Shown here: in pieces, positions 1 through 64,000 of the stretch | Layout of the letters: every line of letters starts with the position of its first letter | Numbering within the stretch: the stretch's first letter is position 1 | Source: Acidobacteriota bacterium | GTDB lineage: Bacteria; Acidobacteriota; Vicinamibacteria; Vicinamibacterales; SCN-69-37 | Length of the DNA: 64,000 bases | Reading direction: 5' to 3' | NCBI GenBank assembly: GCA_009694745.1 | Contig: SHUF01000009.1 | Location: 1 to 64,000, forward strand | Notes under the pieces: model-generated | Databases searched by the model: none | The model's input: the letters and a program-made list of their open reading frames with translations, nothing else | Told to the model about the DNA's origin: nothing | Program-made: the position numbers and the translations under genes

Positions 1-390
1 GAAGGGTTGGTCGTGCCGGTGTTGCGCGACGCCGACCGGATGTCGTTTCCTGCCATCGAACTCGCTGTTCGCGACTTTGCCCAAAAGGTAGCCGACAACA
101 CGTTGTCGCTCAACGACCTGCGTGGCGGCACCTTCACCATCACCAACGGCGGCGTGTTCGGCTCGCTGATGAGCACGCCGATCTTGAATCCGCCACAGGT
201 GGGCATTCTTGGCCTGCACGCAATCAAGGACCGGCCCATCGGTGTGAATGGTCAGGTGGTCCTTCGCCCGATGATGTACATCGCGCTCACCTACGATCAC
301 CGAATCGTGGATGGCTCGGAAGCCGTTCGCTTCCTCGTCCGCGTCAAGGAACTGGTCGAAGACCCTGGAACACTTTTGCTTGAGTCATGA
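1..390 (+). CDS. sucB: 2-oxoacid dehydrogenase E2 component (dihydrolipoyl succinyl/acyltransferase), C-terminal end
   Basis: This is the last 129 codons of an E2 acyltransferase; the 5' part (lipoyl and E3-binding domains) lies outside the window, and the frame is open from base 1. The C-terminal catalytic domain is clear: a [13 protein letters not shown] block, then the active-site motif YDHRIVDG with the HxxxDG catalytic histidine and aspartate, and the usual terminus ending in LLLES. The enzyme transfers the succinyl (or other acyl) group from dihydrolipoamide to CoA in the cytoplasmic dehydrogenase complex. The [14 protein letters not shown] stretch and the C-terminus fit the succinyltransferase (SucB) subgroup best, but an acetyl- or branched-chain form cannot be excluded from this fragment. 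Confidence 0.88.
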
Positions 391-467
391 GGCTCTCGGT
401 TACACGTGGCTCTCTTAACCTTCAGTCCTTCATGCCTCGTGTGCTTTAAGCTGCTAGGATCACCCGC

Positions 468-1253
468 GTGAGTCGTCAAATGATGGTGGTGCTGGTGACG
501 GTGGCGCTTGTGGGCGTGAGCGTCATAGTGGGTCTCAACATGCAGTCCGGCCGATCCGAGCCGGCCCCGGCTGCACCGCCGGCGCCACCGACCAGCGATA
601 CGTCAGCGCCCGTGGCGCCCAGTGCGCCGGTGGCCGCGCCCGAAACGCCACGAGCGGCACCGCGAACCGCGCCGGCGCCGAAACCCGCGGCAGTCGCCCC
701 GCCGCCCGCGGTGGTCGAAGTGCCCACGACGGCCACGCTCCACATCACGAGTGATGTACCCGGCGCGCAGGTGTTCATCGACCGAAAGTTCATCGGCGTT
801 GCGCCCGTGACCGCGGAGGAAGTGGCGCCAGGCACCCGCCAGATCAACGTCTCGGCGCCCGGCTACGACGGTGTTGTCGAATCCCTGGACGTGGCAGCAG
901 GACCGCGCGACGTCATGATCTCGCTCAAGACCATTCGGCTCGATGAGTCTATTGCCGTCACCCACAAACATGGGATGGGCTCCTGCAAGGGGCGCCTGAT
1001 CGCGACGCCGGAGGGGCTGCGCTACGAAACCGACAACAAGAACGATGGCTTCACGGTGCCGCTGAGCGCGATTCAAACGTTCACCGCGGACTTTTTGGCG
1101 AAGAACCTCAAGCTGAAGATCAAGGGCGGACGTTCGTACGACTTCACGGATCCGGGCGGCAAGGCCGATCCGCTCTACCTGTTTCAGCAAGCCGTTGAAA
1201 AAGCGCGCGCCAAGCTGGCCGCCGGCAAGGACCTGCCGCAGGCGATGCGATGA
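468..1253 (+). CDS. PEGA-domain membrane-anchored protein
   Basis: A 261-residue protein starting at GTG. Residues about 5-24 form one hydrophobic segment (signal anchor), followed by a Pro/Ala-rich linker (about 30-85) and a PEGA domain (about 88-155) recognisable from SDVPGAQVFIDRKFIG and the following APGTRQINVSAPGY. The last 100 residues contain a second small domain (KGRLIATPEGLRYE...) resembling a beta-rich PH-like fold; I do not recognise it firmly. PEGA domains are usually extracytoplasmic, surface-layer-like modules. The gene overlaps the next start by 4 bases (ATGA), so the two are probably co-translated. Exact function unknown. Confidence 0.75.
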   Translation: MSRQMMVVLVTVALVGVSVIVGLNMQSGRSEPAPAAPPAPPTSDTSAPVAPSAPVAAPETPRAAPRTAPAPKPAAVAPPPAVVEVPTTATLHITSDVPGAQVFIDRKFIGVAPVTAEEVAPGTRQINVSAPGYDGVVESLDVAAGPRDVMISLKTIRLDESIAVTHKHGMGSCKGRLIATPEGLRYETDNKNDGFTVPLSAIQTFTADFLAKNLKLKIKGGRSYDFTDPGGKADPLYLFQQAVEKARAKLAAGKDLPQAMR

Positions 1254-1666
1254 AGGTCATTTCGGCCATTTCGGTCATTGCTGCCTTGTCGGGCTCGGCT
1301 GCCTGCGGGCCGTCGGTGTCCGATCACGACAATCGAATTTTCTCGTTGCCGGCTTCGGTGAAACTTTCGGCCGTTGACCTGTCGTCGGCCTACGCGGCCG
1401 ATGCCGGCGCGGCGGATGGTCGTTATCGCGGCCGCGTCATCGAGATCAGCGGCGTGATCCGGGGGCTGCGACCTGACGCGACCGCCGTGAACATGGCGGG
1501 CGCCGAAGTGGGCCCGGTGGTCGAGGCGTCAATTCACGACGACGTCGCGGCGCAGGTGCTCAAGGGCGTCGCCGACGGACAGCGCCTGACGCTGAAGTGT
1601 TTTTGTGAGGGACTGGACCAACACGTGCGGCTGAAGAGTTGCGTCGCGCCAGACCCTGTTCGCTGA
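1250..1666 (+). CDS. OB-fold (tRNA_anti-like) putative lipoprotein
   Basis: A 138-residue secreted protein. The N-terminus has a signal peptide ending in a lipobox-like GSAAC (Cys about residue 19), so it is likely a lipoprotein. The rest matches the tRNA_anti-like OB-fold family: YRGRVIEISGVI at the start of the first strand, then DGQRLTLKCFCEGL and VRLKSC near the end. Proteins of this family are small periplasmic or membrane-associated OB-folds with no established substrate. It overlaps the PEGA gene by 4 bases and ends 4 bases before parE. Confidence 0.65.
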   Translation: MKVISAISVIAALSGSAACGPSVSDHDNRIFSLPASVKLSAVDLSSAYAADAGAADGRYRGRVIEISGVIRGLRPDATAVNMAGAEVGPVVEASIHDDVAAQVLKGVADGQRLTLKCFCEGLDQHVRLKSCVAPDPVR

Positions 1667-1670
1667 TCCC

Positions 1671-3593
1671 ATGGCTTCATATACCGCAAAAGACATTACG
1701 GTTCTCGAAGGGCTTGAACCCGTTCGCCGGCGCCCCGGCATGTACATCGGCGGCGTTGGATCCTCGGGGCTGCACCACCTGGTGTGGGAGGTGTTGGACA
1801 ACTCCGTGGACGAGGCGATGAACGGACATGCCTCGCACATTGAAGTGACCCTGCACGCCGACGGCGCGTCGATGACGGTGTCAGACGACGGGCGCGGGAT
1901 TCCGGTGGATAAACACCCGACCACCAAGACCAGCGCGTTGGAAGTGATCTTCACCACCCTGCACGCGGGCGGCAAGTTCGAGGGGCAGAACTACAAGACC
2001 GCCGGCGGCTTGCACGGGGTTGGCGCATCGGTCGTGAATGCCCTGTCGCGCGAACTGGTGGCGACGATCAAACGTGATGGCGCCACCTGGCAGCAGAAGT
2101 ACAAACAGGGCGTGCCGCAGGGTGATGTCAAGAAACTGGGCCCCGCCCGAGGCACCGGTACCACCGTGTTCTTCCGGCCTGATTCCACGATCTTTCCGAA
2201 GACACAGTTTGAAGCCGCGGTCATTCGCGAGCGCATTGAAGTGTCGAGCTACCTGCACAAGGGGCTCAAGGTGGTCTTCGAAAACGAAGCGGCCATCGGC
2301 GATGAACCGCGGCACGAGGAGTTCCAGCACAGCGAAGGCATTGCCGACTACCTGAAGAAGATCCTGACCGAGCGCCACGCGCGCGCGGTGCACGAACAGC
2401 CGTTCACGGTCACGCGTGATCATGATGAAACGGGCTTGAAGCTCGATGTGGTGCTGCAGTGGACCGAGTCCACAGACGAACATCTTCGCAGCTATGTGAA
2501 CGGCATTCCCACGGGATCCGGCGGTACGCACGAAAACGGCCTGCGAGCCGGGTTGGGCAAGGCCATCCGCAACTTCATCGAGACGCACACGCTGTCACCC
2601 AAAGGCGTGACGCTGACGGCCGAGGATCTGCGCGAAGGCATGACGGGTGTGCTCAGCATCTTCATCGCCGAGCCGCAATTTCAGGGACAGACCAAAGACC
2701 GGCTCAACAACCCGGAGGTCTCAAACATCGTGGACTCGATGGTGCGGCCCGCGCTGGAGCACTGGCTGAACCAGAACCGGAGCACGGCCGAGCAGATCAT
2801 CGCGCGCATCATCCTGGCGGCGCGTGCGCGAGAGGCTAGTCGCGCGGCGCAGGCTGAAGTCACCCGCAAGTCCGCCACATCGTCACGACTGACGCTTCCC
2901 GGGAAGCTGAGCGACTGCACGTCGCCCGGCCGCGAGGAAAGCGAACTCTTCATCGTCGAAGGTGACTCGGCCGGCGGGTCGGCCAAGCAGGGGCGGGACC
3001 GTGCGCGGCAGGCTATTCTGCCGCTGCGCGGTAAAGTGCTCAACACCGAAAGCGCCAGCACGGCAAAGGTACTCGAGAACAAGGAACTGTCGGACCTGGT
3101 CACGGCCCTTGGCTGCGGCATCGGCAAGGGATTCGAACTCTCGCGGCTTCGGTACGGCCGGGTCATCATCCTGGCGGACGCAGATTCGGACGGCCATCAT
3201 ATCGCGACACTGTTGTTGACGTTCATTTACCGTCACATGCCGCAGCTCATCACGGCCGGCCGCGTGTACCTGGCGCAGCCGCCCTTGTACCGCATCGATA
3301 TCGGCAAAGAGACGTTCTGGGCCACCGACGATCACCACAGGGATCAGATCCTGGGTCGCCCCGGTGCCAAGGGCAAGGTGGACATCACGCGCTTCAAGGG
3401 ATTGGGCGAGATGATGCCCAAGGTTCTGTGGGAGACGACGATGAATCCGCGGACACGCCGGTTGCTGCGTGTGGGCATTGAAGACGCCATTGTCACGGAC
3501 CGGATCATCAATGAATTGATGGGCAAGGACCCGTCGGCGCGGTTTAGGTTCATCATGGAACACGCTGAAGCCGCCGAAGAACTCGACGTGTGA
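1671..3593 (+). CDS. parE: DNA topoisomerase IV subunit B (GyrB/ParE type IIA)
   Basis: A 640-residue ATPase subunit of a type IIA topoisomerase, which unlinks or relaxes DNA with its partner ParC/GyrA (not in this window). The N-terminal GHKL ATPase shows EVLDNSVDEA (about 43-52), DDGRGIPVD and GGLHGVGASVVNALS; the transducer domain follows. The TOPRIM domain carries FIVEGDSAGGSAKQGRDR near residue 426 and ADADSDGHHIATLLL near 501. The ADSDG form and ITRFKGLGEMMP resemble ParE more than GyrB (which usually has ADVDGSHI). Length fits ParE. A protein doing both jobs is possible. Confidence 0.85.
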   Translation: MASYTAKDITVLEGLEPVRRRPGMYIGGVGSSGLHHLVWEVLDNSVDEAMNGHASHIEVTLHADGASMTVSDDGRGIPVDKHPTTKTSALEVIFTTLHAGGKFEGQNYKTAGGLHGVGASVVNALSRELVATIKRDGATWQQKYKQGVPQGDVKKLGPARGTGTTVFFRPDSTIFPKTQFEAAVIRERIEVSSYLHKGLKVVFENEAAIGDEPRHEEFQHSEGIADYLKKILTERHARAVHEQPFTVTRDHDETGLKLDVVLQWTESTDEHLRSYVNGIPTGSGGTHENGLRAGLGKAIRNFIETHTLSPKGVTLTAEDLREGMTGVLSIFIAEPQFQGQTKDRLNNPEVSNIVDSMVRPALEHWLNQNRSTAEQIIARIILAARAREASRAAQAEVTRKSATSSRLTLPGKLSDCTSPGREESELFIVEGDSAGGSAKQGRDRARQAILPLRGKVLNTESASTAKVLENKELSDLVTALGCGIGKGFELSRLRYGRVIILADADSDGHHIATLLLTFIYRHMPQLITAGRVYLAQPPLYRIDIGKETFWATDDHHRDQILGRPGAKGKVDITRFKGLGEMMPKVLWETTMNPRTRRLLRVGIEDAIVTDRIINELMGKDPSARFRFIMEHAEAAEELDV

Positions 3594-3991
3594 TGCGAGG
3601 GCTGGCGCGGCGCCTGATCGGCGTCTGGCTGATGGTCGACGGAGCGCTGACCGGCATGTGGTTCAGCGGGCTGGCCGATTCGCTGGGCGGCCGCGACGCC
3701 GTGTCGGTGACCATGATGGCGGCCAGGGTGATGGTGGCGGCGTTGTCCATGGTCGCCGGCTGGCTGGTGACCCAGCGGCGCCCTCAGGGCACGCCGCTCG
3801 CAGTGGCCGCACTGACCCTCATCGCAGCCTTTGGTCTTTTTAGCGCGTGGACCGGTGTATTGCCGAGTAATCTGGATCCCTCGTTTCGCGGGCCCGCGGC
3901 ACTGCTGCAGGCTGTGATCGCTGCGGTGGCGATCCTTTTCCTGCGATTCGACGCCCAGGAGACCCGGCCCGATGGCACCACTCGCGCTTGA
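3593..3991 (+). CDS. small integral membrane protein, unknown function
   Basis: About 132 residues, overlapping the parE stop (TGATG), with an alternative GTG one codon earlier. Four hydrophobic segments are visible (about 8-28, 42-62, 72-92, 100-122), so it is a small polytopic inner-membrane protein. It overlaps the downstream ABC ATPase by 20 bases, which suggests translational coupling with the exporter genes rather than with parE. No family recognised; an accessory membrane protein of the transporter is a guess. Confidence 0.55.
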   Translation: MRGLARRLIGVWLMVDGALTGMWFSGLADSLGGRDAVSVTMMAARVMVAALSMVAGWLVTQRRPQGTPLAVAALTLIAAFGLFSAWTGVLPSNLDPSFRGPAALLQAVIAAVAILFLRFDAQETRPDGTTRA

Positions 3992-4742
3992 GACCACAGG
4001 ACTGCGCAAGACCTTCGGCGACCTAGTGGCCGTTGACGGTATCGCGCTGGCCGTGCCGACCGGCAGCTTCTATGGGTTCCTCGGGCCAAACGGCGCGGGC
4101 AAGTCCACCACGATCAAGTGCCTGACCGGGCTGATGACGCCGACGGCGGGCACCTTCCGCATTCTCGGCACCGACCCGATGGCCGACCCGGTTGCCGTGA
4201 AGCGCAAGATCGGCGTCGTACCCGAAGACCTGGCGTTGTTCGATCGATTAACGGGTACCGAAACCCTGTCGTTTGTCGGCCAGGTGCACGGGATCGAGCC
4301 GGCGCAGGTGCGCACGCGCGCGGGCGAGCTGCTGACGCTCATGGACTTGACCAAGTCCGCAGGCGAGATGGTGGCTGACTATTCGCACGGCATGCGCAAG
4401 AAGCTGGCCTTGTCGGTGGCCTTGCTGCCGGCGCCGCGCATGTTGTTTCTCGACGAACCGTTCGAAGGCATTGACGCGGTGGCCGCTCGCCAGATTCGGC
4501 AACTGCTGTTGCAGTATGTGAAGGGCGGCGGCACCATCTTCCTGACGTCGCACATTCTCGAGATCGTCGAACGCCTCTGCGACCACATCGGTGTGATCCA
4601 GAAGGGCCGTCTCGTGGCGCAAGGGCCGGTGGCCGAGTTGCGCGCCGGTGCGGGCGGCATGAAGACGCTCGAAGAGCTGTTCCTGGAATTGGTGGATACC
4701 GAGCGCTCGGCGATGCCCACGATGGACTGGCTCGCGGGATGA
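3972..4742 (+). CDS. ABC transporter ATP-binding protein (ABC-2/CcmA type)
   Basis: A 256-residue nucleotide-binding domain. It shows Walker A GPNGAGKST (about 38-46), a Q-loop-equivalent region (VPEDLALFDRLTG), signature YSHGMRKKLAL (about 137) and Walker B MLFLDEPFEGID (about 157-168), then an H-loop histidine in LTSHILEI. The sequence type is that of exporters with ABC-2 permeases. The next gene starts within its stop codon (ATGA) and encodes the membrane partner. Substrate not deducible. Confidence 0.85.
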   Translation: MAPLALETTGLRKTFGDLVAVDGIALAVPTGSFYGFLGPNGAGKSTTIKCLTGLMTPTAGTFRILGTDPMADPVAVKRKIGVVPEDLALFDRLTGTETLSFVGQVHGIEPAQVRTRAGELLTLMDLTKSAGEMVADYSHGMRKKLALSVALLPAPRMLFLDEPFEGIDAVAARQIRQLLLQYVKGGGTIFLTSHILEIVERLCDHIGVIQKGRLVAQGPVAELRAGAGGMKTLEELFLELVDTERSAMPTMDWLAG

Positions 4743-6445
4743 TCCGGTTTCTTCGCGCGTTTGCCTGGCTGCGCTGGCGGCTGTTGCTCAACGGCGTCCG
4801 CAGCGGCCGTCGGCGAGACGCACTCGAGCAAGTCTCCCGCCTCCTCGCGCTCATCGTCCCCGCGCTCATCGTGGTCATGTCGCTGGGTTCGATCATCCTG
4901 GTGGCACTCGGCGGGCTGATCGGCGGAAATGCGCTGGCCACGGGCCGGTTCGCCGCTCCTGACGTCATCATCTTTGTCGCGCGTGCGCTCTTGTTCGGTG
5001 CCACCGCGCTTGTGGTGTTCATGCCCATTGGCGGCGCCGCGCAAACCACGGGGACAAAGTACTCACGGCTGTTGCTATTGCCCATTCCCACGCGCGGCCT
5101 GCACCTGGTGGAGGTGGTGGCGGGGTTGGCTGATCCATGGATTCTGTTTACGCTGCCTGGCCTTGCGCTCTTTGCCGCGGGTCTGGCGTGGGGCGGGCGA
5201 ATGGATCTGGCGGCCATCGCAGCTGTGGCGGGTATGGCCCTTGCCGTAGTGCTGGCGTCCATGGCTGCGCTCGTCAGTTTTTCTGTGAGTTGGCTGTTTC
5301 GCGACCGTCGCCGTGCCGAGCTGCTGACGATCATCGCGGTGATGTCGATCTCCGTAGTCGCTTTGTTGCCGCAGTTCCTGAACGATGCCGAGAGCGGAAT
5401 GCGGCGAAGAGGTGGCGCCAGGGGCAGCGGGCCAATCACCGTGGCCCGCATCGAATCAATGCTGCCGGCGTGGTCGCAGGTGCTGCCCTCCGAACTGTTT
5501 GGTGGGGCCATGACCAGCGCCGTGGTGAATGGCGATCGGCGAGCGGCCATGAGTTGGGTTGCCGTGCTCGTGGCCGAAGGCATCGTGTTCTTCTGGCTGT
5601 CGGGACTTGTGCATCGCCGATTGCTTGAAGCGGCTGGCGGATTGACCAGCCGCCGACAACGCATGGCGCGAATGCGTCCACCCTGGCGTCTGCCCCCCGT
5701 GAGCCCACAAGCGATGGCCGTTGCGTGGGTGATGGTCAACGGGGGACTGCGATCGGTGCGCGGCCGCGTCGCGGTGCTGTTGCCCGGCCCGATGATGGCG
5801 CTCGTGTCGCTCGTCGTGCTCCGAAAGCCCGACGAGGCGCCGTGGATTGCCATGCTCGGCACCCACAGTCATTTGTTGTTTGGCGTGAGTTTGTTTGTGG
5901 CGATCTTTGCCATCCAGCCCTTCACGATGAACCAGTTCTCGTCAGATCGAGCCGGCCTGACCCTGCAGTTTCTGATGCCAGTCAGCTCTGTCGATCTGGT
6001 GCGCGGCAAGGCCATTGCGGGCGGCGCGTTGGTTCTGATCGCAGCAGTGATTTCAGGTGTGGCGGCCGCCGTCGCCACCGGGGGTGGACTGCCGGTGGCG
6101 TGGGTGATGACCCTGGTTGGTGGCCTGGCCACCTACGTGACGATCACGCCGATCGCGGCCCTTATGTCCGCGGTGTTTCCCGTGGCGGCCGACATGAGCA
6201 AGGCCGGCTCCGGAGGCAATCCGCATACGGCCTCAGCCTTGATCGGCATGTTCGCAGGGTGCGCCGCGATCCTGCCCGTGCTGATCATCGCGGTGCCCGG
6301 GCTGTTGCCTGGTGCGACGCCGGTCGGAAGGCTGTTGGCGATGGCCCTGTGGCTCGCGGTCGTGACGGCCGTGGCATGGCTGTTGCTGGCGCTCATCTCG
6401 CGCGTGGTCATGGCCCGCCGCGAGAATCTCTTTTTGACGAAGTGA
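4739..6445 (+). CDS. ABC transporter permease (ABC-2-like, polytopic)
   Basis: A 568-residue polytopic protein with roughly ten to twelve hydrophobic segments, including pairs at about 35-65 and 75-105, a cluster around 140-215 and another over 370-560. It overlaps the ATPase gene by 4 bases, and together they make a minimal exporter. The gene ends with LFLTK a few bases before a strong hairpin at 6441-6475. No substrate-specific motif is visible. Confidence 0.75.
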   Translation: MIRFLRAFAWLRWRLLLNGVRSGRRRDALEQVSRLLALIVPALIVVMSLGSIILVALGGLIGGNALATGRFAAPDVIIFVARALLFGATALVVFMPIGGAAQTTGTKYSRLLLLPIPTRGLHLVEVVAGLADPWILFTLPGLALFAAGLAWGGRMDLAAIAAVAGMALAVVLASMAALVSFSVSWLFRDRRRAELLTIIAVMSISVVALLPQFLNDAESGMRRRGGARGSGPITVARIESMLPAWSQVLPSELFGGAMTSAVVNGDRRAAMSWVAVLVAEGIVFFWLSGLVHRRLLEAAGGLTSRRQRMARMRPPWRLPPVSPQAMAVAWVMVNGGLRSVRGRVAVLLPGPMMALVSLVVLRKPDEAPWIAMLGTHSHLLFGVSLFVAIFAIQPFTMNQFSSDRAGLTLQFLMPVSSVDLVRGKAIAGGALVLIAAVISGVAAAVATGGGLPVAWVMTLVGGLATYVTITPIAALMSAVFPVAADMSKAGSGGNPHTASALIGMFAGCAAILPVLIIAVPGLLPGATPVGRLLAMALWLAVVTAVAWLLLALISRVVMARRENLFLTK

Positions 6446-6475
6446 GAAAACTACCTCAGAGGTCGTTTTCTCACT
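6441..6475. terminator. bidirectional terminator hairpin (ACCTCAGAGGT family, copy 1)
   Basis: An inverted repeat with a stem of about 15 pairs and one mismatch: AGTGAGAAAAC on the left pairs with GTTTTCTCACT on the right around ACC-TCAGA-GGT. A/T runs flank the stem on both strands. It sits exactly between the convergent stops of the ABC permease (+, 6445) and the response regulator (-, 6475), so it can terminate both. Its core recurs at 12040-12100 and 63865-63889. Confidence 0.8.
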
Positions 6476-7173
6476 CACCCCACGAACTTGTACCCCAGCC
6501 TGTGCAGCGTCAGCACATACTGCGGGTTGCGCGGGTTGGGCTCGATCTTCTGGCGCAGCCATGCGACGCGTACATCCACCGTGCGCGTGGACGGCATCGA
6601 GTGGTAGCCCCACACTTCATTGAGCAACTCGTCCCGCGTGAGCGTCGCTTCCCGATGCTCGATGAAGTACTTCAAGAGCAGGAACTCGCGCGCTGACAAA
6701 TCGAGTTCCACACCGTCCTTGAGCACCTGCGCCTTGCGGAAGTCCACGCTGATGTTGCCGAAGTGGTAGGGCGTGGTGCCGCTCTGCGTGGACGACGCGC
6801 GCCGCAGCTGCACTTCGATTCGCGCCATCAGCTCGAGCATGTCGAACAGCTTGGTGAGATAATCGTCGGCCCCGAGTTTCAGGCCCAGCACCTTGTCCAG
6901 GATCTGCCCGCGCGCGGTCAGCATGATGACCGGCGTCGTGATGCTCCGCTGCCGGAGGTCGCGTCACACATCGAAGCCGTTCGCCTCAGGCAGCATCACG
7001 TCGAGCAGAATGACGTCCCACGATTCCCGCGTGGCGCGCTCAAGGCCTGCGGGGCCGTCCGACGCCGCGGCCACCTCGTACCCTTCGCTCGTGAGCCGAT
7101 CGGTCAACGTCAGCACAAGGCCCGGCCCATCCTCGATGAGCAGCACTCGGCGGGCGCGCACAGATGTGGCCAT
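6475..7173 (-). pseudogene. OmpR/PhoB-family response regulator interrupted by an in-frame TGA
   Basis: Read through, this is a complete 232-codon receiver plus winged-helix regulator. The receiver has VLLIEDGPG (acidic pair altered to ED), phosphoacceptor region ILLDVMLPEANGFDV and VIMLTARG; the DNA-binding domain has LDLSAREFLLLKYF and TRTVDVRVAWLRQKIE. At 6964-6966 an in-frame TGA follows GFDV, where a cysteine is common in this family (GFDVC-RDLR); the frame continues unchanged after it. The usual lysine region reads YLTKLFD, where most relatives have YxTKPF. The ATG overlaps the kinase stop (TGATG). It is probably non-functional unless the stop is read through. Confidence 0.8.
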
Positions 7174-8953
7174 CAGACGCCCGCCAGATCGGCGGCTACG
7201 GGCAACTGAATGGTGAATGTGGCGCCTTGCTTCGGGATGGAAGCCACCGTCACCCGTCCGCCATGTGATTCAGCGACACGAGGCTCAGACCGAGCCCGTT
7301 CCCTTGAATCTGCTGACTGGTCGCGTGGCGCATGTGATAGAAGGGTTCGAAGATGTGGGGCAGGTCTGCAGCTTCGATGCCACGTCCACGGTCCGAGACC
7401 GTGATGTGTACCTCTTCCCGGCCGTCCGCCATACTCCGCGTCACACCGAGACCCACCCAGCGGCCTTCGCCGCCGTATTTCAGCGCGTTGGTCAGCAGGT
7501 TCGAGACCGCTCGACGCAGGGCCTCCTCGTCGCCCAGGACCAAGGGCACGTCCTCGTCAACCGTGACATCGGCCTCCGCATGCGCTGCGGCAATCAGGGC
7601 CCCAGACGACTCAACCACGTCCCTCACAATCGCCACGACATCCACGGCTCTGAGAGACAGCGCGCGTCGCTGGCCCGTCAAACCAGCGAATTCCAGAACC
7701 TCTTCCACCATGTCCGTCAGGCGGCGTCCCTCCGACTCGATGAGTTCGCCGTACCGCTTGGCTCGCACCGGGTCGTCCACGACGCCCGCCGACAGATTCT
7801 GCGCGGCGGATCGAATCACCGCCAAAGGCGTACGGAGCTCGTGCGACACCGTGGCGACAAAATCCATCTGTTGCGCGGCCAGTTTCTCAGACCGGCGCGC
7901 ATTGACGACGATGATGCCGACGCCGAAGGCGAGCACCGAGAGAATGCTGAAGCTGATGACCACGTTCCTTCGGCGCGCCTGCGCAACCGCCGCATCAAGC
8001 GACCCGGCACCGTGGCGCAGCGCGATGTGCCAGCCGCCAAACGTGGTGATCATCGAGGGCTCCACCAGTCTTGTTCCCGACACGGAGCGCCCCACCACAA
8101 TCGCCATACTGCCCTCGGTCGGCGCCCGTACGCGCGTCGCCATTTCAGTGATGGCGCCGGCGCGCCGGTCGAAGGTGGCCGTATTGAATTGCCAGGAGTT
8201 GAAGGCCCCAAGAGTCTGGGCCGTCAGATCAAGGTGCGGCGACGAAAAAAACGACGCCAGGGCATCCGCAGTACCTATCATCACCGATTCCGAAGCTGCG
8301 GCTCCGCGGACGTATAGCGGCGTCTGGCCGCTGCCCCTGATGCTGATTAGATACTGGCCCGCATCGCCTTCCGGGAAATGCCGCTCCACAAGTTCCGGCA
8401 GAACCTGCGTGACGAGCACGTCCTTATCCAACTCCACGATGATGGCCTCACTCGACGGTTGTTGAATCGCCATCGTGACGTTGGCGCCGGCGCTGATCCG
8501 CTGCGGTGGCTGAATCACAGGGATGATCAACGCGGGAACGCTTTCGACGACGCTCGCGCGGCCGATCGAGAGCACATGTGTTGCGGCCGGCGCGCCTGCA
8601 GACTTTGCGGGCACGTGGTGAAACACGCGAAGCACAGGCGCCAGATGACTGGGCCAATCAAGCACCTGGCCCGCGCCAGACCCAACCACCAGCTGTTCGA
8701 GCACTGGCGGCTTGCCCGCGTCGCCCGGGCGGCTGAAGTAGATCGCTTTGACGAGGTCTGGATGCGGCGCCTGTTTCTGCCACGAGCCGAACCTCGAGTC
8801 CATCGACGTCCACAACTCATCCCCGACCGATTTTTGCGTGGCACCCGGCAGCGCGTAGGCCAGCCCGATTTCCTTGTCAAAATCGGCGGCAAACTCCTGC
8901 GCGCGTTGGTTCAACGACCGCTGCAGCTGTGCGCGTTCCGCTTCACTCACCTG
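7173..8953 (-). pseudogene. membrane sensor histidine kinase, 5' truncated and C-terminally frameshifted
   Basis: The sensor region (from about 8950) is followed by a transmembrane segment (VVISFSILSVLAFGVGIIVV), H-box MDFVATVSHELRTPLA, N-box NLLTNALKYGGEG, G1 DRGRGIEAADLPHIFEPF and G2 GNGLGLSLV. Right after G2 (about 7272-7279) the frame shifts: the ORF stops at 7250, while another frame continues VAESHGGRVTVASIPKQG... to a TGA at 7173-7175 that overlaps the regulator start. This is the normal kinase C-terminus, so a few bases were lost. The N-terminal membrane anchor is also missing: the gene abuts a receptor fragment near 8954. Confidence 0.8.
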
Positions 8954-9235
8954 TCCTACCCGTGGGGTTTCGGCACCCGTCCTCAGAGTGGCGGCGGCGG
9001 AGGCGGCGCCACCACGGTGATGATCGGCGGCGGTGGTGGGGGCATGGCGGCCGGCTTCGGCGGCGGCGCCGCCGACAAGCGGTTCCGTGTCGAGCTGTAC
9101 CTGTCGGCTCAGAACCTGCTCAATCGCGCGAACTACGTCGGCTACAGCGGCGTGATCACCTCGCCGTTCTTCGGCCAACCGACAAACGTCATGAACCCCC
9201 GCAAGCTCCAGGTGGGGATGCGGTTCGGGTTTTAG
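8954..9235 (+). pseudogene. C-terminal fragment of a TonB-dependent receptor-like outer-membrane protein
   Basis: Only the last 94 codons or so of a carboxypeptidase-regulatory/TonB-dependent receptor remain: SYPWGFG, a long glycine-rich loop, then RFRVELYLSAQNLLNRANY, SPFFGQPTNVMNPRK and the terminal strand LQVGMRFGF ending on an aromatic residue, as in outer-membrane beta barrels. There is no upstream coding sequence in frame; that DNA belongs to the kinase on the other strand. This is the downstream side of a deletion or rearrangement junction at about 8940-8956. Confidence 0.8.
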
Positions 9236-9287
9236 GGTCCAGAGTTCAGAGTCCAGCGGTCGGAGGTCCCGGGCTTGAGCCCGGGAC
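9234..9287. repeat. heptamer tandem repeat plus GC-rich hairpin
   Basis: Read on the minus strand, 9234-9254 consists of three 7-base units (GGACTCT, GAACTCT, GGACCCT), the same unit found five times at 59083-59117. At 9266-9287 a 9-bp perfect stem (GTCCCGGGC / GCCCGGGAC) with a TTGA loop follows. It could end transcription of the receptor remnant. No gene lies between 9236 and 9315. Confidence 0.6.
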
Positions 9288-9315
9288 AACAATCGCGGAT
9301 AAACTCACGCGAACC

Positions 9316-10626
9316 ATGGACGCTCCCACACCTTCGAGCGAGGTAGCCGCCGTGGAGCCTGCGCCCGCGTGGCGACTGGCGACGCGTGTCGCGTTCCGCT
9401 TCTGCTTCATCTACTTCGGCCTGTACATCCTGCTGACGCAGATGATTTTCATCCCATTCATTCCTCCGCTACAGGCGCTCCCTCCCGTAGAACCAACGGT
9501 GAAGTGGGTGATCAAGAACATCTTCCACGATGACCGCACGCTCCAGGTCTTCGGCGGCAGCGGCGACAAGATGTTCGACTGGGTCTTTGCCTTCACCCTC
9601 CTCGTCTTCTCATCCATCGTCACGCTGCTGTGGTCGGTGGTCGACCGCCGCAGGCCGCACTACATCCGCCTTCAGAAGTGGTTCCGCGTCTACGTCCGGT
9701 TCGGCGTCGCGACGACGATGGTGGGGTACGGGATGGCGAAGGCGATTCCACTCCAGATGCCGGAGCCGTCGTTGACGCGCCTGTTAGAGCCGTACGGAAA
9801 TTTCTCGCCGATGGGCGTGTTGTGGGCTTCGATCGGCGCGTCATTTCCATACGAGCGGGTGGTGGGCTTCGCGGAACTACTTGCGGCGGTCCTGCTGTTC
9901 ATCCCCAATACTGTCGTGCTGGGAGGCGTCGTTTCACTGTTTGACGCCACGCAGATCTTCGCCCTCAACATGACTTATGACGTGCCGGTCAAGTTGTTTG
10001 CGTTCCACCTAGTCCTGTTATCGCTCCTGCTGCTTGCGCCAGACGCCCACCGCCTGCTGAACCTGTTTGTGTTCAACAAGACCGTAGAGCCGTCGCGGCA
10101 GCCGCCGCTCGGCCGTCGGCGCAGGGTCATCCAGTTCGGCGTCGCCATGCAGCTCCTGCTGGGGGGCTACTTCTTTTGGACCGCCTATTCGAACAACAGT
10201 CAGGCGTGGATCACCCGCGGCGCCGGCGCTCCGCGTCCGCCTCTCTATGGTGTCTGGGTGATCGACAAGATGACCATCAATGGCGTGGAACGCGCGCCGC
10301 TTGTGACCGACTACGATCGCTGGAGGCGCGTGGTGATTCAGTCTGGGGCCACCATGAACTTCTGGCGCATGGACGACACCACGTTGGGCATGCCCGCACA
10401 GTACGACATCGCGAAAAAAACGATCACGCTCACGCAGGGAACCGGCGCCCAGGCCAAGACGCTGGGCGCCTTCGCTTTTGAACAACCCGCGCTTGACCGG
10501 CTGGTGCTCGACAGTGAGTTGAACGGCAAGAAGATTCGGATGGAAACGCGACTCTTCCCGCGCGAGAGCTTTCCCCTGGTCACGCGCGGGTTCAACTGGA
10601 TCCAGAAGTTCCCGTTCAATCGGTGA
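9316..10626 (+). CDS. DoxX-like integral membrane protein with C-terminal soluble domain
   Basis: I chose the ATG at 9316; the open frame extends further upstream but only through the receptor remnant. The 436-residue product has about seven hydrophobic segments in the first 290 residues (for example FCFIYFGLYILLTQMIFIPF, FTLLVFSSIVTLLW, VVGFAELLAAVLLFIPNTVV), resembling DoxX-type membrane proteins. A roughly 130-residue polar domain follows, beginning YGVWVIDKMTINGVERAP. It overlaps the next gene by 4 bases (GTGA). Function unknown. Confidence 0.6.
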   Translation: MDAPTPSSEVAAVEPAPAWRLATRVAFRFCFIYFGLYILLTQMIFIPFIPPLQALPPVEPTVKWVIKNIFHDDRTLQVFGGSGDKMFDWVFAFTLLVFSSIVTLLWSVVDRRRPHYIRLQKWFRVYVRFGVATTMVGYGMAKAIPLQMPEPSLTRLLEPYGNFSPMGVLWASIGASFPYERVVGFAELLAAVLLFIPNTVVLGGVVSLFDATQIFALNMTYDVPVKLFAFHLVLLSLLLLAPDAHRLLNLFVFNKTVEPSRQPPLGRRRRVIQFGVAMQLLLGGYFFWTAYSNNSQAWITRGAGAPRPPLYGVWVIDKMTINGVERAPLVTDYDRWRRVVIQSGATMNFWRMDDTTLGMPAQYDIAKKTITLTQGTGAQAKTLGAFAFEQPALDRLVLDSELNGKKIRMETRLFPRESFPLVTRGFNWIQKFPFNR

Positions 10627-12041
10627 CCTCCTCCCTTGATGCGGTAGTGATCGGGTCGGGCCCCAACGGTTTGGCGGCCGCCATCACGATGGCGCGCGCA
10701 GGGCGATCCGTGCGTGTGTACGAAGCGGCCTCCACTGTTGGTGGCGGCATGCGCTCGGACGCGCTGACCGAGCCTGGGTTCACGCACGACGTGTGCGCCA
10801 CCGTGTTTGCCATGACGCTGGCGTCGCCGTTCTTCAAGACACTGCCGTTGGCCGACCACGGTCTGGAGTTCGCGCACCCCGGGGCACCGTTCGCCCATCC
10901 TCTGGACGACGGGACCGCGGTGCTGGTAGAGCGGTCGATCGCACGCACCACGGAATCGTTAGACGCTGCCGACCGGCGCGCGTACGCCGATTTGATGACG
11001 CCGATCGTGGACCGCGTGGAGCCTCTGATGGAAGCGTTGCTCGCGCCGCTGAATCTCAAGCATCCATGGCTGATGGCGTCGTTCGGGCTGAAGGCCATCC
11101 AATCCGCCGAGGGGCTCTCGCGCCGCAGGTTTTCCGGCGCTCGGGCGCGCGCGATGTTCGCCGGAGCCGCCGCGCACAGCCTTGTGCCGCTCGACTTCGC
11201 GGCCACTGCCGGCTATGGGCTGGGTCTCATTATGGCGGCGCATGCGGTAGGTTGGCCTGTGGTGAAGGGCGGGTCGCAGAATGCCGCCAATGCCATGGCG
11301 TCGTATCTTCGCTCGCTTGGCGGGGAGATCGTGACCGGCGATCGCATCGAGTCGCTGGCGCAGCTCCCCCGGTCTCGCGTTGTCCTCTGTGATGTGACTC
11401 CGCGGCAGCTGTTGTCGATCGCCGGTGATCGGGTCCCCGCCGGCTATCGTAGGAAGCTCGAGCGGTTCCGTCACGGCCCGGGCGTGTTCAAGATGGACTG
11501 GGCGCTCCACGCGCCCGTGCCCTGGCGCGCGACGGACTGCGCTCGGGCGGGCACGCTTCATCTGGGGGGGGCGTTCGAGGAGATTGCGTCAAGTGAGCGG
11601 TCGTCATGGAGCGGCGACGTGCCCGAGCGCCCGTACGTCCTTGTGGTGCAGCCGACATTGTTTGACAGCAGCCGGGCGCCGTCGGGCAGGCACACGTTGT
11701 GGGCGTATTGTCACGTGCCCCACGGGTGCCAGGTCAATATGACCGAGGCCATTGAAAACCAGATCGAGCGCTACGCTCCGGGATTCCGCGACTGCATTTT
11801 GGCGCGGCACTCGGAGGGCCCGCAGGCGCTCGAGCAGCGGAACGCGAACCTGGTGGGCGGCGACATCGCCGGCGGCGCCGCAGATCTCGCGCAGGTCTTC
11901 GCCCGGCCAGTGGCGAGCCTTAACCCCTATCGCACGCCGATCGATGGCGTGTACCTGTGTTCGTCATCCACGCCTCCCGGCGTTGGTGTCCACGGCATGT
12001 GTGGCCACTGGGCCGCGATGGCCGCGCTAGGGACACCATAA
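10623..12041 (+). CDS. NAD(P)/FAD-dependent oxidoreductase (phytoene-desaturase-like)
   Basis: A 472-residue flavoprotein with GTG start overlapping the previous stop. The N-terminal Rossmann motif VVIGSGPNGLAAAITMARAG and the EAASTVGGGMRS block place it in the phytoene dehydrogenase / PYROXD2-like amine-oxidase superfamily. The C-terminal FAD motif appears as PIDGVYLCSSSTPPGVGVHG. No other carotenoid genes are nearby, so a role in carotenoid synthesis is not supported; the substrate is unknown. The stop codon lies within a terminator arm. Confidence 0.75.
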   Translation: MTSSLDAVVIGSGPNGLAAAITMARAGRSVRVYEAASTVGGGMRSDALTEPGFTHDVCATVFAMTLASPFFKTLPLADHGLEFAHPGAPFAHPLDDGTAVLVERSIARTTESLDAADRRAYADLMTPIVDRVEPLMEALLAPLNLKHPWLMASFGLKAIQSAEGLSRRRFSGARARAMFAGAAAHSLVPLDFAATAGYGLGLIMAAHAVGWPVVKGGSQNAANAMASYLRSLGGEIVTGDRIESLAQLPRSRVVLCDVTPRQLLSIAGDRVPAGYRRKLERFRHGPGVFKMDWALHAPVPWRATDCARAGTLHLGGAFEEIASSERSSWSGDVPERPYVLVVQPTLFDSSRAPSGRHTLWAYCHVPHGCQVNMTEAIENQIERYAPGFRDCILARHSEGPQALEQRNANLVGGDIAGGAADLAQVFARPVASLNPYRTPIDGVYLCSSSTPPGVGVHGMCGHWAAMAALGTP

Positions 12042-12100
12042 AACGACCTCTGAGGTAGTTTCCGCTTCGCAGCTAAGGAAACTACCTCAGAGGTCGTTTT
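12040..12100. terminator. large perfect inverted repeat between convergent genes (copy 2 of ACCTCAGAGGT family)
   Basis: Arms 12040-12063 and 12077-12100 are perfect 24-base reverse complements around the 13-base spacer GCTTCGCAGCTAA. Each arm is itself an imperfect hairpin with the core ACGACCTCTGAGGT. It fills the gap between the oxidoreductase (+) and the monooxygenase (-), and reads as a bidirectional terminator formed from two head-to-head copies of the element at 6441. Confidence 0.8.
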
Positions 12101-12116
12101 ACCTCACTCCGAGCAC

Positions 12117-13418
12117 TCAACGGAACGAGCTGCCGAGGACGTGGGCTGCTTTGAACAGCGCCTTTTCGTACACGTCGCTCTTGACGTAGTAGTCGTGACG
12201 CGGACTGGCGACGTACTGGACGCCTCCGCGCAGGTCCGGCCGATCCGTTCGGCGCAGCGTATCGAACCCGTCACGCACACTCGCCGGCGTCTGGGGGTCG
12301 AGGTACGACGCGACCAGCCCGGCCTGCGCGCCGTCAAGTGAGTACGCCGCGCCATCGGCCTCGAAGAGACCCACAAAGAAGAGATCAGCGTGCCGCCGGT
12401 GGAACACATTCAGGTAAAGATCCAGCGCGTCGCCGTTGCAGTCCAGATCCTCATCGCGCAGGAAGGGGAAGGGCTTGTCGTAGCCCGTGGCCCACACGAT
12501 GAGGTCGATCTCCTCTGACGACCCGTCGACAAAACGGACGGTCTTTCCATCGAGCGACGCCACGTCTTTCCGCACCGCAATGTCCCCGTGGCCCAGGTGG
12601 TGAAGAATCTGGGTGTTGAGGATGGGATGGGAGCGGAGGATCGCGTGGTCCGGTTTCGGCAGGCCGTACCTGGTCAGGTTGCCCACCAGAATGCGGTTGA
12701 TGAGGAACCCGAACACACGTTCCTCAAGCCAGCGCGGCAAATGGGGGCCGGAGTGCGCAAAGACGTCTGACGGCTGGCCGAAGATGAACTTCGGGATGAA
12801 GTGATATCCGCGCCGCAGGCTGATGAACGCGGCGCTCGCGTGTCTGGCGGCATCACACGCGATGTCGGCCGCGGAGTTGCCACCGCCAACAATAAGGCCG
12901 CGCTTGCCCTCGAACTCGCGCGGCGACCGGTAGAAGAACGAGTGATACACCTCACCATCAAAGTGGCCTGGCACAACAGGCACCCTCGGAAACCAGGTGG
13001 TGCCCGTGGCCACACAGAGCGCGCGCGCCTGGCGCTGCTCACCTGAGCTCAGGGCAAGCTGCCAGCCTCCCTGATCGCGACGTGACGCAGACTCGACGCG
13101 CACACCGAACGTGATGTGGCGCTCGAGGTCGTGGTGTCTGGCAAACGCACGCAGGTAGTCAAGGATGCGGTCGTGCTTCGGATAGTCGGGATACGACTCG
13201 GGCATCGGGAATCCCGGGAGCCCAGACAGGCGGCGCGATGAGATGAAATGCGCCGACTCGTACATCGGCGTCTCGTCGCGGTCGATGTCCCAGATGCCCC
13301 CGGGTTGCCGTCCGGCATCAACGATCTCAAACGGGATGCCGCGCGCCTTCAGTGCGGCGGCCATCACCAGCCCCCCGGGGCCCGCGCCAATTACACAAAC
13401 AGGCTCGTGGGCGATCAC
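12117..13418 (-). CDS. flavin-containing monooxygenase
   Basis: A 433-residue flavoprotein. FAD-binding motif VIGAGPGGLVMAAALKARG lies at residues 9-27, a GGIWDI block follows, and the NADPH-binding motif is GLIVGGGNSAADIACD (about 175-190). The FMO/BVMO-type marker appears near EIDLIVWATGYDKPFPF. Enzymes of this class oxygenate soft nucleophiles or ketones with NADPH and O2; the substrate here is unknown. A strong hairpin terminator follows the stop. Confidence 0.78.
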   Translation of the reverse strand: MIAHEPVCVIGAGPGGLVMAAALKARGIPFEIVDAGRQPGGIWDIDRDETPMYESAHFISSRRLSGLPGFPMPESYPDYPKHDRILDYLRAFARHHDLERHITFGVRVESASRRDQGGWQLALSSGEQRQARALCVATGTTWFPRVPVVPGHFDGEVYHSFFYRSPREFEGKRGLIVGGGNSAADIACDAARHASAAFISLRRGYHFIPKFIFGQPSDVFAHSGPHLPRWLEERVFGFLINRILVGNLTRYGLPKPDHAILRSHPILNTQILHHLGHGDIAVRKDVASLDGKTVRFVDGSSEEIDLIVWATGYDKPFPFLRDEDLDCNGDALDLYLNVFHRRHADLFFVGLFEADGAAYSLDGAQAGLVASYLDPQTPASVRDGFDTLRRTDRPDLRGGVQYVASPRHDYYVKSDVYEKALFKAAHVLGSSFR

Positions 13419-13434
13419 TGTGTCATCGCGTGGA

Positions 13435-13796
13435 CTACTTCACCAGCATGTCTGGACCAATGGTCAGGGGCGGCTGCGGGTTTGTGCCGTCCGGCGCGAC
13501 GTAGGTCGCATTGATCAGGAATGTCTGTTCGGTGACGTCGGCGGTGAACTCGAACGCGCCACGCCTGGTCGGAATGGGGACACCCCTGGCGCGCAGCTCC
13601 TCCAACGAGATGTACTTGCCTTCCAGCGCGAACTGCTGCTTCATCGCGCCGCCGCTGCTGAGCAGGTCGGTCTTGACGGCCACGGTGTCGATGATCGCCG
13701 TCGGTGACCCGCCGCCGGCGGCCTTCCCCATGTTGTCCATCTGCGACGAGTACACCCAGAGTCCCAGCGCCAACGCGACACCAACCCTAATCGCAT
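13435..13796 (-). CDS. hypothetical secreted protein, possible one-base frameshift near its start
   Basis: About 120 residues with a hydrophobic N-terminal segment (ALALGLWVYSSQ) and a soluble domain containing IIDTVAVKTDLLSSGGAMKQQFALEGKYISL and a beta-rich end. Family not recognised. An AGGAGG sits just upstream of an ATG at 13796, but that ATG (MRLGLV) is one base out of frame with the body. Adding one base after its third codon would join them cleanly. The long open frame reaching 13884 has no good start, so this is either a frameshift (mutation or sequence error) or an unusual start. Confidence 0.5.
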
Positions 13797-13864
13797 GCAG
13801 CCTCCTGCCGGCGGATTGTAGCCGATGCGGAGCGCCCTGCCGGAAGTTTGTCGTCGGCGCTGGA

Positions 13865-14839
13865 TCAGCCGGCGGGTTCCGCACCGCTCATCAGCGCGGC
13901 GAAGCGTTCGACGCTGACGTTGCCGCCCGAGAGGGTGACGCCGACGCGTTTGCCGGCGAACCGATCGCGGTGATGGAAGAGCGAGGCCAGCGCGTTGGCG
14001 CCTGACGGCTCCACCACGAGTTTCATGCGTTCGAACAGGAAGCGCATCATCTGCACCACCACCGCGTCCGGCACGGTCAGCACACCCGCCAAGAGCGCCT
14101 GCATGATGGGGAACGTGAGCGTGCCGCACGACTGGGTCTGCTGGCCGTCGCAGATGGTGCGTGGCACGTCGATGGTGACAATGTGGCCCGCCGCGAGCGA
14201 CTGTTGGATGTCGTTCCCCAGTTCGGGTTCGCTGGCAAACACCTCGATGCCCGGCGTGAGGTGTGTGGCGGCCACCGCGCATCCCGACACGAATCCGCCG
14301 CCACCGGTGCACGCGATCAGCGCGTCCAGCGGCTCGGGCGCGTCTTCGATGAGTTCGATCGCTGTCGTGCCCTGGCCCGCCATCACCGGGTAGTAGTCAA
14401 ACGGCGGGATCAGAGCCGCGCCCCGCGACTCAACGACGGTTCTGGCGACCGCCGCACGGTCTTCGGTATAACGGTCGTACGTAATGACCTCCGCGCCGTA
14501 GCCGCGCGTGGCGGCCAGCTTCGATGCCGGCGCATCCGCAGGCATCACGATCGTCGCCGCGCAACCGTGCAGTTGCGCGGCCAGGGCAACAGCCTGGGCG
14601 TGATTGCCTGAGGAGAACGCGACGACTCCGCGCGCGCGCCCCGCCTCGCCAAGCGCACTCACGGCGTTGTAGCCCCCGCGAAACTTGAAGGCGCCCATCC
14701 GCTGCAGGTTCTCGGCTTTGAGATACACCCTGGCGCCGATGAGGGCATCGAGTGTTCGTGACGTGATGACCGGTGTGCGGTGTGCCACGCCTTTGAGGCG
14801 CGCCGCGGCAGCTTCGATATCGGAGAACGTCAGCATCAT
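13865..14839 (-). CDS. PLP-dependent serine/threonine dehydratase (threonine ammonia-lyase family)
   Basis: About 325 residues; I prefer the adjacent ATGs at 14839/14836, which begin MMLTFSDIEAA. Fold-type II PLP motifs are all present: lysine in MGAFKFRGGYNAV, SSGNHAQAVALAA, and the glycine loop ACTGGGGFVSG that binds PLP phosphate. There is no C-terminal ACT regulatory domain, so it is the short catabolic or serine-racemase-like type. It would convert threonine/serine (or hydroxyaspartate) to the 2-oxoacid and ammonia. Transcribed divergently from the amidohydrolase, 34 bases away. Confidence 0.82.
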   Translation of the reverse strand: MMLTFSDIEAAAARLKGVAHRTPVITSRTLDALIGARVYLKAENLQRMGAFKFRGGYNAVSALGEAGRARGVVAFSSGNHAQAVALAAQLHGCAATIVMPADAPASKLAATRGYGAEVITYDRYTEDRAAVARTVVESRGAALIPPFDYYPVMAGQGTTAIELIEDAPEPLDALIACTGGGGFVSGCAVAATHLTPGIEVFASEPELGNDIQQSLAAGHIVTIDVPRTICDGQQTQSCGTLTFPIMQALLAGVLTVPDAVVVQMMRFLFERMKLVVEPSGANALASLFHHRDRFAGKRVGVTLSGGNVSVERFAALMSGAEPAG

Positions 14840-14873
14840 TCGCGATTCTATCTGGCAGGAGTAGAATCGGCGA

Positions 14874-16106
14874 ATGCGCACATCTCTCCGGACGATTTCT
14901 TCACTCGCCATTGGCGCCTTGGTGATCAGCCTGCTTCAGACAGGCGTGGCGCAGGGGCAAGCCGGCGGCCGGCAGGGAGGTGGGCGCGGCGGGTCCCCGG
15001 TGGGACCAGACGGAGAGTGCCCAGCGGGCATGACATTGGTGCGGCCGGGCAATTGCCAGGCCCCGGCCACTCCGGCGCCTTCCATCGTGGACTACCGGCC
15101 CAAGTCCACGCTTGTCGCTCCAGCGCATCCCGTGCAGAAGGCCAAGTACCCGGCGATCGACTTCCACGGCCATCCCGGTGGCCGTATCAGTTCTGCGGCC
15201 GGGTTGAAGACGATGTTTGAAGAGTTGGACGCCTTGAACGTCGGCCTGATGCTGAGCGCCGAGAACATGTCGGGCGAACGGCTGAAGACCACGCTGGCCA
15301 CGGTCAAAGCGTCGCCGTATGCCAAGCGGGTGGCGATCTTCACCGGTGTGAGCCTGAACGGCGTGGGCCCCGGATGGGCCACCAAAGCCATCGCGCAACT
15401 CGAGGCGGACGTCGCCGCAGGAGCGGTGGGTGTGGGCGAGATCGGCAAGGGCTTTGGCCTCAGTGCCCGCAAAGCCGACGGGTCGCGGCTGCAGATGGAC
15501 AACCCGGAGCTTGCGCCATTCTGGGATGCCTGTGCGCGCCTGAACCTCCCCGTGTTTATCCACACGGCCGACCCGCCGGAGTTCTTCAAGCCGATCGACA
15601 TGTACAACGAGCGCTGGCTCGAACTGTCGTTGTTTCCCGGCCGCGCGTATCCTTCGGACCGCTTCCCGGCGTTCGAGACCTTGATGGCCGAACGCGATCG
15701 GCTGTTCAAGCGCCATCCGAAGACGAAGTTCGTGGCGGCGCATCTTGGCTGGCACGGCAACGACCTGAGGCGGCTCGGGAAGATGTTCGACGCGATGCCC
15801 AACCTGTATGCCGAACTGGGCGCGGTGCTGTACGACTTCGGCCGCCAGCCGCGGGTGGCGCACGACTTCCTGCTCAAGTACGGCAACCGCATCCTCTTCG
15901 GCAAAGACGCGTACGAGCCGTCGGAGTATCCCTACTACTGGCGCGTGCTCGAGACGAAGGACGACTACTTCGACTACTACCGCGAGTATCACGCCTTCTG
16001 GAAGTTGTACGGTCTCGACCTGCCCGATGAAGTGCTCAAGGACATCTACTACCGCAACGCGCTGCGCATCACGCCTGGAATACCGCAAGCCGGGTGGCCC
16101 AAATAG
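14874..16106 (+). CDS. secreted amidohydrolase-family metal-dependent hydrolase
   Basis: A 410-residue protein with signal peptide (SSLAIGALVISLLQTGVAQG) and a glycine-rich linker. The TIM-barrel shows DFHGHPGG (metal-binding HxH, about residue 97), IHTADPPEFF, AAHLGWHGNDL and LFGKDAYEPSEYP, the pattern of amidohydrolase-2 proteins. AGGAG lies 13 bases before the ATG. It would act in the periplasm or outside the cell on an unknown substrate. Confidence 0.75.
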   Translation: MRTSLRTISSLAIGALVISLLQTGVAQGQAGGRQGGGRGGSPVGPDGECPAGMTLVRPGNCQAPATPAPSIVDYRPKSTLVAPAHPVQKAKYPAIDFHGHPGGRISSAAGLKTMFEELDALNVGLMLSAENMSGERLKTTLATVKASPYAKRVAIFTGVSLNGVGPGWATKAIAQLEADVAAGAVGVGEIGKGFGLSARKADGSRLQMDNPELAPFWDACARLNLPVFIHTADPPEFFKPIDMYNERWLELSLFPGRAYPSDRFPAFETLMAERDRLFKRHPKTKFVAAHLGWHGNDLRRLGKMFDAMPNLYAELGAVLYDFGRQPRVAHDFLLKYGNRILFGKDAYEPSEYPYYWRVLETKDDYFDYYREYHAFWKLYGLDLPDEVLKDIYYRNALRITPGIPQAGWPK

Positions 16107-16165
16107 GAATGAGCTAATGAGGCAATGGGAGCCCTTCGACGCTTGTCGCCGGGTAGAATAGCCGG

Positions 16166-16741
16166 ATGGCTGCCCTGATAGAAGCGATTGAGATCAAGCG
16201 GAAGACGTATTTCGAGTACGAAAACGCGCCCTACAACTGCCTCGAGGTGGACGTCTCGAAGCCCACGGCCCGCGGTGGCCAGACGCTGGTGCGCGTCAAA
16301 ATGCGCAACCTGTTGACTCGCGCGGTGTTTGACCGCACGTTCAAGGCCGGCGAAAAATTTGCCGAGCCCGACCTGGTCAAGGCGCCCGCGACGTTTCTTT
16401 ATGCAGACGCCGATGGCTACCACTTCATGGACCAGGCCAACTTCGAGACCCTGACGCTCACGGGCGACGTGCTGGGCGACGACCGGCTGCTGCTGGTGGA
16501 CAACCTCGAAGTCCAGGTCCAAAAGTACAACGGCAACCCGATCGCGGTGATGTTCCCGGCGCACGTCGAGTTGGCAGTGGCGTCTTGCGAAGGCGCGGTG
16601 CGCGGCGACACCAGCAGTGGCAGCGTCACCAAGCTCGCCATCCTTGAAACCGGCATGGAACTGCGCGTGCCGCTGTTCATCAAGGAAGGCGAAAAAGTGA
16701 AAGTGCACACCGAGACGCGGGAGTTCGCTGGAAGAGCCTAG
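16166..16741 (+). CDS. elongation factor P-like protein (EfpL/YeiP type)
   Basis: A 191-residue three-domain EF-P paralogue. The tip loop of domain I reads SKPTARGGQTLVRVKMRN. This resembles the PTARGAAT loop of E. coli EfpL (YeiP) rather than the PGKGQAF loop of canonical EF-P, and it puts an arginine where EF-P carries a modified lysine. The C-terminus, EGEKVKVHTETREFAGRA, also matches YeiP (IHIEERRYMGRA). The protein rescues ribosomes stalled on proline-rich stretches. It could still be this organism's only EF-P; no modification gene (earP, epmA) is in the window. Confidence 0.82.
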   Translation: MAALIEAIEIKRKTYFEYENAPYNCLEVDVSKPTARGGQTLVRVKMRNLLTRAVFDRTFKAGEKFAEPDLVKAPATFLYADADGYHFMDQANFETLTLTGDVLGDDRLLLVDNLEVQVQKYNGNPIAVMFPAHVELAVASCEGAVRGDTSSGSVTKLAILETGMELRVPLFIKEGEKVKVHTETREFAGRA

Positions 16742-16774
16742 ATAGCCGAACCAGGGTATCCCGCCGCACGACAT

Positions 16775-17878
16775 GTGGCCGCGACCGTGCAGGAGCACTT
16801 TGCCCGGCATCTGACGGCCGCGCGTGCTCAGGGCCGCATTGACCTGGGCGAAGAACCGCAGGCCCACTTCATTGAAGCGATCATTGACGCCGGGTTCTGG
16901 GCGAGTCTGAGACGCGAGGAGGAAGTCACACCCACCATCTCACTCGCACTTCTTCCACCCGGCCACGCAGGGCAGGCGCTCACGTTCTCGGAGTGGTTGC
17001 CTTTGCATCCGGCAGCGCTCGCGAAACTGGCGCCGGCCGTGGAACGTCCCGGCATTCACCTGGGCGTATGGCCCGTAGACGGCGAGCTCAGAGTCTGGGG
17101 CACCACGCGCAGCATCCCGGCGTTTTGTTTCGTGCTCGAAGTGATCGGCTCAGGGTTGCTGGTCGTCAAACATCGAAACGAGCCCTTCGGTAAGTTCGTG
17201 AATATCGTAGTACTCGAGGGCGATCAGATCAAGATCGTGGCTGAGAGCACGGCCGCAGGACCCGAGTGCCCCGGCCTTCTCAAATCGCTGCTGGGCCAGA
17301 ACGAAGTGACGGCCAGCGGCGAGTCGGTCAACCTGCTGGTGCATCTCGCGGCCTCCATGCGCGCCCATCGCCGCGGCGGCGCTCTGCTGATCGTCCCGGA
17401 AAGTGACGACCATTGGCGCGAATCGATTGTGGAGCCGGCCATCTATGCCGTCGCCCCAAAGTTCACCGAACTCGCGGATCTGATGAATCGCGAACACGAG
17501 GAGCGTCGCACCCACGAGTGGCAGGACGACCTGCGGCGCGCGGTTGACGCGATTGCCGGCCTCACGGCCGTCGACGGCGCCACGATCATGACGACCGCCA
17601 ACGAGCTGGTGGCATTCGGCGCGAAGATCACCAGGCGTCGCTCGCGCCCGCCGGTGGAACGCGTCCTCGTGTCCGAGCCGATTCGTGATCGCGAGCCCTC
17701 CGTGATGGCGCCGTCCCAATTGGGCGGCACCCGCCACCTCTCGGCCGCACAGTTCGCGCAGGACCAGCCGCAGTCAGTCGCCCTGGTCGCCTCGCAGGAT
17801 GGCCGCTTCACGATCTTCCGCTGGTCGCCCTGCGACGACATCGTCCACGCGCACCGCGTCGAAGCCCTGCTGCTGTAA
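16775..17878 (+). CDS. DACNV sensor / diadenylate-cyclase-like protein
   Basis: A 367-residue protein starting at GTG. The N-terminal 240 residues look like the probable sensor domain DACNV. The C-terminal 100 residues resemble a DisA_N diadenylate cyclase domain: AVDGATIMTTANELVAFGAKI contains the DGA motif (267-269) and LGGTRHLSAAQF the GTRH part of the RHR motif (318-321), followed by VALVASQDGRFTIFRW. The third residue of RHR is leucine here, so catalytic activity (c-di-AMP synthesis) is uncertain. Recognition is from memory of the family; a profile search is needed. Confidence 0.6.
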   Translation: MAATVQEHFARHLTAARAQGRIDLGEEPQAHFIEAIIDAGFWASLRREEEVTPTISLALLPPGHAGQALTFSEWLPLHPAALAKLAPAVERPGIHLGVWPVDGELRVWGTTRSIPAFCFVLEVIGSGLLVVKHRNEPFGKFVNIVVLEGDQIKIVAESTAAGPECPGLLKSLLGQNEVTASGESVNLLVHLAASMRAHRRGGALLIVPESDDHWRESIVEPAIYAVAPKFTELADLMNREHEERRTHEWQDDLRRAVDAIAGLTAVDGATIMTTANELVAFGAKITRRRSRPPVERVLVSEPIRDREPSVMAPSQLGGTRHLSAAQFAQDQPQSVALVASQDGRFTIFRWSPCDDIVHAHRVEALLL

Positions 17879-17885
17879 GACCTCT

Positions 17886-18004
17886 CCACCATGAAGCTCC
17901 ATGAAGCTCCATGGAGGTTGCACCAAGGACAAACTGTCATAAGCGCGCCGGTTGAGGGCCCGGCTCCGCCGGTGCGCCTTCATGGACCTTCATGCCCTTC
18001 ATGG
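17886..18004. repeat. CATGAAG-type intergenic repeats in both orientations
   Basis: In the 211-base gap after the DACNV gene, CCATGAAGCT occurs twice in tandem followed by CCATGGAGG. About 70 bases later the complementary form CTTCATG occurs three times (CTTCATGGAC, CTTCATGCC, CTTCATGG). The two halves can pair imperfectly. No gene is visible here. Confidence 0.6.
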
Positions 18005-18089
18005 TGAAAATCCTGTTGGGGTGCCGGGTTCCACAGCCATTTTTCGCTGACCATCGTATTTACCATCCAGACCCCGCCCGCAAGGCAGA

Positions 18090-19046
18090 ATGGGGGGGAT
18101 GGAGGGTTGGGTGGCACAACGGTTATGGGTGGTCGTCGCGTTGGTTGTGGCGGGTGCGTTGGGCCGGGAAGTGGCCACCGCGCCGCCGCAGAGTGACCTC
18201 GACGCATTCATGAAACAGGTGGTCGTCAAACGCGACGACAACTGGAAGAAGTTCCAGCAGTACATCCTCGACGAGCGCGAGCAGTTCGAACTCCGCGGGC
18301 CCGGCAAGGTGCCGCTGTGGGGCGACCGCCGCGACTACACCTGGTATGTGCGGGACGGGTTCTTTGTCCGCAGCCCGGTCCGGGCCAACGGGGTGGCAAT
18401 CCCTGACGAAGAGCGCCGCGCCTATGAAGACAGGTTCCTGAAACGCGAGCAGGGCCGTGAGAAACGGCGGACCTCCAAGGAGGAGCCGGTGGAAAAGGCC
18501 ACGCCGATGGATGCCCAGAGCCTCATTCGCCAGTCGCGCGAGCCCGAGTTCATCTCGTCCGCCTACTTCCTGAAGTTCAAGTTCGAGGAAGGCAAATACG
18601 CGTTTGTCGGCAAGGAGACGCTTGACGGACGGGAAGTGTTGAAGGTGGAGTACTACCCGGCAAAGCTGTTTTCAAAAGAGCAGAACTCCCGCGAGCATCG
18701 CCGCAATAATGGGCAGAAGCTCAAGGACGATAACTACGACGCCGCCCTCGAGAAGATGCTCAACAAGGTCTCAATGGTCACGTTGTGGATTGAGCCGTCG
18801 GCGCACCAGATCGTCAAGTACGACTTCCACAACGTGAACCTCGACTTCCTGCCGGCGGCCTGGCTCGCGCGTTTCACCGACGTGCGCGCCACCATGAACA
18901 TGCACATGCCGTTCCCCGAGGTGTGGCTGCCGAAAGACGTGGAGATGTTTTTCTCCGCGATGCTGGCGGTTGGCGAGATGGACGCGCGCTACCGCCTGAA
19001 CTACCACAACTACAAACTCGCAACCACCACGGCGAGGATCAAGTGA
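18090..19046 (+). CDS. hypothetical periplasmic protein (outer-membrane lipoprotein-sorting-like)
   Basis: 318 residues with a signal peptide (RLWVVVALVVAGALG). The body is charged and beta-strand-rich; YAFVGKETLDGREVLKVEYYP and TLWIEPSAHQIVKYDFHNV resemble LolA/LolB-like proteins that report a lipid-binding fold. The stop overlaps the BamA-like gene start (GTGA), and a third secreted protein follows, making a three-gene envelope operon 18090-21162. Function unknown. Confidence 0.55.
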   Translation: MGGMEGWVAQRLWVVVALVVAGALGREVATAPPQSDLDAFMKQVVVKRDDNWKKFQQYILDEREQFELRGPGKVPLWGDRRDYTWYVRDGFFVRSPVRANGVAIPDEERRAYEDRFLKREQGREKRRTSKEEPVEKATPMDAQSLIRQSREPEFISSAYFLKFKFEEGKYAFVGKETLDGREVLKVEYYPAKLFSKEQNSREHRRNNGQKLKDDNYDAALEKMLNKVSMVTLWIEPSAHQIVKYDFHNVNLDFLPAAWLARFTDVRATMNMHMPFPEVWLPKDVEMFFSAMLAVGEMDARYRLNYHNYKLATTTARIK

Positions 19047-20308
19047 CAGCATTGGCGCTTGCGGCGTCGCTGACGTTTGCGCTGTTCGCGCAGGCCGCGC
19101 CCGCTCAGCCAGGCGAGGTAGTCGCCGAGATTCGGGTACACGGCAATCACCTGACGCCCGACACCGAGATCATCGCCCTGGCCGGCATCGCGATCGGCGC
19201 GCCCGTGACGGCCGATACCGTTATGCAGGTGCGCAAGAAGCTCAGGGCGTCCGGCAAGTTCGAAGACGTCGACGTGCTGAAACGATTCGCCTCGATCGCA
19301 GACCCCAGCAAAATCGCCCTCATCATCGTCGTGAACGAAGGCGCGGTGCGCGTGGACTTCGAGGAGGGCCCCGATGGCGAGGACATCGCGGTCATCAAAC
19401 GCCGCAGCGTCTTCAGCAAACTGATGTACCTGCCGATCCTCAACGCCGAGGACGGGTACGGTCTGACGTACGGCGTCACGTCGTCGATTGCCAATGTGCT
19501 GGGTGACCGCAGCCGCCTTTCCGTTCCGCTCTCATGGGGCGGAACGAGGCGCGCGGGTGTGGAGATCGAAAAAAACTTCGTCTCGGGGCCCATCACGCGG
19601 GTTGAGATTGGCGCGGCCATCCAACGCCGCACCAATCCGGCGTTTGATGAAGAGGACGACCGGGGGCGGGTGTGGGTGCGAGGTGAACGCGCGTTCGACA
19701 GCATCCGGGTGGGAAGCACGCTCGGGTGGCAAACCGTCACGTTCGGGCCCATCTCCAGCGAGATGACGACGGTGGGCGCCGATGTGACGCTCGACACGAG
19801 GCTCGATCCGGCGTATCCGCGCAACGCCGTGTTCGCCACAGCGGCGTGGGAACGAATGTCGTTCACCAGTGGTGCGTCCCTGCAACGAACGAATCTTGAC
19901 GGCAGGGGATACCTCGGGCTTCTCGGACAAAGTGTTCTGGCCGTGCGCGTGCTGCGGCAGGGCGCCAATGGGCCGCAGCCTGCCTACCTCAAGCCGTTGC
20001 TTGGCGGCTGGTCCAGCCTCCGAGGATTTGAAACCGGCGCCTTCGTCGGCGACATCGTCCTCGCCGGGTCTGCGGAACTGCTTGTCCCCATCTCGTCGCC
20101 GATCTCGGTGGCGCGGCTCGGCCTCAGCGTGTTTGTGGACACCGGCGTGGCCTACGACTTCGGCCAGCGGCTGAGGGAACAAGTGAATCAGATCGGCATC
20201 GGCGGCAGCGTGTGGATGACGGCCACGGTATTTCGCGTGAGCCTGTCGGTGGCGCATGGCCGGGGCGCGGGCACCCGGGTGAATTTTGGCGGCGGCCTGA
20301 CGTTCTGA
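19043..20308 (+). CDS. BamA/TamA-family outer-membrane protein
   Basis: I chose the GTG at 19043 that overlaps the previous stop; it gives a 421-residue protein beginning with a signal peptide. One POTRA-like domain (VVAEIRVHGNHLTPDTEIIAL, about 25-105) is followed by a 16-strand-type surface-antigen barrel: LMYLPILNAEDGYGLTYGV, many alternating strands, LLGGWSSLRGFETGAFVGD (the conserved RGF loop motif) and the C-terminal RVNFGGGLTF with final Phe. With a single POTRA it is not BamA itself; a transport or assembly role in the outer membrane is likely. Confidence 0.78.
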   Translation: MTALALAASLTFALFAQAAPAQPGEVVAEIRVHGNHLTPDTEIIALAGIAIGAPVTADTVMQVRKKLRASGKFEDVDVLKRFASIADPSKIALIIVVNEGAVRVDFEEGPDGEDIAVIKRRSVFSKLMYLPILNAEDGYGLTYGVTSSIANVLGDRSRLSVPLSWGGTRRAGVEIEKNFVSGPITRVEIGAAIQRRTNPAFDEEDDRGRVWVRGERAFDSIRVGSTLGWQTVTFGPISSEMTTVGADVTLDTRLDPAYPRNAVFATAAWERMSFTSGASLQRTNLDGRGYLGLLGQSVLAVRVLRQGANGPQPAYLKPLLGGWSSLRGFETGAFVGDIVLAGSAELLVPISSPISVARLGLSVFVDTGVAYDFGQRLREQVNQIGIGGSVWMTATVFRVSLSVAHGRGAGTRVNFGGGLTF

Positions 20309-21162
20309 TGATGCGAATCGTGTGTGGGTGGCTGCTGGCGTGCGCGATTGTGGCGCCGACGGTCCAGCATGCGCCGACCCCCGTGGCGGTCCCCCCGGCG
20401 GATACCTCCGCACGCGCAGTCATCGCAAAGGCCGCAGCCTATCTCAAGGAATACAAAGAGGCGCTGCAGTTCGTCCTGTGTGACGAGGCCACCATCCAGG
20501 ACGTGCTGGACGAACGTGGGAGTCGCGCCGCGCACCGTGAAACGTCCGGCGAGTTCTTCCTGACGTATCTGCCGACCGAAGGCGGCTGGGTGGGGGTGCG
20601 CGACATCGCCATCGTGGACGGTGTGCCCCTCGAGAAGCGCGACAACCTGCGCGAGCTGCTGACGAAGGCATCCTTCGCGCGTATCGGCCGCCAACTGGCC
20701 GACCGCAACGCGCGCTACAACATCGGGTCCATCTCGAGGAACGTCAACGATCCGATGCTGGCGCTCGTGATTCTCGATGACAGACATCGCGACCGCTTCA
20801 AGTTCGAGCGGCGCCGCGTGGAGCCGTCGGCCATCGGCCCGATGGTGACGATCACGTTCACCGAGCGCGAGGCACCTACGCTCGTGCGCGGTGCCGACGG
20901 CAGTCAGATCTTCGCGAAGGGCGAGCTGGTCATCGACGCGACGACCGGGCGCCTGCTTCGCACGTCCATCACATTGAAGGACGGCAAGACCACCGGCACA
21001 CTGACCACGGTCTTTTCCGAGAACCAGAAACTAGGTCTCTGGTTGCCGGCGTCACTGACGGAGAACTACGAACACAGCGCCGGCCGTCTGGCCGAGAAGA
21101 TCCTGGCGCACTCCACCTACAGCAACTACCGCCGCTTCAACGTCAACGTCGTCATCAAATAG
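20308..21162 (+). CDS. hypothetical secreted protein of the BamA-like operon
   Basis: 284 residues, start ATG overlapping the previous stop (TGATG), with signal peptide (WLLACAIVAPTVQ). The middle contains EYKEALQFVLCDEATIQ and SGEFFLTYLPTEGGWVGVRDIAIVDG; a later half has GELVIDATTGRLLRTSITLK, a strand pattern like lipoprotein-sorting folds. Family not recognised. The stop lies only 3 bases from the convergent LolA-like gene. Confidence 0.5.
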   Translation: MMRIVCGWLLACAIVAPTVQHAPTPVAVPPADTSARAVIAKAAAYLKEYKEALQFVLCDEATIQDVLDERGSRAAHRETSGEFFLTYLPTEGGWVGVRDIAIVDGVPLEKRDNLRELLTKASFARIGRQLADRNARYNIGSISRNVNDPMLALVILDDRHRDRFKFERRRVEPSAIGPMVTITFTEREAPTLVRGADGSQIFAKGELVIDATTGRLLRTSITLKDGKTTGTLTTVFSENQKLGLWLPASLTENYEHSAGRLAEKILAHSTYSNYRRFNVNVVIK

Positions 21163-21165
21163 CGG

Positions 21166-21930
21166 CTACTTCACCAAGCTGAACATGGCGTTGTCGATGA
21201 TGACGTTGTGCGCGACGGTGTCGAGCTTGATGGTCACTGTCTGAATCGGCGTTGAGTTCACCGTCATGAGCGGGACTTTGACACCATCGATCGCGCGATA
21301 GTCCGAGAGATCAGCGGTCTGTTCCATGTCGCCGCCCGCTTGGGGCACGTTGACCTTCGCTGTTGTCCGCACGACCAGGAACGACTCGGCGTCCATAAAC
21401 ACGCGGGCCACCGATCCAACCTTTGGCGTGACGAGCAGGACAATGACGCTCTTGCCCGCGAGTGTTTCCCGTGGCAGGAGCTCGACCTTCAGGCCCGTTT
21501 CCTTGTAGTTGAGCAACTGGCTGGGGAACACGCTGTTCTTCATGTTGTCCAGCTGATTGCCCGTGATCTCGTTGTCGCCTTCCAGCGAGTTCAGCGCCCA
21601 GCCTGCAGTGCCGTCGAACTTCTGGTCAAGCGTCATTTTTTCGGCCACGCCCAGCGCCGACAGGTCCAATGACATGACCGCTCGCGTCTTGTTGGGCGCT
21701 TTCGAATAGAGCTCGACAGGGCCACTCAGGTCCCCGTTCGGCGTCGTAATGGTGATCATTCCGGTCGCCTTGCGTGTGGTCAGCTTGCCAAGGGCGTCGC
21801 GGCCGCCCATGGCCGTCAGGTGCTTCTCAACGATTTCGTCAACAGTTTGCGCAGCTGCAACAGTGGCCAGCGCGGGAGCGAGAAGGAACGTCAGCAGGAG
21901 CGGCAGGGAGTGTTTTTTCATAAGTCTCAA
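21166..21930 (-). CDS. LolA-like outer-membrane lipoprotein-sorting protein
   Basis: 254 residues with signal peptide ending AAAQ. The sequence VDEIVEKHLTAMGGRDALGKL, followed by a repetitive beta-sheet pattern and DGTAGWALNSLEGD, is typical of Acidobacteriota proteins annotated as outer membrane lipoprotein-sorting proteins (LolA fold). The end, FSLVK, parallels the fragment at 63907-64000. It is predicted to bind a hydrophobic ligand in the periplasm; ligand unknown. Confidence 0.65.
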   Translation of the reverse strand: MRLMKKHSLPLLLTFLLAPALATVAAAQTVDEIVEKHLTAMGGRDALGKLTTRKATGMITITTPNGDLSGPVELYSKAPNKTRAVMSLDLSALGVAEKMTLDQKFDGTAGWALNSLEGDNEITGNQLDNMKNSVFPSQLLNYKETGLKVELLPRETLAGKSVIVLLVTPKVGSVARVFMDAESFLVVRTTAKVNVPQAGGDMEQTADLSDYRAIDGVKVPLMTVNSTPIQTVTIKLDTVAHNVIIDNAMFSLVK

Positions 21931-21960
21931 TTTTATACGTAGCCCGGCCGGGCGGGTTCG

Positions 21961-24006
21961 TCACCGGCGAATGAGCAGTCTGATCCCGTCAATTCTGGCG
22001 GCTTCCGACAGTGTAGCCGAGCCGCTCAGGGCGACGTGCAGGTTTGCGCCCTTGGTCGTGTCCATGATCCCGGCGTCCGTGATGATGTAGTCGCAGGGGC
22101 CCATGGCCGGCCGCACCGCTGCCGTGACTGTGACGTCCCGTGCCGCGTAGTACACGAAGTTCGTCAGGCGCACGTCCTGCAGGGCCATCGGCAGATTGAA
22201 CCGCGTGGTGGCGAAGAACCGTCGCCCGGCAGTGCATGTGACGCCGTCGCGCGCCTCACTTTGTAGCGCAGCGTCGTACACCCGCTCCTCTTTCGACTGC
22301 GGCCAGTTCGTCATCGCCGCAGTGCGTTCCACAACGCCACGGGCGTTCGCGTCGCGCGCCCAGACGCCGAAACCGATCGAACCGGCAACAACGACTACTG
22401 CAGCCGTAGCGGACATCGCGCGGGAGCGGCTGGTCGCTGCCAGTACAATCAGCCACACCAGCAGCGCAGCTGCCGCAGCCTGGAACGCTGGCAGCGGCGG
22501 GAACGGTGGCTCGGGTTCACCGGCCAGAATGGCCAGGCTGCCACCAGCAATCAGAAGCCCCGTCACACCGGCCACGGGCGTGCGCCGGTACCAGGGGAAC
22601 GAAGTTGGAAACAGGCCGACCCACGCGACGAGCGGGAAAAACACCACCCACGGCATCGCGTAGCGAAGCGACAGACCCCGCGTCCATTCGAGGCTGGTCC
22701 ACGGCGCGCCCATCAGCACCCAGATCATCACGGCGCCAGTGACGGCAATGATCATAAAGGACCACACGCGGGCTTGCACCAGGGATGACGACGCGCCGCG
22801 GAGCTTGCTCACGATCGCGTCGAGCGGCACCAGCCACATTCCAGCGATGACGAACAGATACCAGCGGCTCAACCAGATTTCAGTGAAGTAGCGTGCCCCC
22901 CCCCAGAGGTCGTAGTTGCTGGTCTCCTTCATGTCGCCCAGCACCGACAAGTACATCGACGCCCCCAACGTCACGCCCGGAAACAGCGAATCCCACACCC
23001 ACCAGTTGCGCACAAGCCAGATGCCGCCCGCGCCAAGCATCGCCACCGTTGCGCCAACCCAGACCAGCACCGACAGGCGTTCGTGCGCTCCCGACGGCGT
23101 CGTGCGTCCCCGCATGCGCTGAAGGACCAGCGCGACAACGGCCGGCAAACCCAGGAGCCCGGCCACCGGCACGCCGGTCACCTTCGTTCCCAGAAGTAAT
23201 CCGGTACACATGGCAATCAGCCACACGTCCATCGACGTTAGCCGCCGCCGCATCACCGGCGCCAAGAGCGCCACCGCAAGCGCTACTGCCGATGCCGCGA
23301 AAAAAAGATCAGCCGACATCAGGCCGGCATAACGAAACAGCCGCGTGCCAAACAAGGCAAGCGTCGCCCACGTCGCCCACGCAAGGCCCGACAGCCCCGT
23401 AAGCTGACGGAACAGATATCCCACCGAGGACACGAGCAGCAGGAACGGCAACACCATCACCACGTCGGTGAGCAGTGTCGTGTTCAGCGGCAGGATGAAC
23501 CATGCCGCGAGCATGCTCGACCCCATCGGGTACAGATGTGGCGTCGGCGGCAGCGCGAAGAGACTCGACCCTAACGCGAGATTGATGGCATTGGGCACGT
23601 GATAATGCGCAGCATCGGTGCCGCTCACTTCGAGCGTAGGCACACCTATGAGGATCCATTGCGCCACCACCGCGACCAGCGTGAGGATGGCCGCGAACTC
23701 AAGCGCGCGTGAGACGCCGTCGTCTGTCGGGGGCACTTCGGTTGTGACGGCATTGCCTCTCATGCGCCAGGCCATGCACCCATGACCTACCGCAAGAATG
23801 ACGATGGTGCGGGTGAGTGTGAGGGCGCTGGCGGCCGACAGAAAGTGGAGAACGATCGATAGACCGGCGATGCCGGCGACCATCGTTCGAAACCAGCGCT
23901 CGTCGCGCGACAGCGACGAGTCCGCCCGGTTCACCGATCGCGCGGTCAGCAGGAAGTGGCCGACCGTCGCGAAGCACCAGGCGGCAAGGGCTACGCTCGA
24001 ATCCAC
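21961..24006 (-). CDS. polytopic membrane protein, possible GT39-like glycosyltransferase
   Basis: 681 residues starting at GTG (24006), with about 12-14 hydrophobic segments up to residue 530 and a polar C-terminal domain of about 120 residues. [20 protein letters not shown] after the first segments recalls the acidic loop of dolichol-phosphate-mannose-type or ArnT-like enzymes, but I see no firm signature. Its start overlaps the end of an ABC ATPase remnant, so its original promoter region has probably been altered by that deletion. Confidence 0.5.
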
Positions 24007-24296
24007 TTCAGCAGCTCAGGCAGCGTTTCGGGCTCGAGACCACGGCCGCGATGAACTGAACCTTCTGGGCCAGGCCTTTTGAGAGCGTCTCGACCTTTTT
24101 TGTCGGCCCAATCGCCGAGTTGGAGGCGGCCAAGCCCGTCTTTGATGGCCACGTCGACCTCGGCCATCGGCTTTCCCGACCCGTTTGGCCCGATAAAGCC
24201 GTAGATCGAGCCTTCGGGCACGGTCAGGGAAACGCCGTTGACGGCCTGGTGTTCTCCGAATCGCTTTGAGACGTTATGAATGGCGATGGCACTCAT
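24003..24296 (-). pseudogene. ABC transporter ATPase remnant with internal deletions and a homopolymer frameshift
   Basis: The first 42 residues are a normal ABC domain start ([19 protein letters not shown] ... [10 protein letters not shown], Walker A). The sequence then jumps directly to the helical-domain end ([13 protein letters not shown]), skipping about 80 residues. The signature region follows in another frame: a run of six A's replaces five, and with one A removed it reads [20 protein letters not shown], the ABC signature. Walker B and everything beyond are missing, and the frame runs into the next gene. Non-functional relic. Confidence 0.8.
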
Positions 24297-24324
24297 GGGC
24301 AAACTCGGACCTCTTTGGACGGGG

Positions 24325-24357
24325 TTGACAGGCTTGTGAAAGCTTTCACATTATAGA
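24325..24357 (+). promoter_or_regulatory. promoter with embedded Rex operator for the act-cox operon
   Basis: TTGACA at 24325-24330 is a perfect -35 box; a -10-like CATTAT (18-base spacing) lies at 24349-24354. Between them, 24335-24350 is a perfect 16-base palindrome TGTGAAAGCTTTCACA. Extended by a base each side, it matches the Rex consensus TTGTGAA-N4-TTCACAA at 13 of 14 fixed positions. Rex represses respiratory genes when NAD+ is high and leaves when NADH rises. The site faces the ACIII/oxidase operon, whose first start is 150 bases downstream; the remnant ABC gene is on the other side. Confidence 0.75.
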
Positions 24358-24508
24358 TGTCGCGCCCCGGACTCTCCGCCCGTCCGGGACGTTCGTTCGA
24401 AGGAAAACACACGATCTTGCGCCGCCATTGTCGCCCGAAAACGAGCCCCGGCGCTGTTTGTGTGTATTCAAATTTTGATCGAGTAGGCTAGGGGCGAATC
24501 GCAGCCCT

Positions 24509-25164
24509 ATGAGCCAGATTTTTCCAAAAAGCGCCAACGCTGCCGTCCGGTCGAGCCTCTTTGCGGTGCTGACCCTCGTCCTGTTCCTCGGATGGGTGGG
24601 ATTCACGTTGATGCGTTCATCGTGGCTCACCAAACAGAGCGAGTACGTCGAGCAGCCCATTCAGTTCAGCCATGCCCACCACGTGGGCGGCATCGGCCTA
24701 GACTGCCGTTACTGTCATACGTCGGTGGAGAAGTCTTCGTTCGCGGGTATCCCGCCAACCAAGACGTGCATCAACTGCCACTCGCAGATTTGGGCTACGG
24801 CACCGATTCTTGAACCCGTCAGGGCGAGTTTCCGAGACGACACGCCCATGAAGTGGAAGCGCGTGACCGACCTTCCCGATTTTGTCTACTTCAACCACCA
24901 GATTCACGTGAAGCAGGGCGTGGGATGCGCCACGTGCCACGGCCCTGTGGACAAGATGCCGCTCATCACGCAGGCCACCTCCATGCAAATGGAATGGTGC
25001 CTGGCGTGCCACCGCGAGCCTGAGAAGTTCCTGCGCCCGCGGGCCGAGGTCTTCAACATGGCCTATGAAGCGCCGGCCAACCAGATCGAACTCGGTCTGC
25101 GGCTCAAGAAGGAATACAACGTTGCCGGGATCGAACACATGACAAGCTGCTCGGTTTGCCACCG

Positions 25165-25168
<4 letters not shown>
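24509..25168 (+). CDS. actA: alternative complex III subunit ActA (pentaheme cytochrome c)
   Basis: 219 residues with one N-terminal transmembrane helix (about 15-36) anchoring a periplasmic domain. Five CxxCH heme-binding motifs are present: CRYCH 66, CINCH 87, CATCH 140, CLACH 164 and CSVCH 214, the number known for ActA of Rhodothermus marinus. It passes electrons from quinol oxidation toward the mono-heme subunit and oxidase. Its stop overlaps actB (ATGA). Confidence 0.92.
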
Positions 25169-28185
<3,017 letters not shown>

Positions 28186-28209
28186 AGACCGCACGAACGG
28201 AGAGAGTCG

Positions 28210-29612
<1,403 letters not shown>

Positions 29613-29613
<1 letters not shown>

Positions 29614-30164
29614 TGGCCCACCAGGCAACGATCGAATCACCCCTTCACGGCCTGATGGCCGAGTTCGACTCGGCTCAGGCGCTGCTTGATGCCGCGCACA
29701 AAGTGCGCAGCGCGGGTTACACGCGCACCGACGCCTATTCGCCCATGCCCATTCACGGTCTGGCTGAAGCGCTCGGCATGAAGGAACGCAAAGTTGCGCC
29801 GTTTGTGCTGGCCGGAGGCATCGCCGGCATGCTCGCCGGCTACGGCCTGCAGTACTGGACGTCGGTGATTGCCTATCCGATGAACATCGGCGGGCGGCCG
29901 CTCCACTCGTGGGTGTCGTTCATTCCTGTGACCTTTGAGCTGACCATCCTGTTCGCGGCGTTTTCCGCGGGCATCTCGATGATTGTGCTCAACGGGCTGC
30001 CGCAGCCCTACCATCCCGTGTTTAATACCGCCCGTTTTTCATTGGCCAGCTCGTCGGCGTTTTTCCTCGCCATCGAAGCCACAGACCCGAAGTTCGACGC
30101 CGGGCAGACTGCCGCATTCCTGGCGAGCCTGCACCCGCGTGAGGTGGTGCCCGTTGATCACTAA
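29613..30164 (+). CDS. actD: alternative complex III subunit ActD (DUF3341)
   Basis: 183 residues. An N-terminal soluble part (LMAEFDSAQALLDAAHKVRSAGY...PIHGLAEALGM) precedes two transmembrane helices (LAGGIAGMLAGYGLQYW and VTFELTILFAAFSAGISMIV), the standard DUF3341/ActD layout. It is a membrane subunit with no cofactor. Position between actC and actE is conserved in ACIII clusters. Confidence 0.9.
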
Positions 30165-30180
30165 GTCGAGAAAGAGACCC

Positions 30181-30786
30181 ATGGGCCGCTGGACTGCCGC
30201 GCTCGGCGTGTTGCTGCTTACGGCCGCCGGCTGTCGTCAGGACATGCACGACGCGCCGCGCTACGACCCGCTCGAGGCGTCGGACCTGTTCACCAACGGC
30301 AGCTCGGTGCGGCCGCTCGTGCCGGGCACCGTGCCGCGCGGCCAGTTGAATGACGATGCGTTTCTGCATACGGGCAAGGGGCCGGACGGCCTGCCGGTCA
30401 CGGCGTTCCCGTTCGCCATTACGCACGTAGAGCTCGACCGCGGCCAGGATCGCTACAACGTGTATTGCGCGCCCTGCCACGGCCGCACCGGTGAGGGGAA
30501 CGGCATGGTGGTGCAGCGCGGGTATCGCCAGGCGCAGTCCATGCACATCGATCGCCTGAAGCTGGCGCCTGTGGGCTACTTCTACGACGTCATCACGAAC
30601 GGGTTTGGCGTGATGCCCGACTACCGCACGCAGATTCCCGTGGAAGACCGCTGGAAGATCGTCGCGTATGTGCGCGCACTGCAGCTGAGCCGCACGGCGA
30701 CCACGGCCGACATGCCGGCCGACGCCCTGGCGCGATTGCTGAAGGGTGAGCCGGCGGCCAAGGCTCCCGTGGAGATTCATCGATGA
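30181..30786 (+). CDS. actE: alternative complex III subunit ActE (monoheme cytochrome c lipoprotein)
   Basis: I chose the ATG at 30181 because it gives a proper lipoprotein signal (LLTAAGC, Cys18). One heme motif, CAPCH, lies at residue 96, with Met ligands available downstream (FGVMPDY). 201 residues, typical for ActE. It is the likely exit point for electrons to the cytochrome c domain of the oxidase encoded downstream. Overlaps actF by 4 bases. Confidence 0.9.
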   Translation: MGRWTAALGVLLLTAAGCRQDMHDAPRYDPLEASDLFTNGSSVRPLVPGTVPRGQLNDDAFLHTGKGPDGLPVTAFPFAITHVELDRGQDRYNVYCAPCHGRTGEGNGMVVQRGYRQAQSMHIDRLKLAPVGYFYDVITNGFGVMPDYRTQIPVEDRWKIVAYVRALQLSRTATTADMPADALARLLKGEPAAKAPVEIHR

Positions 30787-31991
30787 CGAGTGAGTTGAAC
30801 CCGGCGCAGATGCTCAAGGAGCGTCCCACCGCCGACCTCAGCCGGCTGAGCACCAGGGCGTTGCTCTTTGGTGGCGTGGGCGCAGCCGCCTGCGCGGCCG
30901 GGTTTTTCATGGTGGACTGGTCGCAGTTCCTCCAGTCGTACCTCATTGCGTACATGTTCTGGCTTGGGCTCACGCTGGGATCGCTGGCCCTGCTGATGAT
31001 CCAGCACCTGAGCGGCGGCGCGTGGGGCCTGGTGGGTCGGCGCATCTTCGAGGCGGCCACCCGAACGCTGCCGTTGATGGCCGTGTTGTTCCTGCCGATC
31101 GCGATGAACATGCAGACGCTGTACCTCTGGGCGCGTCCTGAAGCCGCGAACGACGCCATCCTGGTGACGAAGCAGGCGTACCTCAACGTCAACTTCTTCT
31201 ATGTCCGCGCCGTGCTGTATTTCGTGGTCTGGATGGCCCTGGCGTTCACGCTGAGCAAATGGTCGAAGGCGCAGGATGAATCCGCGCCACTCGAGCCCGG
31301 GCGCATGGACCGGCGCTTCCGCGTATTGTCGGGCCCGGGCCTGGTCCTGTTCATGCTGTCGGTCACGTTCATGAGCGTGGACTGGGTGATGTCGCTCGAC
31401 CCGCACTTCTACTCGACGATTTTCGGCGTGTTGACGGTTGGCGGGCAGTGCCTGGCGACGATCGCGTTCACGATTCTGACACTGCAGGCGCTGTCACACG
31501 CGAAACCGATTTCCGACGTGACGAACGCCGAACGGTTTCATGACTATGGCAAGTTGATGCTGGCCTTCGTCATGTTGTGGGCGTACTTCAACGTGTCGCA
31601 GTTGCTCATCATCTGGTCGGCCAACCTGCCCGAAGAAATTCCGTGGTACATCGAACGCCTGCGCGGCCACTGGGGTCCGTGGGCGGTATTCGTTCTGGTC
31701 GGCCATTTCGTGGCACCCTTTGTCTTGCTGCTCTCGCGTGACCTGAAGCGGCACGGCCGCACATTGTCGTACGTCGCGCTGTTCATCCTATTCATGCGGG
31801 TGGTGGATCTGGTGTGGACGGTGGGTCCGGTCTTCCGGCACGAGTCCACCGGACACTGGCTCGACTTTGCGATGGTGGCCGGCATGTCGCTGCCGTGGTT
31901 GTTCCTCTTCTACAGTAACCTGGGCAGCCGGGCTCTGGTCCCGGCGCACGATCCGTATTTCAAGGAGTCTGTGATCAGTGAAGGACATTAA
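30783..31991 (+). CDS. actF: alternative complex III subunit ActF (second NrfD-like membrane subunit)
   Basis: 402 residues with about ten transmembrane helices, similar in plan to ActC: GVGAAACAAGFFMVDW, SLALLMIQHLSGGAWG, FEAATRTLPLMAVLFLPIAM and later LMLAFVMLWAYFNVSQLLII and WAVFVLVGHFVAPFVLLLSR. It belongs to the quinol:cytochrome c oxidoreductase subunit-2 type. The next gene begins 14 bases before its stop. Confidence 0.88.
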   Translation: MTSELNPAQMLKERPTADLSRLSTRALLFGGVGAAACAAGFFMVDWSQFLQSYLIAYMFWLGLTLGSLALLMIQHLSGGAWGLVGRRIFEAATRTLPLMAVLFLPIAMNMQTLYLWARPEAANDAILVTKQAYLNVNFFYVRAVLYFVVWMALAFTLSKWSKAQDESAPLEPGRMDRRFRVLSGPGLVLFMLSVTFMSVDWVMSLDPHFYSTIFGVLTVGGQCLATIAFTILTLQALSHAKPISDVTNAERFHDYGKLMLAFVMLWAYFNVSQLLIIWSANLPEEIPWYIERLRGHWGPWAVFVLVGHFVAPFVLLLSRDLKRHGRTLSYVALFILFMRVVDLVWTVGPVFRHESTGHWLDFAMVAGMSLPWLFLFYSNLGSRALVPAHDPYFKESVISEGH

Positions 31992-32406
31992 TCACCTCCA
32001 CTCCGAGGACGTGCGGACCGAAGGCGACGGCATCTCGTACAAGGGGCTGGCGTGGTCGGTGATCATTCTCACGATCATCACGCTGTTCTGCTACGCGTTC
32101 GTCGTGGGGATGTTCAAGTGGATGGAGTCGCGCGCGGTGGCCAATGACGCCACGCGTTCGCCGCTCGCGGCCCCGCCCGTGCAGCCGACGATCGTGGACG
32201 GCCGTGTGGTGGGCGGCAGCACGGCGCCCGTGCCGAGCCTGCTCGTCAACGAGCCCATCAACCTCCAGAAGTTCCGGTCACACGAAGAAGAGATCCTGAC
32301 CACGTACGGATGGGTGGATCAGAACGCCGGCATCGTGCGGCTGCCCATCGATCGTGCGAAAGCCCTGCTCCTTGAGCGCGGCATTGCCGTGCGGGAGTCC
32401 CGGTGA
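31978..32406 (+). CDS. small single-span membrane protein of the act-cox operon
   Basis: 142 residues from GTG, overlapping actF. One transmembrane helix (SVIILTIITLFCYAFVVGMF, about 27-46), a Pro-rich periplasmic linker, then NLQKFRSHEEEILTTYGWVDQNAGIVRLPIDRAKALLLERG. The last part is the motif found in small proteins encoded between actF and sco in many ACIII operons; I know no assigned role. Assembly or linkage between ACIII and the oxidase is a reasonable guess. Confidence 0.65.
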   Translation: MKDINHLHSEDVRTEGDGISYKGLAWSVIILTIITLFCYAFVVGMFKWMESRAVANDATRSPLAAPPVQPTIVDGRVVGGSTAPVPSLLVNEPINLQKFRSHEEEILTTYGWVDQNAGIVRLPIDRAKALLLERGIAVRESR

Positions 32407-33287
32407 TGCACAGCCCTCGGGGATTTCGCCTCGTGTGTGTGACGGCCCTGATGGCCGTGGTCGCTGTGGTGTCTCCGGCGGCCCAGCGTTCAGCGCCAGG
32501 CTCGAGCGCCCCAGGCCAGCCGGCCATGGCGCCGCTCCCGATTCTGACCGACGTCCGCATCGACCAGAAACTCGATTTACCTGTGCCTCTGGACCTGACG
32601 TTTGTGGACGAGGCCGGCAAGAACGTGACGCTCAGCCAATACTTCGGCGCGCGTCCCGCCGTGCTCGCGCTCGTGTACTACGAGTGCCCGATGCTGTGCA
32701 CGCAGGTGCTCAACGGGTTGTTTTCGTCGCTTGAGCCGCTCAAGCTCGACGCCGGCCGCGACTTCGATATCATCGTGGTGAGTTTTGACCCGGGCGAGAC
32801 GCCGGCGATGGCGCGGGCGAAGAAGGCCAGCTACCTCAAGCACTACCAGCGGCCGACCGGCGAAGCCGGCATTCACTTCCTGACCGGCCGTCAGGCCGAG
32901 ATCGACACACTCGCCGACGCCGTCGGGTTCCGCTACGCCTACGACGAGGCGATTGATCAGTACGCCCATCCGGCGGCTGTCACGGTCCTGACGCCGAAGG
33001 GCTACGTGTCCAAGTATCTCTACGGCGTTGAATTTGCGCCCATGGACTTCCGGTTTGCCATGGTGTCGGCCGGCGAAGGCAAGATTGGCACGCTGGTGGA
33101 TCAGGCGCTGCTCTACTGTTTCCACTACGACCCCGCCACGGGCAAATACAGCGTGGCAATTATGACGTTCGTGCGTCTGGGCGGCGTGCTGACCTTGCTC
33201 GGCCTGATGGCTTTTCTTGTGGTGCACCTGCGGCGCGATCGTCGGCAGAACAGCGCGGTGGCGTCCACCGCAACGGGTATTCGGTAA
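32403..33287 (+). CDS. SCO1/SenC-family copper chaperone
   Basis: 294 residues with a signal peptide, a thioredoxin-like domain and a C-terminal transmembrane helix (GGVLTLLGLMAFLVVHL). The copper-binding motif is YYECPMLCTQVL (CxxxC at 96 and 100), and the conserved histidine is expected in the YAHPAAVTVLTP region. Sco delivers copper to the CuA site of the subunit II encoded directly downstream; the coxB ATG begins on its last base. Confidence 0.88.
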   Translation: MMHSPRGFRLVCVTALMAVVAVVSPAAQRSAPGSSAPGQPAMAPLPILTDVRIDQKLDLPVPLDLTFVDEAGKNVTLSQYFGARPAVLALVYYECPMLCTQVLNGLFSSLEPLKLDAGRDFDIIVVSFDPGETPAMARAKKASYLKHYQRPTGEAGIHFLTGRQAEIDTLADAVGFRYAYDEAIDQYAHPAAVTVLTPKGYVSKYLYGVEFAPMDFRFAMVSAGEGKIGTLVDQALLYCFHYDPATGKYSVAIMTFVRLGGVLTLLGLMAFLVVHLRRDRRQNSAVASTATGIR

Positions 33288-34273
33288 TGCAGAGCAGTTT
33301 TCCTCTGTTCCCGGAGGCCGCGTCCTCAATCGCGAGTGACGTCGACCTCCTGTATTTCTTCATTCTGGCGGTCAGCTCGTTCTTCGCCATCCTGGTGTCG
33401 GCGGCTGTGGTGTACTTTGCCATCAAGTACCGGCGGCGCCATCCAGACGAAGTGGGGCACGACATCCACGGCTCGATTGTCCTGGAACTGGTCTGGACGG
33501 TCATCCCCTTCGTGCTCGCGATGGTGATGTTCTTCTGGGGTGCCGACCTCTACTTCCGCCTGGCGCGTCCGCCGGCGGACTCGATGGAAGTGTTCGTGGT
33601 CGGCAAGCAGTGGATGTGGAAAGTGCAGCATCCCGAAGGCGTGCGCGAAATCAACGAACTCCACGTGCCCATCAACCGCAACGTGCGCATCACACTGGGC
33701 TCCGAGGACGTGCTGCACGACTACTACATCCCCGCGTTCCGCGTGAAGATGGACGCCGTGCCGGGCAAGCTGACGACGATGTGGTTTAAGGCGACGAAGG
33801 CGGGCACCTACCATATCTTCTGCGCCGAATATTGCGGCACGCAGCACTCCGGCATGATCGGCCAGGTCATCGCGATGGAGGAACACGACTACGAAGCGTG
33901 GCTTGCGGGCGGCCGCACCACGGGCACCGCAGTCGAAAACGGCGAGCGGTTGTTCACGCAGCTTGCATGCATCACGTGCCACAAGACCGACACGTCGGGC
34001 CGTGGTCCTCTGCTGGCGGGCGTCTTCGGGTCAACCGTTCAATTGATGGACGGCCGCAAAGTGGTGGCTGATGAAAACTACCTGCGGGAATCCATCATGA
34101 ATCCGCAGGCGAAGATCGTGCTGGGCTACCAGCCGATCATGCCGACGTTCCAGGGCACGGTGAGCGAAGAGAATCTGCTTCAGCTCATCGCCTATATCAA
34201 GACACTGAAGGCGCCAGCGGCCGCCCCGGCCGCCGGAGCTCCGGCGGCGGCAGGCCAACCGGGCAGGCAATAG
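33287..34273 (+). CDS. coxB: cytochrome c oxidase subunit II with fused cytochrome c domain (caa3 type)
   Basis: 328 residues. Two transmembrane helices (FFILAVSSFFAILVSAAVVY and LELVWTVIPFVLAMVMFFWG) precede the cupredoxin domain with CuA ligands in CAEYCGTQHSGM (Cys179, Cys183, His187, Met190). A C-terminal cytochrome c domain carries CITCH at 228. The fusion marks a caa3-type oxidase that accepts electrons via its own heme c, here presumably from ActE. An Ala/Pro-rich tail follows. Confidence 0.93.
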   Translation: MQSSFPLFPEAASSIASDVDLLYFFILAVSSFFAILVSAAVVYFAIKYRRRHPDEVGHDIHGSIVLELVWTVIPFVLAMVMFFWGADLYFRLARPPADSMEVFVVGKQWMWKVQHPEGVREINELHVPINRNVRITLGSEDVLHDYYIPAFRVKMDAVPGKLTTMWFKATKAGTYHIFCAEYCGTQHSGMIGQVIAMEEHDYEAWLAGGRTTGTAVENGERLFTQLACITCHKTDTSGRGPLLAGVFGSTVQLMDGRKVVADENYLRESIMNPQAKIVLGYQPIMPTFQGTVSEENLLQLIAYIKTLKAPAAAPAAGAPAAAGQPGRQ

Positions 34274-34288
34274 GGCGCAAGGATCGTT

Positions 34289-35908
34289 ATGACTCACGCT
34301 GGAAATAATTCGGGCAGTTATCTGGATGCGCCCCACGGGATCGCGTCGTGGTTGCTGACCAAGGACCACAAACGCATCGCGATCCTGTACCTGATCTCGA
34401 TCACGGTCTTCTTCATGATCGGCGGCTTGTTTGCGGCCGGTATCCGCGCGGAACTGCTGACGCCCGCCGGAGACCTGTTCACGGCCGACCTCTACAACAA
34501 GGTCTTCACGCTGCACGGCGTCGTGATGATCTTCTTCTTTCTGATTCCGTCGATTCCAGCCACACTCGGCAACTTCCTGGTGCCGATCATGTGCGGCGCC
34601 AAGGACCTGGCATTTCCCAGAATCAACCTGCTGAGCTGGTATCTGTACCTGATCGGCGCGATGCTCACGCTCGGCGCCGTGTTCATGGGCGGCGTGGACA
34701 CCGGCTGGACGTTCTACACGCCCTACAGCTCGATGGCGTCGAACACGAACGTGACGCTGGCCGCGCTCGGCGTGTTCATCGCGGGCTTCTCGTCCATTCT
34801 GACCGGGTTCAATTTCATCGTGACCGTGCACCGCATGCGCGCGCCCGGCCTCACGTGGTTCCGGATGCCGCTGTTCCTCTGGGCCATGTACGCCACAAGC
34901 CTGGTCATGATCCTGGGCACGCCGGTGGTGGCCATCACCATTCTGCTCGTCGGCGCCGAGCGTGCGCTCGGCTTCGCCATCTTTGACCCGCGCGTGGGCG
35001 GCGACCCTGTCCTGTTCCAGCACCTCTTCTGGTTCTACTCGCACCCGGCCGTTTACATCATGATCCTGCCTGGCATGGGCGTCATCAGCGAACTGGTGGC
35101 CGCGGTCTCGCGCAAACAGATCTTCGGCTACAGCGTCGTGGCCTATTCGAGCTTGGCGATCGCCATCATCGGCTTCCTCGTCTGGGGCCACCACATGTTC
35201 GTGAGCAGCCAGTCCATCTACGCCGGACTGGTGTTCTCGATCATCACGATGATCGTCGCCGTGCCTTCGGCCGTGAAAACCTTCAACTGGGCGGCGACCA
35301 TGTACAAGGGGTCGATCACCTGGGAATCGCCCACCTACTGGGTGATCGGGTTCATAGGCCTCTTCCTGGTGGGCGGTCTGACCGGCCTCTTCCTCGGCGC
35401 GATGGGCCTAGACGTCCACCTGCACGACACCTACTTCGTCGTGGCGCATTTCCACTACATCATGGTGGGCGGCGGCGTGATGGGCTTCCTGGGCGGCATC
35501 CACTTCTGGTGGCCGAAGATGACCGGGCGCACCTATCCGGAAACCGCGGGCAAGATTGCCGCGATCCTGGTGTTCGTCGGTTTCAACCTGACGTTCTTCC
35601 CGCAGTTTGTGGTGGGCTACCTGGGCATGCCTCGCCGGTACCATGCGTATCCAGAGGAATTCCAGATTCTCAACGTCATGTCCACCGGTGGCGCCACGGT
35701 GCTCGGCATAGGCTACCTGCTGATCGTCACGTATCTGGTGGCGTCGCTCTTCAAGCCGCGGAACGCATCAGCCAATCCGTGGGGCGCGACGGGACTTGAG
35801 TGGGACATCCCCTCGCCTCCGATTACGCTGAACTTCGAGACCGAGCCCATCGTCACCGAGGACGCGTACAACTACATCGGCCGCGCCCAGAAGGCGAGGG
35901 AAAACTAG
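34289..35908 (+). CDS. ctaD: cytochrome c oxidase subunit I
   Basis: 539 residues with twelve or more transmembrane helices. Canonical heme-copper features are visible: [15 protein letters not shown] (heme a His), [18 protein letters not shown] (CuB His and the cross-linked Tyr), VWGHHMFV (two CuB His) and [16 protein letters not shown] (heme a3/a His pair). It reduces O2 and pumps protons. It lies 15 bases after coxB. Confidence 0.95.
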
Positions 35909-35909
35909 C

Positions 35910-36572
35910 GTGGAAAATCCCAACGCCCCTCACGAGCCGCATCATCCGATGCTGCAGCACCATTTCTTCAACATGGGGCAGCAGCTCGAGGCCTCAGTCC
36001 TTGGGATGTGGGTGTTCCTGGTCACCGAAGTCATGTTCTTCGGCGGCCTGTTCATGGCCTACATCCTCTATCGCTCGATGTATCCCGACGCCTGGCTGGC
36101 GGGCAGCCACGAGCTCAATGAGATGCTCGGCGGTATCAACACGGTTGTCCTGATCTTCAGCTCGCTCACAATGGCGCTGGCGGTGCGCGCGGCCCAGGTA
36201 GGCTCGTGGATGGGACAGGTCGTCAACCTGATCCTCACGATCATCTTCGGCACCATCTTCCTGGTGGTGAAGTACTTCGAATACGCCGCCAAGTTCGAGC
36301 ATCACCTGGTGCCCGGCCCGTACTTCGACCCGGCGCGTGACCCGGCGCAGCAGCTCTATTTCTCGCTCTACTTCATGATGACGGGCATCCACGCCCTGCA
36401 CATGGTGGTGGGCATCGTGTTGATGCTCATCATCCTCCGCATGGCCTGGAAGGGCCGGTTCTCTGCCGAGTACTACGGCCCGGTGGAAGTGTCCGGCCTC
36501 TACTGGCACTTCGTCGACATCGTCTGGATTTTCCTCTTCCCGCTGCTGTATCTCATCGGGAAGCATCACTAA
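35910..36572 (+). CDS. ctaE: cytochrome c oxidase subunit III
   Basis: 220 residues from GTG, one base after the ctaD stop. It has the short-form subunit III helix pattern: SVLGMWVFLVTEVMFFGGLF, INTVVLIFSSLTMALAVRAA, LILTIIFGTIFLVVKYFEY, FMMTGIHALHMVVGIVLM and WHFVDIVWIFLFPLLYLIG. The EVMFFGG and GIHALHMVVG signatures are diagnostic. Non-catalytic, stabilises subunit I. Confidence 0.93.
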   Translation: MENPNAPHEPHHPMLQHHFFNMGQQLEASVLGMWVFLVTEVMFFGGLFMAYILYRSMYPDAWLAGSHELNEMLGGINTVVLIFSSLTMALAVRAAQVGSWMGQVVNLILTIIFGTIFLVVKYFEYAAKFEHHLVPGPYFDPARDPAQQLYFSLYFMMTGIHALHMVVGIVLMLIILRMAWKGRFSAEYYGPVEVSGLYWHFVDIVWIFLFPLLYLIGKHH

Positions 36573-36588
36573 CGCGCACGAGCGAACC

Positions 36589-36885
36589 ATGTCCCACATC
36601 AGCTCCAAGGGCCTTTACTACACGATTTTCGGTACGCTGATCGCCATGACGGTCGTGACCGTGGCCATCGCGCGCATTGACCTGGGTGCATTGAACACGC
36701 CGGTGGCCCTGGCCATTGCCGCCTTCAAGGCCACCCTGGTGATCCTGTTCTTCATGGGCGTCAAGTACAACACCCCGCTGACGAAGGTGGTGGCGGCGTC
36801 GGGATTCCTGTGGCTGATCATCCTCTTCGGCATCACGATGGGGGATTACTTGACCCGGGCCTGGATCGGGTTCCCGGGACGGTAG
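36589..36885 (+). CDS. ctaF: cytochrome c oxidase subunit IV
   Basis: 98 residues with three transmembrane helices (TIFGTLIAMTVVTVAIARID, VALAIAAFKATLVILFFMGV, FLWLIILFGITMGDYL). The FMGVKYNTPLTK loop is typical of bacterial caa3 subunit IV. It is the last gene of the respiratory operon; a large inverted repeat begins 4 bases after the stop. Confidence 0.9.
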   Translation: MSHISSKGLYYTIFGTLIAMTVVTVAIARIDLGALNTPVALAIAAFKATLVILFFMGVKYNTPLTKVVAASGFLWLIILFGITMGDYLTRAWIGFPGR

Positions 36886-36888
36886 TCG

Positions 36889-36958
36889 GTACGTAGCGCG
36901 GGCTGTTCCTCAAGCCCGCGGTGGTTGGCGCGCTTGAGGAACAGCCCGCCCTAAGTAC
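36889..36958. terminator. inverted pair of TGAGGAAC-loop hairpins ending the act-cox operon
   Basis: 36889-36920 and 36929-36958 are inverted copies of one element. Each can fold alone (36898-36920: CGCGGGCT stem with GTTCCTCA loop and AGCCCGCG closing in the alternative reading), and together they give a 17-base perfect stem (GCGGGCTGTTCCTCAAG). GTACGTAG / CTAAGTAC flanks also nearly pair. It serves as operon terminator or mRNA 3' stabiliser. Related copies occur at 63213-63292. The remaining 120 bases up to 37080 contain the direct repeat CCGATTACCGATTA but no gene. Confidence 0.7.
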
Positions 36959-37079
36959 GACAGCCGAAGATCATCCAAGTTTCCCGATTACCGATTAACA
37001 GCCTCCGTTCACCGATAGGGCGGAGCACCCCCGTGTCCTTCCCCGTCACACTCCCGTTAGATACGATGGTGGGCCGACT

Positions 37080-38306
37080 ATGACTGATCTCAAAGACGAC
37101 CTCGCCGCACTCCGCATTGAACGGGCTCCCATGGCGCCCGAGGGCCGTTTCCGCTGGGTCAAGTGGGTGATGCTCCTGGCTCTGGTGGCCGGCGGCGGCT
37201 ATGCGGGCTATCAGTGGCTCAACCGCGAGCGGCCCCTCGAAGTGGAAGCCTCGGCGGTCACCGAGCGCGCGGCCGGGGCACAGGCCTCGGTGCTGAACGC
37301 CTCGGGCTACGTCACGGCCCGCCGCCGCGCGACAATTTCATCAAAGGTCACCGGCAAGCTGGTGGAGGTCAACGTCGAGGAGGGCATGGCCGTGCGCGAG
37401 GGCCAGATTCTGGCCCGGCTCGACGACTCTGCCGCGAGGGCCGCCCATGCGCTGGCCCAGGCGCAGTTTGTGGCCGCCCAGGGCGCCATGCGTGAGACCG
37501 AAGTGCGGCTGGCAGAGGCGCATGTCACGCTGAAGCGCTACGTCCAATTGGCGGCCGACGGTATCGGCACACAGGCCGACGTGGACCGGTCCAGGGCCGA
37601 GGCCGACTCCCTGACCGCCCGGATTGCTTCCTCGCGCGAGCAAATCAACGTGGCGGAACGGCAGGTGGCGCTGCTGCAGACCGACCTCGACAACATGATT
37701 GTCCGAGCGCCGTTCAGCGGGGTGGCGATTTCCAAAGATGCGCAGGCGGGCGAGATGGTGTCGCCAGTATCGGCCGGCGGCGGGTTCACCCGCACGGGTA
37801 TCTCGACGATCGTTGACATGAAGTCACTCGAAATCGAAGTGGACGTCAACGAGAGCTACATCAACCGTGTGAAGCCCGCGCAGGGCGTGACGGCGGTGCT
37901 TGATGCGTATCCTGACTTCCAGATTCCCGCCCGAGTCATCACCACGGTGCCGACAGCCGACAGGCAGAAGGCGACGGTGCTTGTCCGCATCGCATTTCTG
38001 GCGCTCGACCCCCGCATCCTGCCCGACATGGGTGTGAAGGTCACGTTCCTTCGGGACGCCGACGACACGGACGCGCCTGCAGCCCAAGCCATATCGCTCG
38101 TTCCGAAAACGGCGGTGAAGACCGAAGGCGACCAGTCAATGGTGTTTGTGGTGCGGGCGGACAACACCGTTGAGCGGCGCGCCGTGCGCATCGGCGGCAC
38201 CGACGGTGAGCGCCAAGAAATTGTGGCCGGCCTTCGGGCCGGCGAGCGAGTTGTGGTGGTGCCTCCGCTCGCGATGGTGGACGGCGCCAGAGTTGTCGTG
38301 AAGTAG
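37080..38306 (+). CDS. MacA/HlyD-type periplasmic adaptor of an efflux system
   Basis: 408 residues. N-terminal transmembrane anchor (WVMLLALVAGGGYAGYQWL), a lipoyl half (TGKLVEVNVEEGMAVREGQI), a long coiled-coil hairpin (about 130-205), the second lipoyl half (LDNMIVRAPFSGVAISKDAQAGEMV), a beta-barrel and a membrane-proximal domain (FVVRADNTVERRAVRIG...GERVVV). It links the inner-membrane ABC transporter encoded next to an outer-membrane channel. First gene of a four-gene operon. Confidence 0.83.
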   Translation: MTDLKDDLAALRIERAPMAPEGRFRWVKWVMLLALVAGGGYAGYQWLNRERPLEVEASAVTERAAGAQASVLNASGYVTARRRATISSKVTGKLVEVNVEEGMAVREGQILARLDDSAARAAHALAQAQFVAAQGAMRETEVRLAEAHVTLKRYVQLAADGIGTQADVDRSRAEADSLTARIASSREQINVAERQVALLQTDLDNMIVRAPFSGVAISKDAQAGEMVSPVSAGGGFTRTGISTIVDMKSLEIEVDVNESYINRVKPAQGVTAVLDAYPDFQIPARVITTVPTADRQKATVLVRIAFLALDPRILPDMGVKVTFLRDADDTDAPAAQAISLVPKTAVKTEGDQSMVFVVRADNTVERRAVRIGGTDGERQEIVAGLRAGERVVVVPPLAMVDGARVVVK

Positions 38307-38314
38307 GAACCCAT

Positions 38315-38998
38315 ATGAACCCACTGGTGCGAATCAACGGCGTCCACAAGTACTTCACCCGCGGCAACGAACGCATCGACGTCTTGCAGGGCGTCAACCT
38401 CGACATTCCCCAGGGCGACTTCCTGGCGCTGATGGGCCCTTCTGGTTCCGGCAAAACGACGCTGCTGAACCTGATGGGCGGCCTCGATCGGCCGTCGGCC
38501 GGTTCCCTTGAAGTGGGCGGGTCCAACATCGCCACACTCTCAGGCTCGCAGTTGTCGCGGTGGCGGTCGCAGCACATCGGGTTTGTCTTCCAGCTCTACA
38601 ACCTCTTGCCCGTCCTCACGGCAGAGCGCAACGTCGAACTGCCGCTGTTGCTCACCAAGCTCTCGAAGGCCGAACGACGCAAGCGCGTGGCCATCGCACT
38701 TAAGGTGGTCGGGCTCAGTGAACGCACCCGGCACTATCCGCGGCAACTCTCGGGCGGCCAGGAGCAGCGCGTTGGTATTGCGCGCGCCATTGTCACGGAC
38801 CCCACGCTCCTGCTGGCTGACGAACCCACGGGTGACCTGGACCGCAAAGCTGGCGACGAAATTCTTGACCTGCTCCAGACCCTCAATCGTGATCATGGCA
38901 AGACCATCGTGATGGTCACGCACGACCCGCGCGCGGCCGAGCGGGCGAAGCGCACACTCCATCTGGACAAGGGGCTCCTGACGGGAGACATTGCATGA
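38315..38998 (+). CDS. ABC transporter ATP-binding protein (MacB/LolD type)
   Basis: 227 residues with Walker [21 protein letters not shown] (about 44-63), Q-loop [16 protein letters not shown], signature [15 protein letters not shown], Walker [13 protein letters not shown] and H-loop MVTHDP. One change from the usual LSGGQQQR is Glu in place of the second Gln. It belongs to the MacB/LolD mechanotransmission class. Overlaps the next permease by 4 bases. Confidence 0.88.
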
Positions 38999-40143
38999 AG
39001 TTCCTGCCGCTGTTGTGGAAGAGCCTCTGGCGGAAGAAGTTCCGCACCATCGTGACGCTGCTGTCAGTGTTTGTCGCGTTTGTGCTGTTTGGCGTCCTGA
39101 TGACCATCCGGACGGCGTTTACGTTCGGCGTGGACATCGCGGGCATTGACCGGCTGGTGCTGATTCACAAGGTCAGCCTGATCATGCCGTTGCCGGTGTC
39201 GTACTTGAACCGTCTGGCCAACACCCCTGGGGTGGAGACGGCCACGCACAATTCGTGGTTCGGTGGCGTCTATCAGGACCCGTCCAACTTCTTTGCCCAG
39301 ATCGCCGTGGAGCCCGAGCCTTTCATGAAGATCTATCCGGAGTACAAGTTGCCTCCGGAACAGATGAAGGCCTGGCTCGACGATCGGCAGGGCGTCATTG
39401 TGGGCGTGGATGTGGCGAAGCGTTTTGGCTGGAAACTCGGCGACCGCATTCCGCTTGGCGCCACCATCTGGCAGCCGAAGGGTGGCGGCCAGACCTGGGA
39501 GTTCAATATCGTCGGCATCTATGACGGCGAACAGGGCGTGGACAAGACCCAGTTCTTCTTCCGATGGGACTACCTGGACGAAAACCGATCCGACGGCGCA
39601 GGGGAGGTGAACTGGTACGTGGTGAAGATTGCCGACGCGTCCAAGGCGCAGGAAATGGGCGCGAGATTCGACGGCATGTTCGCGAATTCAGATGCCGAGA
39701 CCAAGACCACCACGGAGAAGGGCTTCGTGGAAGGGTTTGCGAATCAGATGGGCAACATCGGCGCGATCATGATCTGGATCTCGGTGGCCGTGCTGTTCAT
39801 GATGCTGCTGATTGCGGCCAGCACCATGATGCAGTCGGTGCGCGAGCGCACCAGTGAAATGGCTGTGCTGAAGACGCTCGGGTTTTCCAACACGACCATC
39901 CTGAGTCTTGTGCTGGGCGAATCGCTCTTCATCTGCGTATTGGGTGGCGGTGCAGGCCTGGCGCTGGCGTGGGCGTTTGTGCAGCAGGGCGATCCCACGG
40001 GGCAGTTGCCGATCTTCATCCTGCAACCGCAGGCCATCATGATCGGCATCGGGCTGATCGTGTCGATGGGCATCCTGGCGGGCCTGATTCCGGCGCTCTC
40101 GGCGATGCAACTCAAGATCACAGACGGTCTGCGACGAAATTAG
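38995..40143 (+). CDS. MacB/FtsX-type ABC permease (first copy)
   Basis: 382 residues: N-terminal helix (IVTLLSVFVAFVLFGVLMTI), a large periplasmic MacB-PCD-like domain (about 50-250), and three C-terminal helices with the FtsX signature region MAVLKTLGFSNTTILSLVLGESL. Pairs with the second permease as a heterodimer served by the single ATPase upstream. Confidence 0.83.
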   Translation: MKFLPLLWKSLWRKKFRTIVTLLSVFVAFVLFGVLMTIRTAFTFGVDIAGIDRLVLIHKVSLIMPLPVSYLNRLANTPGVETATHNSWFGGVYQDPSNFFAQIAVEPEPFMKIYPEYKLPPEQMKAWLDDRQGVIVGVDVAKRFGWKLGDRIPLGATIWQPKGGGQTWEFNIVGIYDGEQGVDKTQFFFRWDYLDENRSDGAGEVNWYVVKIADASKAQEMGARFDGMFANSDAETKTTTEKGFVEGFANQMGNIGAIMIWISVAVLFMMLLIAASTMMQSVRERTSEMAVLKTLGFSNTTILSLVLGESLFICVLGGGAGLALAWAFVQQGDPTGQLPIFILQPQAIMIGIGLIVSMGILAGLIPALSAMQLKITDGLRRN

Positions 40144-40153
40144 CGGAGTTCCC

Positions 40154-41344
40154 ATGTTCAATTGGATCAGTCAGACCATCGCCATCACCGCGCTGAACCT
40201 GCGCACCATTCCGCAGCGATTGGGTTCCTCAGGCGTGGCCATCATCGGCATTGCCGGAGTGGTGGTGGTGTTTGTGTCGGTGCTTTCGATTGCGGCGGGG
40301 TTTTCCGCCGCGATGGAAGGCGCCGGCTCGGAGTCGCGCGCGCTCGTCATGCGCACCGGCGCCGACAGCGAAATGACCAGTGGCATTAGCGGCGCGTCGG
40401 CCACTATCATCAAGGAAGCGCCGGGACTGCGGCGCGAGGGTCAGACGGCGCTCGCGTCCGCCGAACTCTTCGTGATCATCGACCTGCCGAAGATCTCGAC
40501 TGGCACGCCGGCCAACGTGCCCCTGCGCGGCGTGGAGCCCACGGCGTTTCAGGTGCGGGGCGAAGTGAAGATCGTCGAAGGCCGTCAGTTCACGTTCGGC
40601 ACCAACGAAGTAATCGTCGGGCGTGGCGCCCGCGGGCAGTTCGCCGGACTCACGGTCGGAAGCATCGTCCAGTCCGGGAAGGCCACCTGGCAGGTCGCGG
40701 GTGTGTTTTCGGCTGGTGGTGGCGCGGCCGAGACCGAAATCTGGGTGGATTCCCGTGTACTCCAGGGGGTCTACAACCGGGGCAACTCGTATCAGACCGT
40801 GCTGGCGCAGCTCGACTCGGCGGCCAGCTTCGACACGTTCCGCGACTGGCTGACGACGAACCCGCAGCTCAACGTGCAGGTGCGTCGCGAGACTGAGTAC
40901 TACGCGGCGCAGTCGAGGTCGCTCAGCGCGCTGATTCGCGGCGTGGGTTTCGGCATCGCTGCCCTCATGGGTCTGGGCGCGATATTCGGCGCCGTGCTCA
41001 CGATGTATACGGCCGTGTCCACGCGGTCCCGCGAGATCGCCACGCTGCGCGCACTGGGCTTCAACTCGACGTCGGTGGTTGTCTCGGTGCTGGCAGAGTC
41101 CATGGCGCTTGGCCTGATCGGCGGCACCATCGGGGGGCTGGGCGCCTACTTTGCGTTTAACGGTTACCAGACGTCCACGATGAATTTCCAGACGTTCAGC
41201 CAGGTGGCGTTTGCGTTCCTTGTGACTCCGGAACTCCTGGTGACGGGCCTGTTCTACGCACTCGTCATTGGTTTGGTCGGCGGATTACTGCCAGCCATCC
41301 GCGCGGCACGGCTTCCCATTCCATCGGCCCTCCGCGAGCTGTAG
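40154..41344 (+). CDS. MacB/FtsX-type ABC permease (second copy)
   Basis: 396 residues with the same layout: first helix GIAGVVVVFVSVLSIAAGFS, periplasmic MacB-like domain, and C-terminal helices with IATLRALGFNSTSVVVSVLA. Located 10 bases after the first permease. The system probably exports an amphipathic compound or lipoprotein; substrate unknown. Confidence 0.83.
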   Translation: MFNWISQTIAITALNLRTIPQRLGSSGVAIIGIAGVVVVFVSVLSIAAGFSAAMEGAGSESRALVMRTGADSEMTSGISGASATIIKEAPGLRREGQTALASAELFVIIDLPKISTGTPANVPLRGVEPTAFQVRGEVKIVEGRQFTFGTNEVIVGRGARGQFAGLTVGSIVQSGKATWQVAGVFSAGGGAAETEIWVDSRVLQGVYNRGNSYQTVLAQLDSAASFDTFRDWLTTNPQLNVQVRRETEYYAAQSRSLSALIRGVGFGIAALMGLGAIFGAVLTMYTAVSTRSREIATLRALGFNSTSVVVSVLAESMALGLIGGTIGGLGAYFAFNGYQTSTMNFQTFSQVAFAFLVTPELLVTGLFYALVIGLVGGLLPAIRAARLPIPSALREL

Positions 41345-41364
41345 CCCTGCGGTAGCATCTGGCG

Positions 41365-42627
41365 ATGCGAGTTGGAATCGCCGCTCTGCTGCTCTTCTTC
41401 TCAGCCTCCCCGGCCGAGACCGTCCGGACGGTGCCGGTCACTGGCGAAGGTGCGTCTTACTGGACGCGTTGGCGCGGCCCGTCGGGCCAGGGCATGGTGG
41501 AAGGCACCAACTACGTGGACGCGTGGTCGAACACCGAAAACGTCAAGTGGCGCATGACCGTGCCCGGCGACGGTCACTCATCACCCATCGTCTGGAAAGA
41601 CCACCTGTTCCTGACCACCAGCCGCGAGGCCGGAGCGAAGATCTTCATGCTGGCTTACAACCGGCACGACGGCAAACTCCTGTGGGAGACGAACGTCCCC
41701 ACGACGAGTGGCGTGGAGTACAAGTACGAAAAGAACAGCCACGCGTCCGCCACCGCCACCACGGACGGCGAGCGTATCTACGCCTCGTTTGGTACGCATG
41801 GGCTGGTCGCATTCGACTTCAGCGGCAAGATCGTGTGGCACCGCAAGTTCGGCGACCTCAACAACTACATGGGGAGCGCAGGGTCGCCGCTGCTCTACAA
41901 GGATCGGTTGTTCCTGTATCAGGACCATCAGGGCAGCGCGAACCTCAAGTCGTTTGTCGCCGCGTGTGATCTGAAGACCGGCGCCACGAAATGGTGGAAG
42001 GACCGCGTCGAGACGACCGGCTGGGGCACGCCCGTCATGATCACCACCGGCGAGCGCGACGAGCTGATTGTCAGCAGCCAGCGCAAGGTCTATTCGTACA
42101 ACCCCGACACGAGCGACGAATTCTGGACGGTGCGCGGCAACCTCTTCGAAGTGATCCCCACGCCAATCGCCGGCCACGGCTTTGTCTTTGCATCATCGGG
42201 ACGCGCCGGCCCGACGTTTGCCATTCGTCCTGGCGGGTCGGGCGACGTCACCGCGTCGCACGTGGCGTGGTCGTCTCCACGCGGATCACCGTTTGTGCCA
42301 TCGAGCATCATTCATGGCGATCTGCTGTATCAGATCAACGACATGCAGAGCATCCTGACCGTCTTTCACGTGAAGACCGGCGAGCTCGCCTATCAGGAAC
42401 GCCTCGGCGTGGCGATGAAAGAAGGGTTCTCGGCATCTCCGGTGGCGGTGGGCAACCTTCTCTACTTCACGAACGACGAGGGCTAGACGTTTGTGGTGGA
42501 GGCGGGGCCGACCTTCAAGCTCAGGCGCGTGAACGAGCTGCGCGCCCGTGTGCTCGCCTCACCCGCGCTTGTGGGCGGCATGTGGTACTGGCGCACGGAT
42601 ACGGAACTGCTGGCCATCGGCAAGTGA
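41365..42627 (+). pseudogene. PQQ-like beta-propeller protein with an in-frame TAG near the end
   Basis: A signal peptide and WTRWRGPSGQGM start (typical of PQQ-binding-like repeat proteins) are followed by propeller blades with HDGKLLWETNVP, FDFSGKIVWHRKFGD and HVKTGELAYQERLG. At 42484-42486 TAG follows FTNDEG. The same frame continues TFVVEAGPTFKLRRVNEL ... LASPALVGGMWYWR to a TGA at 42625-42627, which completes the last blade. Relatives often have a polar residue such as Gln at this spot (CAG to TAG is one change). The truncated product lacks 46 residues and may be unstable. Confidence 0.7.
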
Positions 42628-42684
42628 TCCCGTTGTCCCGGGCTGAATAGCCCGTGCCGCTCCAGAGTGATAAGGTTGATGGTC

Positions 42685-43950
42685 ATGCGCCCCATCCTTC
42701 TGACCCTATTCGGCGTAGCCTCCATCGGCTTGGTCGTGGCCTCTGCCGGGCGTCCGTCCATGGCGGCCCAGGGTGCCTCGCTCTTCTCTGGCGCCGTGAC
42801 GCCGATGACCTCGCCCGCCCCTGAGGGGTCGGCAGAGCCCCGGCTGACAGTGGATGCCACGGGCCGCGTCCTCCTGTCGTGGCTGGCGCCGAAGGCCGGA
42901 GGCGGGCATTCCTTTCAGTTCTCCGAACTGGCTCAGAACCAGTGGGCCGCTCCCAAAACCATCGTCGAGGGCACCCGATTTTTTGCCAACTGGGCCGACT
43001 TCCCGTCGCTCTTTGTCACGCGCGGCGGCTTGATGGCTGCGCACTGGCTGGAGCGCCGTGGGCAGGGGCGCACGTCTTATGACGTGCAGCTCCGCACGTC
43101 GCGCGACAACGGCCGCACGTGGACCGAGACGGTCACGCCGCATCGTGACGGCACCGAGACGGAACATGGCTTCGTGTCTTTCTTTGAGGCGCCTGGCAAG
43201 GGCCCCAACGCCGGGCTGGGCTTGGTGTGGCTTGACGGTCGCGGCATGGCCGGCCACGGCGATCACGGAGCCGGCGGCGGGCAGATGACACTTCGCGCCG
43301 CGATGGTCTCGGCCAAGGGCACCACCGGTGAAGAGATGTTGATCGACGGCAGGGTGTGCGACTGCTGCCAGACGGCAGCAACGGCCACCGACACCGGCGT
43401 GGTGGTGGCGTATCGCGACCGGAGTGACACCGAGATTCGCGATATCAGCGTGAGCCGCTTCGAAAACGGCAAGTGGTCGCAGGGCACGCCTGCGTATTCC
43501 GACAAGTGGGAGATCAATGGCTGTCCGGTCAACGGCCCCGCGCTTGCCGCCAAGGGGCAGTTCGTGGCGCTGGCCTGGTACACCGCGCTGAACAACGCGC
43601 CCAAGACCCAGTTGGTGTTTTCGAAGGACGGTGGCCGCACGTTCGGCGCTCCGATCCGCATCGACAGTGGCACCACGCTGGGCAGGGTGGGATTGACATT
43701 GCTGGCCGATGGCCGCGCTCTGGTGTCGTGGATTGACAACATCGGCGCGGCGTCGCAATTCATGGTGCGCGACGTGAAGCCGGATGGCACGGTGGGCGCG
43801 CCCGTGTTGATCAGTCCGATCAGCGGCGATCGTACGAGCGGCTTTCCGCAAGTCGTCGTCTCCGGCCGCCGAGTGGTGGCGGCCTGGACGCACGTCACCC
43901 GTGGGGCGCCGACAAAGGTGTCGGTCGCGACCGCACAACTGTCGCGGTAG
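42685..43950 (+). CDS. secreted sialidase-fold (BNR-repeat) protein
   Basis: 421 residues; I chose the ATG at 42685 (AAGG nine bases upstream) over the ATG at 42679. It has a signal peptide, then a six-bladed BNR/exo-sialidase-like propeller: LRTSRDNGRTWTETVTPH and VFSKDGGRTFGAPIRID are Asp-box-like. An unusual RVCDCCQTAAT cysteine cluster lies in the middle. No catalytic Arg triad is certain. Function unknown; possibly a surface lectin-like protein. Confidence 0.62.
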   Translation: MRPILLTLFGVASIGLVVASAGRPSMAAQGASLFSGAVTPMTSPAPEGSAEPRLTVDATGRVLLSWLAPKAGGGHSFQFSELAQNQWAAPKTIVEGTRFFANWADFPSLFVTRGGLMAAHWLERRGQGRTSYDVQLRTSRDNGRTWTETVTPHRDGTETEHGFVSFFEAPGKGPNAGLGLVWLDGRGMAGHGDHGAGGGQMTLRAAMVSAKGTTGEEMLIDGRVCDCCQTAATATDTGVVVAYRDRSDTEIRDISVSRFENGKWSQGTPAYSDKWEINGCPVNGPALAAKGQFVALAWYTALNNAPKTQLVFSKDGGRTFGAPIRIDSGTTLGRVGLTLLADGRALVSWIDNIGAASQFMVRDVKPDGTVGAPVLISPISGDRTSGFPQVVVSGRRVVAAWTHVTRGAPTKVSVATAQLSR

Positions 43951-43971
43951 GCCGAAGGCCAGCAGGAATGT

Positions 43972-46746
43972 ATGACTCTACGAGGATTACCCGGCCTGAT
44001 CTTACTGGCGGCGGTGCTGTTGATTGCCGTCCCTTCCGCCACGGCGTACTACACCGATTGGCTGTGGTTCCAGGAACTGGGTTACCAGGGCGTGTTCCTG
44101 CGCACGCTCAACGCGCAGGCCCTGGTGTTCACGGCCACGTTCACGATCGCGTTCGTCTTCCTCTTCTTTAACCTGAGGGTGGCGCGCCGGGCGCTCTCGC
44201 GCCCGCAATTTGTGCTGGGCACCACCGAAGACGGCCGGCCGATCGTGATCGAGAGCCGGATGCTGGCGAACCTGCTGCTGCCGGGCGCCCTCATCGTGTC
44301 GTTTGGCCTGGCGCTGAGTGCGTCGAACAACTGGCTCCAGTGGCTGAGCGCCCTCAACGCCGAGCCGTTTGGCGACAAGGACGTCTTGTTTGGCCGTGAC
44401 GTGGCGTTCTACGTGTTCCAGATGCCCGTGTTCGACATGATCCGCCAGCAGGCATTGGTACTGGCGGTGCTGGCCCTGGGCGCGTCGGGCTTTCTCTATC
44501 TGCTCTCGGGCAACATCGTCATGGAGCCCCGCCACGGCGTCGCGTTCTGGCCGCGCCTGAATCTGGCGTCAACCGCGCGGCGCCATCTTTCGCTGCTGCT
44601 GGCGTTGTTGCTGGCGCTGATGGCATGGGGCACGTGGTTGGAATTGCCGCGCACGCTCATTACCGGCGCCGTCACCAACGTCGTGTTCGGCGCCTCCTAC
44701 ACGGACGTGTACGCGCGTGTGCCGTTCCTGCGGGTGAGCCTGGTCGTGATGTCGCTGGCCAGCCTGCTCTCGTTCTGGCAGGCGTTTGCGCCGCAGCGCT
44801 GGCTGCTGCCGTTGGCCATCGGCGCTTACGTCGTGGTGTCAACGGCCGGCGGGCTGTATGCCAGCTTTGTGCAGCGCTTCGTGGTCACGCCCAACGAGCA
44901 GACCACCGAGCAGCCGTACATCCTCAACAACATTGCGGCCACGCGAAAAGCCTACGCGCTCGACCGCGTGGAAGAACGGCCGCTGTCGGGTGATGCCGCG
45001 CTCTCGGCTGACGACATTATCGCGAACGCCGGTACGATCGAAAACGTGCGCCTCTGGGATCACCAGCCGCTGCTGCAGACGTTCGGCCAGCTGCAGGAAA
45101 TCAGGCCCTACTACGATTTTGTCAACGTCGATAACGACCGATACACGCTGGATGGCAAATACCGACAGGTGATGCTGTCGCTCCGGGAGATGAACACCGA
45201 GTTGTTGTCGAATCGATCGTGGGTCAACGAGCGGCTCACGTTCACGCACGGGTACGGCCTGACCCTGGGGCCCGTCAACGAAGTGACGTCAGTCGGCCAG
45301 CCCGTCTTATTTGTGCGCGACCTGCCGCCGGTTACTACAGTTGATCTGAAGATCGACGAGCCCAGTATTTACTACGGTGAGAAGTCGAGTGACTACGTGT
45401 TGGTCAAGACCCAACAGCCCGAGTTCCACTATCCGAAGGGCGAAGACAACGTCACGAGCGCCTATAACGGCACTGGCGGCGTGGAACTGGGCGGGCTCTT
45501 CCGTCGGTTGCTGTTTGCTATCCGGTTCGGCGCCACGAATATCGTGGTGACGTCACAACTCACGGCCGAGAGCCGGATCATGTTCCGCCGGCAGATCGAG
45601 GAGCGTGTACGGGCCATCGCGCCGTTTCTCCAGTACGACGCGGACCCGTATCCGGTGGTCGCCGACGGCCGGCTCTTCTGGATTCAGGATGCGTACACGA
45701 CCACTACCAACTATCCCTATGCCACCCCCTTCGGCGCACGCGGGATCAACTACCTGCGCAACTCCGTAAAGGTTGTGATCGACGCGTACCACGGGTCTAC
45801 CGCGTTTTACCTCTGGGAGCCGACCGACCCGATCGCCATGACCATCAATCGTATCTTCCCCGGGTTGCTCAGGCCGATGGACGAAATGCCCAAGGCGCTG
45901 CGGTCGCACGTTCGGTACCCCGAGGAAATTTTCAAGGTGCAGGCGGCGGCCTTCGCCACCTTCCACATGACCAATCCGCAGGTCTTCTACAACAAGGAAG
46001 ACCAGTGGCAGGTGCCGGTGATCGACGACGAGGGTAGCGCGACGCCCATGCAGCCTTACTACACGATCATGCGACTGCCCGGTGAGAAGGGCACGGAGTT
46101 CATCCAGATGCTGCCGTTCACACCGCGCCTGAAAGACAATCTGGCGGCCTGGATGGTCGCGCGCAGTGACGGCGAGAACTACGGCCGGCTGATGGTCTTC
46201 CAGTTCCCGAAGCAGAAAGTGGTGTTCGGTCCCAGGCAGATTGTGGCGCGCATCAACCAGGATCAGGTGATCTCTCCGCAGATTACGCTTTGGAACCAGC
46301 AGGGGTCCACCGTCATTCAGGGCACGCTGCTGGTCATTCCCATCAACGAGTCGCTGCTGTACGTCAGGCCGTTGTACCTGCGGTCAGCCGGCGGCAGGAT
46401 CCCGGAACTCAAGCGGGTCATTGTGGCGTACCAGGATCAGATCGTGATGGCGGAGACGCTCAACCAGGGCCTGGTGCAGATCTTCGGCCGTTCTGTGGCC
46501 ACAGCCTTGTCGCCTGACGTGCGCATGGTTGACGACGCCGTTGAGCCGGCGGTGCCAGGCGCTGGCGTAACCACTCCGACGCCGGTCGTGGGTGCGCCGT
46601 CCGATCTCGCCGCGCTGGCCGCACTGGCGAACAGCCACTTCGAACGCGCCACCGTCGCCCAGCGCGAGGGCAACTGGGCGCTCTACGGCGACGAGATGAA
46701 AAAGCTCGGAGAAGTCCTCGCTCAGATGGACAAGATCAGGAAGTAG
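43972..46746 (+). CDS. UPF0182 family membrane protein
   Basis: 924 residues. Seven or so transmembrane helices occupy the first 300 residues (YYTDWLWFQELGYQGVF loop after the first is a UPF0182 hallmark). A long periplasmic domain follows with NNIAATRKAYALDRVEE, VTPNEQTTEQPYI, YGEKSSDYVLVKT and MPKALRSHVRYPEEIFKVQA, all characteristic. The acidic/Ala tail is also typical. The family has no established function. Confidence 0.9.
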   Translation: MTLRGLPGLILLAAVLLIAVPSATAYYTDWLWFQELGYQGVFLRTLNAQALVFTATFTIAFVFLFFNLRVARRALSRPQFVLGTTEDGRPIVIESRMLANLLLPGALIVSFGLALSASNNWLQWLSALNAEPFGDKDVLFGRDVAFYVFQMPVFDMIRQQALVLAVLALGASGFLYLLSGNIVMEPRHGVAFWPRLNLASTARRHLSLLLALLLALMAWGTWLELPRTLITGAVTNVVFGASYTDVYARVPFLRVSLVVMSLASLLSFWQAFAPQRWLLPLAIGAYVVVSTAGGLYASFVQRFVVTPNEQTTEQPYILNNIAATRKAYALDRVEERPLSGDAALSADDIIANAGTIENVRLWDHQPLLQTFGQLQEIRPYYDFVNVDNDRYTLDGKYRQVMLSLREMNTELLSNRSWVNERLTFTHGYGLTLGPVNEVTSVGQPVLFVRDLPPVTTVDLKIDEPSIYYGEKSSDYVLVKTQQPEFHYPKGEDNVTSAYNGTGGVELGGLFRRLLFAIRFGATNIVVTSQLTAESRIMFRRQIEERVRAIAPFLQYDADPYPVVADGRLFWIQDAYTTTTNYPYATPFGARGINYLRNSVKVVIDAYHGSTAFYLWEPTDPIAMTINRIFPGLLRPMDEMPKALRSHVRYPEEIFKVQAAAFATFHMTNPQVFYNKEDQWQVPVIDDEGSATPMQPYYTIMRLPGEKGTEFIQMLPFTPRLKDNLAAWMVARSDGENYGRLMVFQFPKQKVVFGPRQIVARINQDQVISPQITLWNQQGSTVIQGTLLVIPINESLLYVRPLYLRSAGGRIPELKRVIVAYQDQIVMAETLNQGLVQIFGRSVATALSPDVRMVDDAVEPAVPGAGVTTPTPVVGAPSDLAALAALANSHFERATVAQREGNWALYGDEMKKLGEVLAQMDKIRK

Positions 46747-46756
46747 CACACGAGGC

Positions 46757-47338
46757 ATGACGATGCAGACGTTTTTAGTGACGGTTCTCATGTTCGTGGC
46801 CGCGCAGGCGCCGCAAGGCCTGAATGGCGGCGCCATTTTTGACCAGGGAAAGACCTATGAGGACTTCCTGGCTGCGGCCGATTCTCGGCCTGAGGTCTGG
46901 AAGGGCAACACGAATCGGAGTCGGCCATCGGCCGCGCTCGTGGACCGCTTGAAGAAGGCGGGCGAAGGCCTGCGGTTCGTGGTGGTGGCCACGGCCGCGT
47001 GCAGCGACACCGTGCACACGGTGCCCTACGTCGCGGTGCTCGCCCGCGAGGCCGGCGTCCCCCTCCGCGTCGTGGACCCCACGGTGGGCCGTCCCATCCA
47101 AGACGCGTTCAAGACGCCCGACGGTCGGGGCGCCACCGCCACCATCGCTGTGCTGCGCGGCGACAAGATCGTGGGCGCGTGGGTGGAGCGCCCTGTCGCG
47201 CTTCAGACATGGATCCTCGGTCCTGGCTCGTCACTTTCGCAGGCCGAGCGCATGGATCGGAAGTTCGGCTGGTACGAGTGGGACCGCGGCGAATCGACCA
47301 TCGTCGAACTGGTGGAACTCGTCGAACGCCTCCGTTGA
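46757..47338 (+). CDS. thioredoxin-like (Thioredoxin_9) protein
   Basis: 193 residues with a short signal-like start. TYEDFLAAADSRPEVWKGN is followed by LRFVVVATAACSDTVHTVPY, where the relatives' WCGDS/WCxDC active-site loop has become ACSD, and VAVLRGDKIVGAWVERP near the cis-Pro strand. The single cysteine argues against dithiol redox activity. Clustered head to tail with clpS, 7 bases apart. Confidence 0.6.
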   Translation: MTMQTFLVTVLMFVAAQAPQGLNGGAIFDQGKTYEDFLAAADSRPEVWKGNTNRSRPSAALVDRLKKAGEGLRFVVVATAACSDTVHTVPYVAVLAREAGVPLRVVDPTVGRPIQDAFKTPDGRGATATIAVLRGDKIVGAWVERPVALQTWILGPGSSLSQAERMDRKFGWYEWDRGESTIVELVELVERLR

Positions 47339-47345
47339 TCCTCCT

Positions 47346-47660
47346 GTGAGCAACGACCAGTCTCAACTCGACGACAACGTCAAAGAGCGGGTCGTTCCCA
47401 AAAAAGACACCCCGAAGCTCTACAAAGTGGTGCTGATGAATGACGACTACTCCACGATGGAGTTCGTCGTGCTGGTGCTGGAAGGCGTGTTCCAGAAGTC
47501 GCCGGCCGAGGCCTACCGCGTGATGATGCAGGTGCACCGCCTCGGTTCTGGCGTGGCCGGGGTGTATCCGTGGGAAGTGGCCGAGACGAAAGTAGAAACG
47601 GTCACGAAGATGGCGAAAGATGCCGGCTATCCCCTCCGCGCCGTCACCGAGGAAGCCTAA
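47346..47660 (+). CDS. clpS: ATP-dependent Clp protease adaptor ClpS
   Basis: 104 residues from GTG. The core is diagnostic: YKVVLMNDDYSTMEFVVLVL (the NDD N-end-rule pocket) followed by VMMQVHRLGSGVAGVYPWEVAETK. ClpS delivers substrates with destabilising N-terminal residues to ClpA. Here it is separated from clpA (49164) by a nucleotidase gene on the other strand. Confidence 0.92.
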   Translation: MSNDQSQLDDNVKERVVPKKDTPKLYKVVLMNDDYSTMEFVVLVLEGVFQKSPAEAYRVMMQVHRLGSGVAGVYPWEVAETKVETVTKMAKDAGYPLRAVTEEA

Positions 47661-47664
47661 CGCC

Positions 47665-49134
47665 TCATCGCACCGGGAACGTCGTGGACAATTCCGTGAT
47701 GAGCGCCTGGCGGATGTCGCGCAGATCCGTGATGTCGCCAATCAGCGGGTGCGTGCGGGTGAGGAACGCCATGTTGGTTTCGCGTCCGGTCATGAGGAAC
47801 TCCGGCATCGCCACCGTGTAGCGCATGGAGGGGGCCAGCGGGCGGCCCTGCACCATCCAGCGGTCGCCTTCCTTCGAGATGCCCCACGTGTTCAGGTAGC
47901 CGCCGTTGCCCTGATTCTGGATCCCAGCCTCAAGGACCTTCACGAGGAGCGACCCCGGCATCGACACGCGCGTCACTGCGCCGCCGAACGGCAGCGTGCG
48001 GATGACGTCGTATTCCGTCACCGGTCCCGCGGGCAGCTCATCGTCTATCCGGATCGCTCCGCCGTTGATGATGGCCACGTCCACCGGCGCCGCTTCGCGC
48101 GCGAGCGCGTCGGCAATCACTTTGGTGAGGCTGCCCGGTCGGTTGCGCACGGCGGACTGCCGGCCATCCAAACTGGAGGGCAGCGTTGCCACCACCTGCG
48201 TGGGATCGAAACCGGCGCTCTTGAAGGCGTCGAATGCCGTTGTGGTCCAGCGCGTGACCTCGGCATCCACTACCGAATCGGCGGTGATTTCACTGGTGAT
48301 GGGCTTGAGGCGCACCGACACTTCGGGCCGGTGTCCCTGCGGGAACGTCATGCTGACCAGAGCGAGCGTGCGCACGTTGGCGTCGGCTTTGACGATGGGT
48401 GTGAGTCGTGCACCGCGGTGAACCAGCCAGTTTTCATGTTCGTGGCCGCCGAGCGCCACGTCGATGTCTGGCACAGCCGCGACCAGGGCCTCGTCGCCGC
48501 TTAGTGGCAGATGGGTGAGCGCGATGATCGCGTCGATCTGGCCGGTCGCACGCATCTTTGCGATAGCCGCTTTCGCGGCTTCGATGGGCGGCGCAAAACG
48601 CACCCACGGCTTGGGCTCTTCGAGCGTGACGCCGATAAGTCCGATGCGGAGTGACTGGCCGCCGACGTTCACCGGGACGACGGCGAAGTCTTCCGTGTTG
48701 GGAAACATCGCACCCGTGGCGTCTGTCACGTTTGAGATGACGACCTTGAAGCGCGACTGCTGCATGCGCGCGCGGAACGCAGGTTCGAGCAGGTCGAACT
48801 CGTGGTTGCCGAGGGTGGCCCACTCGAGGCCGACCGCGTTCAGCACGTCCACCATCTGGCGCCCTGCGATGGGTTCGCCGTCGATGCGGGGAACGGCCAG
48901 GGCCGATGGCGAAAGGTAATCGCCGCCCAGAGTCACCATGACAGGTGAGTTCGTTCGACGCAGATCCTTGATGACCGTGGCGACGCGGGCAAGGCCGCCC
49001 ACGCGTCCGCCTTCCACCGGGCCAATCTCATAGACATCGTTGAAATGCGCGATGGTCAGGGCCGCAGGGGGAGTCTGGCCGCATGCGAGGGGCGACAGCA
49101 GCAGGACCAGCAGAAGCAGACGGGAGCGGGACAT
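47665..49134 (-). CDS. periplasmic 5'-nucleotidase / bifunctional metallophosphatase
   Basis: 489 residues with lipoprotein-like signal (LLLSPLACG). Metallophosphatase motifs: IAHFNDVYEIGP (DxH variant), LGGDYLSPSAL, TLGNHEFD, ALTHLPLSGD and VALGGHEHEN. The C-terminal 5'-nucleotidase domain has VAIINGGAIRID and QNQGNGGYLNTWG. It would hydrolyse nucleoside phosphates or related esters in the periplasm. It sits between clpS and clpA in opposite orientation, 4 bases from the clpS stop. Confidence 0.83.
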   Translation of the reverse strand: MSRSRLLLLVLLLSPLACGQTPPAALTIAHFNDVYEIGPVEGGRVGGLARVATVIKDLRRTNSPVMVTLGGDYLSPSALAVPRIDGEPIAGRQMVDVLNAVGLEWATLGNHEFDLLEPAFRARMQQSRFKVVISNVTDATGAMFPNTEDFAVVPVNVGGQSLRIGLIGVTLEEPKPWVRFAPPIEAAKAAIAKMRATGQIDAIIALTHLPLSGDEALVAAVPDIDVALGGHEHENWLVHRGARLTPIVKADANVRTLALVSMTFPQGHRPEVSVRLKPITSEITADSVVDAEVTRWTTTAFDAFKSAGFDPTQVVATLPSSLDGRQSAVRNRPGSLTKVIADALAREAAPVDVAIINGGAIRIDDELPAGPVTEYDVIRTLPFGGAVTRVSMPGSLLVKVLEAGIQNQGNGGYLNTWGISKEGDRWMVQGRPLAPSMRYTVAMPEFLMTGRETNMAFLTRTHPLIGDITDLRDIRQALITELSTTFPVR

Positions 49135-49163
49135 ACAGAAAAATACTCCATAATCAGATCACC

Positions 49164-51446
49164 GTGTTTTCCACGTCCCTTGAAATCGTGCTGACCATTG
49201 CGTACCGCGAGGCGGTGTCGCGCCGGCATGCCTACCTGACGCTTGAGCACCTGCTGTTTGCGCTGGCGAACGATCCGAATGGTGAACGCATTCTGGCCGC
49301 CTGTGGCGCGGACCTGACGAAGCTGCGCTCCGACCTGGGCAGCTATCTGGACGAGTCGATCGAAGAAATGAAGCGCGGCGAGGAACGCGAGCCGGAACAG
49401 ACGGCGGCGTTCCGGCGGGTGCTGCAGACGGCGGTGCTGCACGTGCAGAGCGCGCAGAAGCCCGAGGTGCAGGCCGGTGACGTGCTGGCGGCAATCCTGC
49501 AACAGCCTCGCAGTCAGGCGGCGCGATTGATGGCGGCGCAGGGCATCACGCGGCTGGACGTGCTGGAGTATCTGTCGCACGGCATCTCAAAAGTCCCCGC
49601 GCCCGATTCGTCCGAGCCCGACGAAACGCTGGGCACTCCAGAGGGCTTCCAGGGGCCTCAGTCGTCTACGGCAAAGGATCCGCTGGCGGCGTATTGCACG
49701 AACCTCACGTTGCGAGCCCAGCAGGGGAAGCTTGATCCACTCGTGGGTCGCGTGGCCGAGCTGCAGCGGACGATCGAAGTGTTGTGCCGGCGTCGCAAGA
49801 ACAATCCAGTGTTTGTGGGTGAGGCCGGCGTGGGTAAGACCGCGATGGCTGAGGGGCTGGCGCAACGGCTGCTTGAGCCTGGCGTGCCGTCCATCCTGCG
49901 CGACGCCGAGGTGTTTTCGCTCGACACGGCCGGGCTGCTCGCGGGCACACGGTTCCGCGGCGACTTCGAGGAGCGCTTCAAGGCCGTCATCAAGGCCCTG
50001 GCCGCGCGACCGAAGTCGATTCTCTTCATCGACGAAATCCATTCGGCCGTCGGCGCCGGCGCCACCACGGGCGGCACGATGGATTTGGCCACGCTCATCA
50101 AGCCCATCTTGACCGCGGGTGACTTGCGGGTGATTGGATCGACCACGTTCGAGGAGTTCAAACACGTCGAAAAGGATCGGGCGCTGGCGCGGCGACTGCA
50201 GCGCATCACCATTGACGAGCCGTCGGTGGACGAGACGGTGAAGATCCTAGCGGGCCTCAAGAGCCGGTATGAAGCGCATCACGACGTGGTGTACGAGGAC
50301 GCGACGCTTGAGGCCGCGGCAAAGCTGGCCTCGCGGCACCTGCGCGATTCGCGGCTGCCCGACAGCGCGATTGACGTCATTGACGAGGCCGGCGCCGTGA
50401 GCCGTCTGAGCCGTGCGGATGACGATGGGGCGGGGCCGGCGACGATTACGCAGGCTGAGGTGGAAGCCGTGGTGGCGCGGATGGCGCGGATTCCTGCGCG
50501 ACAGGCGTCGGCGTCAGACCGCGAACGGCTGCGTACGCTGCAGGAGTCGCTGGAGCGCGTGGTGTTCGGGCAGTCTGATGCGGTGAAGCTGGCGGCGCAG
50601 GCCATCAAGCGATCGCGGGCGGGTCTGGGCGCGCCGGAGCGGCCCGCCGGATGTTTCCTGTTCATGGGGCCCACCGGGGTGGGCAAGACCGAGTTGGCGA
50701 AGCAGCTGGCGTTGCAGTTGGGCAATGAGTTCTTGCGTTTCGACATGAGTGAGTACATGGAGAAACATGCGGTGGCCCGGCTCATCGGCGCGCCGCCAGG
50801 GTATGTGGGGTTTGAGCAGGGTGGTCTGCTGGTGGACGCGGTGCGCACGCATCCCTATAGCGTGGTGCTCCTGGATGAAATCGAGAAGGCGCACCCCGAT
50901 GTGTTCAACATCCTGTTGCAGGTGATGGACCACGCGACCCTGACCGACAACACCGGCCGCAAGGCGGACTTCCGGAACACGGTGCTTATTCTCACGTCCA
51001 ATGCCGGGTCGCGCGAGCTCAGCTCGTCGGCGATCGGGTTTGCGGATGGCGGGGATGTCAGCGGCGGGTCGTCGAAGGAAAGCCGGTCAAAATCCGCGGT
51101 GGAGCGCATCTTCTCGCCCGAGTTCCGCAATCGTCTCGACGCTATTGTCACATTCAAGGCGCTGGCGCCAGAGGCGATGGAGATGATTGTGGAGAAGTTC
51201 ATCCTCCAGCTCGAGGCGCAGCTGGCCGAGCGACGTGTGGCCATTACGCTGGAGCCATCCGCCCGCGAGTGGTTGGCGAAGAAGGGCTACGACCCGATCT
51301 ACGGCGCGCGGCCGCTTGCCCGCGTTGTCCAGCGCGAGGTGCGCGATCGCCTCACGGACGAGATCCTGTTCGGCCAGCTCGAAAACGGCGGCACCGTGGT
51401 CATTGCCACTGAAGCCGACGCCCTGAGTTTCTCTTTTTCAGCGTAA
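49164..51446 (+). CDS. clpA: ATP-dependent Clp protease ATP-binding subunit ClpA
   Basis: 760 residues from the GTG at 49164, giving the proper N-domain start VFSTSLEIVLTIAYREAVSR. Two AAA+ modules follow: D1 with GEAGVGKTAMAEGLAQRL and Walker B FIDEIHSAVGAG, and D2 with GPTGVGKTELAKQLALQL and VLLDEIEKAHPDVFNILLQVMD. No middle coiled-coil domain is present, so it is ClpA not ClpB/ClpC. It unfolds substrates for ClpP. The open frame extends upstream of 49164 but without homology. Confidence 0.92.
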   Translation: MFSTSLEIVLTIAYREAVSRRHAYLTLEHLLFALANDPNGERILAACGADLTKLRSDLGSYLDESIEEMKRGEEREPEQTAAFRRVLQTAVLHVQSAQKPEVQAGDVLAAILQQPRSQAARLMAAQGITRLDVLEYLSHGISKVPAPDSSEPDETLGTPEGFQGPQSSTAKDPLAAYCTNLTLRAQQGKLDPLVGRVAELQRTIEVLCRRRKNNPVFVGEAGVGKTAMAEGLAQRLLEPGVPSILRDAEVFSLDTAGLLAGTRFRGDFEERFKAVIKALAARPKSILFIDEIHSAVGAGATTGGTMDLATLIKPILTAGDLRVIGSTTFEEFKHVEKDRALARRLQRITIDEPSVDETVKILAGLKSRYEAHHDVVYEDATLEAAAKLASRHLRDSRLPDSAIDVIDEAGAVSRLSRADDDGAGPATITQAEVEAVVARMARIPARQASASDRERLRTLQESLERVVFGQSDAVKLAAQAIKRSRAGLGAPERPAGCFLFMGPTGVGKTELAKQLALQLGNEFLRFDMSEYMEKHAVARLIGAPPGYVGFEQGGLLVDAVRTHPYSVVLLDEIEKAHPDVFNILLQVMDHATLTDNTGRKADFRNTVLILTSNAGSRELSSSAIGFADGGDVSGGSSKESRSKSAVERIFSPEFRNRLDAIVTFKALAPEAMEMIVEKFILQLEAQLAERRVAITLEPSAREWLAKKGYDPIYGARPLARVVQREVRDRLTDEILFGQLENGGTVVIATEADALSFSFSA

Positions 51447-51483
51447 CCTGTGGTTTCTCAGTTCCCCAGTTCCCAATTTCTGT

Positions 51484-52038
51484 ATGTCTGATATGAAGGT
51501 GACCGACCGCCGCTGGTGGGCCCGCGGCGAATCCGACGGACCAGCGGAGGTGCCGTCGCTGAAGCCGACGATGCTTGAGGAGCTGGAGGCGCGAATTGCC
51601 GAGAAGGATCTTGAGATCCAGCAGTTGCTGACGAAGTATCGGGGTGCGTCCGATGAGTTTGAACAGGCGCGCGCGCGGTTGCGAAAGGAAGTGGGCAAGG
51701 ATGTGGAGCGTGGTCGCCGGTCGGTGATAGTCGCGTTCCTCGAGGTGCTGGACAACCTCGATCGCGCGCTTGAAGTGGGCGCCGGCCCCGGCTCGGAAGG
51801 GTTCGTCCAGGGCGTGGCGCTTGTGCGCCAGCAGTTCATTTCCACGCTCGAGGGTTTGGGTGTCACGCGCGTTGATCCGCTGAATCAACCTTTCGATCCC
51901 GCCAAACACGAGGCCGTCTCGACCGCTCCAGCGGCTTCGCCTGATCACGACGGCCGAGTCATCGGCGTGGTGCGCCCCGGCTACGTGATGGGCGACGAAG
52001 TCCTCCGCCCCGCTCAAGTCGCCGTCGCGCGTTCGTAG
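51484..52038 (+). CDS. grpE: nucleotide exchange factor GrpE
   Basis: 184 residues. An N-terminal coiled coil (MLEELEARIAEKDLEIQQLL) leads to RRSVIVAFLEVLDNLDRALE and the beta-wing domain VTRVDPLNQPFDPAKHEAVS ... GYVMGDEVLRPAQVAV, all classical. GrpE releases ADP from DnaK. No dnaK or dnaJ is adjacent; the neighbour clpA gives a proteostasis context. Confidence 0.88.
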   Translation: MSDMKVTDRRWWARGESDGPAEVPSLKPTMLEELEARIAEKDLEIQQLLTKYRGASDEFEQARARLRKEVGKDVERGRRSVIVAFLEVLDNLDRALEVGAGPGSEGFVQGVALVRQQFISTLEGLGVTRVDPLNQPFDPAKHEAVSTAPAASPDHDGRVIGVVRPGYVMGDEVLRPAQVAVARS

Positions 52039-52254
52039 CGCCTGTCTTTCGGAGGGCATGGTCCGCGGAACTGCTGCGGCAAACACGTTCGCTTCGTCCG
52101 CTTGCCTGCGACCCTTCGCCCCCGGGCCACTCCGCACACGGTGGAGGTGGCCCGTGCAGGCCGCGCTTTCTGCGCGACGGTTTCGCGCTGTCTCCTCAGG
52201 CGCGACCATGGCATCACGCCGTCAACAGCCGCCTGTTGCGAGTCGCCTTGCATT

Positions 52255-52287
52255 CCATTTGACGACGATGCCATCGTCGTCAAATGG
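52255..52287. promoter_or_regulatory. perfect 16-base inverted repeat overlapping the integrase start codon
   Basis: 52255-52270 and 52272-52287 are perfect reverse complements (CCATTTGACGACGATG / CATCGTCGTCAAATGG) separated by one base. The intI ATG (52284-52286) lies inside the right arm. In RNA this could hide the start codon; in DNA it could be an operator. The other bases of the gap 52039-52254 hold no gene that I can recognise. Confidence 0.6.
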
Positions 52288-53240
52288 CCGTTGAGCCTCG
52301 GAAGCTGCTGGATCAGGTGCGGGATGCCATTCGGGCGCGGCACTACAGTCGCCGTACGGAGGAGGCCTACGTCCACTGGATCAGGCGGTACATCCTCTTT
52401 CACGGCAAGCAGCATCCGCGCGAGCTTGGCGCCTCGCATGTCACCGAATTCTTGACGTCCATGGCCGTCCGAGACCACGCGGCGGCGTCGACCCAGAACC
52501 AGGCGCTCAGTGGTGTGCTGTTCCTGTACCGCGCGGTGCTGCAGCGGGATATTGGTGAGATCGACCACGTGCCAAGGGCGAAGACGCCGCACCACGTGCC
52601 TGTAGTGCTGAGCGTTGGCGATGTTCGGCGAGTGCTTGAGTGTGCCCAGGCTGGTGGCATCGCTGCTGTATGGCGCCGGCCTTCGGCTGTTGGAGTCGCT
52701 TGGACTCCGCGTGAAGGATCTCGACTTTGAGCGGCGCGAGATCATGGTTCGCTGCGGCAAGGGCCAGAAGGACCGGCGCGTGATGCTGCCAGACCGTCTA
52801 CAAGAATCCCTGCGCGCGCACCTGGCGGCAGTGAAGCAGCAGCACGAGTCGGACCTCGCCCTGGGTGTGGGACGTGTCGTGCTTTCGGACGCCTTGGAGC
52901 GCAAGTTACCAGCGGCGTCGACGGAGTGGCCATGGCAGTTCGTGTTTCTGGCCAGTCGGATCTGCCGGGATCCCCGATTCGGGCCGCCGTCGCGTGTTCA
53001 TGTGCATGAATCTGTGATCCAGAAGGCGGTGACTGGCGGCGCACGGCAAGCCGGCCTCACGGCCAGGGTGAGTTGTCACACCTTTCGGCACTCATTTGCC
53101 ACCCATCTGCTTGAGTGCGGGTATGACATCCGAACGGTGCAGGAGTTGCTTGGCACGCGGACGTGTCGACGACGATGATCTATACGCACGTGCTCAATCG
53201 AGGAGGCTTGGGTGTGCGGAGTCCAATGGATCGCCTTTGA
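52284..53240 (+). pseudogene. intI: integron integrase (IntI-type tyrosine recombinase), two frameshifts
   Basis: The N-terminal SAM-like domain (LLDQVRDAIRARHYSRRTEEAYVHWIRRY, split here: IRARHYSRRTEEAYVHWI) is intact. A frameshift at about 52640-52647 shifts to [20 protein letters not shown] (catalytic Arg), and [20 protein letters not shown] (HxxR) follows. At about 53153 one missing C breaks [19 protein letters not shown], which holds the catalytic Tyr. The IntI-specific insert [19 protein letters not shown] and the end GVRSPMDRL identify an integron integrase rather than XerC/D. Probably inactive. Confidence 0.88.
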
Positions 53241-53432
53241 TACCGGCGTTACGCGCGAGGCGTTTGCGCGTATTGCCAAATTGGTGACTGGGGCTTCCGA
53301 AGGCGGGCCCTTTTGGTTCAGCAGGGTGGCGCGATCCGGCGGCCTTCGAGGTTCACGCGTTAGCCGCGGCGGCAGGCGTCCATCTCCTTGCGTCGCGTCC
53401 AACTGTCTGAGGCCGGTTCCTTTGAGTACTAA

Positions 53433-53537
53433 GTTAACATCCGCAGACTGAGCAAGTTAGAGGGGGAAGCGGCGCGCGGGACGTGAATATGTTAGACGCG
53501 GTCCTGAATACGCGGTCTACTCCAAGACTTGTTAGGC
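53433..53537 (+). other. attI-like zone of the integron
   Basis: Within 105 bases there are four GTTA core-like sites: GTTAACA (53433), GTTAGAG (53456), GTTAGAC (53491) and GTTAGGC (53531). The last two match the GTTRRRY core. The final one begins the cassette with brnTA. The arrangement fits an attI with accessory integrase sites. It lies downstream of intI, not upstream as in class 1 integrons. The 190 bases from 53241 to here contain no recognised gene. Confidence 0.55.
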
Positions 53538-53609
53538 CGCTGAGCCACCGGCATCCAGTGCGTCGAGCGCGTGTTGCGCACTGTATATGATAGGCGTATA
53601 CTGCGGGTC

Positions 53610-53918
53610 GTGGGTGACCTTCCCGACTTCTTCCCTGACATCGAGGGATTTCAGTGGGACCAGGGGAACTCGTCCAAGAATTGGGCGCGTCATCGGGTGA
53701 GCCAGACGGAAGCCGAGCAGGTCTTTCTCAATCGGCCGCTCGTTGTGGCCGGGGCTCCACTCAAGAACGAGCCGAGGCAATTCGCGTTCGGGCAAACCGA
53801 TGCCGGACGGCTGCTCACGGTCGTGTTTACGATACGGGGTTCCTTGTTGCGTGTGATCTCGGTGCGGCCTATGAGTCGCCGAGAGCGGAGGGGTTATGGC
53901 GAAGCGCCCGAAAGCTAG
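53610..53918 (+). CDS. brnT: BrnT-family toxin
   Basis: About 102 residues from GTG 53610; the frame opens at 53571 but the earlier part is not conserved. GFQWDQGNSSKNWARHRVS is the BrnT start, and GQTDAGRLLTVVFTIRGSLL and VRPMSRRERRGY its end. BrnT is a RelE-fold ribonuclease that blocks translation. The stop overlaps brnA by 23 bases. It is carried on an integron cassette, a common place for toxin-antitoxin pairs that stabilise arrays. Confidence 0.8.
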   Translation: MGDLPDFFPDIEGFQWDQGNSSKNWARHRVSQTEAEQVFLNRPLVVAGAPLKNEPRQFAFGQTDAGRLLTVVFTIRGSLLRVISVRPMSRRERRGYGEAPES

Positions 53919-54264
53919 AACCGTGCCGACGTTCGCGTCAGAGCAGGTGGAGCGAGAATACTGGGAAACCCATGACTCGATCGGAGTGGTGGACTGGTCC
54001 ACGGCCCGTCGAGCGGTGTTTCCCAACCTGAAGGCCTCGACTGAGACAATCTCGCTCCGCTTGCCGACGGCGCTGCTCGCCGACCTGAAGGTCCTGGCCA
54101 ACAAACGTGACGTGCCGTACCAGTCACTACTCAAGGTCTATCTCTCGGATCGAGTGACGCATGAGACCGGAGGCCGTACGCGGCCTAACAAGGAGCTGCA
54201 GCCGACGAGCCGCCGTGGTGTTCAGGCCAAGACGAGGCAACCGGCGCGGGCGGCTCGCGGCTGA
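53896..54264 (+). CDS. brnA: BrnA/CopG-type antitoxin with attC-encoded tail
   Basis: 122 residues. YWETHDSIGVVDWSTARRA is a typical BrnA/CopG antitoxin start, followed by the ribbon-helix-helix part ETISLRLPTALLADLKVLAN. The last 28 residues (from RTRPNKELQPTSRRG) are encoded by the attC site itself, a well-known hallmark of cassette genes whose stop lies inside attC. It binds and neutralises BrnT and represses the operon. Confidence 0.82.
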   Translation: MAKRPKARTVPTFASEQVEREYWETHDSIGVVDWSTARRAVFPNLKASTETISLRLPTALLADLKVLANKRDVPYQSLLKVYLSDRVTHETGGRTRPNKELQPTSRRGVQAKTRQPARAARG

Positions 54265-54280
54265 GCGCCAGCCGTTAGAC
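54183..54280 (+). other. attC recombination site (59-base element)
   Basis: A 98-base site bounded by inverse core GCCTAAC (54183-54189) and core GTTAGAC (54274-54280). Internally GCTGCAGCCGACGAGCCGCC pairs with GGCGGCTCGCGGCTGAGC, leaving the unpaired bases expected of extrahelical bases that direct strand choice. This is the R''-L''-L'-R' plan of cassette attC sites. Only one convincing attC is seen. Confidence 0.88.
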
Positions 54281-54333
54281 GGACCAAGACGAAATCAAGA
54301 ACGCGAGGAATCAGAAAAGGCCGTGCGGAGCGA

Positions 54334-54543
54334 GTGAGATATGCGGCCCCCCTTCTCATGTTCTGGCTCTACGTATGGGGGCCGCTCCGGCCCTTCCACT
54401 ATCCGAGCGGCGGGCAGATGCGGCCAATCGTTGGCGTCGTCGGTGCGCCGGCCTTTCGCATCATTCGAGCGAGGTGTCACGAGCTCTGGAAGTTCTGGCA
54501 GACTACGGATCTCGAGAGTACCTCGGAACCAGCCAGGGCGTAG
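54334..54543 (+). CDS. possible small membrane protein, unrecognised
   Basis: A 69-codon frame beginning MRYAAPLLMFWLYVWGPLRP with one hydrophobic stretch. There is no recognised family and no clear ribosome-binding site. It lies just after the attC, so it could be a remnant of a second cassette, but no second attC follows. Low confidence. Confidence 0.25.
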   Translation: MRYAAPLLMFWLYVWGPLRPFHYPSGGQMRPIVGVVGAPAFRIIRARCHELWKFWQTTDLESTSEPARA

Positions 54544-54623
54544 AGTGGGCGTGTCCGGCTTGCGGCGAACGCGTGGAACCTCAGTTCACGGAGTGTTAGA
54601 GCTGCGGGACAGCGGCACCGTGA
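54471..54623 (+). pseudogene. zinc-ribbon protein fragment with in-frame TAG
   Basis: Only the end of a small zinc-ribbon protein is visible: ALEVLADYGSREYLG, then WACPACGERVEPQFTEC, TAG at 54597-54599, and SCGTAAP before a TGA at 54621. Relatives read ECW-SCG here (TGG), so the amber codon replaces a tryptophan and removes the last zinc cysteine. The 5' part is in another frame or lost. From here to 54682 nothing else is visible. Confidence 0.55.
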
Positions 54624-54682
54624 ACGTGGAACCGGATCTCCGCCCAGGCCTGCCACTGGTGATGCACTGGTAACGTAGAGCG

Positions 54683-55180
54683 ATGCGGATGCGTCACACA
54701 CGATTCTTTTGTCCGATTGGCGTGAGCCTGTGGTCGGTGGTGCTCGCCTGCAGCCAGGCGGTCGCCCCAGTCGACCTACCAGGGCCGCTGCGCGACCAGG
54801 TGAGGGATGGACGATTCGACATGGTCACCGCCGTCAGGGGGCTTCCGCTTGGCGTCCGCGACGGGTTGCAGCGGTTGTTCAGCAGCCCGACACTGGCCAT
54901 CGTTGATCCGGGCGCCGCGTTTCAGGCCACGGGTGCCACAGTAAATCCAACGTTCCCGCCACGTCGCCTGGTGGCGGCTGGATGCACGATCGACTATTGC
55001 CTGGTTTATTACGAACGTGGTGGCACCGCCCATACGTGGCACGTCGCGCTGTTGCACTGGACGCCGGACGCCACTCAATTCGAGTGGGGTGGCATCGCGC
55101 CGGCAGGCCTTGCCACGATTGACGATGTTCGGAATGCCGTCCTCGCAGGAACAATCAAGGCGCCCGACGGCGTCTGGTAG
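54683..55180 (+). CDS. hypothetical lipoprotein
   Basis: 165 residues with a signal peptide ending in a lipobox-like VLACS (Cys about 23). The mature part starts helical (LPGPLRDQVRDGRFDMVTAV), then has a beta region TIDYCLVYYERGGTAHTWHVALLHW, a paired-Cys loop (GCTIDYC) and ends DGVW. Family unknown; relatives may occur as single secreted proteins. Confidence 0.5.
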   Translation: MRMRHTRFFCPIGVSLWSVVLACSQAVAPVDLPGPLRDQVRDGRFDMVTAVRGLPLGVRDGLQRLFSSPTLAIVDPGAAFQATGATVNPTFPPRRLVAAGCTIDYCLVYYERGGTAHTWHVALLHWTPDATQFEWGGIAPAGLATIDDVRNAVLAGTIKAPDGVW

Positions 55181-55207
55181 TTTCCACGACCTTGCAGGGA
55201 TCGGCCC

Positions 55208-55585
55208 TTGCGTGGAAGCATCTGTCGCGAAGTGAGGGTGTTCTACGAAGGTCCGATGCTGGAGCCGATGCGGCCAGGGAAAGTGGTCGAGCTGAAGCCA
55301 GGCATCATGTACGTGGACCTCAGCCGGACCACGGCGGATGACTTCAGAGCCGCGATACCGGCGCTTGGCGCCGCGCAGGGGATCGTGTTCGACATTCGGG
55401 ATATCCCGATTCTCGACGTTCGCGACGTGTTGCCCCTGTTGTCGGAGGGCGAGGTTCGTCTGGAACTCGCCTCGCAGGTCGGCGCCACAACGGCCTTTCG
55501 CGCGGGCCTGCCCCTGGCGTCGTTCCCGGCTCTGGCAGAGGCGGTGTGGTTCGCACCGCCGAGCAAGGCGCGGGGGCAGCGATGA
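55208..55585 (+). pseudogene. possible peptidase S41 fragment
   Basis: VVELKPGIMYVDLSRTTADDF followed by AAIPALGAAQGIVFDIR closely resembles the start of the S41 catalytic domain in Acidobacteriota tail-specific proteases (where GIVFDLRGYP follows). After FDIR the sequence changes to LDVRDVLPLLSEGEVRLE... with no catalytic Ser/Lys. It is probably a remnant of a larger gene joined to other DNA. The stop overlaps the ydeI-like gene (ATGA). Confidence 0.4.
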
Positions 55586-56169
55586 AGACCAGAAGCTTCC
55601 GAACGGCGGCCGCCTTGGAAGCCTGGCTTTCCGCGAACTACGACCGTGAAACCGAGTTGTGGCTGAAGGTGCACAAAAAAGACTCTGGCCTGCCGTCAGT
55701 GACCTGCCCCGAAGCGCTCGATGTGGCGCTTTGTTGGGGATGGATTGACAGCATCCGCAAATCATTTGACGAGCGATCGTTCCTGCAGCGATACACACCC
55801 CGAAGGCCGAAGAGTATCTGGAGCCAGATTAACCGCGACAATGTCGCGCGATTGAGAGCGGCCGGACGGATGACGGCACACGGCCAGCGCCAGGTGGACG
55901 CCGCCAAGGCGGATGGCCGGTGGGCCGCGGCCTACGCGCCCATTCGCAGTGCGAGCGAGGCGACGATCCCCGTGGACCTCAAGGCCGCCATCGAGGCCAA
56001 CCCGAAGGCGCGCAAGACGTTTCGGTCGCTGGGGAAGCTGAATCTGTTCGCGCTGGCGTTTCGCACCAACAACATGCGCACGCCTGCTGGGCGCGCGAAG
56101 AAGATCGACGCGCTGGTGGCGATGCTCGCGCGAGGCGAGACGATCGCGCCAGAGCCCACAAAGAAGTAG
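55582..56169 (+). CDS. YdeI/OmpD-associated family protein
   Basis: 195 residues from the ATG overlapping the previous stop. Diagnostic YdeI motifs: LEAWLSANYDRETELWLKVHKK, EALDVALCWGWIDSIRKSFDE, and RYTPRRPKSIWSQINRDNVARL. The family is annotated as bacteriocin-protection proteins, but the molecular role is unknown. The C-terminal helix (AFRTNNMRTPAGRAKKIDAL) is also typical. Confidence 0.8.
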   Translation: MKTRSFRTAAALEAWLSANYDRETELWLKVHKKDSGLPSVTCPEALDVALCWGWIDSIRKSFDERSFLQRYTPRRPKSIWSQINRDNVARLRAAGRMTAHGQRQVDAAKADGRWAAAYAPIRSASEATIPVDLKAAIEANPKARKTFRSLGKLNLFALAFRTNNMRTPAGRAKKIDALVAMLARGETIAPEPTKK

Positions 56170-56177
56170 GGCCGCGA

Positions 56178-57254
56178 TTACTTGTCGCGCCCGCTGAGTT
56201 GCCGCCCCTTGGCCACGGCGCGGAAGGCGCCGTCGTTGAACGACTGGAGAATGCCGACGTTGAAGCCCTGTTGCATGCGGGTTTCGATGTCTGCTTCAGA
56301 CACCGGGTAGGCGCACGACAGCTTGAACTCCTTGCAGGCACTCAGCACCGTCTGAATCGCGGCTTCCCAGGCCACGTCGTCTCTGACGCGGCGGCCTTCA
56401 GCGTTGGTGGTCGAGAAGACACCACCAAGGGTGCCGGCGCCGGGCGCAAGCACGCTCAGTCCTGGCACCTGTGCGATCTCGCGCACGTTCGCCAGGCCCT
56501 CCATCGTTTCAATGATGGCCGTGACCACGAGTTCGCCTTCGGGATTGAGTGGCCACACATCGGCCTTCTTGCGGTACTCGCCTTCACTCAGGCCCCAATA
56601 CTTCGGCGCGCTACCCACGTCGTCTGGCCGGGTTCCGCCTTTGGCCTTGAACCGCAAGGCCGCAATGCCCAGGCGCAGCTCTTCAGCGCTGTCCACTTCG
56701 ACGAATGAAATGCTGGACACGCCTGCGTTCAGTTGCCGGCTGAGGTTGGTGACGTAGTTGGCCGGGTCGGCCGCCATGTCGGCGCGCGAGATGTTCGGCG
56801 CCTTGGAGTTGATCGGCATGCGCAGCCGTTTCGGCGCTGTGGTGCTCAGTGGCCCGGCGTCCGCTGCCGCGTCCTGCAGCGCAATCATGGTTGTGGCGCC
56901 TGCGTCGATGTTACGTTCCATCATCGCGGTGAAGAAGTAGTCGGCCTCGGGATGGGCAAATGCGTCCGCCACCAGTTCCGCTGGTGTCTTCGGCGGCGGT
57001 GCGGGTGCGGCAGGGGGAGCCGGCGCCGGTGGAGGAGGTGGAGGAGTGGTGGTCGCCGCGGCCCCTGGTGCAGCGCCACGTCCACGGTTGCCGCCGCCAC
57101 CGGCGCGACCCACCGAGGGTACGCCCAGGCCAAAGACGGCCTTCTTCGCCATCAGCAAATCGACCATGGGGTTCAGATGGGTGCCTTGCTGCCCGTTGAT
57201 CGAAAGGCCCAGGGCCGCCACACACACCACGCCGACTGTCAGACGTACACGCAT
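56178..57254 (-). CDS. secreted HpcH/HpaI-type aldolase/citrate lyase family protein
   Basis: 358 residues from the ATG at 57254, which begins a signal peptide (VGVVCVAALGLSINGQ). A long Pro/Ala linker (about 62-90) precedes an (alpha/beta)8 domain: FVEVDSAEELRLGIAALRFK, VVTAIIETMEGLANVREIAQ (metal-ligand Glu) and LAPGAGTLGGVF. Secretion and the proline-rich insert are unusual for an aldolase of this class, so the substrate is unclear. Confidence 0.65.
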   Translation of the reverse strand: MRVRLTVGVVCVAALGLSINGQQGTHLNPMVDLLMAKKAVFGLGVPSVGRAGGGGNRGRGAAPGAAATTTPPPPPPAPAPPAAPAPPPKTPAELVADAFAHPEADYFFTAMMERNIDAGATTMIALQDAAADAGPLSTTAPKRLRMPINSKAPNISRADMAADPANYVTNLSRQLNAGVSSISFVEVDSAEELRLGIAALRFKAKGGTRPDDVGSAPKYWGLSEGEYRKKADVWPLNPEGELVVTAIIETMEGLANVREIAQVPGLSVLAPGAGTLGGVFSTTNAEGRRVRDDVAWEAAIQTVLSACKEFKLSCAYPVSEADIETRMQQGFNVGILQSFNDGAFRAVAKGRQLSGRDK

Positions 57255-57313
57255 AGATCTCCTCCGGTGGTGCGAATCATACCTGCGGTAGACTCGCAGG
57301 CGCGAACATTTTC

Positions 57314-57928
57314 GTGAACAGGAGAGTGGTAGCAATAACAAAGAAAGCGAAGAAGTCGACGAAGCCCGTGGCAAAGTCGGCGGCGAAGAAAGCGGCGAGG
57401 AAGCCGATGAGGAAGGCCGCAGCCAGGAAGGCTGTGGCGAAGAAGCCCGTGGCAAAGAAGGCCGCGGCGAAAAAGACAGCCGCCAAGCAGGCACCTGCGA
57501 AGCGCAAGACGGCCAGGGCGACCAAGGCGGCGCCGAAGGCAAGCGGGTCCGCGCTCCTGAGCATCTCGCCAGGGTTCACTGCGAACGACGCCGCGGCCAC
57601 CATCAAATGGTATTGCGACGTGCTCGGATTCACCGTGATCGAGCGCTGGGAGCATGAAGGCCAGTTCCTGGGCGCGCAGATTGGCTCAGGCGCCGTGTCG
57701 ATCAATGTCGGGCAGGACGACTGGAAGATAGGCCGTGACCGCATCAAAGGCCAGGGCACGCGCATCTATATCACCACCGGGCCGGACATCGACGCGTACG
57801 CGGCCGCTGTCAAGGCTCGCGGCGGCACGCTTGCCGAGGACCTTCAGGACGGCTGGGGCATGCGCGCGTTTTCGATCAACGACCCAGACGGTTTCAAGAT
57901 CACGTTCTATGCCTTGCTGAAGGCGTAG
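57314..57928 (+). CDS. VOC-family protein with lysine/alanine-rich N-terminal tail
   Basis: About 204 residues. The first 75 are a histone H1-like tail built from repeats of AAKKA, VAKKPVAKK and KPVAK. A single glyoxalase/VOC domain follows (SISPGFTANDAAATIKWYCDVLGF ... TRIYITTGPDIDAYAAAVKA ... INDPDGFKITFYALLK), split here for brevity. The start is uncertain: GTG 57314 or 57326; AGGAG lies just before the latter. The tail suggests DNA or RNA binding. Ligand of the VOC domain unknown. Confidence 0.6.
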   Translation: MNRRVVAITKKAKKSTKPVAKSAAKKAARKPMRKAAARKAVAKKPVAKKAAAKKTAAKQAPAKRKTARATKAAPKASGSALLSISPGFTANDAAATIKWYCDVLGFTVIERWEHEGQFLGAQIGSGAVSINVGQDDWKIGRDRIKGQGTRIYITTGPDIDAYAAAVKARGGTLAEDLQDGWGMRAFSINDPDGFKITFYALLKA

Positions 57929-57930
57929 GG

Positions 57931-59277
57931 CTACCGGAACACGCCGGCGGTGGCCTCAAGATGGCCATCGTTCGGCGCGGGCCGGAGGCCAAGGACACGC
58001 GCCATCATCTCGTAGAGGTGAATGTTCTCGAGCGGCGGGATGGTGGCGCCCTGACGAAACTGCCGGCCGGCGGCGATGAACAACCCGTGCATGGAACGCA
58101 GCCGCGGGTCGTAGCCGTGGTTGCCGCCCATCTGGCGCCCATCGGCCTGCCACTCCGCGAACTGCCTTCGGGTCGTGACCGTCCAGCCGTCAGCGGCGAT
58201 ACCAATTACAGGCGGGATGCGCGGGTGCGTGTTGTAGTGCAGTTCGACCGGCACGTCCGCGCGCCGATACACCGCGAGCGACGGGTGTTTGTCCTTGAGC
58301 GCCAGGTAGATGTCTTCGGCGGTGCCGGTGCGCGGCCACATGCCGACCACCGGCGACGAGTCAATCACGTCGATCGTCCGCGTGTCGAGATAGTCGTCGA
58401 GCACCACCACGCGACGCGTCGACGTCTGCGACATGCCGTGGTCCGACACGATGACATAGTGCACGCGTGATGCCACCGGCAATGCGTTCACGCCATCCAC
58501 CAGCACCCCGATCTCCCTGTCGAGTTCCGCGGCGGTCTCCAGCACTTCTGACGACTCAGGGCCAGCCGAGTGCCCGACGCTATCCACGTCGCTGAAGTAC
58601 AGCGTGATGAACGACGGCCGTTCTTTTTCTGAAAGCTTCATCCATTTCAGGACCTCCTGCACGCGCTGACGGTTCGGGAAATCGTCATCGAAAGGTCTCC
58701 AGAACGTAGGCCGTACGCCGCCGACATTCACTTCGCTGCCCGGCCAGAACATGGATGCTGCAATCTGTCCCTGCTTCTGCGCGGTCACCCACATCGGCTC
58801 GCCTCCCCACCACCGGCTGTCTCTCGCCGTGGCCGCCGACATCGAGAACCGCTCGCCGATTGCTGCATCGACCATGTTGTTGGACACAATGCCGTGATGC
58901 TCGGGGTACAACCCGGTGACGATGGAGTAGTGGCTGGGAAAGGTCTTTGAGGGGAACGACGGAATCAGGCCCTCGGACCGCACGCCTATCCTGGCCAGCG
59001 CCTCGAGCTGCGGCACGCGGGCCCGGTCAAGATAGTCCCAGCGCCACCCATCCAGCGAGATCAGGATCAGGATGGGCGCGCCGGACTCTGGACTCCGGAC
59101 CCCGGACTCTGGACCCACCTCCGCGCTGCGCGCTTCGTCGGGCAAGCCCTGGACTCGTCCGCTCGCGCACGAGCCCAGCAGCGTGGCTGCAACGCACCAC
59201 GCGAACGCGAGGGCGATGAACCGGCGCTTATTCGTTCGGGTCTTCAAGGTAGGTGTAGCCGTGGAGGCCTTCTTCAT
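57931..59277 (-). CDS. lipoprotein alkaline-phosphatase-superfamily phosphodiesterase (NPP type)
   Basis: 448 residues. The signal has lipobox LLGSC. The catalytic domain begins ILISLDGWRWDYLDRA (metal Asp), with nucleophile Thr in PSFPSKTFPSHYSIVTGLYP, then YFSDVDSVGH, IVSDHGMSQ and GNHGYDP. This is the ectonucleotide pyrophosphatase/phosphodiesterase pattern, acting on nucleotides or phosphodiesters outside the cell. The linker at residues 44-65 is encoded by GGACTCT heptamer repeats. The start overlaps the end of speA by 50 bases. Confidence 0.8.
   Translation of the reverse strand: MKKASTATPTLKTRTNKRRFIALAFAWCVAATLLGSCASGRVQGLPDEARSAEVGPESGVRSPESGAPILILISLDGWRWDYLDRARVPQLEALARIGVRSEGLIPSFPSKTFPSHYSIVTGLYPEHHGIVSNNMVDAAIGERFSMSAATARDSRWWGGEPMWVTAQKQGQIAASMFWPGSEVNVGGVRPTFWRPFDDDFPNRQRVQEVLKWMKLSEKERPSFITLYFSDVDSVGHSAGPESSEVLETAAELDREIGVLVDGVNALPVASRVHYVIVSDHGMSQTSTRRVVVLDDYLDTRTIDVIDSSPVVGMWPRTGTAEDIYLALKDKHPSLAVYRRADVPVELHYNTHPRIPPVIGIAADGWTVTTRRQFAEWQADGRQMGGNHGYDPRLRSMHGLFIAAGRQFRQGATIPPLENIHLYEMMARVLGLRPAPNDGHLEATAGVFR
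59083..59117. repeat. five tandem GGACTCT-type heptamers inside a coding region
   Basis: GGACTCT, GGACTCC, GGACCCC, GGACTCT and GGACCCA follow without gaps over 35 bases, then the reading frame of the phosphodiesterase continues. They encode the repetitive linker GPESGVRSPESG on the minus strand. The same unit occurs in the intergenic region at 9234-9254. Confidence 0.75.
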
Positions 59278-61180
59278 AGAATCGCAGCAGTAGGCCTGAC
59301 TCTTCGAACGTCAGGCGGCCCTCGCGCACCGACACTTCCACAGACTCACGAAGCTTCCGGAGCAGCGTGTCGGCATCAAACTCCACGTAGTCAAGGACTT
59401 CACGCACGGTATCGCCCTTGATCACCGACTCAAGGACTACGTTGTCGGAAGAGTCGAGGCTCACATGCACCGCGTGGGTGTCGCCAAACAGGTTGTGAAG
59501 GTCGCCGAGGATTTCCTGATAGGCGCCGACCAGGAACACGCCAAGGTAGTACGGGTCTCCGGTGAACGGATGAAGCGCCAGCGTGCGCCGCACATCGCGC
59601 CGGTCGATGAACTGATCGATCTTGCCGTCCGAGTCACACGTGATGTCGCCGAGTACGGCCTGCCGTGTGGGCGCTTCATTCAGCCGGTGAATAGGCATCA
59701 CGGGAAAGAGCTGCTTGATCGCCCACGAATCGGGGATGGACTGGAAGAGCGAGAAATTGCAGAAGTACGTGTCGGCCAACGTGTCGTCCAGCGATTGCAG
59801 GTCCTCTGGCACATCGTCCATCGTCTGCGTCATCTTGCGGATTTTGCTGCAGATGGCCCAGTACAACGTTTCGGCCTGACAGCGCTGGCCCAGAGGCAGG
59901 TAGCCGCCGTTGAACAGGTTTAGCGCCATGTCGAGCGCCTGTTGCGCGTCGTGATAACTCTCGAGCGCGTTGCGCGCCGTCAGGTTCTGATAGGTCTCTT
60001 TCAGGTCCACGAGCGGCTGCTCAAGTTCCTCGCCGTTGCCGTTGGTGGGAATCTCCTCGTCGCCAAACCCCGACACGCCCAGGATGTTGAACACCAGCAT
60101 GCTGTGGTACGCCACCACCGCGCGCCCGCTTTCAGACAAGATGGTCGGATGGGCCACGCCCGTGTCGTCGCACACCGACTGGATGTGATAGACGACGTCG
60201 TTGGCGTATTCCTGCAACGTGTAATTCACGCTCGACTCGAAATTGGTGTTCGACCCGTCGTAGTCCACGCCAAGGCCGCCGCCCACGTCGATCAGTTCCA
60301 GCCCGGCGCCTTCCTTGACCAGTTCGGTGTAGATGCGGGCCGCTTCGTTGAGCGCGCCCTTGACGATGCGGATGTTCGGAATCTGGCTGCCCAGGTGGAA
60401 GTGCAGCAGCTTGAAGCAGTCTTCCATGCCGTGCGCCTTCAGTTCCTGAAGGCCCTGGCGGACTTCGGCCACGGTCAGGCCAAACTTCGACCGGTAGCCG
60501 CCCGATGACTGCCACCGGCCGCCGCCGCGGGCCGCCAGCTTCACGCGCATGCCGATCTGCGGCCGCACGCCTACTTTCTTGGCGTATTCGAGGACCAGGC
60601 CCAGTTCGGTGTATTTCTCCACCACCGGGATGATCTTCCGGCCCATCTTGAGCGCGAGCATCGCCATTTCGATGAACTCGGCGTCCTTGAAGCCGTTGCA
60701 GATAATCGGCGTGTCGTTGGTGGTCATGGCCACCACAGCCAGCAACTCGGGCTTGGAGCCGGCCTCGATCCCGAAGCCGTATTCCCGGCCAAAATCCAGC
60801 ACTTCCTCCACAACCTGGCGCTGCTGGTTGACCTTGATCGGGTAGACGCAGACGTATTTGCCGTTGTATTGATGCTGCGCAATCGCCGCCTGGAACGCCG
60901 CGTGGATATCACCAAGGCGATGGCGGAGGATGTCGCTGAACCGAATCAGGATGGGCAGGCCGATGCCGCGCTGCTGCAGGTGATCGACGAGCTGTTTCAG
61001 GTCGATGGACCGGTCTGGTTCCTTGGTGACATGCGCCAGCATGTGGCCGTTGGCGCCGACTGAAAAGTAGCCCTGCCCCCAGCGAGGGACATCGTAGAGT
61101 TCGGAGGCGTCGGTGACCGTCCAGGGGTCACCTTGACGCCGGGTAGCTTGCGGGCGGCTCGTCGTTGGCACGTTTCGCAT
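59228..61180 (-). CDS. speA: biosynthetic arginine decarboxylase
   Basis: 650 residues, right for SpeA. The PLP lysine lies in VCVYPIKVNQQRQVVEEVL; the glycine-rich phosphate loop is LIDVGGGLGVDYDGS, and FHLGSQIPNIRIVKGAL and TYFCNFSLFQSIPDSWAI are SpeA-specific. The C-terminal half contains LALHPFTGDPYYLGVFLVGA and ends YTYLEDPNE. It converts arginine to agmatine for polyamine synthesis. No agmatinase gene is adjacent. Confidence 0.92.
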   Translation of the reverse strand: MRNVPTTSRPQATRRQGDPWTVTDASELYDVPRWGQGYFSVGANGHMLAHVTKEPDRSIDLKQLVDHLQQRGIGLPILIRFSDILRHRLGDIHAAFQAAIAQHQYNGKYVCVYPIKVNQQRQVVEEVLDFGREYGFGIEAGSKPELLAVVAMTTNDTPIICNGFKDAEFIEMAMLALKMGRKIIPVVEKYTELGLVLEYAKKVGVRPQIGMRVKLAARGGGRWQSSGGYRSKFGLTVAEVRQGLQELKAHGMEDCFKLLHFHLGSQIPNIRIVKGALNEAARIYTELVKEGAGLELIDVGGGLGVDYDGSNTNFESSVNYTLQEYANDVVYHIQSVCDDTGVAHPTILSESGRAVVAYHSMLVFNILGVSGFGDEEIPTNGNGEELEQPLVDLKETYQNLTARNALESYHDAQQALDMALNLFNGGYLPLGQRCQAETLYWAICSKIRKMTQTMDDVPEDLQSLDDTLADTYFCNFSLFQSIPDSWAIKQLFPVMPIHRLNEAPTRQAVLGDITCDSDGKIDQFIDRRDVRRTLALHPFTGDPYYLGVFLVGAYQEILGDLHNLFGDTHAVHVSLDSSDNVVLESVIKGDTVREVLDYVEFDADTLLRKLRESVEVSVREGRLTFEESGLLLRFYEEGLHGYTYLEDPNE

Positions 61181-61263
61181 GATACCGACTTTTTTTGACC
61201 GTTACAGGACAATTCGCGCCCCAGCCGGTTGACAGCCCTCGCCCTGCTCCCAATAGGTGGGGT

Positions 61264-62394
61264 GTGTCGACACGTTCTCGGACCATCTGGCTGGTGATCA
61301 TTGGCGCGCTGCTGACCGCGTCCTTCTCGACGACGCTGGCGCACCTGGCCACGCAGTGGTCCGGCCGGCCGCAGCGGCTTCAGAGCCTGGCGCTGCTGAA
61401 CGCCGCCTTTTGGCTGGGCTGGGCCACCCTGAGCCTGCCGCTTGTGATGCTGGCGCGACGCGTGAGGATCGACCGGCGACCCCGCGTGGCGGTACCCGTT
61501 CATTTGGCCGCGCTGATCGTCGCCGCGATGTTGCATATCGCCCTCCAGACGTTTGCGCAGACTGTGGTGTGGCGATTCTCGATGAACATGAAGATGCCGA
61601 TGGCGACTGCGCCCGACCTGTCGGAGTGGATGGGCCAGTGGATGGGCACCTTCCCCGTCCAGCTGGTCCTCTTCCTCGATTGGGAGCTGTTTGTCGGCGC
61701 CGGCATCATCGCGTCCGCGCACGCGATGTTTTATTACCGCGAGTCGCGCGAACGGGGCATGGCCTAGGCTAAACTCGAGACGCGGCTCATCGAAGCGCAG
61801 CTCGAGACGCTGCAGCGCCAGCTGCATCCACATTTTCTGTTCAACACGCTCAACGCCATTTCCACGCTCATGCATCGCGACGTTCGGACCGCCGATCGGA
61901 TGCTCATCCAGCTCAGCGGCCTGCTGCGCATCACGCTGGAATCCGTCTCGCGCCCGCAGATTCCTCTCAGTGAAGAGTTGGATGTGCTCGACAAATTTGT
62001 CCAGATCGAACAGACCCGCCTCGGAGATCGTCTGACTGTTGCATTCGATGTGGATAGCGACATCCTCGACGCCATCGTGCCGACGCTCATCCTGCAGCCG
62101 CTGGTCGAAAACGCCATCAAACATGGCGTGGTTCCGACCGGTCGACACGGACGTGTGGCCGTTAACGGACATCGCGAGGGCGACATGATCGTGCTGCAGG
62201 TGACCGACGACGGGCCGGGGCCGTCGGAGGGCGCGATGGCGATGCTCTCCAAGGGCATCGGCGTGTCGAATACGCGCGCGCGGCTGATGCATCAGTTCGG
62301 CGTTCGCCATCGATTCGAATTCCACAAACAACCGGGTGCGTTCACCGTGCTGGTCGCCTTCCCAGCCACAATTCCTGAGGAAGCGTCTCAATGA
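61264..62394 (+). pseudogene. LytS/YehU-type histidine kinase with in-frame TAG between membrane and kinase parts
   Basis: The frame opens at 61195; a GTG at 61264 preceded by AGGTGG is a likely start. Four transmembrane helices (WLVIIGALLTASFSTTLA and others) end at ESRERGMA, then TAG (61765-61767), and the same frame continues AKLETRLIEAQLETLQRQL with the LytS motif HPHFLFNTLNAISTL, LILQPLVENAIKHG and a GHKL end (DDGPGPSEGAM, GIGVSNTRARL). A Gln codon at the stop would fit the coiled coil. The stop overlaps the regulator start. Translation can produce only the membrane half unless read through. Confidence 0.82.
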
Positions 62395-63203
62395 CCATGC
62401 ATGCCCGAAAAATCTAAACGTTGATTGTGGATGACGAGCCGTTGGCGCGTGAGCGCGTCCGTTCGATGACCGGGCTGGAGGGTGACCTTGAGGTGATCGG
62501 CGAGGCCCGCGAGGGCGCCGAAGCCGTAGATGCGATCCTCAGCCAGTCGCCCGACCTGGTATTTCTCGACGTTTAGATGCCGAAGCTTGATGGCTGTGAC
62601 GTCATCAAATCGGTGGGCGCCGACCGCATGCCCTCGGTGGTGTTTGTCACCGCCTTCGACCAGCACGCGCTGCGCGCGTTTGAAGTGCAGGCGCTGGACT
62701 ATCTGTTGAAGCCGTTTGATCAGGAGCGGTTTCAGGGTGCCCTGCGGCGGGTGCGCGGGCAGATGGACGCGGCCGAGAACGGCGAGCTGTCCAAGCGGCT
62801 GCTGGCGTTGGTGCGTGACATGAAAACGGACGCGCCGCCCGAACCATACGCCGAGTCGGCGGACCGCAAGAGCGACCGCATGGTGGTGAAGTTTGGAGGT
62901 CGCCTGTTTGTCCTCCGCGCGGATGTGATCGACTGGGTGGAGGCGGCCGGCAACTACGTGCGCGTGCATGTGGGCACCGAGTCTCATCTGCTCCGCGACA
63001 CCATGAATGCGATCGAGGCCCGTCTCAGCTCTGACATCTTCTTCCGCATCCACCGCTCCCGCATCGTCAACATCGAGCGCGTGAAAGAACTGCAGCCGTA
63101 GTTCAACGGCGAGTACGTGGTGATCCTTCGCAACGGCACCAAGCTCACGCTGAGCCGCGGGTACCGCGAGAAGCTGCAGGAGCGGCTCGGAAAGCCGCTG
63201 TAA
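62391..63203 (+). pseudogene. LytTR-family response regulator with three in-frame stop codons
   Basis: A single uninterrupted frame of 270 codons apart from stops: TAA at codon 9 (ARKI-stop-TLIVDDEPLARERV), TAG after LVFLDV where relatives have Gln (LDVQMPKLDG), and TAG after RVKELQP where relatives have Trp (PWFNGEY). The receiver (DDEP, FLDV, YLLKPFDQ) and the LytTR DNA-binding domain (DWVEAAGNYVRVHVG, FFRIHRSRIVNIERV, LRNGTKLTLSRGYREKL) are otherwise intact. It lies in an operon with the kinase above. Confidence 0.85.
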
Positions 63204-63212
63204 AACCCTCGA

Positions 63213-63292
63213 CTCGGGCTTGAGGAACAGCCCGAGCTACGTACCGGACTGAGACTCTCCGGACGTAGCTCGGCCTGGTCTTCAAGGCCGAG
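63213..63292. repeat. TGAGGAAC-loop hairpin element and an inverted diverged copy
   Basis: 63213-63244 is CTCGGGCT-TGAGGAAC-AGCCCGAG followed by CTACGTAC. 63261-63292 is the inverted relative: CGTAG, then CTCGGCCT-GGTCTTCA-AGGCCGAG. Both 8-bp stems are perfect although their sequences differ, and the flanks GAGCTACGTACCGGA / TCCGGACGTAGCTC also nearly pair. They follow the LytTR stop and share origin with the element at 36889-36958. Confidence 0.7.
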
Positions 63293-63329
63293 GCCCACGC
63301 GCCGACGAAATCGCTCTAGAATCGCGGCG

Positions 63330-63850
63330 GTGTCCTGCACACGCCGCCATTTTCTTGAAACCAGCCTGAAGGCCGGCGCTGCGACGTCGTTGCCTGTGTC
63401 GCCCGCGTGGTTCCAGGCCGCGCGCCCACGCCCGAGCGCTGCGCAACTGGCGTGGCAGCGCGACGAGCTGGCGATATTCATCCATTTCGGCGTGAACACC
63501 TTCACCGACCGCGAGTGGGGTGACGGCAAGGAATCGCCCTCGATCTTCGCGTCCTCACGACTGGACACCCGGAATAACCACAAGCCCACCGGGCGCGGTG
63601 ACGATTGCCTCGACCTGACGGGCATGGCGCTGTTTCCGTTTGGGTTCGGGCTCAGTTACACGACATTCGAGTATTCCAACCTGCGGATCACGCCTGACTC
63701 GATGGCCGCGTCAGGCACGGCAACGGTCCGTTGCACCGTGCGGAATACAGGGGCCGTGTCCGGTGGGTGGTGGAGCCGGGCGAGTTCCGCGTCATGGTGG
63801 GCTCGTCGTCGAAGGACATCCGCCTGCGCGGCTCGCTGGTGGTGAAGTGA
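63330..63850 (+). pseudogene. deletion fusion of a GH29 alpha-L-fucosidase start and a GH3 beta-glucosidase end
   Basis: Residues 1-81 match the start of an alpha-L-fucosidase: signal-like start, then AQLAWQRDELAIFIHFGVNT and SRLDTR. At about 63573 the sequence switches to the end of a GH3 enzyme: NHKPTGRGDDCLDLTG and ALFPFGFGLSYTTFEYSNL. After RNTGAVSG (63764) a second deletion shifts the frame; another frame carries VVEPGEFRVMVGSSSKDIRL ... SLVVK to a TGA at 63848-63850, the usual GH3 Fn3-like terminus. No catalytic residues remain. Confidence 0.82.
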
Positions 63851-63916
63851 AAAACGACCCCCGGAAAAACGACCTCTGAGGTCGTTTTTCTTTAAGGTCG
63901 TCTTTTTCACTTCACC
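63841..63916. terminator. nested palindromic terminator (copy 3 of ACCTCAGAGGT family)
   Basis: The inner hairpin 63865-63889 is perfect: AAAAACGACC-TCTGA-GGTCGTTTTT. It is enclosed by outer arms 63841-63859 and 63896-63916 (GGTGAAGTGAAAAACGACC and its complement with a two-base insertion). It lies between the GH3 remnant (+) and the convergent LolA-like gene (-) and contains both stop codons. Confidence 0.8.
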
Positions 63917-64000
63917 TTGAAAATCGCGTCGTCGATCGGGGCGTTGAACGCCACTGTCAGGATCTTCAGTTCCGCCTGCACGGCGCCGCCCTGAGAAGTC
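63907..64000 (-). CDS. C-terminal end of a probable LolA-like secreted protein (partial)
   Basis: On the minus strand the last 30 codons of a gene enter from the right edge: QGGAVQAELKILTVAFNAP, then IDDAIFKVK and TGA at 63907-63909. The terminus (N-x-P-I-D-D-A-I-F-K) is the same type as the LolA-like protein at 21166-21930 (IDNAMFSLVK). Too short to be certain of the family. Confidence 0.5.
   Translation of the reverse strand, partial: TSQGGAVQAELKILTVAFNAPIDDAIFKVK

What the first reader, a model, noticed from the sequence alone, without database searches (positions are those of the whole stretch)
24325..24357. Rex operator inside the promoter of the ACIII-caa3 operon
A perfect 16-base palindrome matching the Rex consensus lies between a consensus -35 and the -10 of a 12-gene respiratory operon. 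NADH/NAD+ control of alternative complex III by Rex is, to my knowledge, not well documented. The position between the boxes would give tight repression.
Basis: partly seen in the sequence, partly recalled or inferred. Interest (0 to 1): 0.62.

Follow-up and report, generated by a model that had tools for sequence, protein, structure and literature searches.

The report
Rex operator in ACIII-caa3 oxidase promoter
A palindrome in the promoter of a 12-gene respiratory operon is almost certainly a binding site for Rex, the bacterial NADH/NAD+ sensor, and comparison with relatives shows that the site is conserved across much of an order of Acidobacteriota, a role of Rex for which no earlier report was found in the papers searched.

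Summary
TTGTGAAAGCTTTCACAT (24334-24351) differs from the Rex consensus TTGTGAANNNNTTCACAA at one base. It fills the spacer between TTGACA (24325) and CATTAT (24349-24354), overlapping the -10 by three bases, upstream of actABCDEF-orf-sco-ctaCDE-COX4 (12 genes). Chance expectation in the window is 0.01. Of 99 actA upstream regions in the order (Vicinamibacterales), 50 carry it at <=1 mismatch and 59 at <=2; permuted palindromes give 0.0 and 0.035. Positions 7=A and 12=T are invariant in 59/59 sites, favouring Rex over CRP/FNR. The operator moves relative to the promoter between families but always covers it. The same motif precedes nuoA, atp operons, nadA and hydrogenase genes in relatives, largely the classical Rex regulon. 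A family without canonical Rex lacks the actA and nuoA sites. In one Pyrinomonadaceae genus, 3/3 Rex-positive genomes have an actA site and 0/7 Rex-negative ones do. Rex operators between -35 and -10 are known in Streptomyces; control of ACIII was not found in the literature held. Verdict: a new target of a known regulator, well supported comparatively. Binding and NADH response are untested.

The parts
24325..24330 (+). -35 element TTGACA (6/6)
   Evidence: TTGAC is conserved 2-3 bp before the site in all 32 genomes of the between-boxes group.
24334..24351 (+). Rex operator TTGTGAAAGCTTTCACAT (perfect palindrome 24335-24350)
   Evidence: 13/14 match to TTGTGAANNNNTTCACAA; chance 0.01 in the window; conserved across the order against permuted-motif controls.
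24349..24354 (+). -10 element CATTAT (4/6), spacer 18, overlapping the operator by 3 bp
   Evidence: Relatives mostly have CAT(T/C)AT at the same place with a spacer of 17-18.
24509..25168 (+). actA, multihaem cytochrome c subunit of alternative complex III
   Evidence: Pfam Cytochrome_C7 and others; start about 157 bp after the site.
25156..28185 (+). actB, molybdopterin-oxidoreductase-like plus Fe-S subunit
28210..29613 (+). actC, NrfD-type membrane subunit
29613..30164 (+). actD
   Evidence: Pfam ActD, E 3.6e-64.
29983..30786 (+). actE, monohaem cytochrome c (true start probably after 30164)
   Evidence: Pfam Cytochrome_CBB3.
30783..31991 (+). actF, by position and length; no Pfam or NCBIfam hit
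   Evidence: position only.
31978..32406 (+). 142-aa ORF of unknown function in the operon
32403..33287 (+). SCO1/SenC copper chaperone
33287..34273 (+). ctaC, caa3 oxidase subunit II with fused cytochrome c
34289..35908 (+). ctaD, oxidase subunit I
35910..36572 (+). ctaE, oxidase subunit III
36589..36885 (+). 98-aa oxidase subunit-IV-like ORF, last gene of the operon
   Evidence: by position and hydrophobic sequence only.
23991..24302 (-). Remnant of a divergent ABC-transporter ATPase gene; the other side of the intergenic region
   Evidence: Breaks off after the Walker A motif; intact 310+ aa frame in same-genus relatives.

Best explanation
The palindrome is the operator of Rex, the NADH/NAD+-sensing repressor encoded elsewhere in the same genome. 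When NADH is low relative to NAD+, a Rex dimer sits on 24334-24351, covering the spacer and part of the -10, so RNA polymerase cannot use the promoter and the ACIII-caa3 operon is held down. When NADH accumulates (oxygen or acceptor limitation, or excess reductant), NADH-bound Rex lets go and the quinol-oxidising ACIII plus caa3 oxidase are made, adding capacity to drain the quinol pool and so re-oxidise NADH. Shown here: the site, the rex gene, the conservation, the promoter geometry, the shared regulon, and the association with Rex presence. Inferred: Rex binding, release by NADH, and repression in vivo.
For: Site: one mismatch to the Rex consensus, chance 0.01. Rex: PF06971 E 2.7e-16, NCBIfam Rex subfamily above cut-off, closest PDB chains are Rex 3ikv/3ikt/1xcb at E ~1e-48, conserved recognition helix (QIRKDL) and GxGxLG nucleotide motif. 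Conservation: 50/99 actA upstream regions at <=1 mismatch and 59/99 at <=2, against 0.0 and 0.035 for 200 permuted half-site palindromes; flanks average 0.2-0.6 bit per position, the site 1.7-1.8. All 59 sites keep A7 and T12, which belong to the Rex consensus and not to the CRP one. Operator position moves from spacer/-10 (f1, f2, f3, f8, f9, f15) to just after the -10 (f12) but stays on the promoter. The exact pattern is rare: 1 reversed-control hit in 162 genomes, against 52 genomes with a real hit. Regulon: nuoA in f2, f3, f4, f8, f9, f12, f15; atpH and atpB; atpZ in the window's genus; nadA; hypA and a hydrogenase operon; a second rex paralogue's own promoter. Association with Rex: family f10, which has no canonical Rex, lacks both the actA and nuoA sites. 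Outside the order, sites at <=2 mismatches occur in 6/26 Rex+ and 0/27 Rex- genomes (Fisher p 0.010); within one Pyrinomonadaceae genus 3/3 Rex+ against 0/7 Rex- (p 0.008), and three other Rex+ families have perfect 0-mismatch sites. Precedent: S. avermitilis Rex footprints between -35 and -10 at nuoA1 (TTGTGACCTGCTTCACAT) and atpI (PMC5355995).
Against: No binding or expression data for any member of this order. Many Rex+ genomes have no site at actA: f4, f13/f14 (distant actA-like genes), part of f3, half of f12, and 20 of 26 Rex+ genomes sampled outside the order. Several draft MAGs of 81-90% completeness carry the actA site though no rex was found (G010, G016, G035, G114); this is most simply incompleteness, but not proven. 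The window's own nuo operon has no site, so the regulon in this family is reduced. The Fisher tests treat genomes as independent; the events behind them may be few.
Confidence: 0.87

Rival explanations
1. The palindrome is a CRP/FNR-family site. TGTGA-N6-TCACA is also the CRP consensus, and the genome has a cNMP-binding-domain regulator.
For: TGTGA-AAGCTT-TCACA fits CRP letter for letter. A CRP/FNR-like protein is encoded at L017:1405-1974.
Against: A7 and T12 are invariant in 59/59 sites and T1 is kept in 50/59; CRP does not need them. The site sits on the promoter, where CRP-type activators do not bind. The co-regulated set (nuo, atp, nadA, hydrogenase, a rex promoter) is Rex-like. Site presence follows Rex within a genus. 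The own CRP-like protein has a short C-terminal region and, by reading of its helix, lacks the arginine CRP uses for the outer G.
Confidence: 0.07
2. The site is a conserved Rex operator in relatives but no longer works in this species, or contributes little.
For: The window's family has lost the nuoA site, the divergent gene is a remnant in the window, and the -10 is only 4/6.
Against: Palindrome, -35 and spacing are intact and identical in the nearest relative G069; rex is intact. All specified positions but the last are kept in 13/13 family members.
Confidence: 0.04
3. The operator mainly serves the divergent ABC-transporter gene, and its place at actA is incidental.
For: In the genus an ABC ATPase gene is divergently transcribed from the same intergenic region.
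Against: The ABC gene is a remnant in the window; across families the site keeps its register with the actA-facing -35 and -10 while the rest of the region diverges.
Confidence: 0.01

Closest known systems
Rex operators (ROP) at nuoA1 and atpI of Streptomyces avermitilis (PMC5355995)
   Same: Same 18-bp motif; footprinted between -35 and -10; NADH-released repressor of respiratory operons. The nuoA1 site TTGTGACCTGCTTCACAT even shares the terminal T.
   Different: Targets there are complex I, ATP synthase, cytochrome bd and haem genes; no ACIII. Here the site overlaps the -10 rather than the -35. Different phylum.
Rex regulon as reconstructed across phyla by Ravcheev et al. 2012 (J Bacteriol 194:1145; known here only as cited in PMC5317091, paper not held)
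   Same: Generalised consensus TTGTGAANNNNTTCACAA; repression of genes of NADH oxidation.
   Different: Whether ACIII-caa3 or Acidobacteriota are covered could not be checked.
ACIII-A2 caa3 superoperon of Terriglobia (PMC8407424)
   Same: Same operon type in Acidobacteriota; transcription responds to nanomolar O2, up in one strain and down in another.
   Different: The word 'regulator' does not occur in that paper. The Terriglobales-like genomes sampled here mostly lack Rex and lack this operator.
CRP/FNR sites (TGTGA-N6-TCACA)
   Same: The core of the palindrome is shared.
   Different: Conservation of A7, T12 and T1, position on the promoter, and the regulon fit Rex.

Membership tests
Rex operator / Rex regulon | Match to TTGTGAANNNNTTCACAA beyond chance | tested here: met
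   13/14 positions; chance 0.01 in the window.
Rex operator / Rex regulon | A rex gene with both DNA-binding and NAD(H)-binding domains in the genome | tested here: met
   G000:C37, L001:1006-1713 minus; PF06971, NCBIfam and PDB matches over both domains.
Rex operator / Rex regulon | Conservation upstream of orthologous genes in related species | tested here: met
   59/99 actA upstreams at <=2 mismatches; permuted controls 0.035.
Rex operator / Rex regulon | Operator overlaps the promoter, as for a repressor | tested here: met
   Covers the spacer and part of the -10, or lies just after the -10, in all site-bearing families; promoters predicted, start sites not mapped.
Rex operator / Rex regulon | Shared motif at other classical Rex targets | tested here: met
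   nuoA, atp, nadA, hydrogenase genes in relatives. In the window genome itself only the atp and LolA/RND operons join actA.
Rex operator / Rex regulon | Site presence follows Rex presence | tested here: met
   3/3 against 0/7 within one genus; 6/26 against 0/27 outside the order; f10. Phylogenetic independence not modelled; many Rex+ genomes have no actA site.
Rex operator / Rex regulon | Rex binds the site and NADH releases it | not testable with these tools
   Needs gel shift or footprint.
CRP/FNR site | TGTGA-N6-TCACA core | tested here: met
CRP/FNR site | Free bases at positions inside the core (7 and 12 of the 18-mer) | tested here: not met
   Invariant A and T in 59/59 sites; the sites were chosen by closeness to the Rex consensus at <=2 mismatches, so this favours Rex but is not fully independent.

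The most novel reading that the evidence does not exclude
Across Acidobacteriota one NADH sensor sets the capacity of the respiratory chain (complex I, ACIII-caa3, ATP synthase, NAD synthesis). Its operator has moved relative to the promoter between families while still covering it, ACIII-caa3 is a persistent target, and an envelope operon (LolA-like protein, RND exporter, beta-barrel, metallo-beta-lactamase-fold hydrolase) is an unexpected addition.
Probability: 0.6. Interest if true: 0.55.

Novelty: new member of a known kind. Interest (0 to 1): 0.45.

Why it matters
Alternative complex III with caa3 oxidase is a main aerobic respiratory module of Acidobacteriota, among the most abundant soil bacteria, and no regulator for it was found in the papers searched. 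Rex supplies a specific, testable one, and the presence/absence pattern across the phylum makes predictions for each lineage. Since several families lack Rex or the site, it also raises the question of what replaces it there.

Tried and rejected
CRP/FNR as regulator: considered because the core is identical; rejected on invariant positions, regulon and co-occurrence. Autoregulation of the canonical rex: no site upstream; the TTGTGAA near the f12 rex start is the coding start itself. A nuoA site in the window's own genome: absent. Weaker 2-3 mismatch sites in the own genome (L005-L016): mostly inside coding sequence and near the control rate (36 real against 26 control in all at <=3 mismatches), so not counted. 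ActA paralogues (10 tested) and the distant f14 actA-like genes: no site. A CRP-like palindrome after the -10 in Terriglobales: seen in only 2 of 31 named loci outside the order that were scanned, so not a general replacement. Laying the whole genome in the Python box was not available, so genome scans used the genome search. Ravcheev et al. 2012 is not held.

Full report
Observation. The window carries TTGACA-GGC-TTGTGAAAGCTTTCACAT-TATAG at 24325-24356. The 16-bp core 24335-24350 is a perfect palindrome and the 18-mer differs from the Rex consensus TTGTGAANNNNTTCACAA at its last base only. It is the only match at <=1 mismatch in 64 kb, with a shuffle mean of 0.01. The consensus scan independently picks TTGACA / CATTAT with an 18-bp spacer as the only promoter in the 1.1 kb scanned. 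The palindrome fills the spacer and overlaps the first three bases of the -10. The operon downstream has 12 genes: actABCDEF, a 142-aa ORF, SCO1, ctaC, ctaD, ctaE and a 98-aa subunit-IV-like ORF; the next gene starts about 195 bp later.

Organism. Families and genera below are the tool's anonymous labels (f1 = the window's family).

Rex is present. One gene in the own genome (G000:C37, L001:1006-1713 minus, 235 aa) passes PF06971 and the NCBIfam Rex subfamily cut-off and matches solved Rex structures at E ~1e-48 over both domains. Its recognition helix (LNAAQIRKDLAYFG) is nearly identical in all site-bearing families of the order.

Conservation. actA or a relative was located in 151 of 162 genomes of the order and 99 orthologous upstream regions were analysed. 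50 have the consensus at <=1 mismatch, 59 at <=2 and 64 at <=3. Two hundred palindromes built from permuted half-sites average 0.0, 0.035 and 1.0. At <=2 mismatches by family: f1 13/13, f2 10/10, f9 1/1, f8 2/3, f15 6/7, f3 9/20, f12 18/36, f4 0/5, f10 0/3, f7 0/1. Ten actA paralogues have none. The distance to actA varies from about 40 to 235 bp and the flanks are little conserved (0.2-0.6 bit per position against 1.7-1.8 in the site). Genome-wide, the exact pattern TTGTGAANNNNTTCACAW occurs in 52 of 162 genomes, mostly once or twice per genome; the reversed control gives one hit in all.

Promoter geometry. In f1, f2, f8, f9 and f15 the site lies 2-3 bp after TTGAC(A) and runs into a -10 that is mostly CAT(T/C)AT, giving spacers of 17 or 18 (32/32). 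The terminal T of the 18-mer, the one departure from the Rex consensus, is the T of this -10, which may explain it. In f3 the site is asymmetric (ACGTGAAANNTTTCACAA), followed by AAT. In f12 genera such as g47, g48 and g70 it is TTG(C/A)GAAANNTTTCACAA just after a TACAAT-like -10. Every form would block polymerase; none fits a usual activator position.

Rex or CRP. The core TGTGA-N6-TCACA is also CRP's. Positions 7 (A) and 12 (T), free in CRP sites, are invariant in all 59 sites. The sites were picked by closeness to the Rex consensus, so this is supportive rather than independent.

Regulon. Sites at one to three mismatches precede nuoA in f2, f3, f8, f9, f12 and f15, 32-149 bp before it, and in f4 G045. 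Others precede atpH and the atpB operon in f3, atpZ in four of the window's own genus (G000, G069, G070, G073), nadA in f12 and f13, and hypA, a hydrogenase-like operon and a second, divergent rex paralogue in f4. Nuo and atp are proven Rex targets in Streptomyces. The window's family has lost the nuoA site. Its second strong site precedes a LolA-like / RND exporter / beta-barrel / MBL-fold operon.

Association with Rex. Family f10 has no canonical Rex: two genomes (98-100% complete) have none, three have only the divergent paralogue type (tree split, support 100/100). No actA or nuoA site is found in the f10 genomes examined. Outside the order, in a spread sample of the phylum, three Rex+ families have perfect 0-mismatch sites upstream of actA (G384, G175, G377). 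In one genus of the family that includes Pyrinomonadaceae-type records (g120), 3/3 Rex+ genomes have a site (TTGTGAAAGATTGCACAA type, 1-2 mismatches) and 0/7 Rex- genomes do (Fisher p 0.008). Over all 53 non-order genomes it is 6/26 against 0/27 (p 0.010). Most Rex+ genomes outside the order have no actA site, so the link is not universal, and relatedness is not modelled. Four draft MAGs in the order carry the site with no rex found; they are 81-90% complete.

Mechanism and direction. From established Rex biology (PMC5355995, PMC5317091): bound at low NADH/NAD+, released by NADH. ACIII-caa3 would therefore be raised when NADH accumulates. This direction is inferred. In Terriglobia the corresponding superoperon rises at nanomolar O2 in one strain and falls in another (PMC8407424), but the Terriglobales-like genomes sampled mostly lack Rex, so this is not evidence for the present case.

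Literature. A full-text search for Rex with alternative complex III gave four papers; the one opened, on Caldithrix, discusses both but does not link them. Rex with Acidobacteria gave nothing relevant by title. The main comparative Rex study (Ravcheev 2012) is not held, so priority is not certain.

Noticed in passing
L446:364-5705 (G000:C42): Second strong Rex-like site of the genome (TTGTGAAACATTTCACAC) precedes LolA_like, an HAE3/HpnN-like RND exporter, a beta-barrel-like protein and an MBL-fold hydrolase; similar targets in f1, f2 and f12, with an ABC transporter instead in f3. Why an NADH sensor would control an envelope export operon is unexplained.
   Followed up: partly
L065, L066, L070, L072-L074, L077, L079-L081, L104, L146 (f12 actA upstreams): About a dozen f12 genomes have a strikingly conserved TTGATCCTTTTTTCACAANATGGTACAA promoter: one Rex half-site (TTTCACAA) kept and the other replaced by a -35-like TTGATC. 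Possibly a decayed or half-site operator.
   Followed up: no
window 23991-24302 minus: The ABC-transporter ATPase divergent from actA is a remnant in the window (breaks off after Walker A) but an intact 310+ aa frame in same-genus relatives.
   Followed up: partly
L333, L334, L345: nadA (quinolinate synthase) carries a Rex-like site in f12 and f13, which would link NAD synthesis to the NADH/NAD+ ratio in this order.
   Followed up: partly
L340, L443-L445, L440-L442: A divergent second Rex (recognition helix (A/S)QVRRDL) occurs in f4, f8 and f10; in G045 it has TTGTGATAGATTTCACAA in its own promoter and lies beside oxidoreductase genes of a formate dehydrogenase-like kind.
   Followed up: partly
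L215, L233, L358: Some Terriglobales-like genomes have a CRP-like palindrome TCGTGA-N5..6-TCAC just after a TATAAT -10 upstream of actA.
   Followed up: partly
L017:1405-1974 (G000:C60): The own CRP/FNR-like regulator is short (189 aa), with an apparently shortened DNA-binding region.
   Followed up: no
L182 (VFZF01000001.1) = G071, L187 (VFZG01000046.1) = G078: Public records labelled Acidimicrobiia are, by their contigs here, members of this acidobacterial order; the submitter label is apparently wrong.
   Followed up: no
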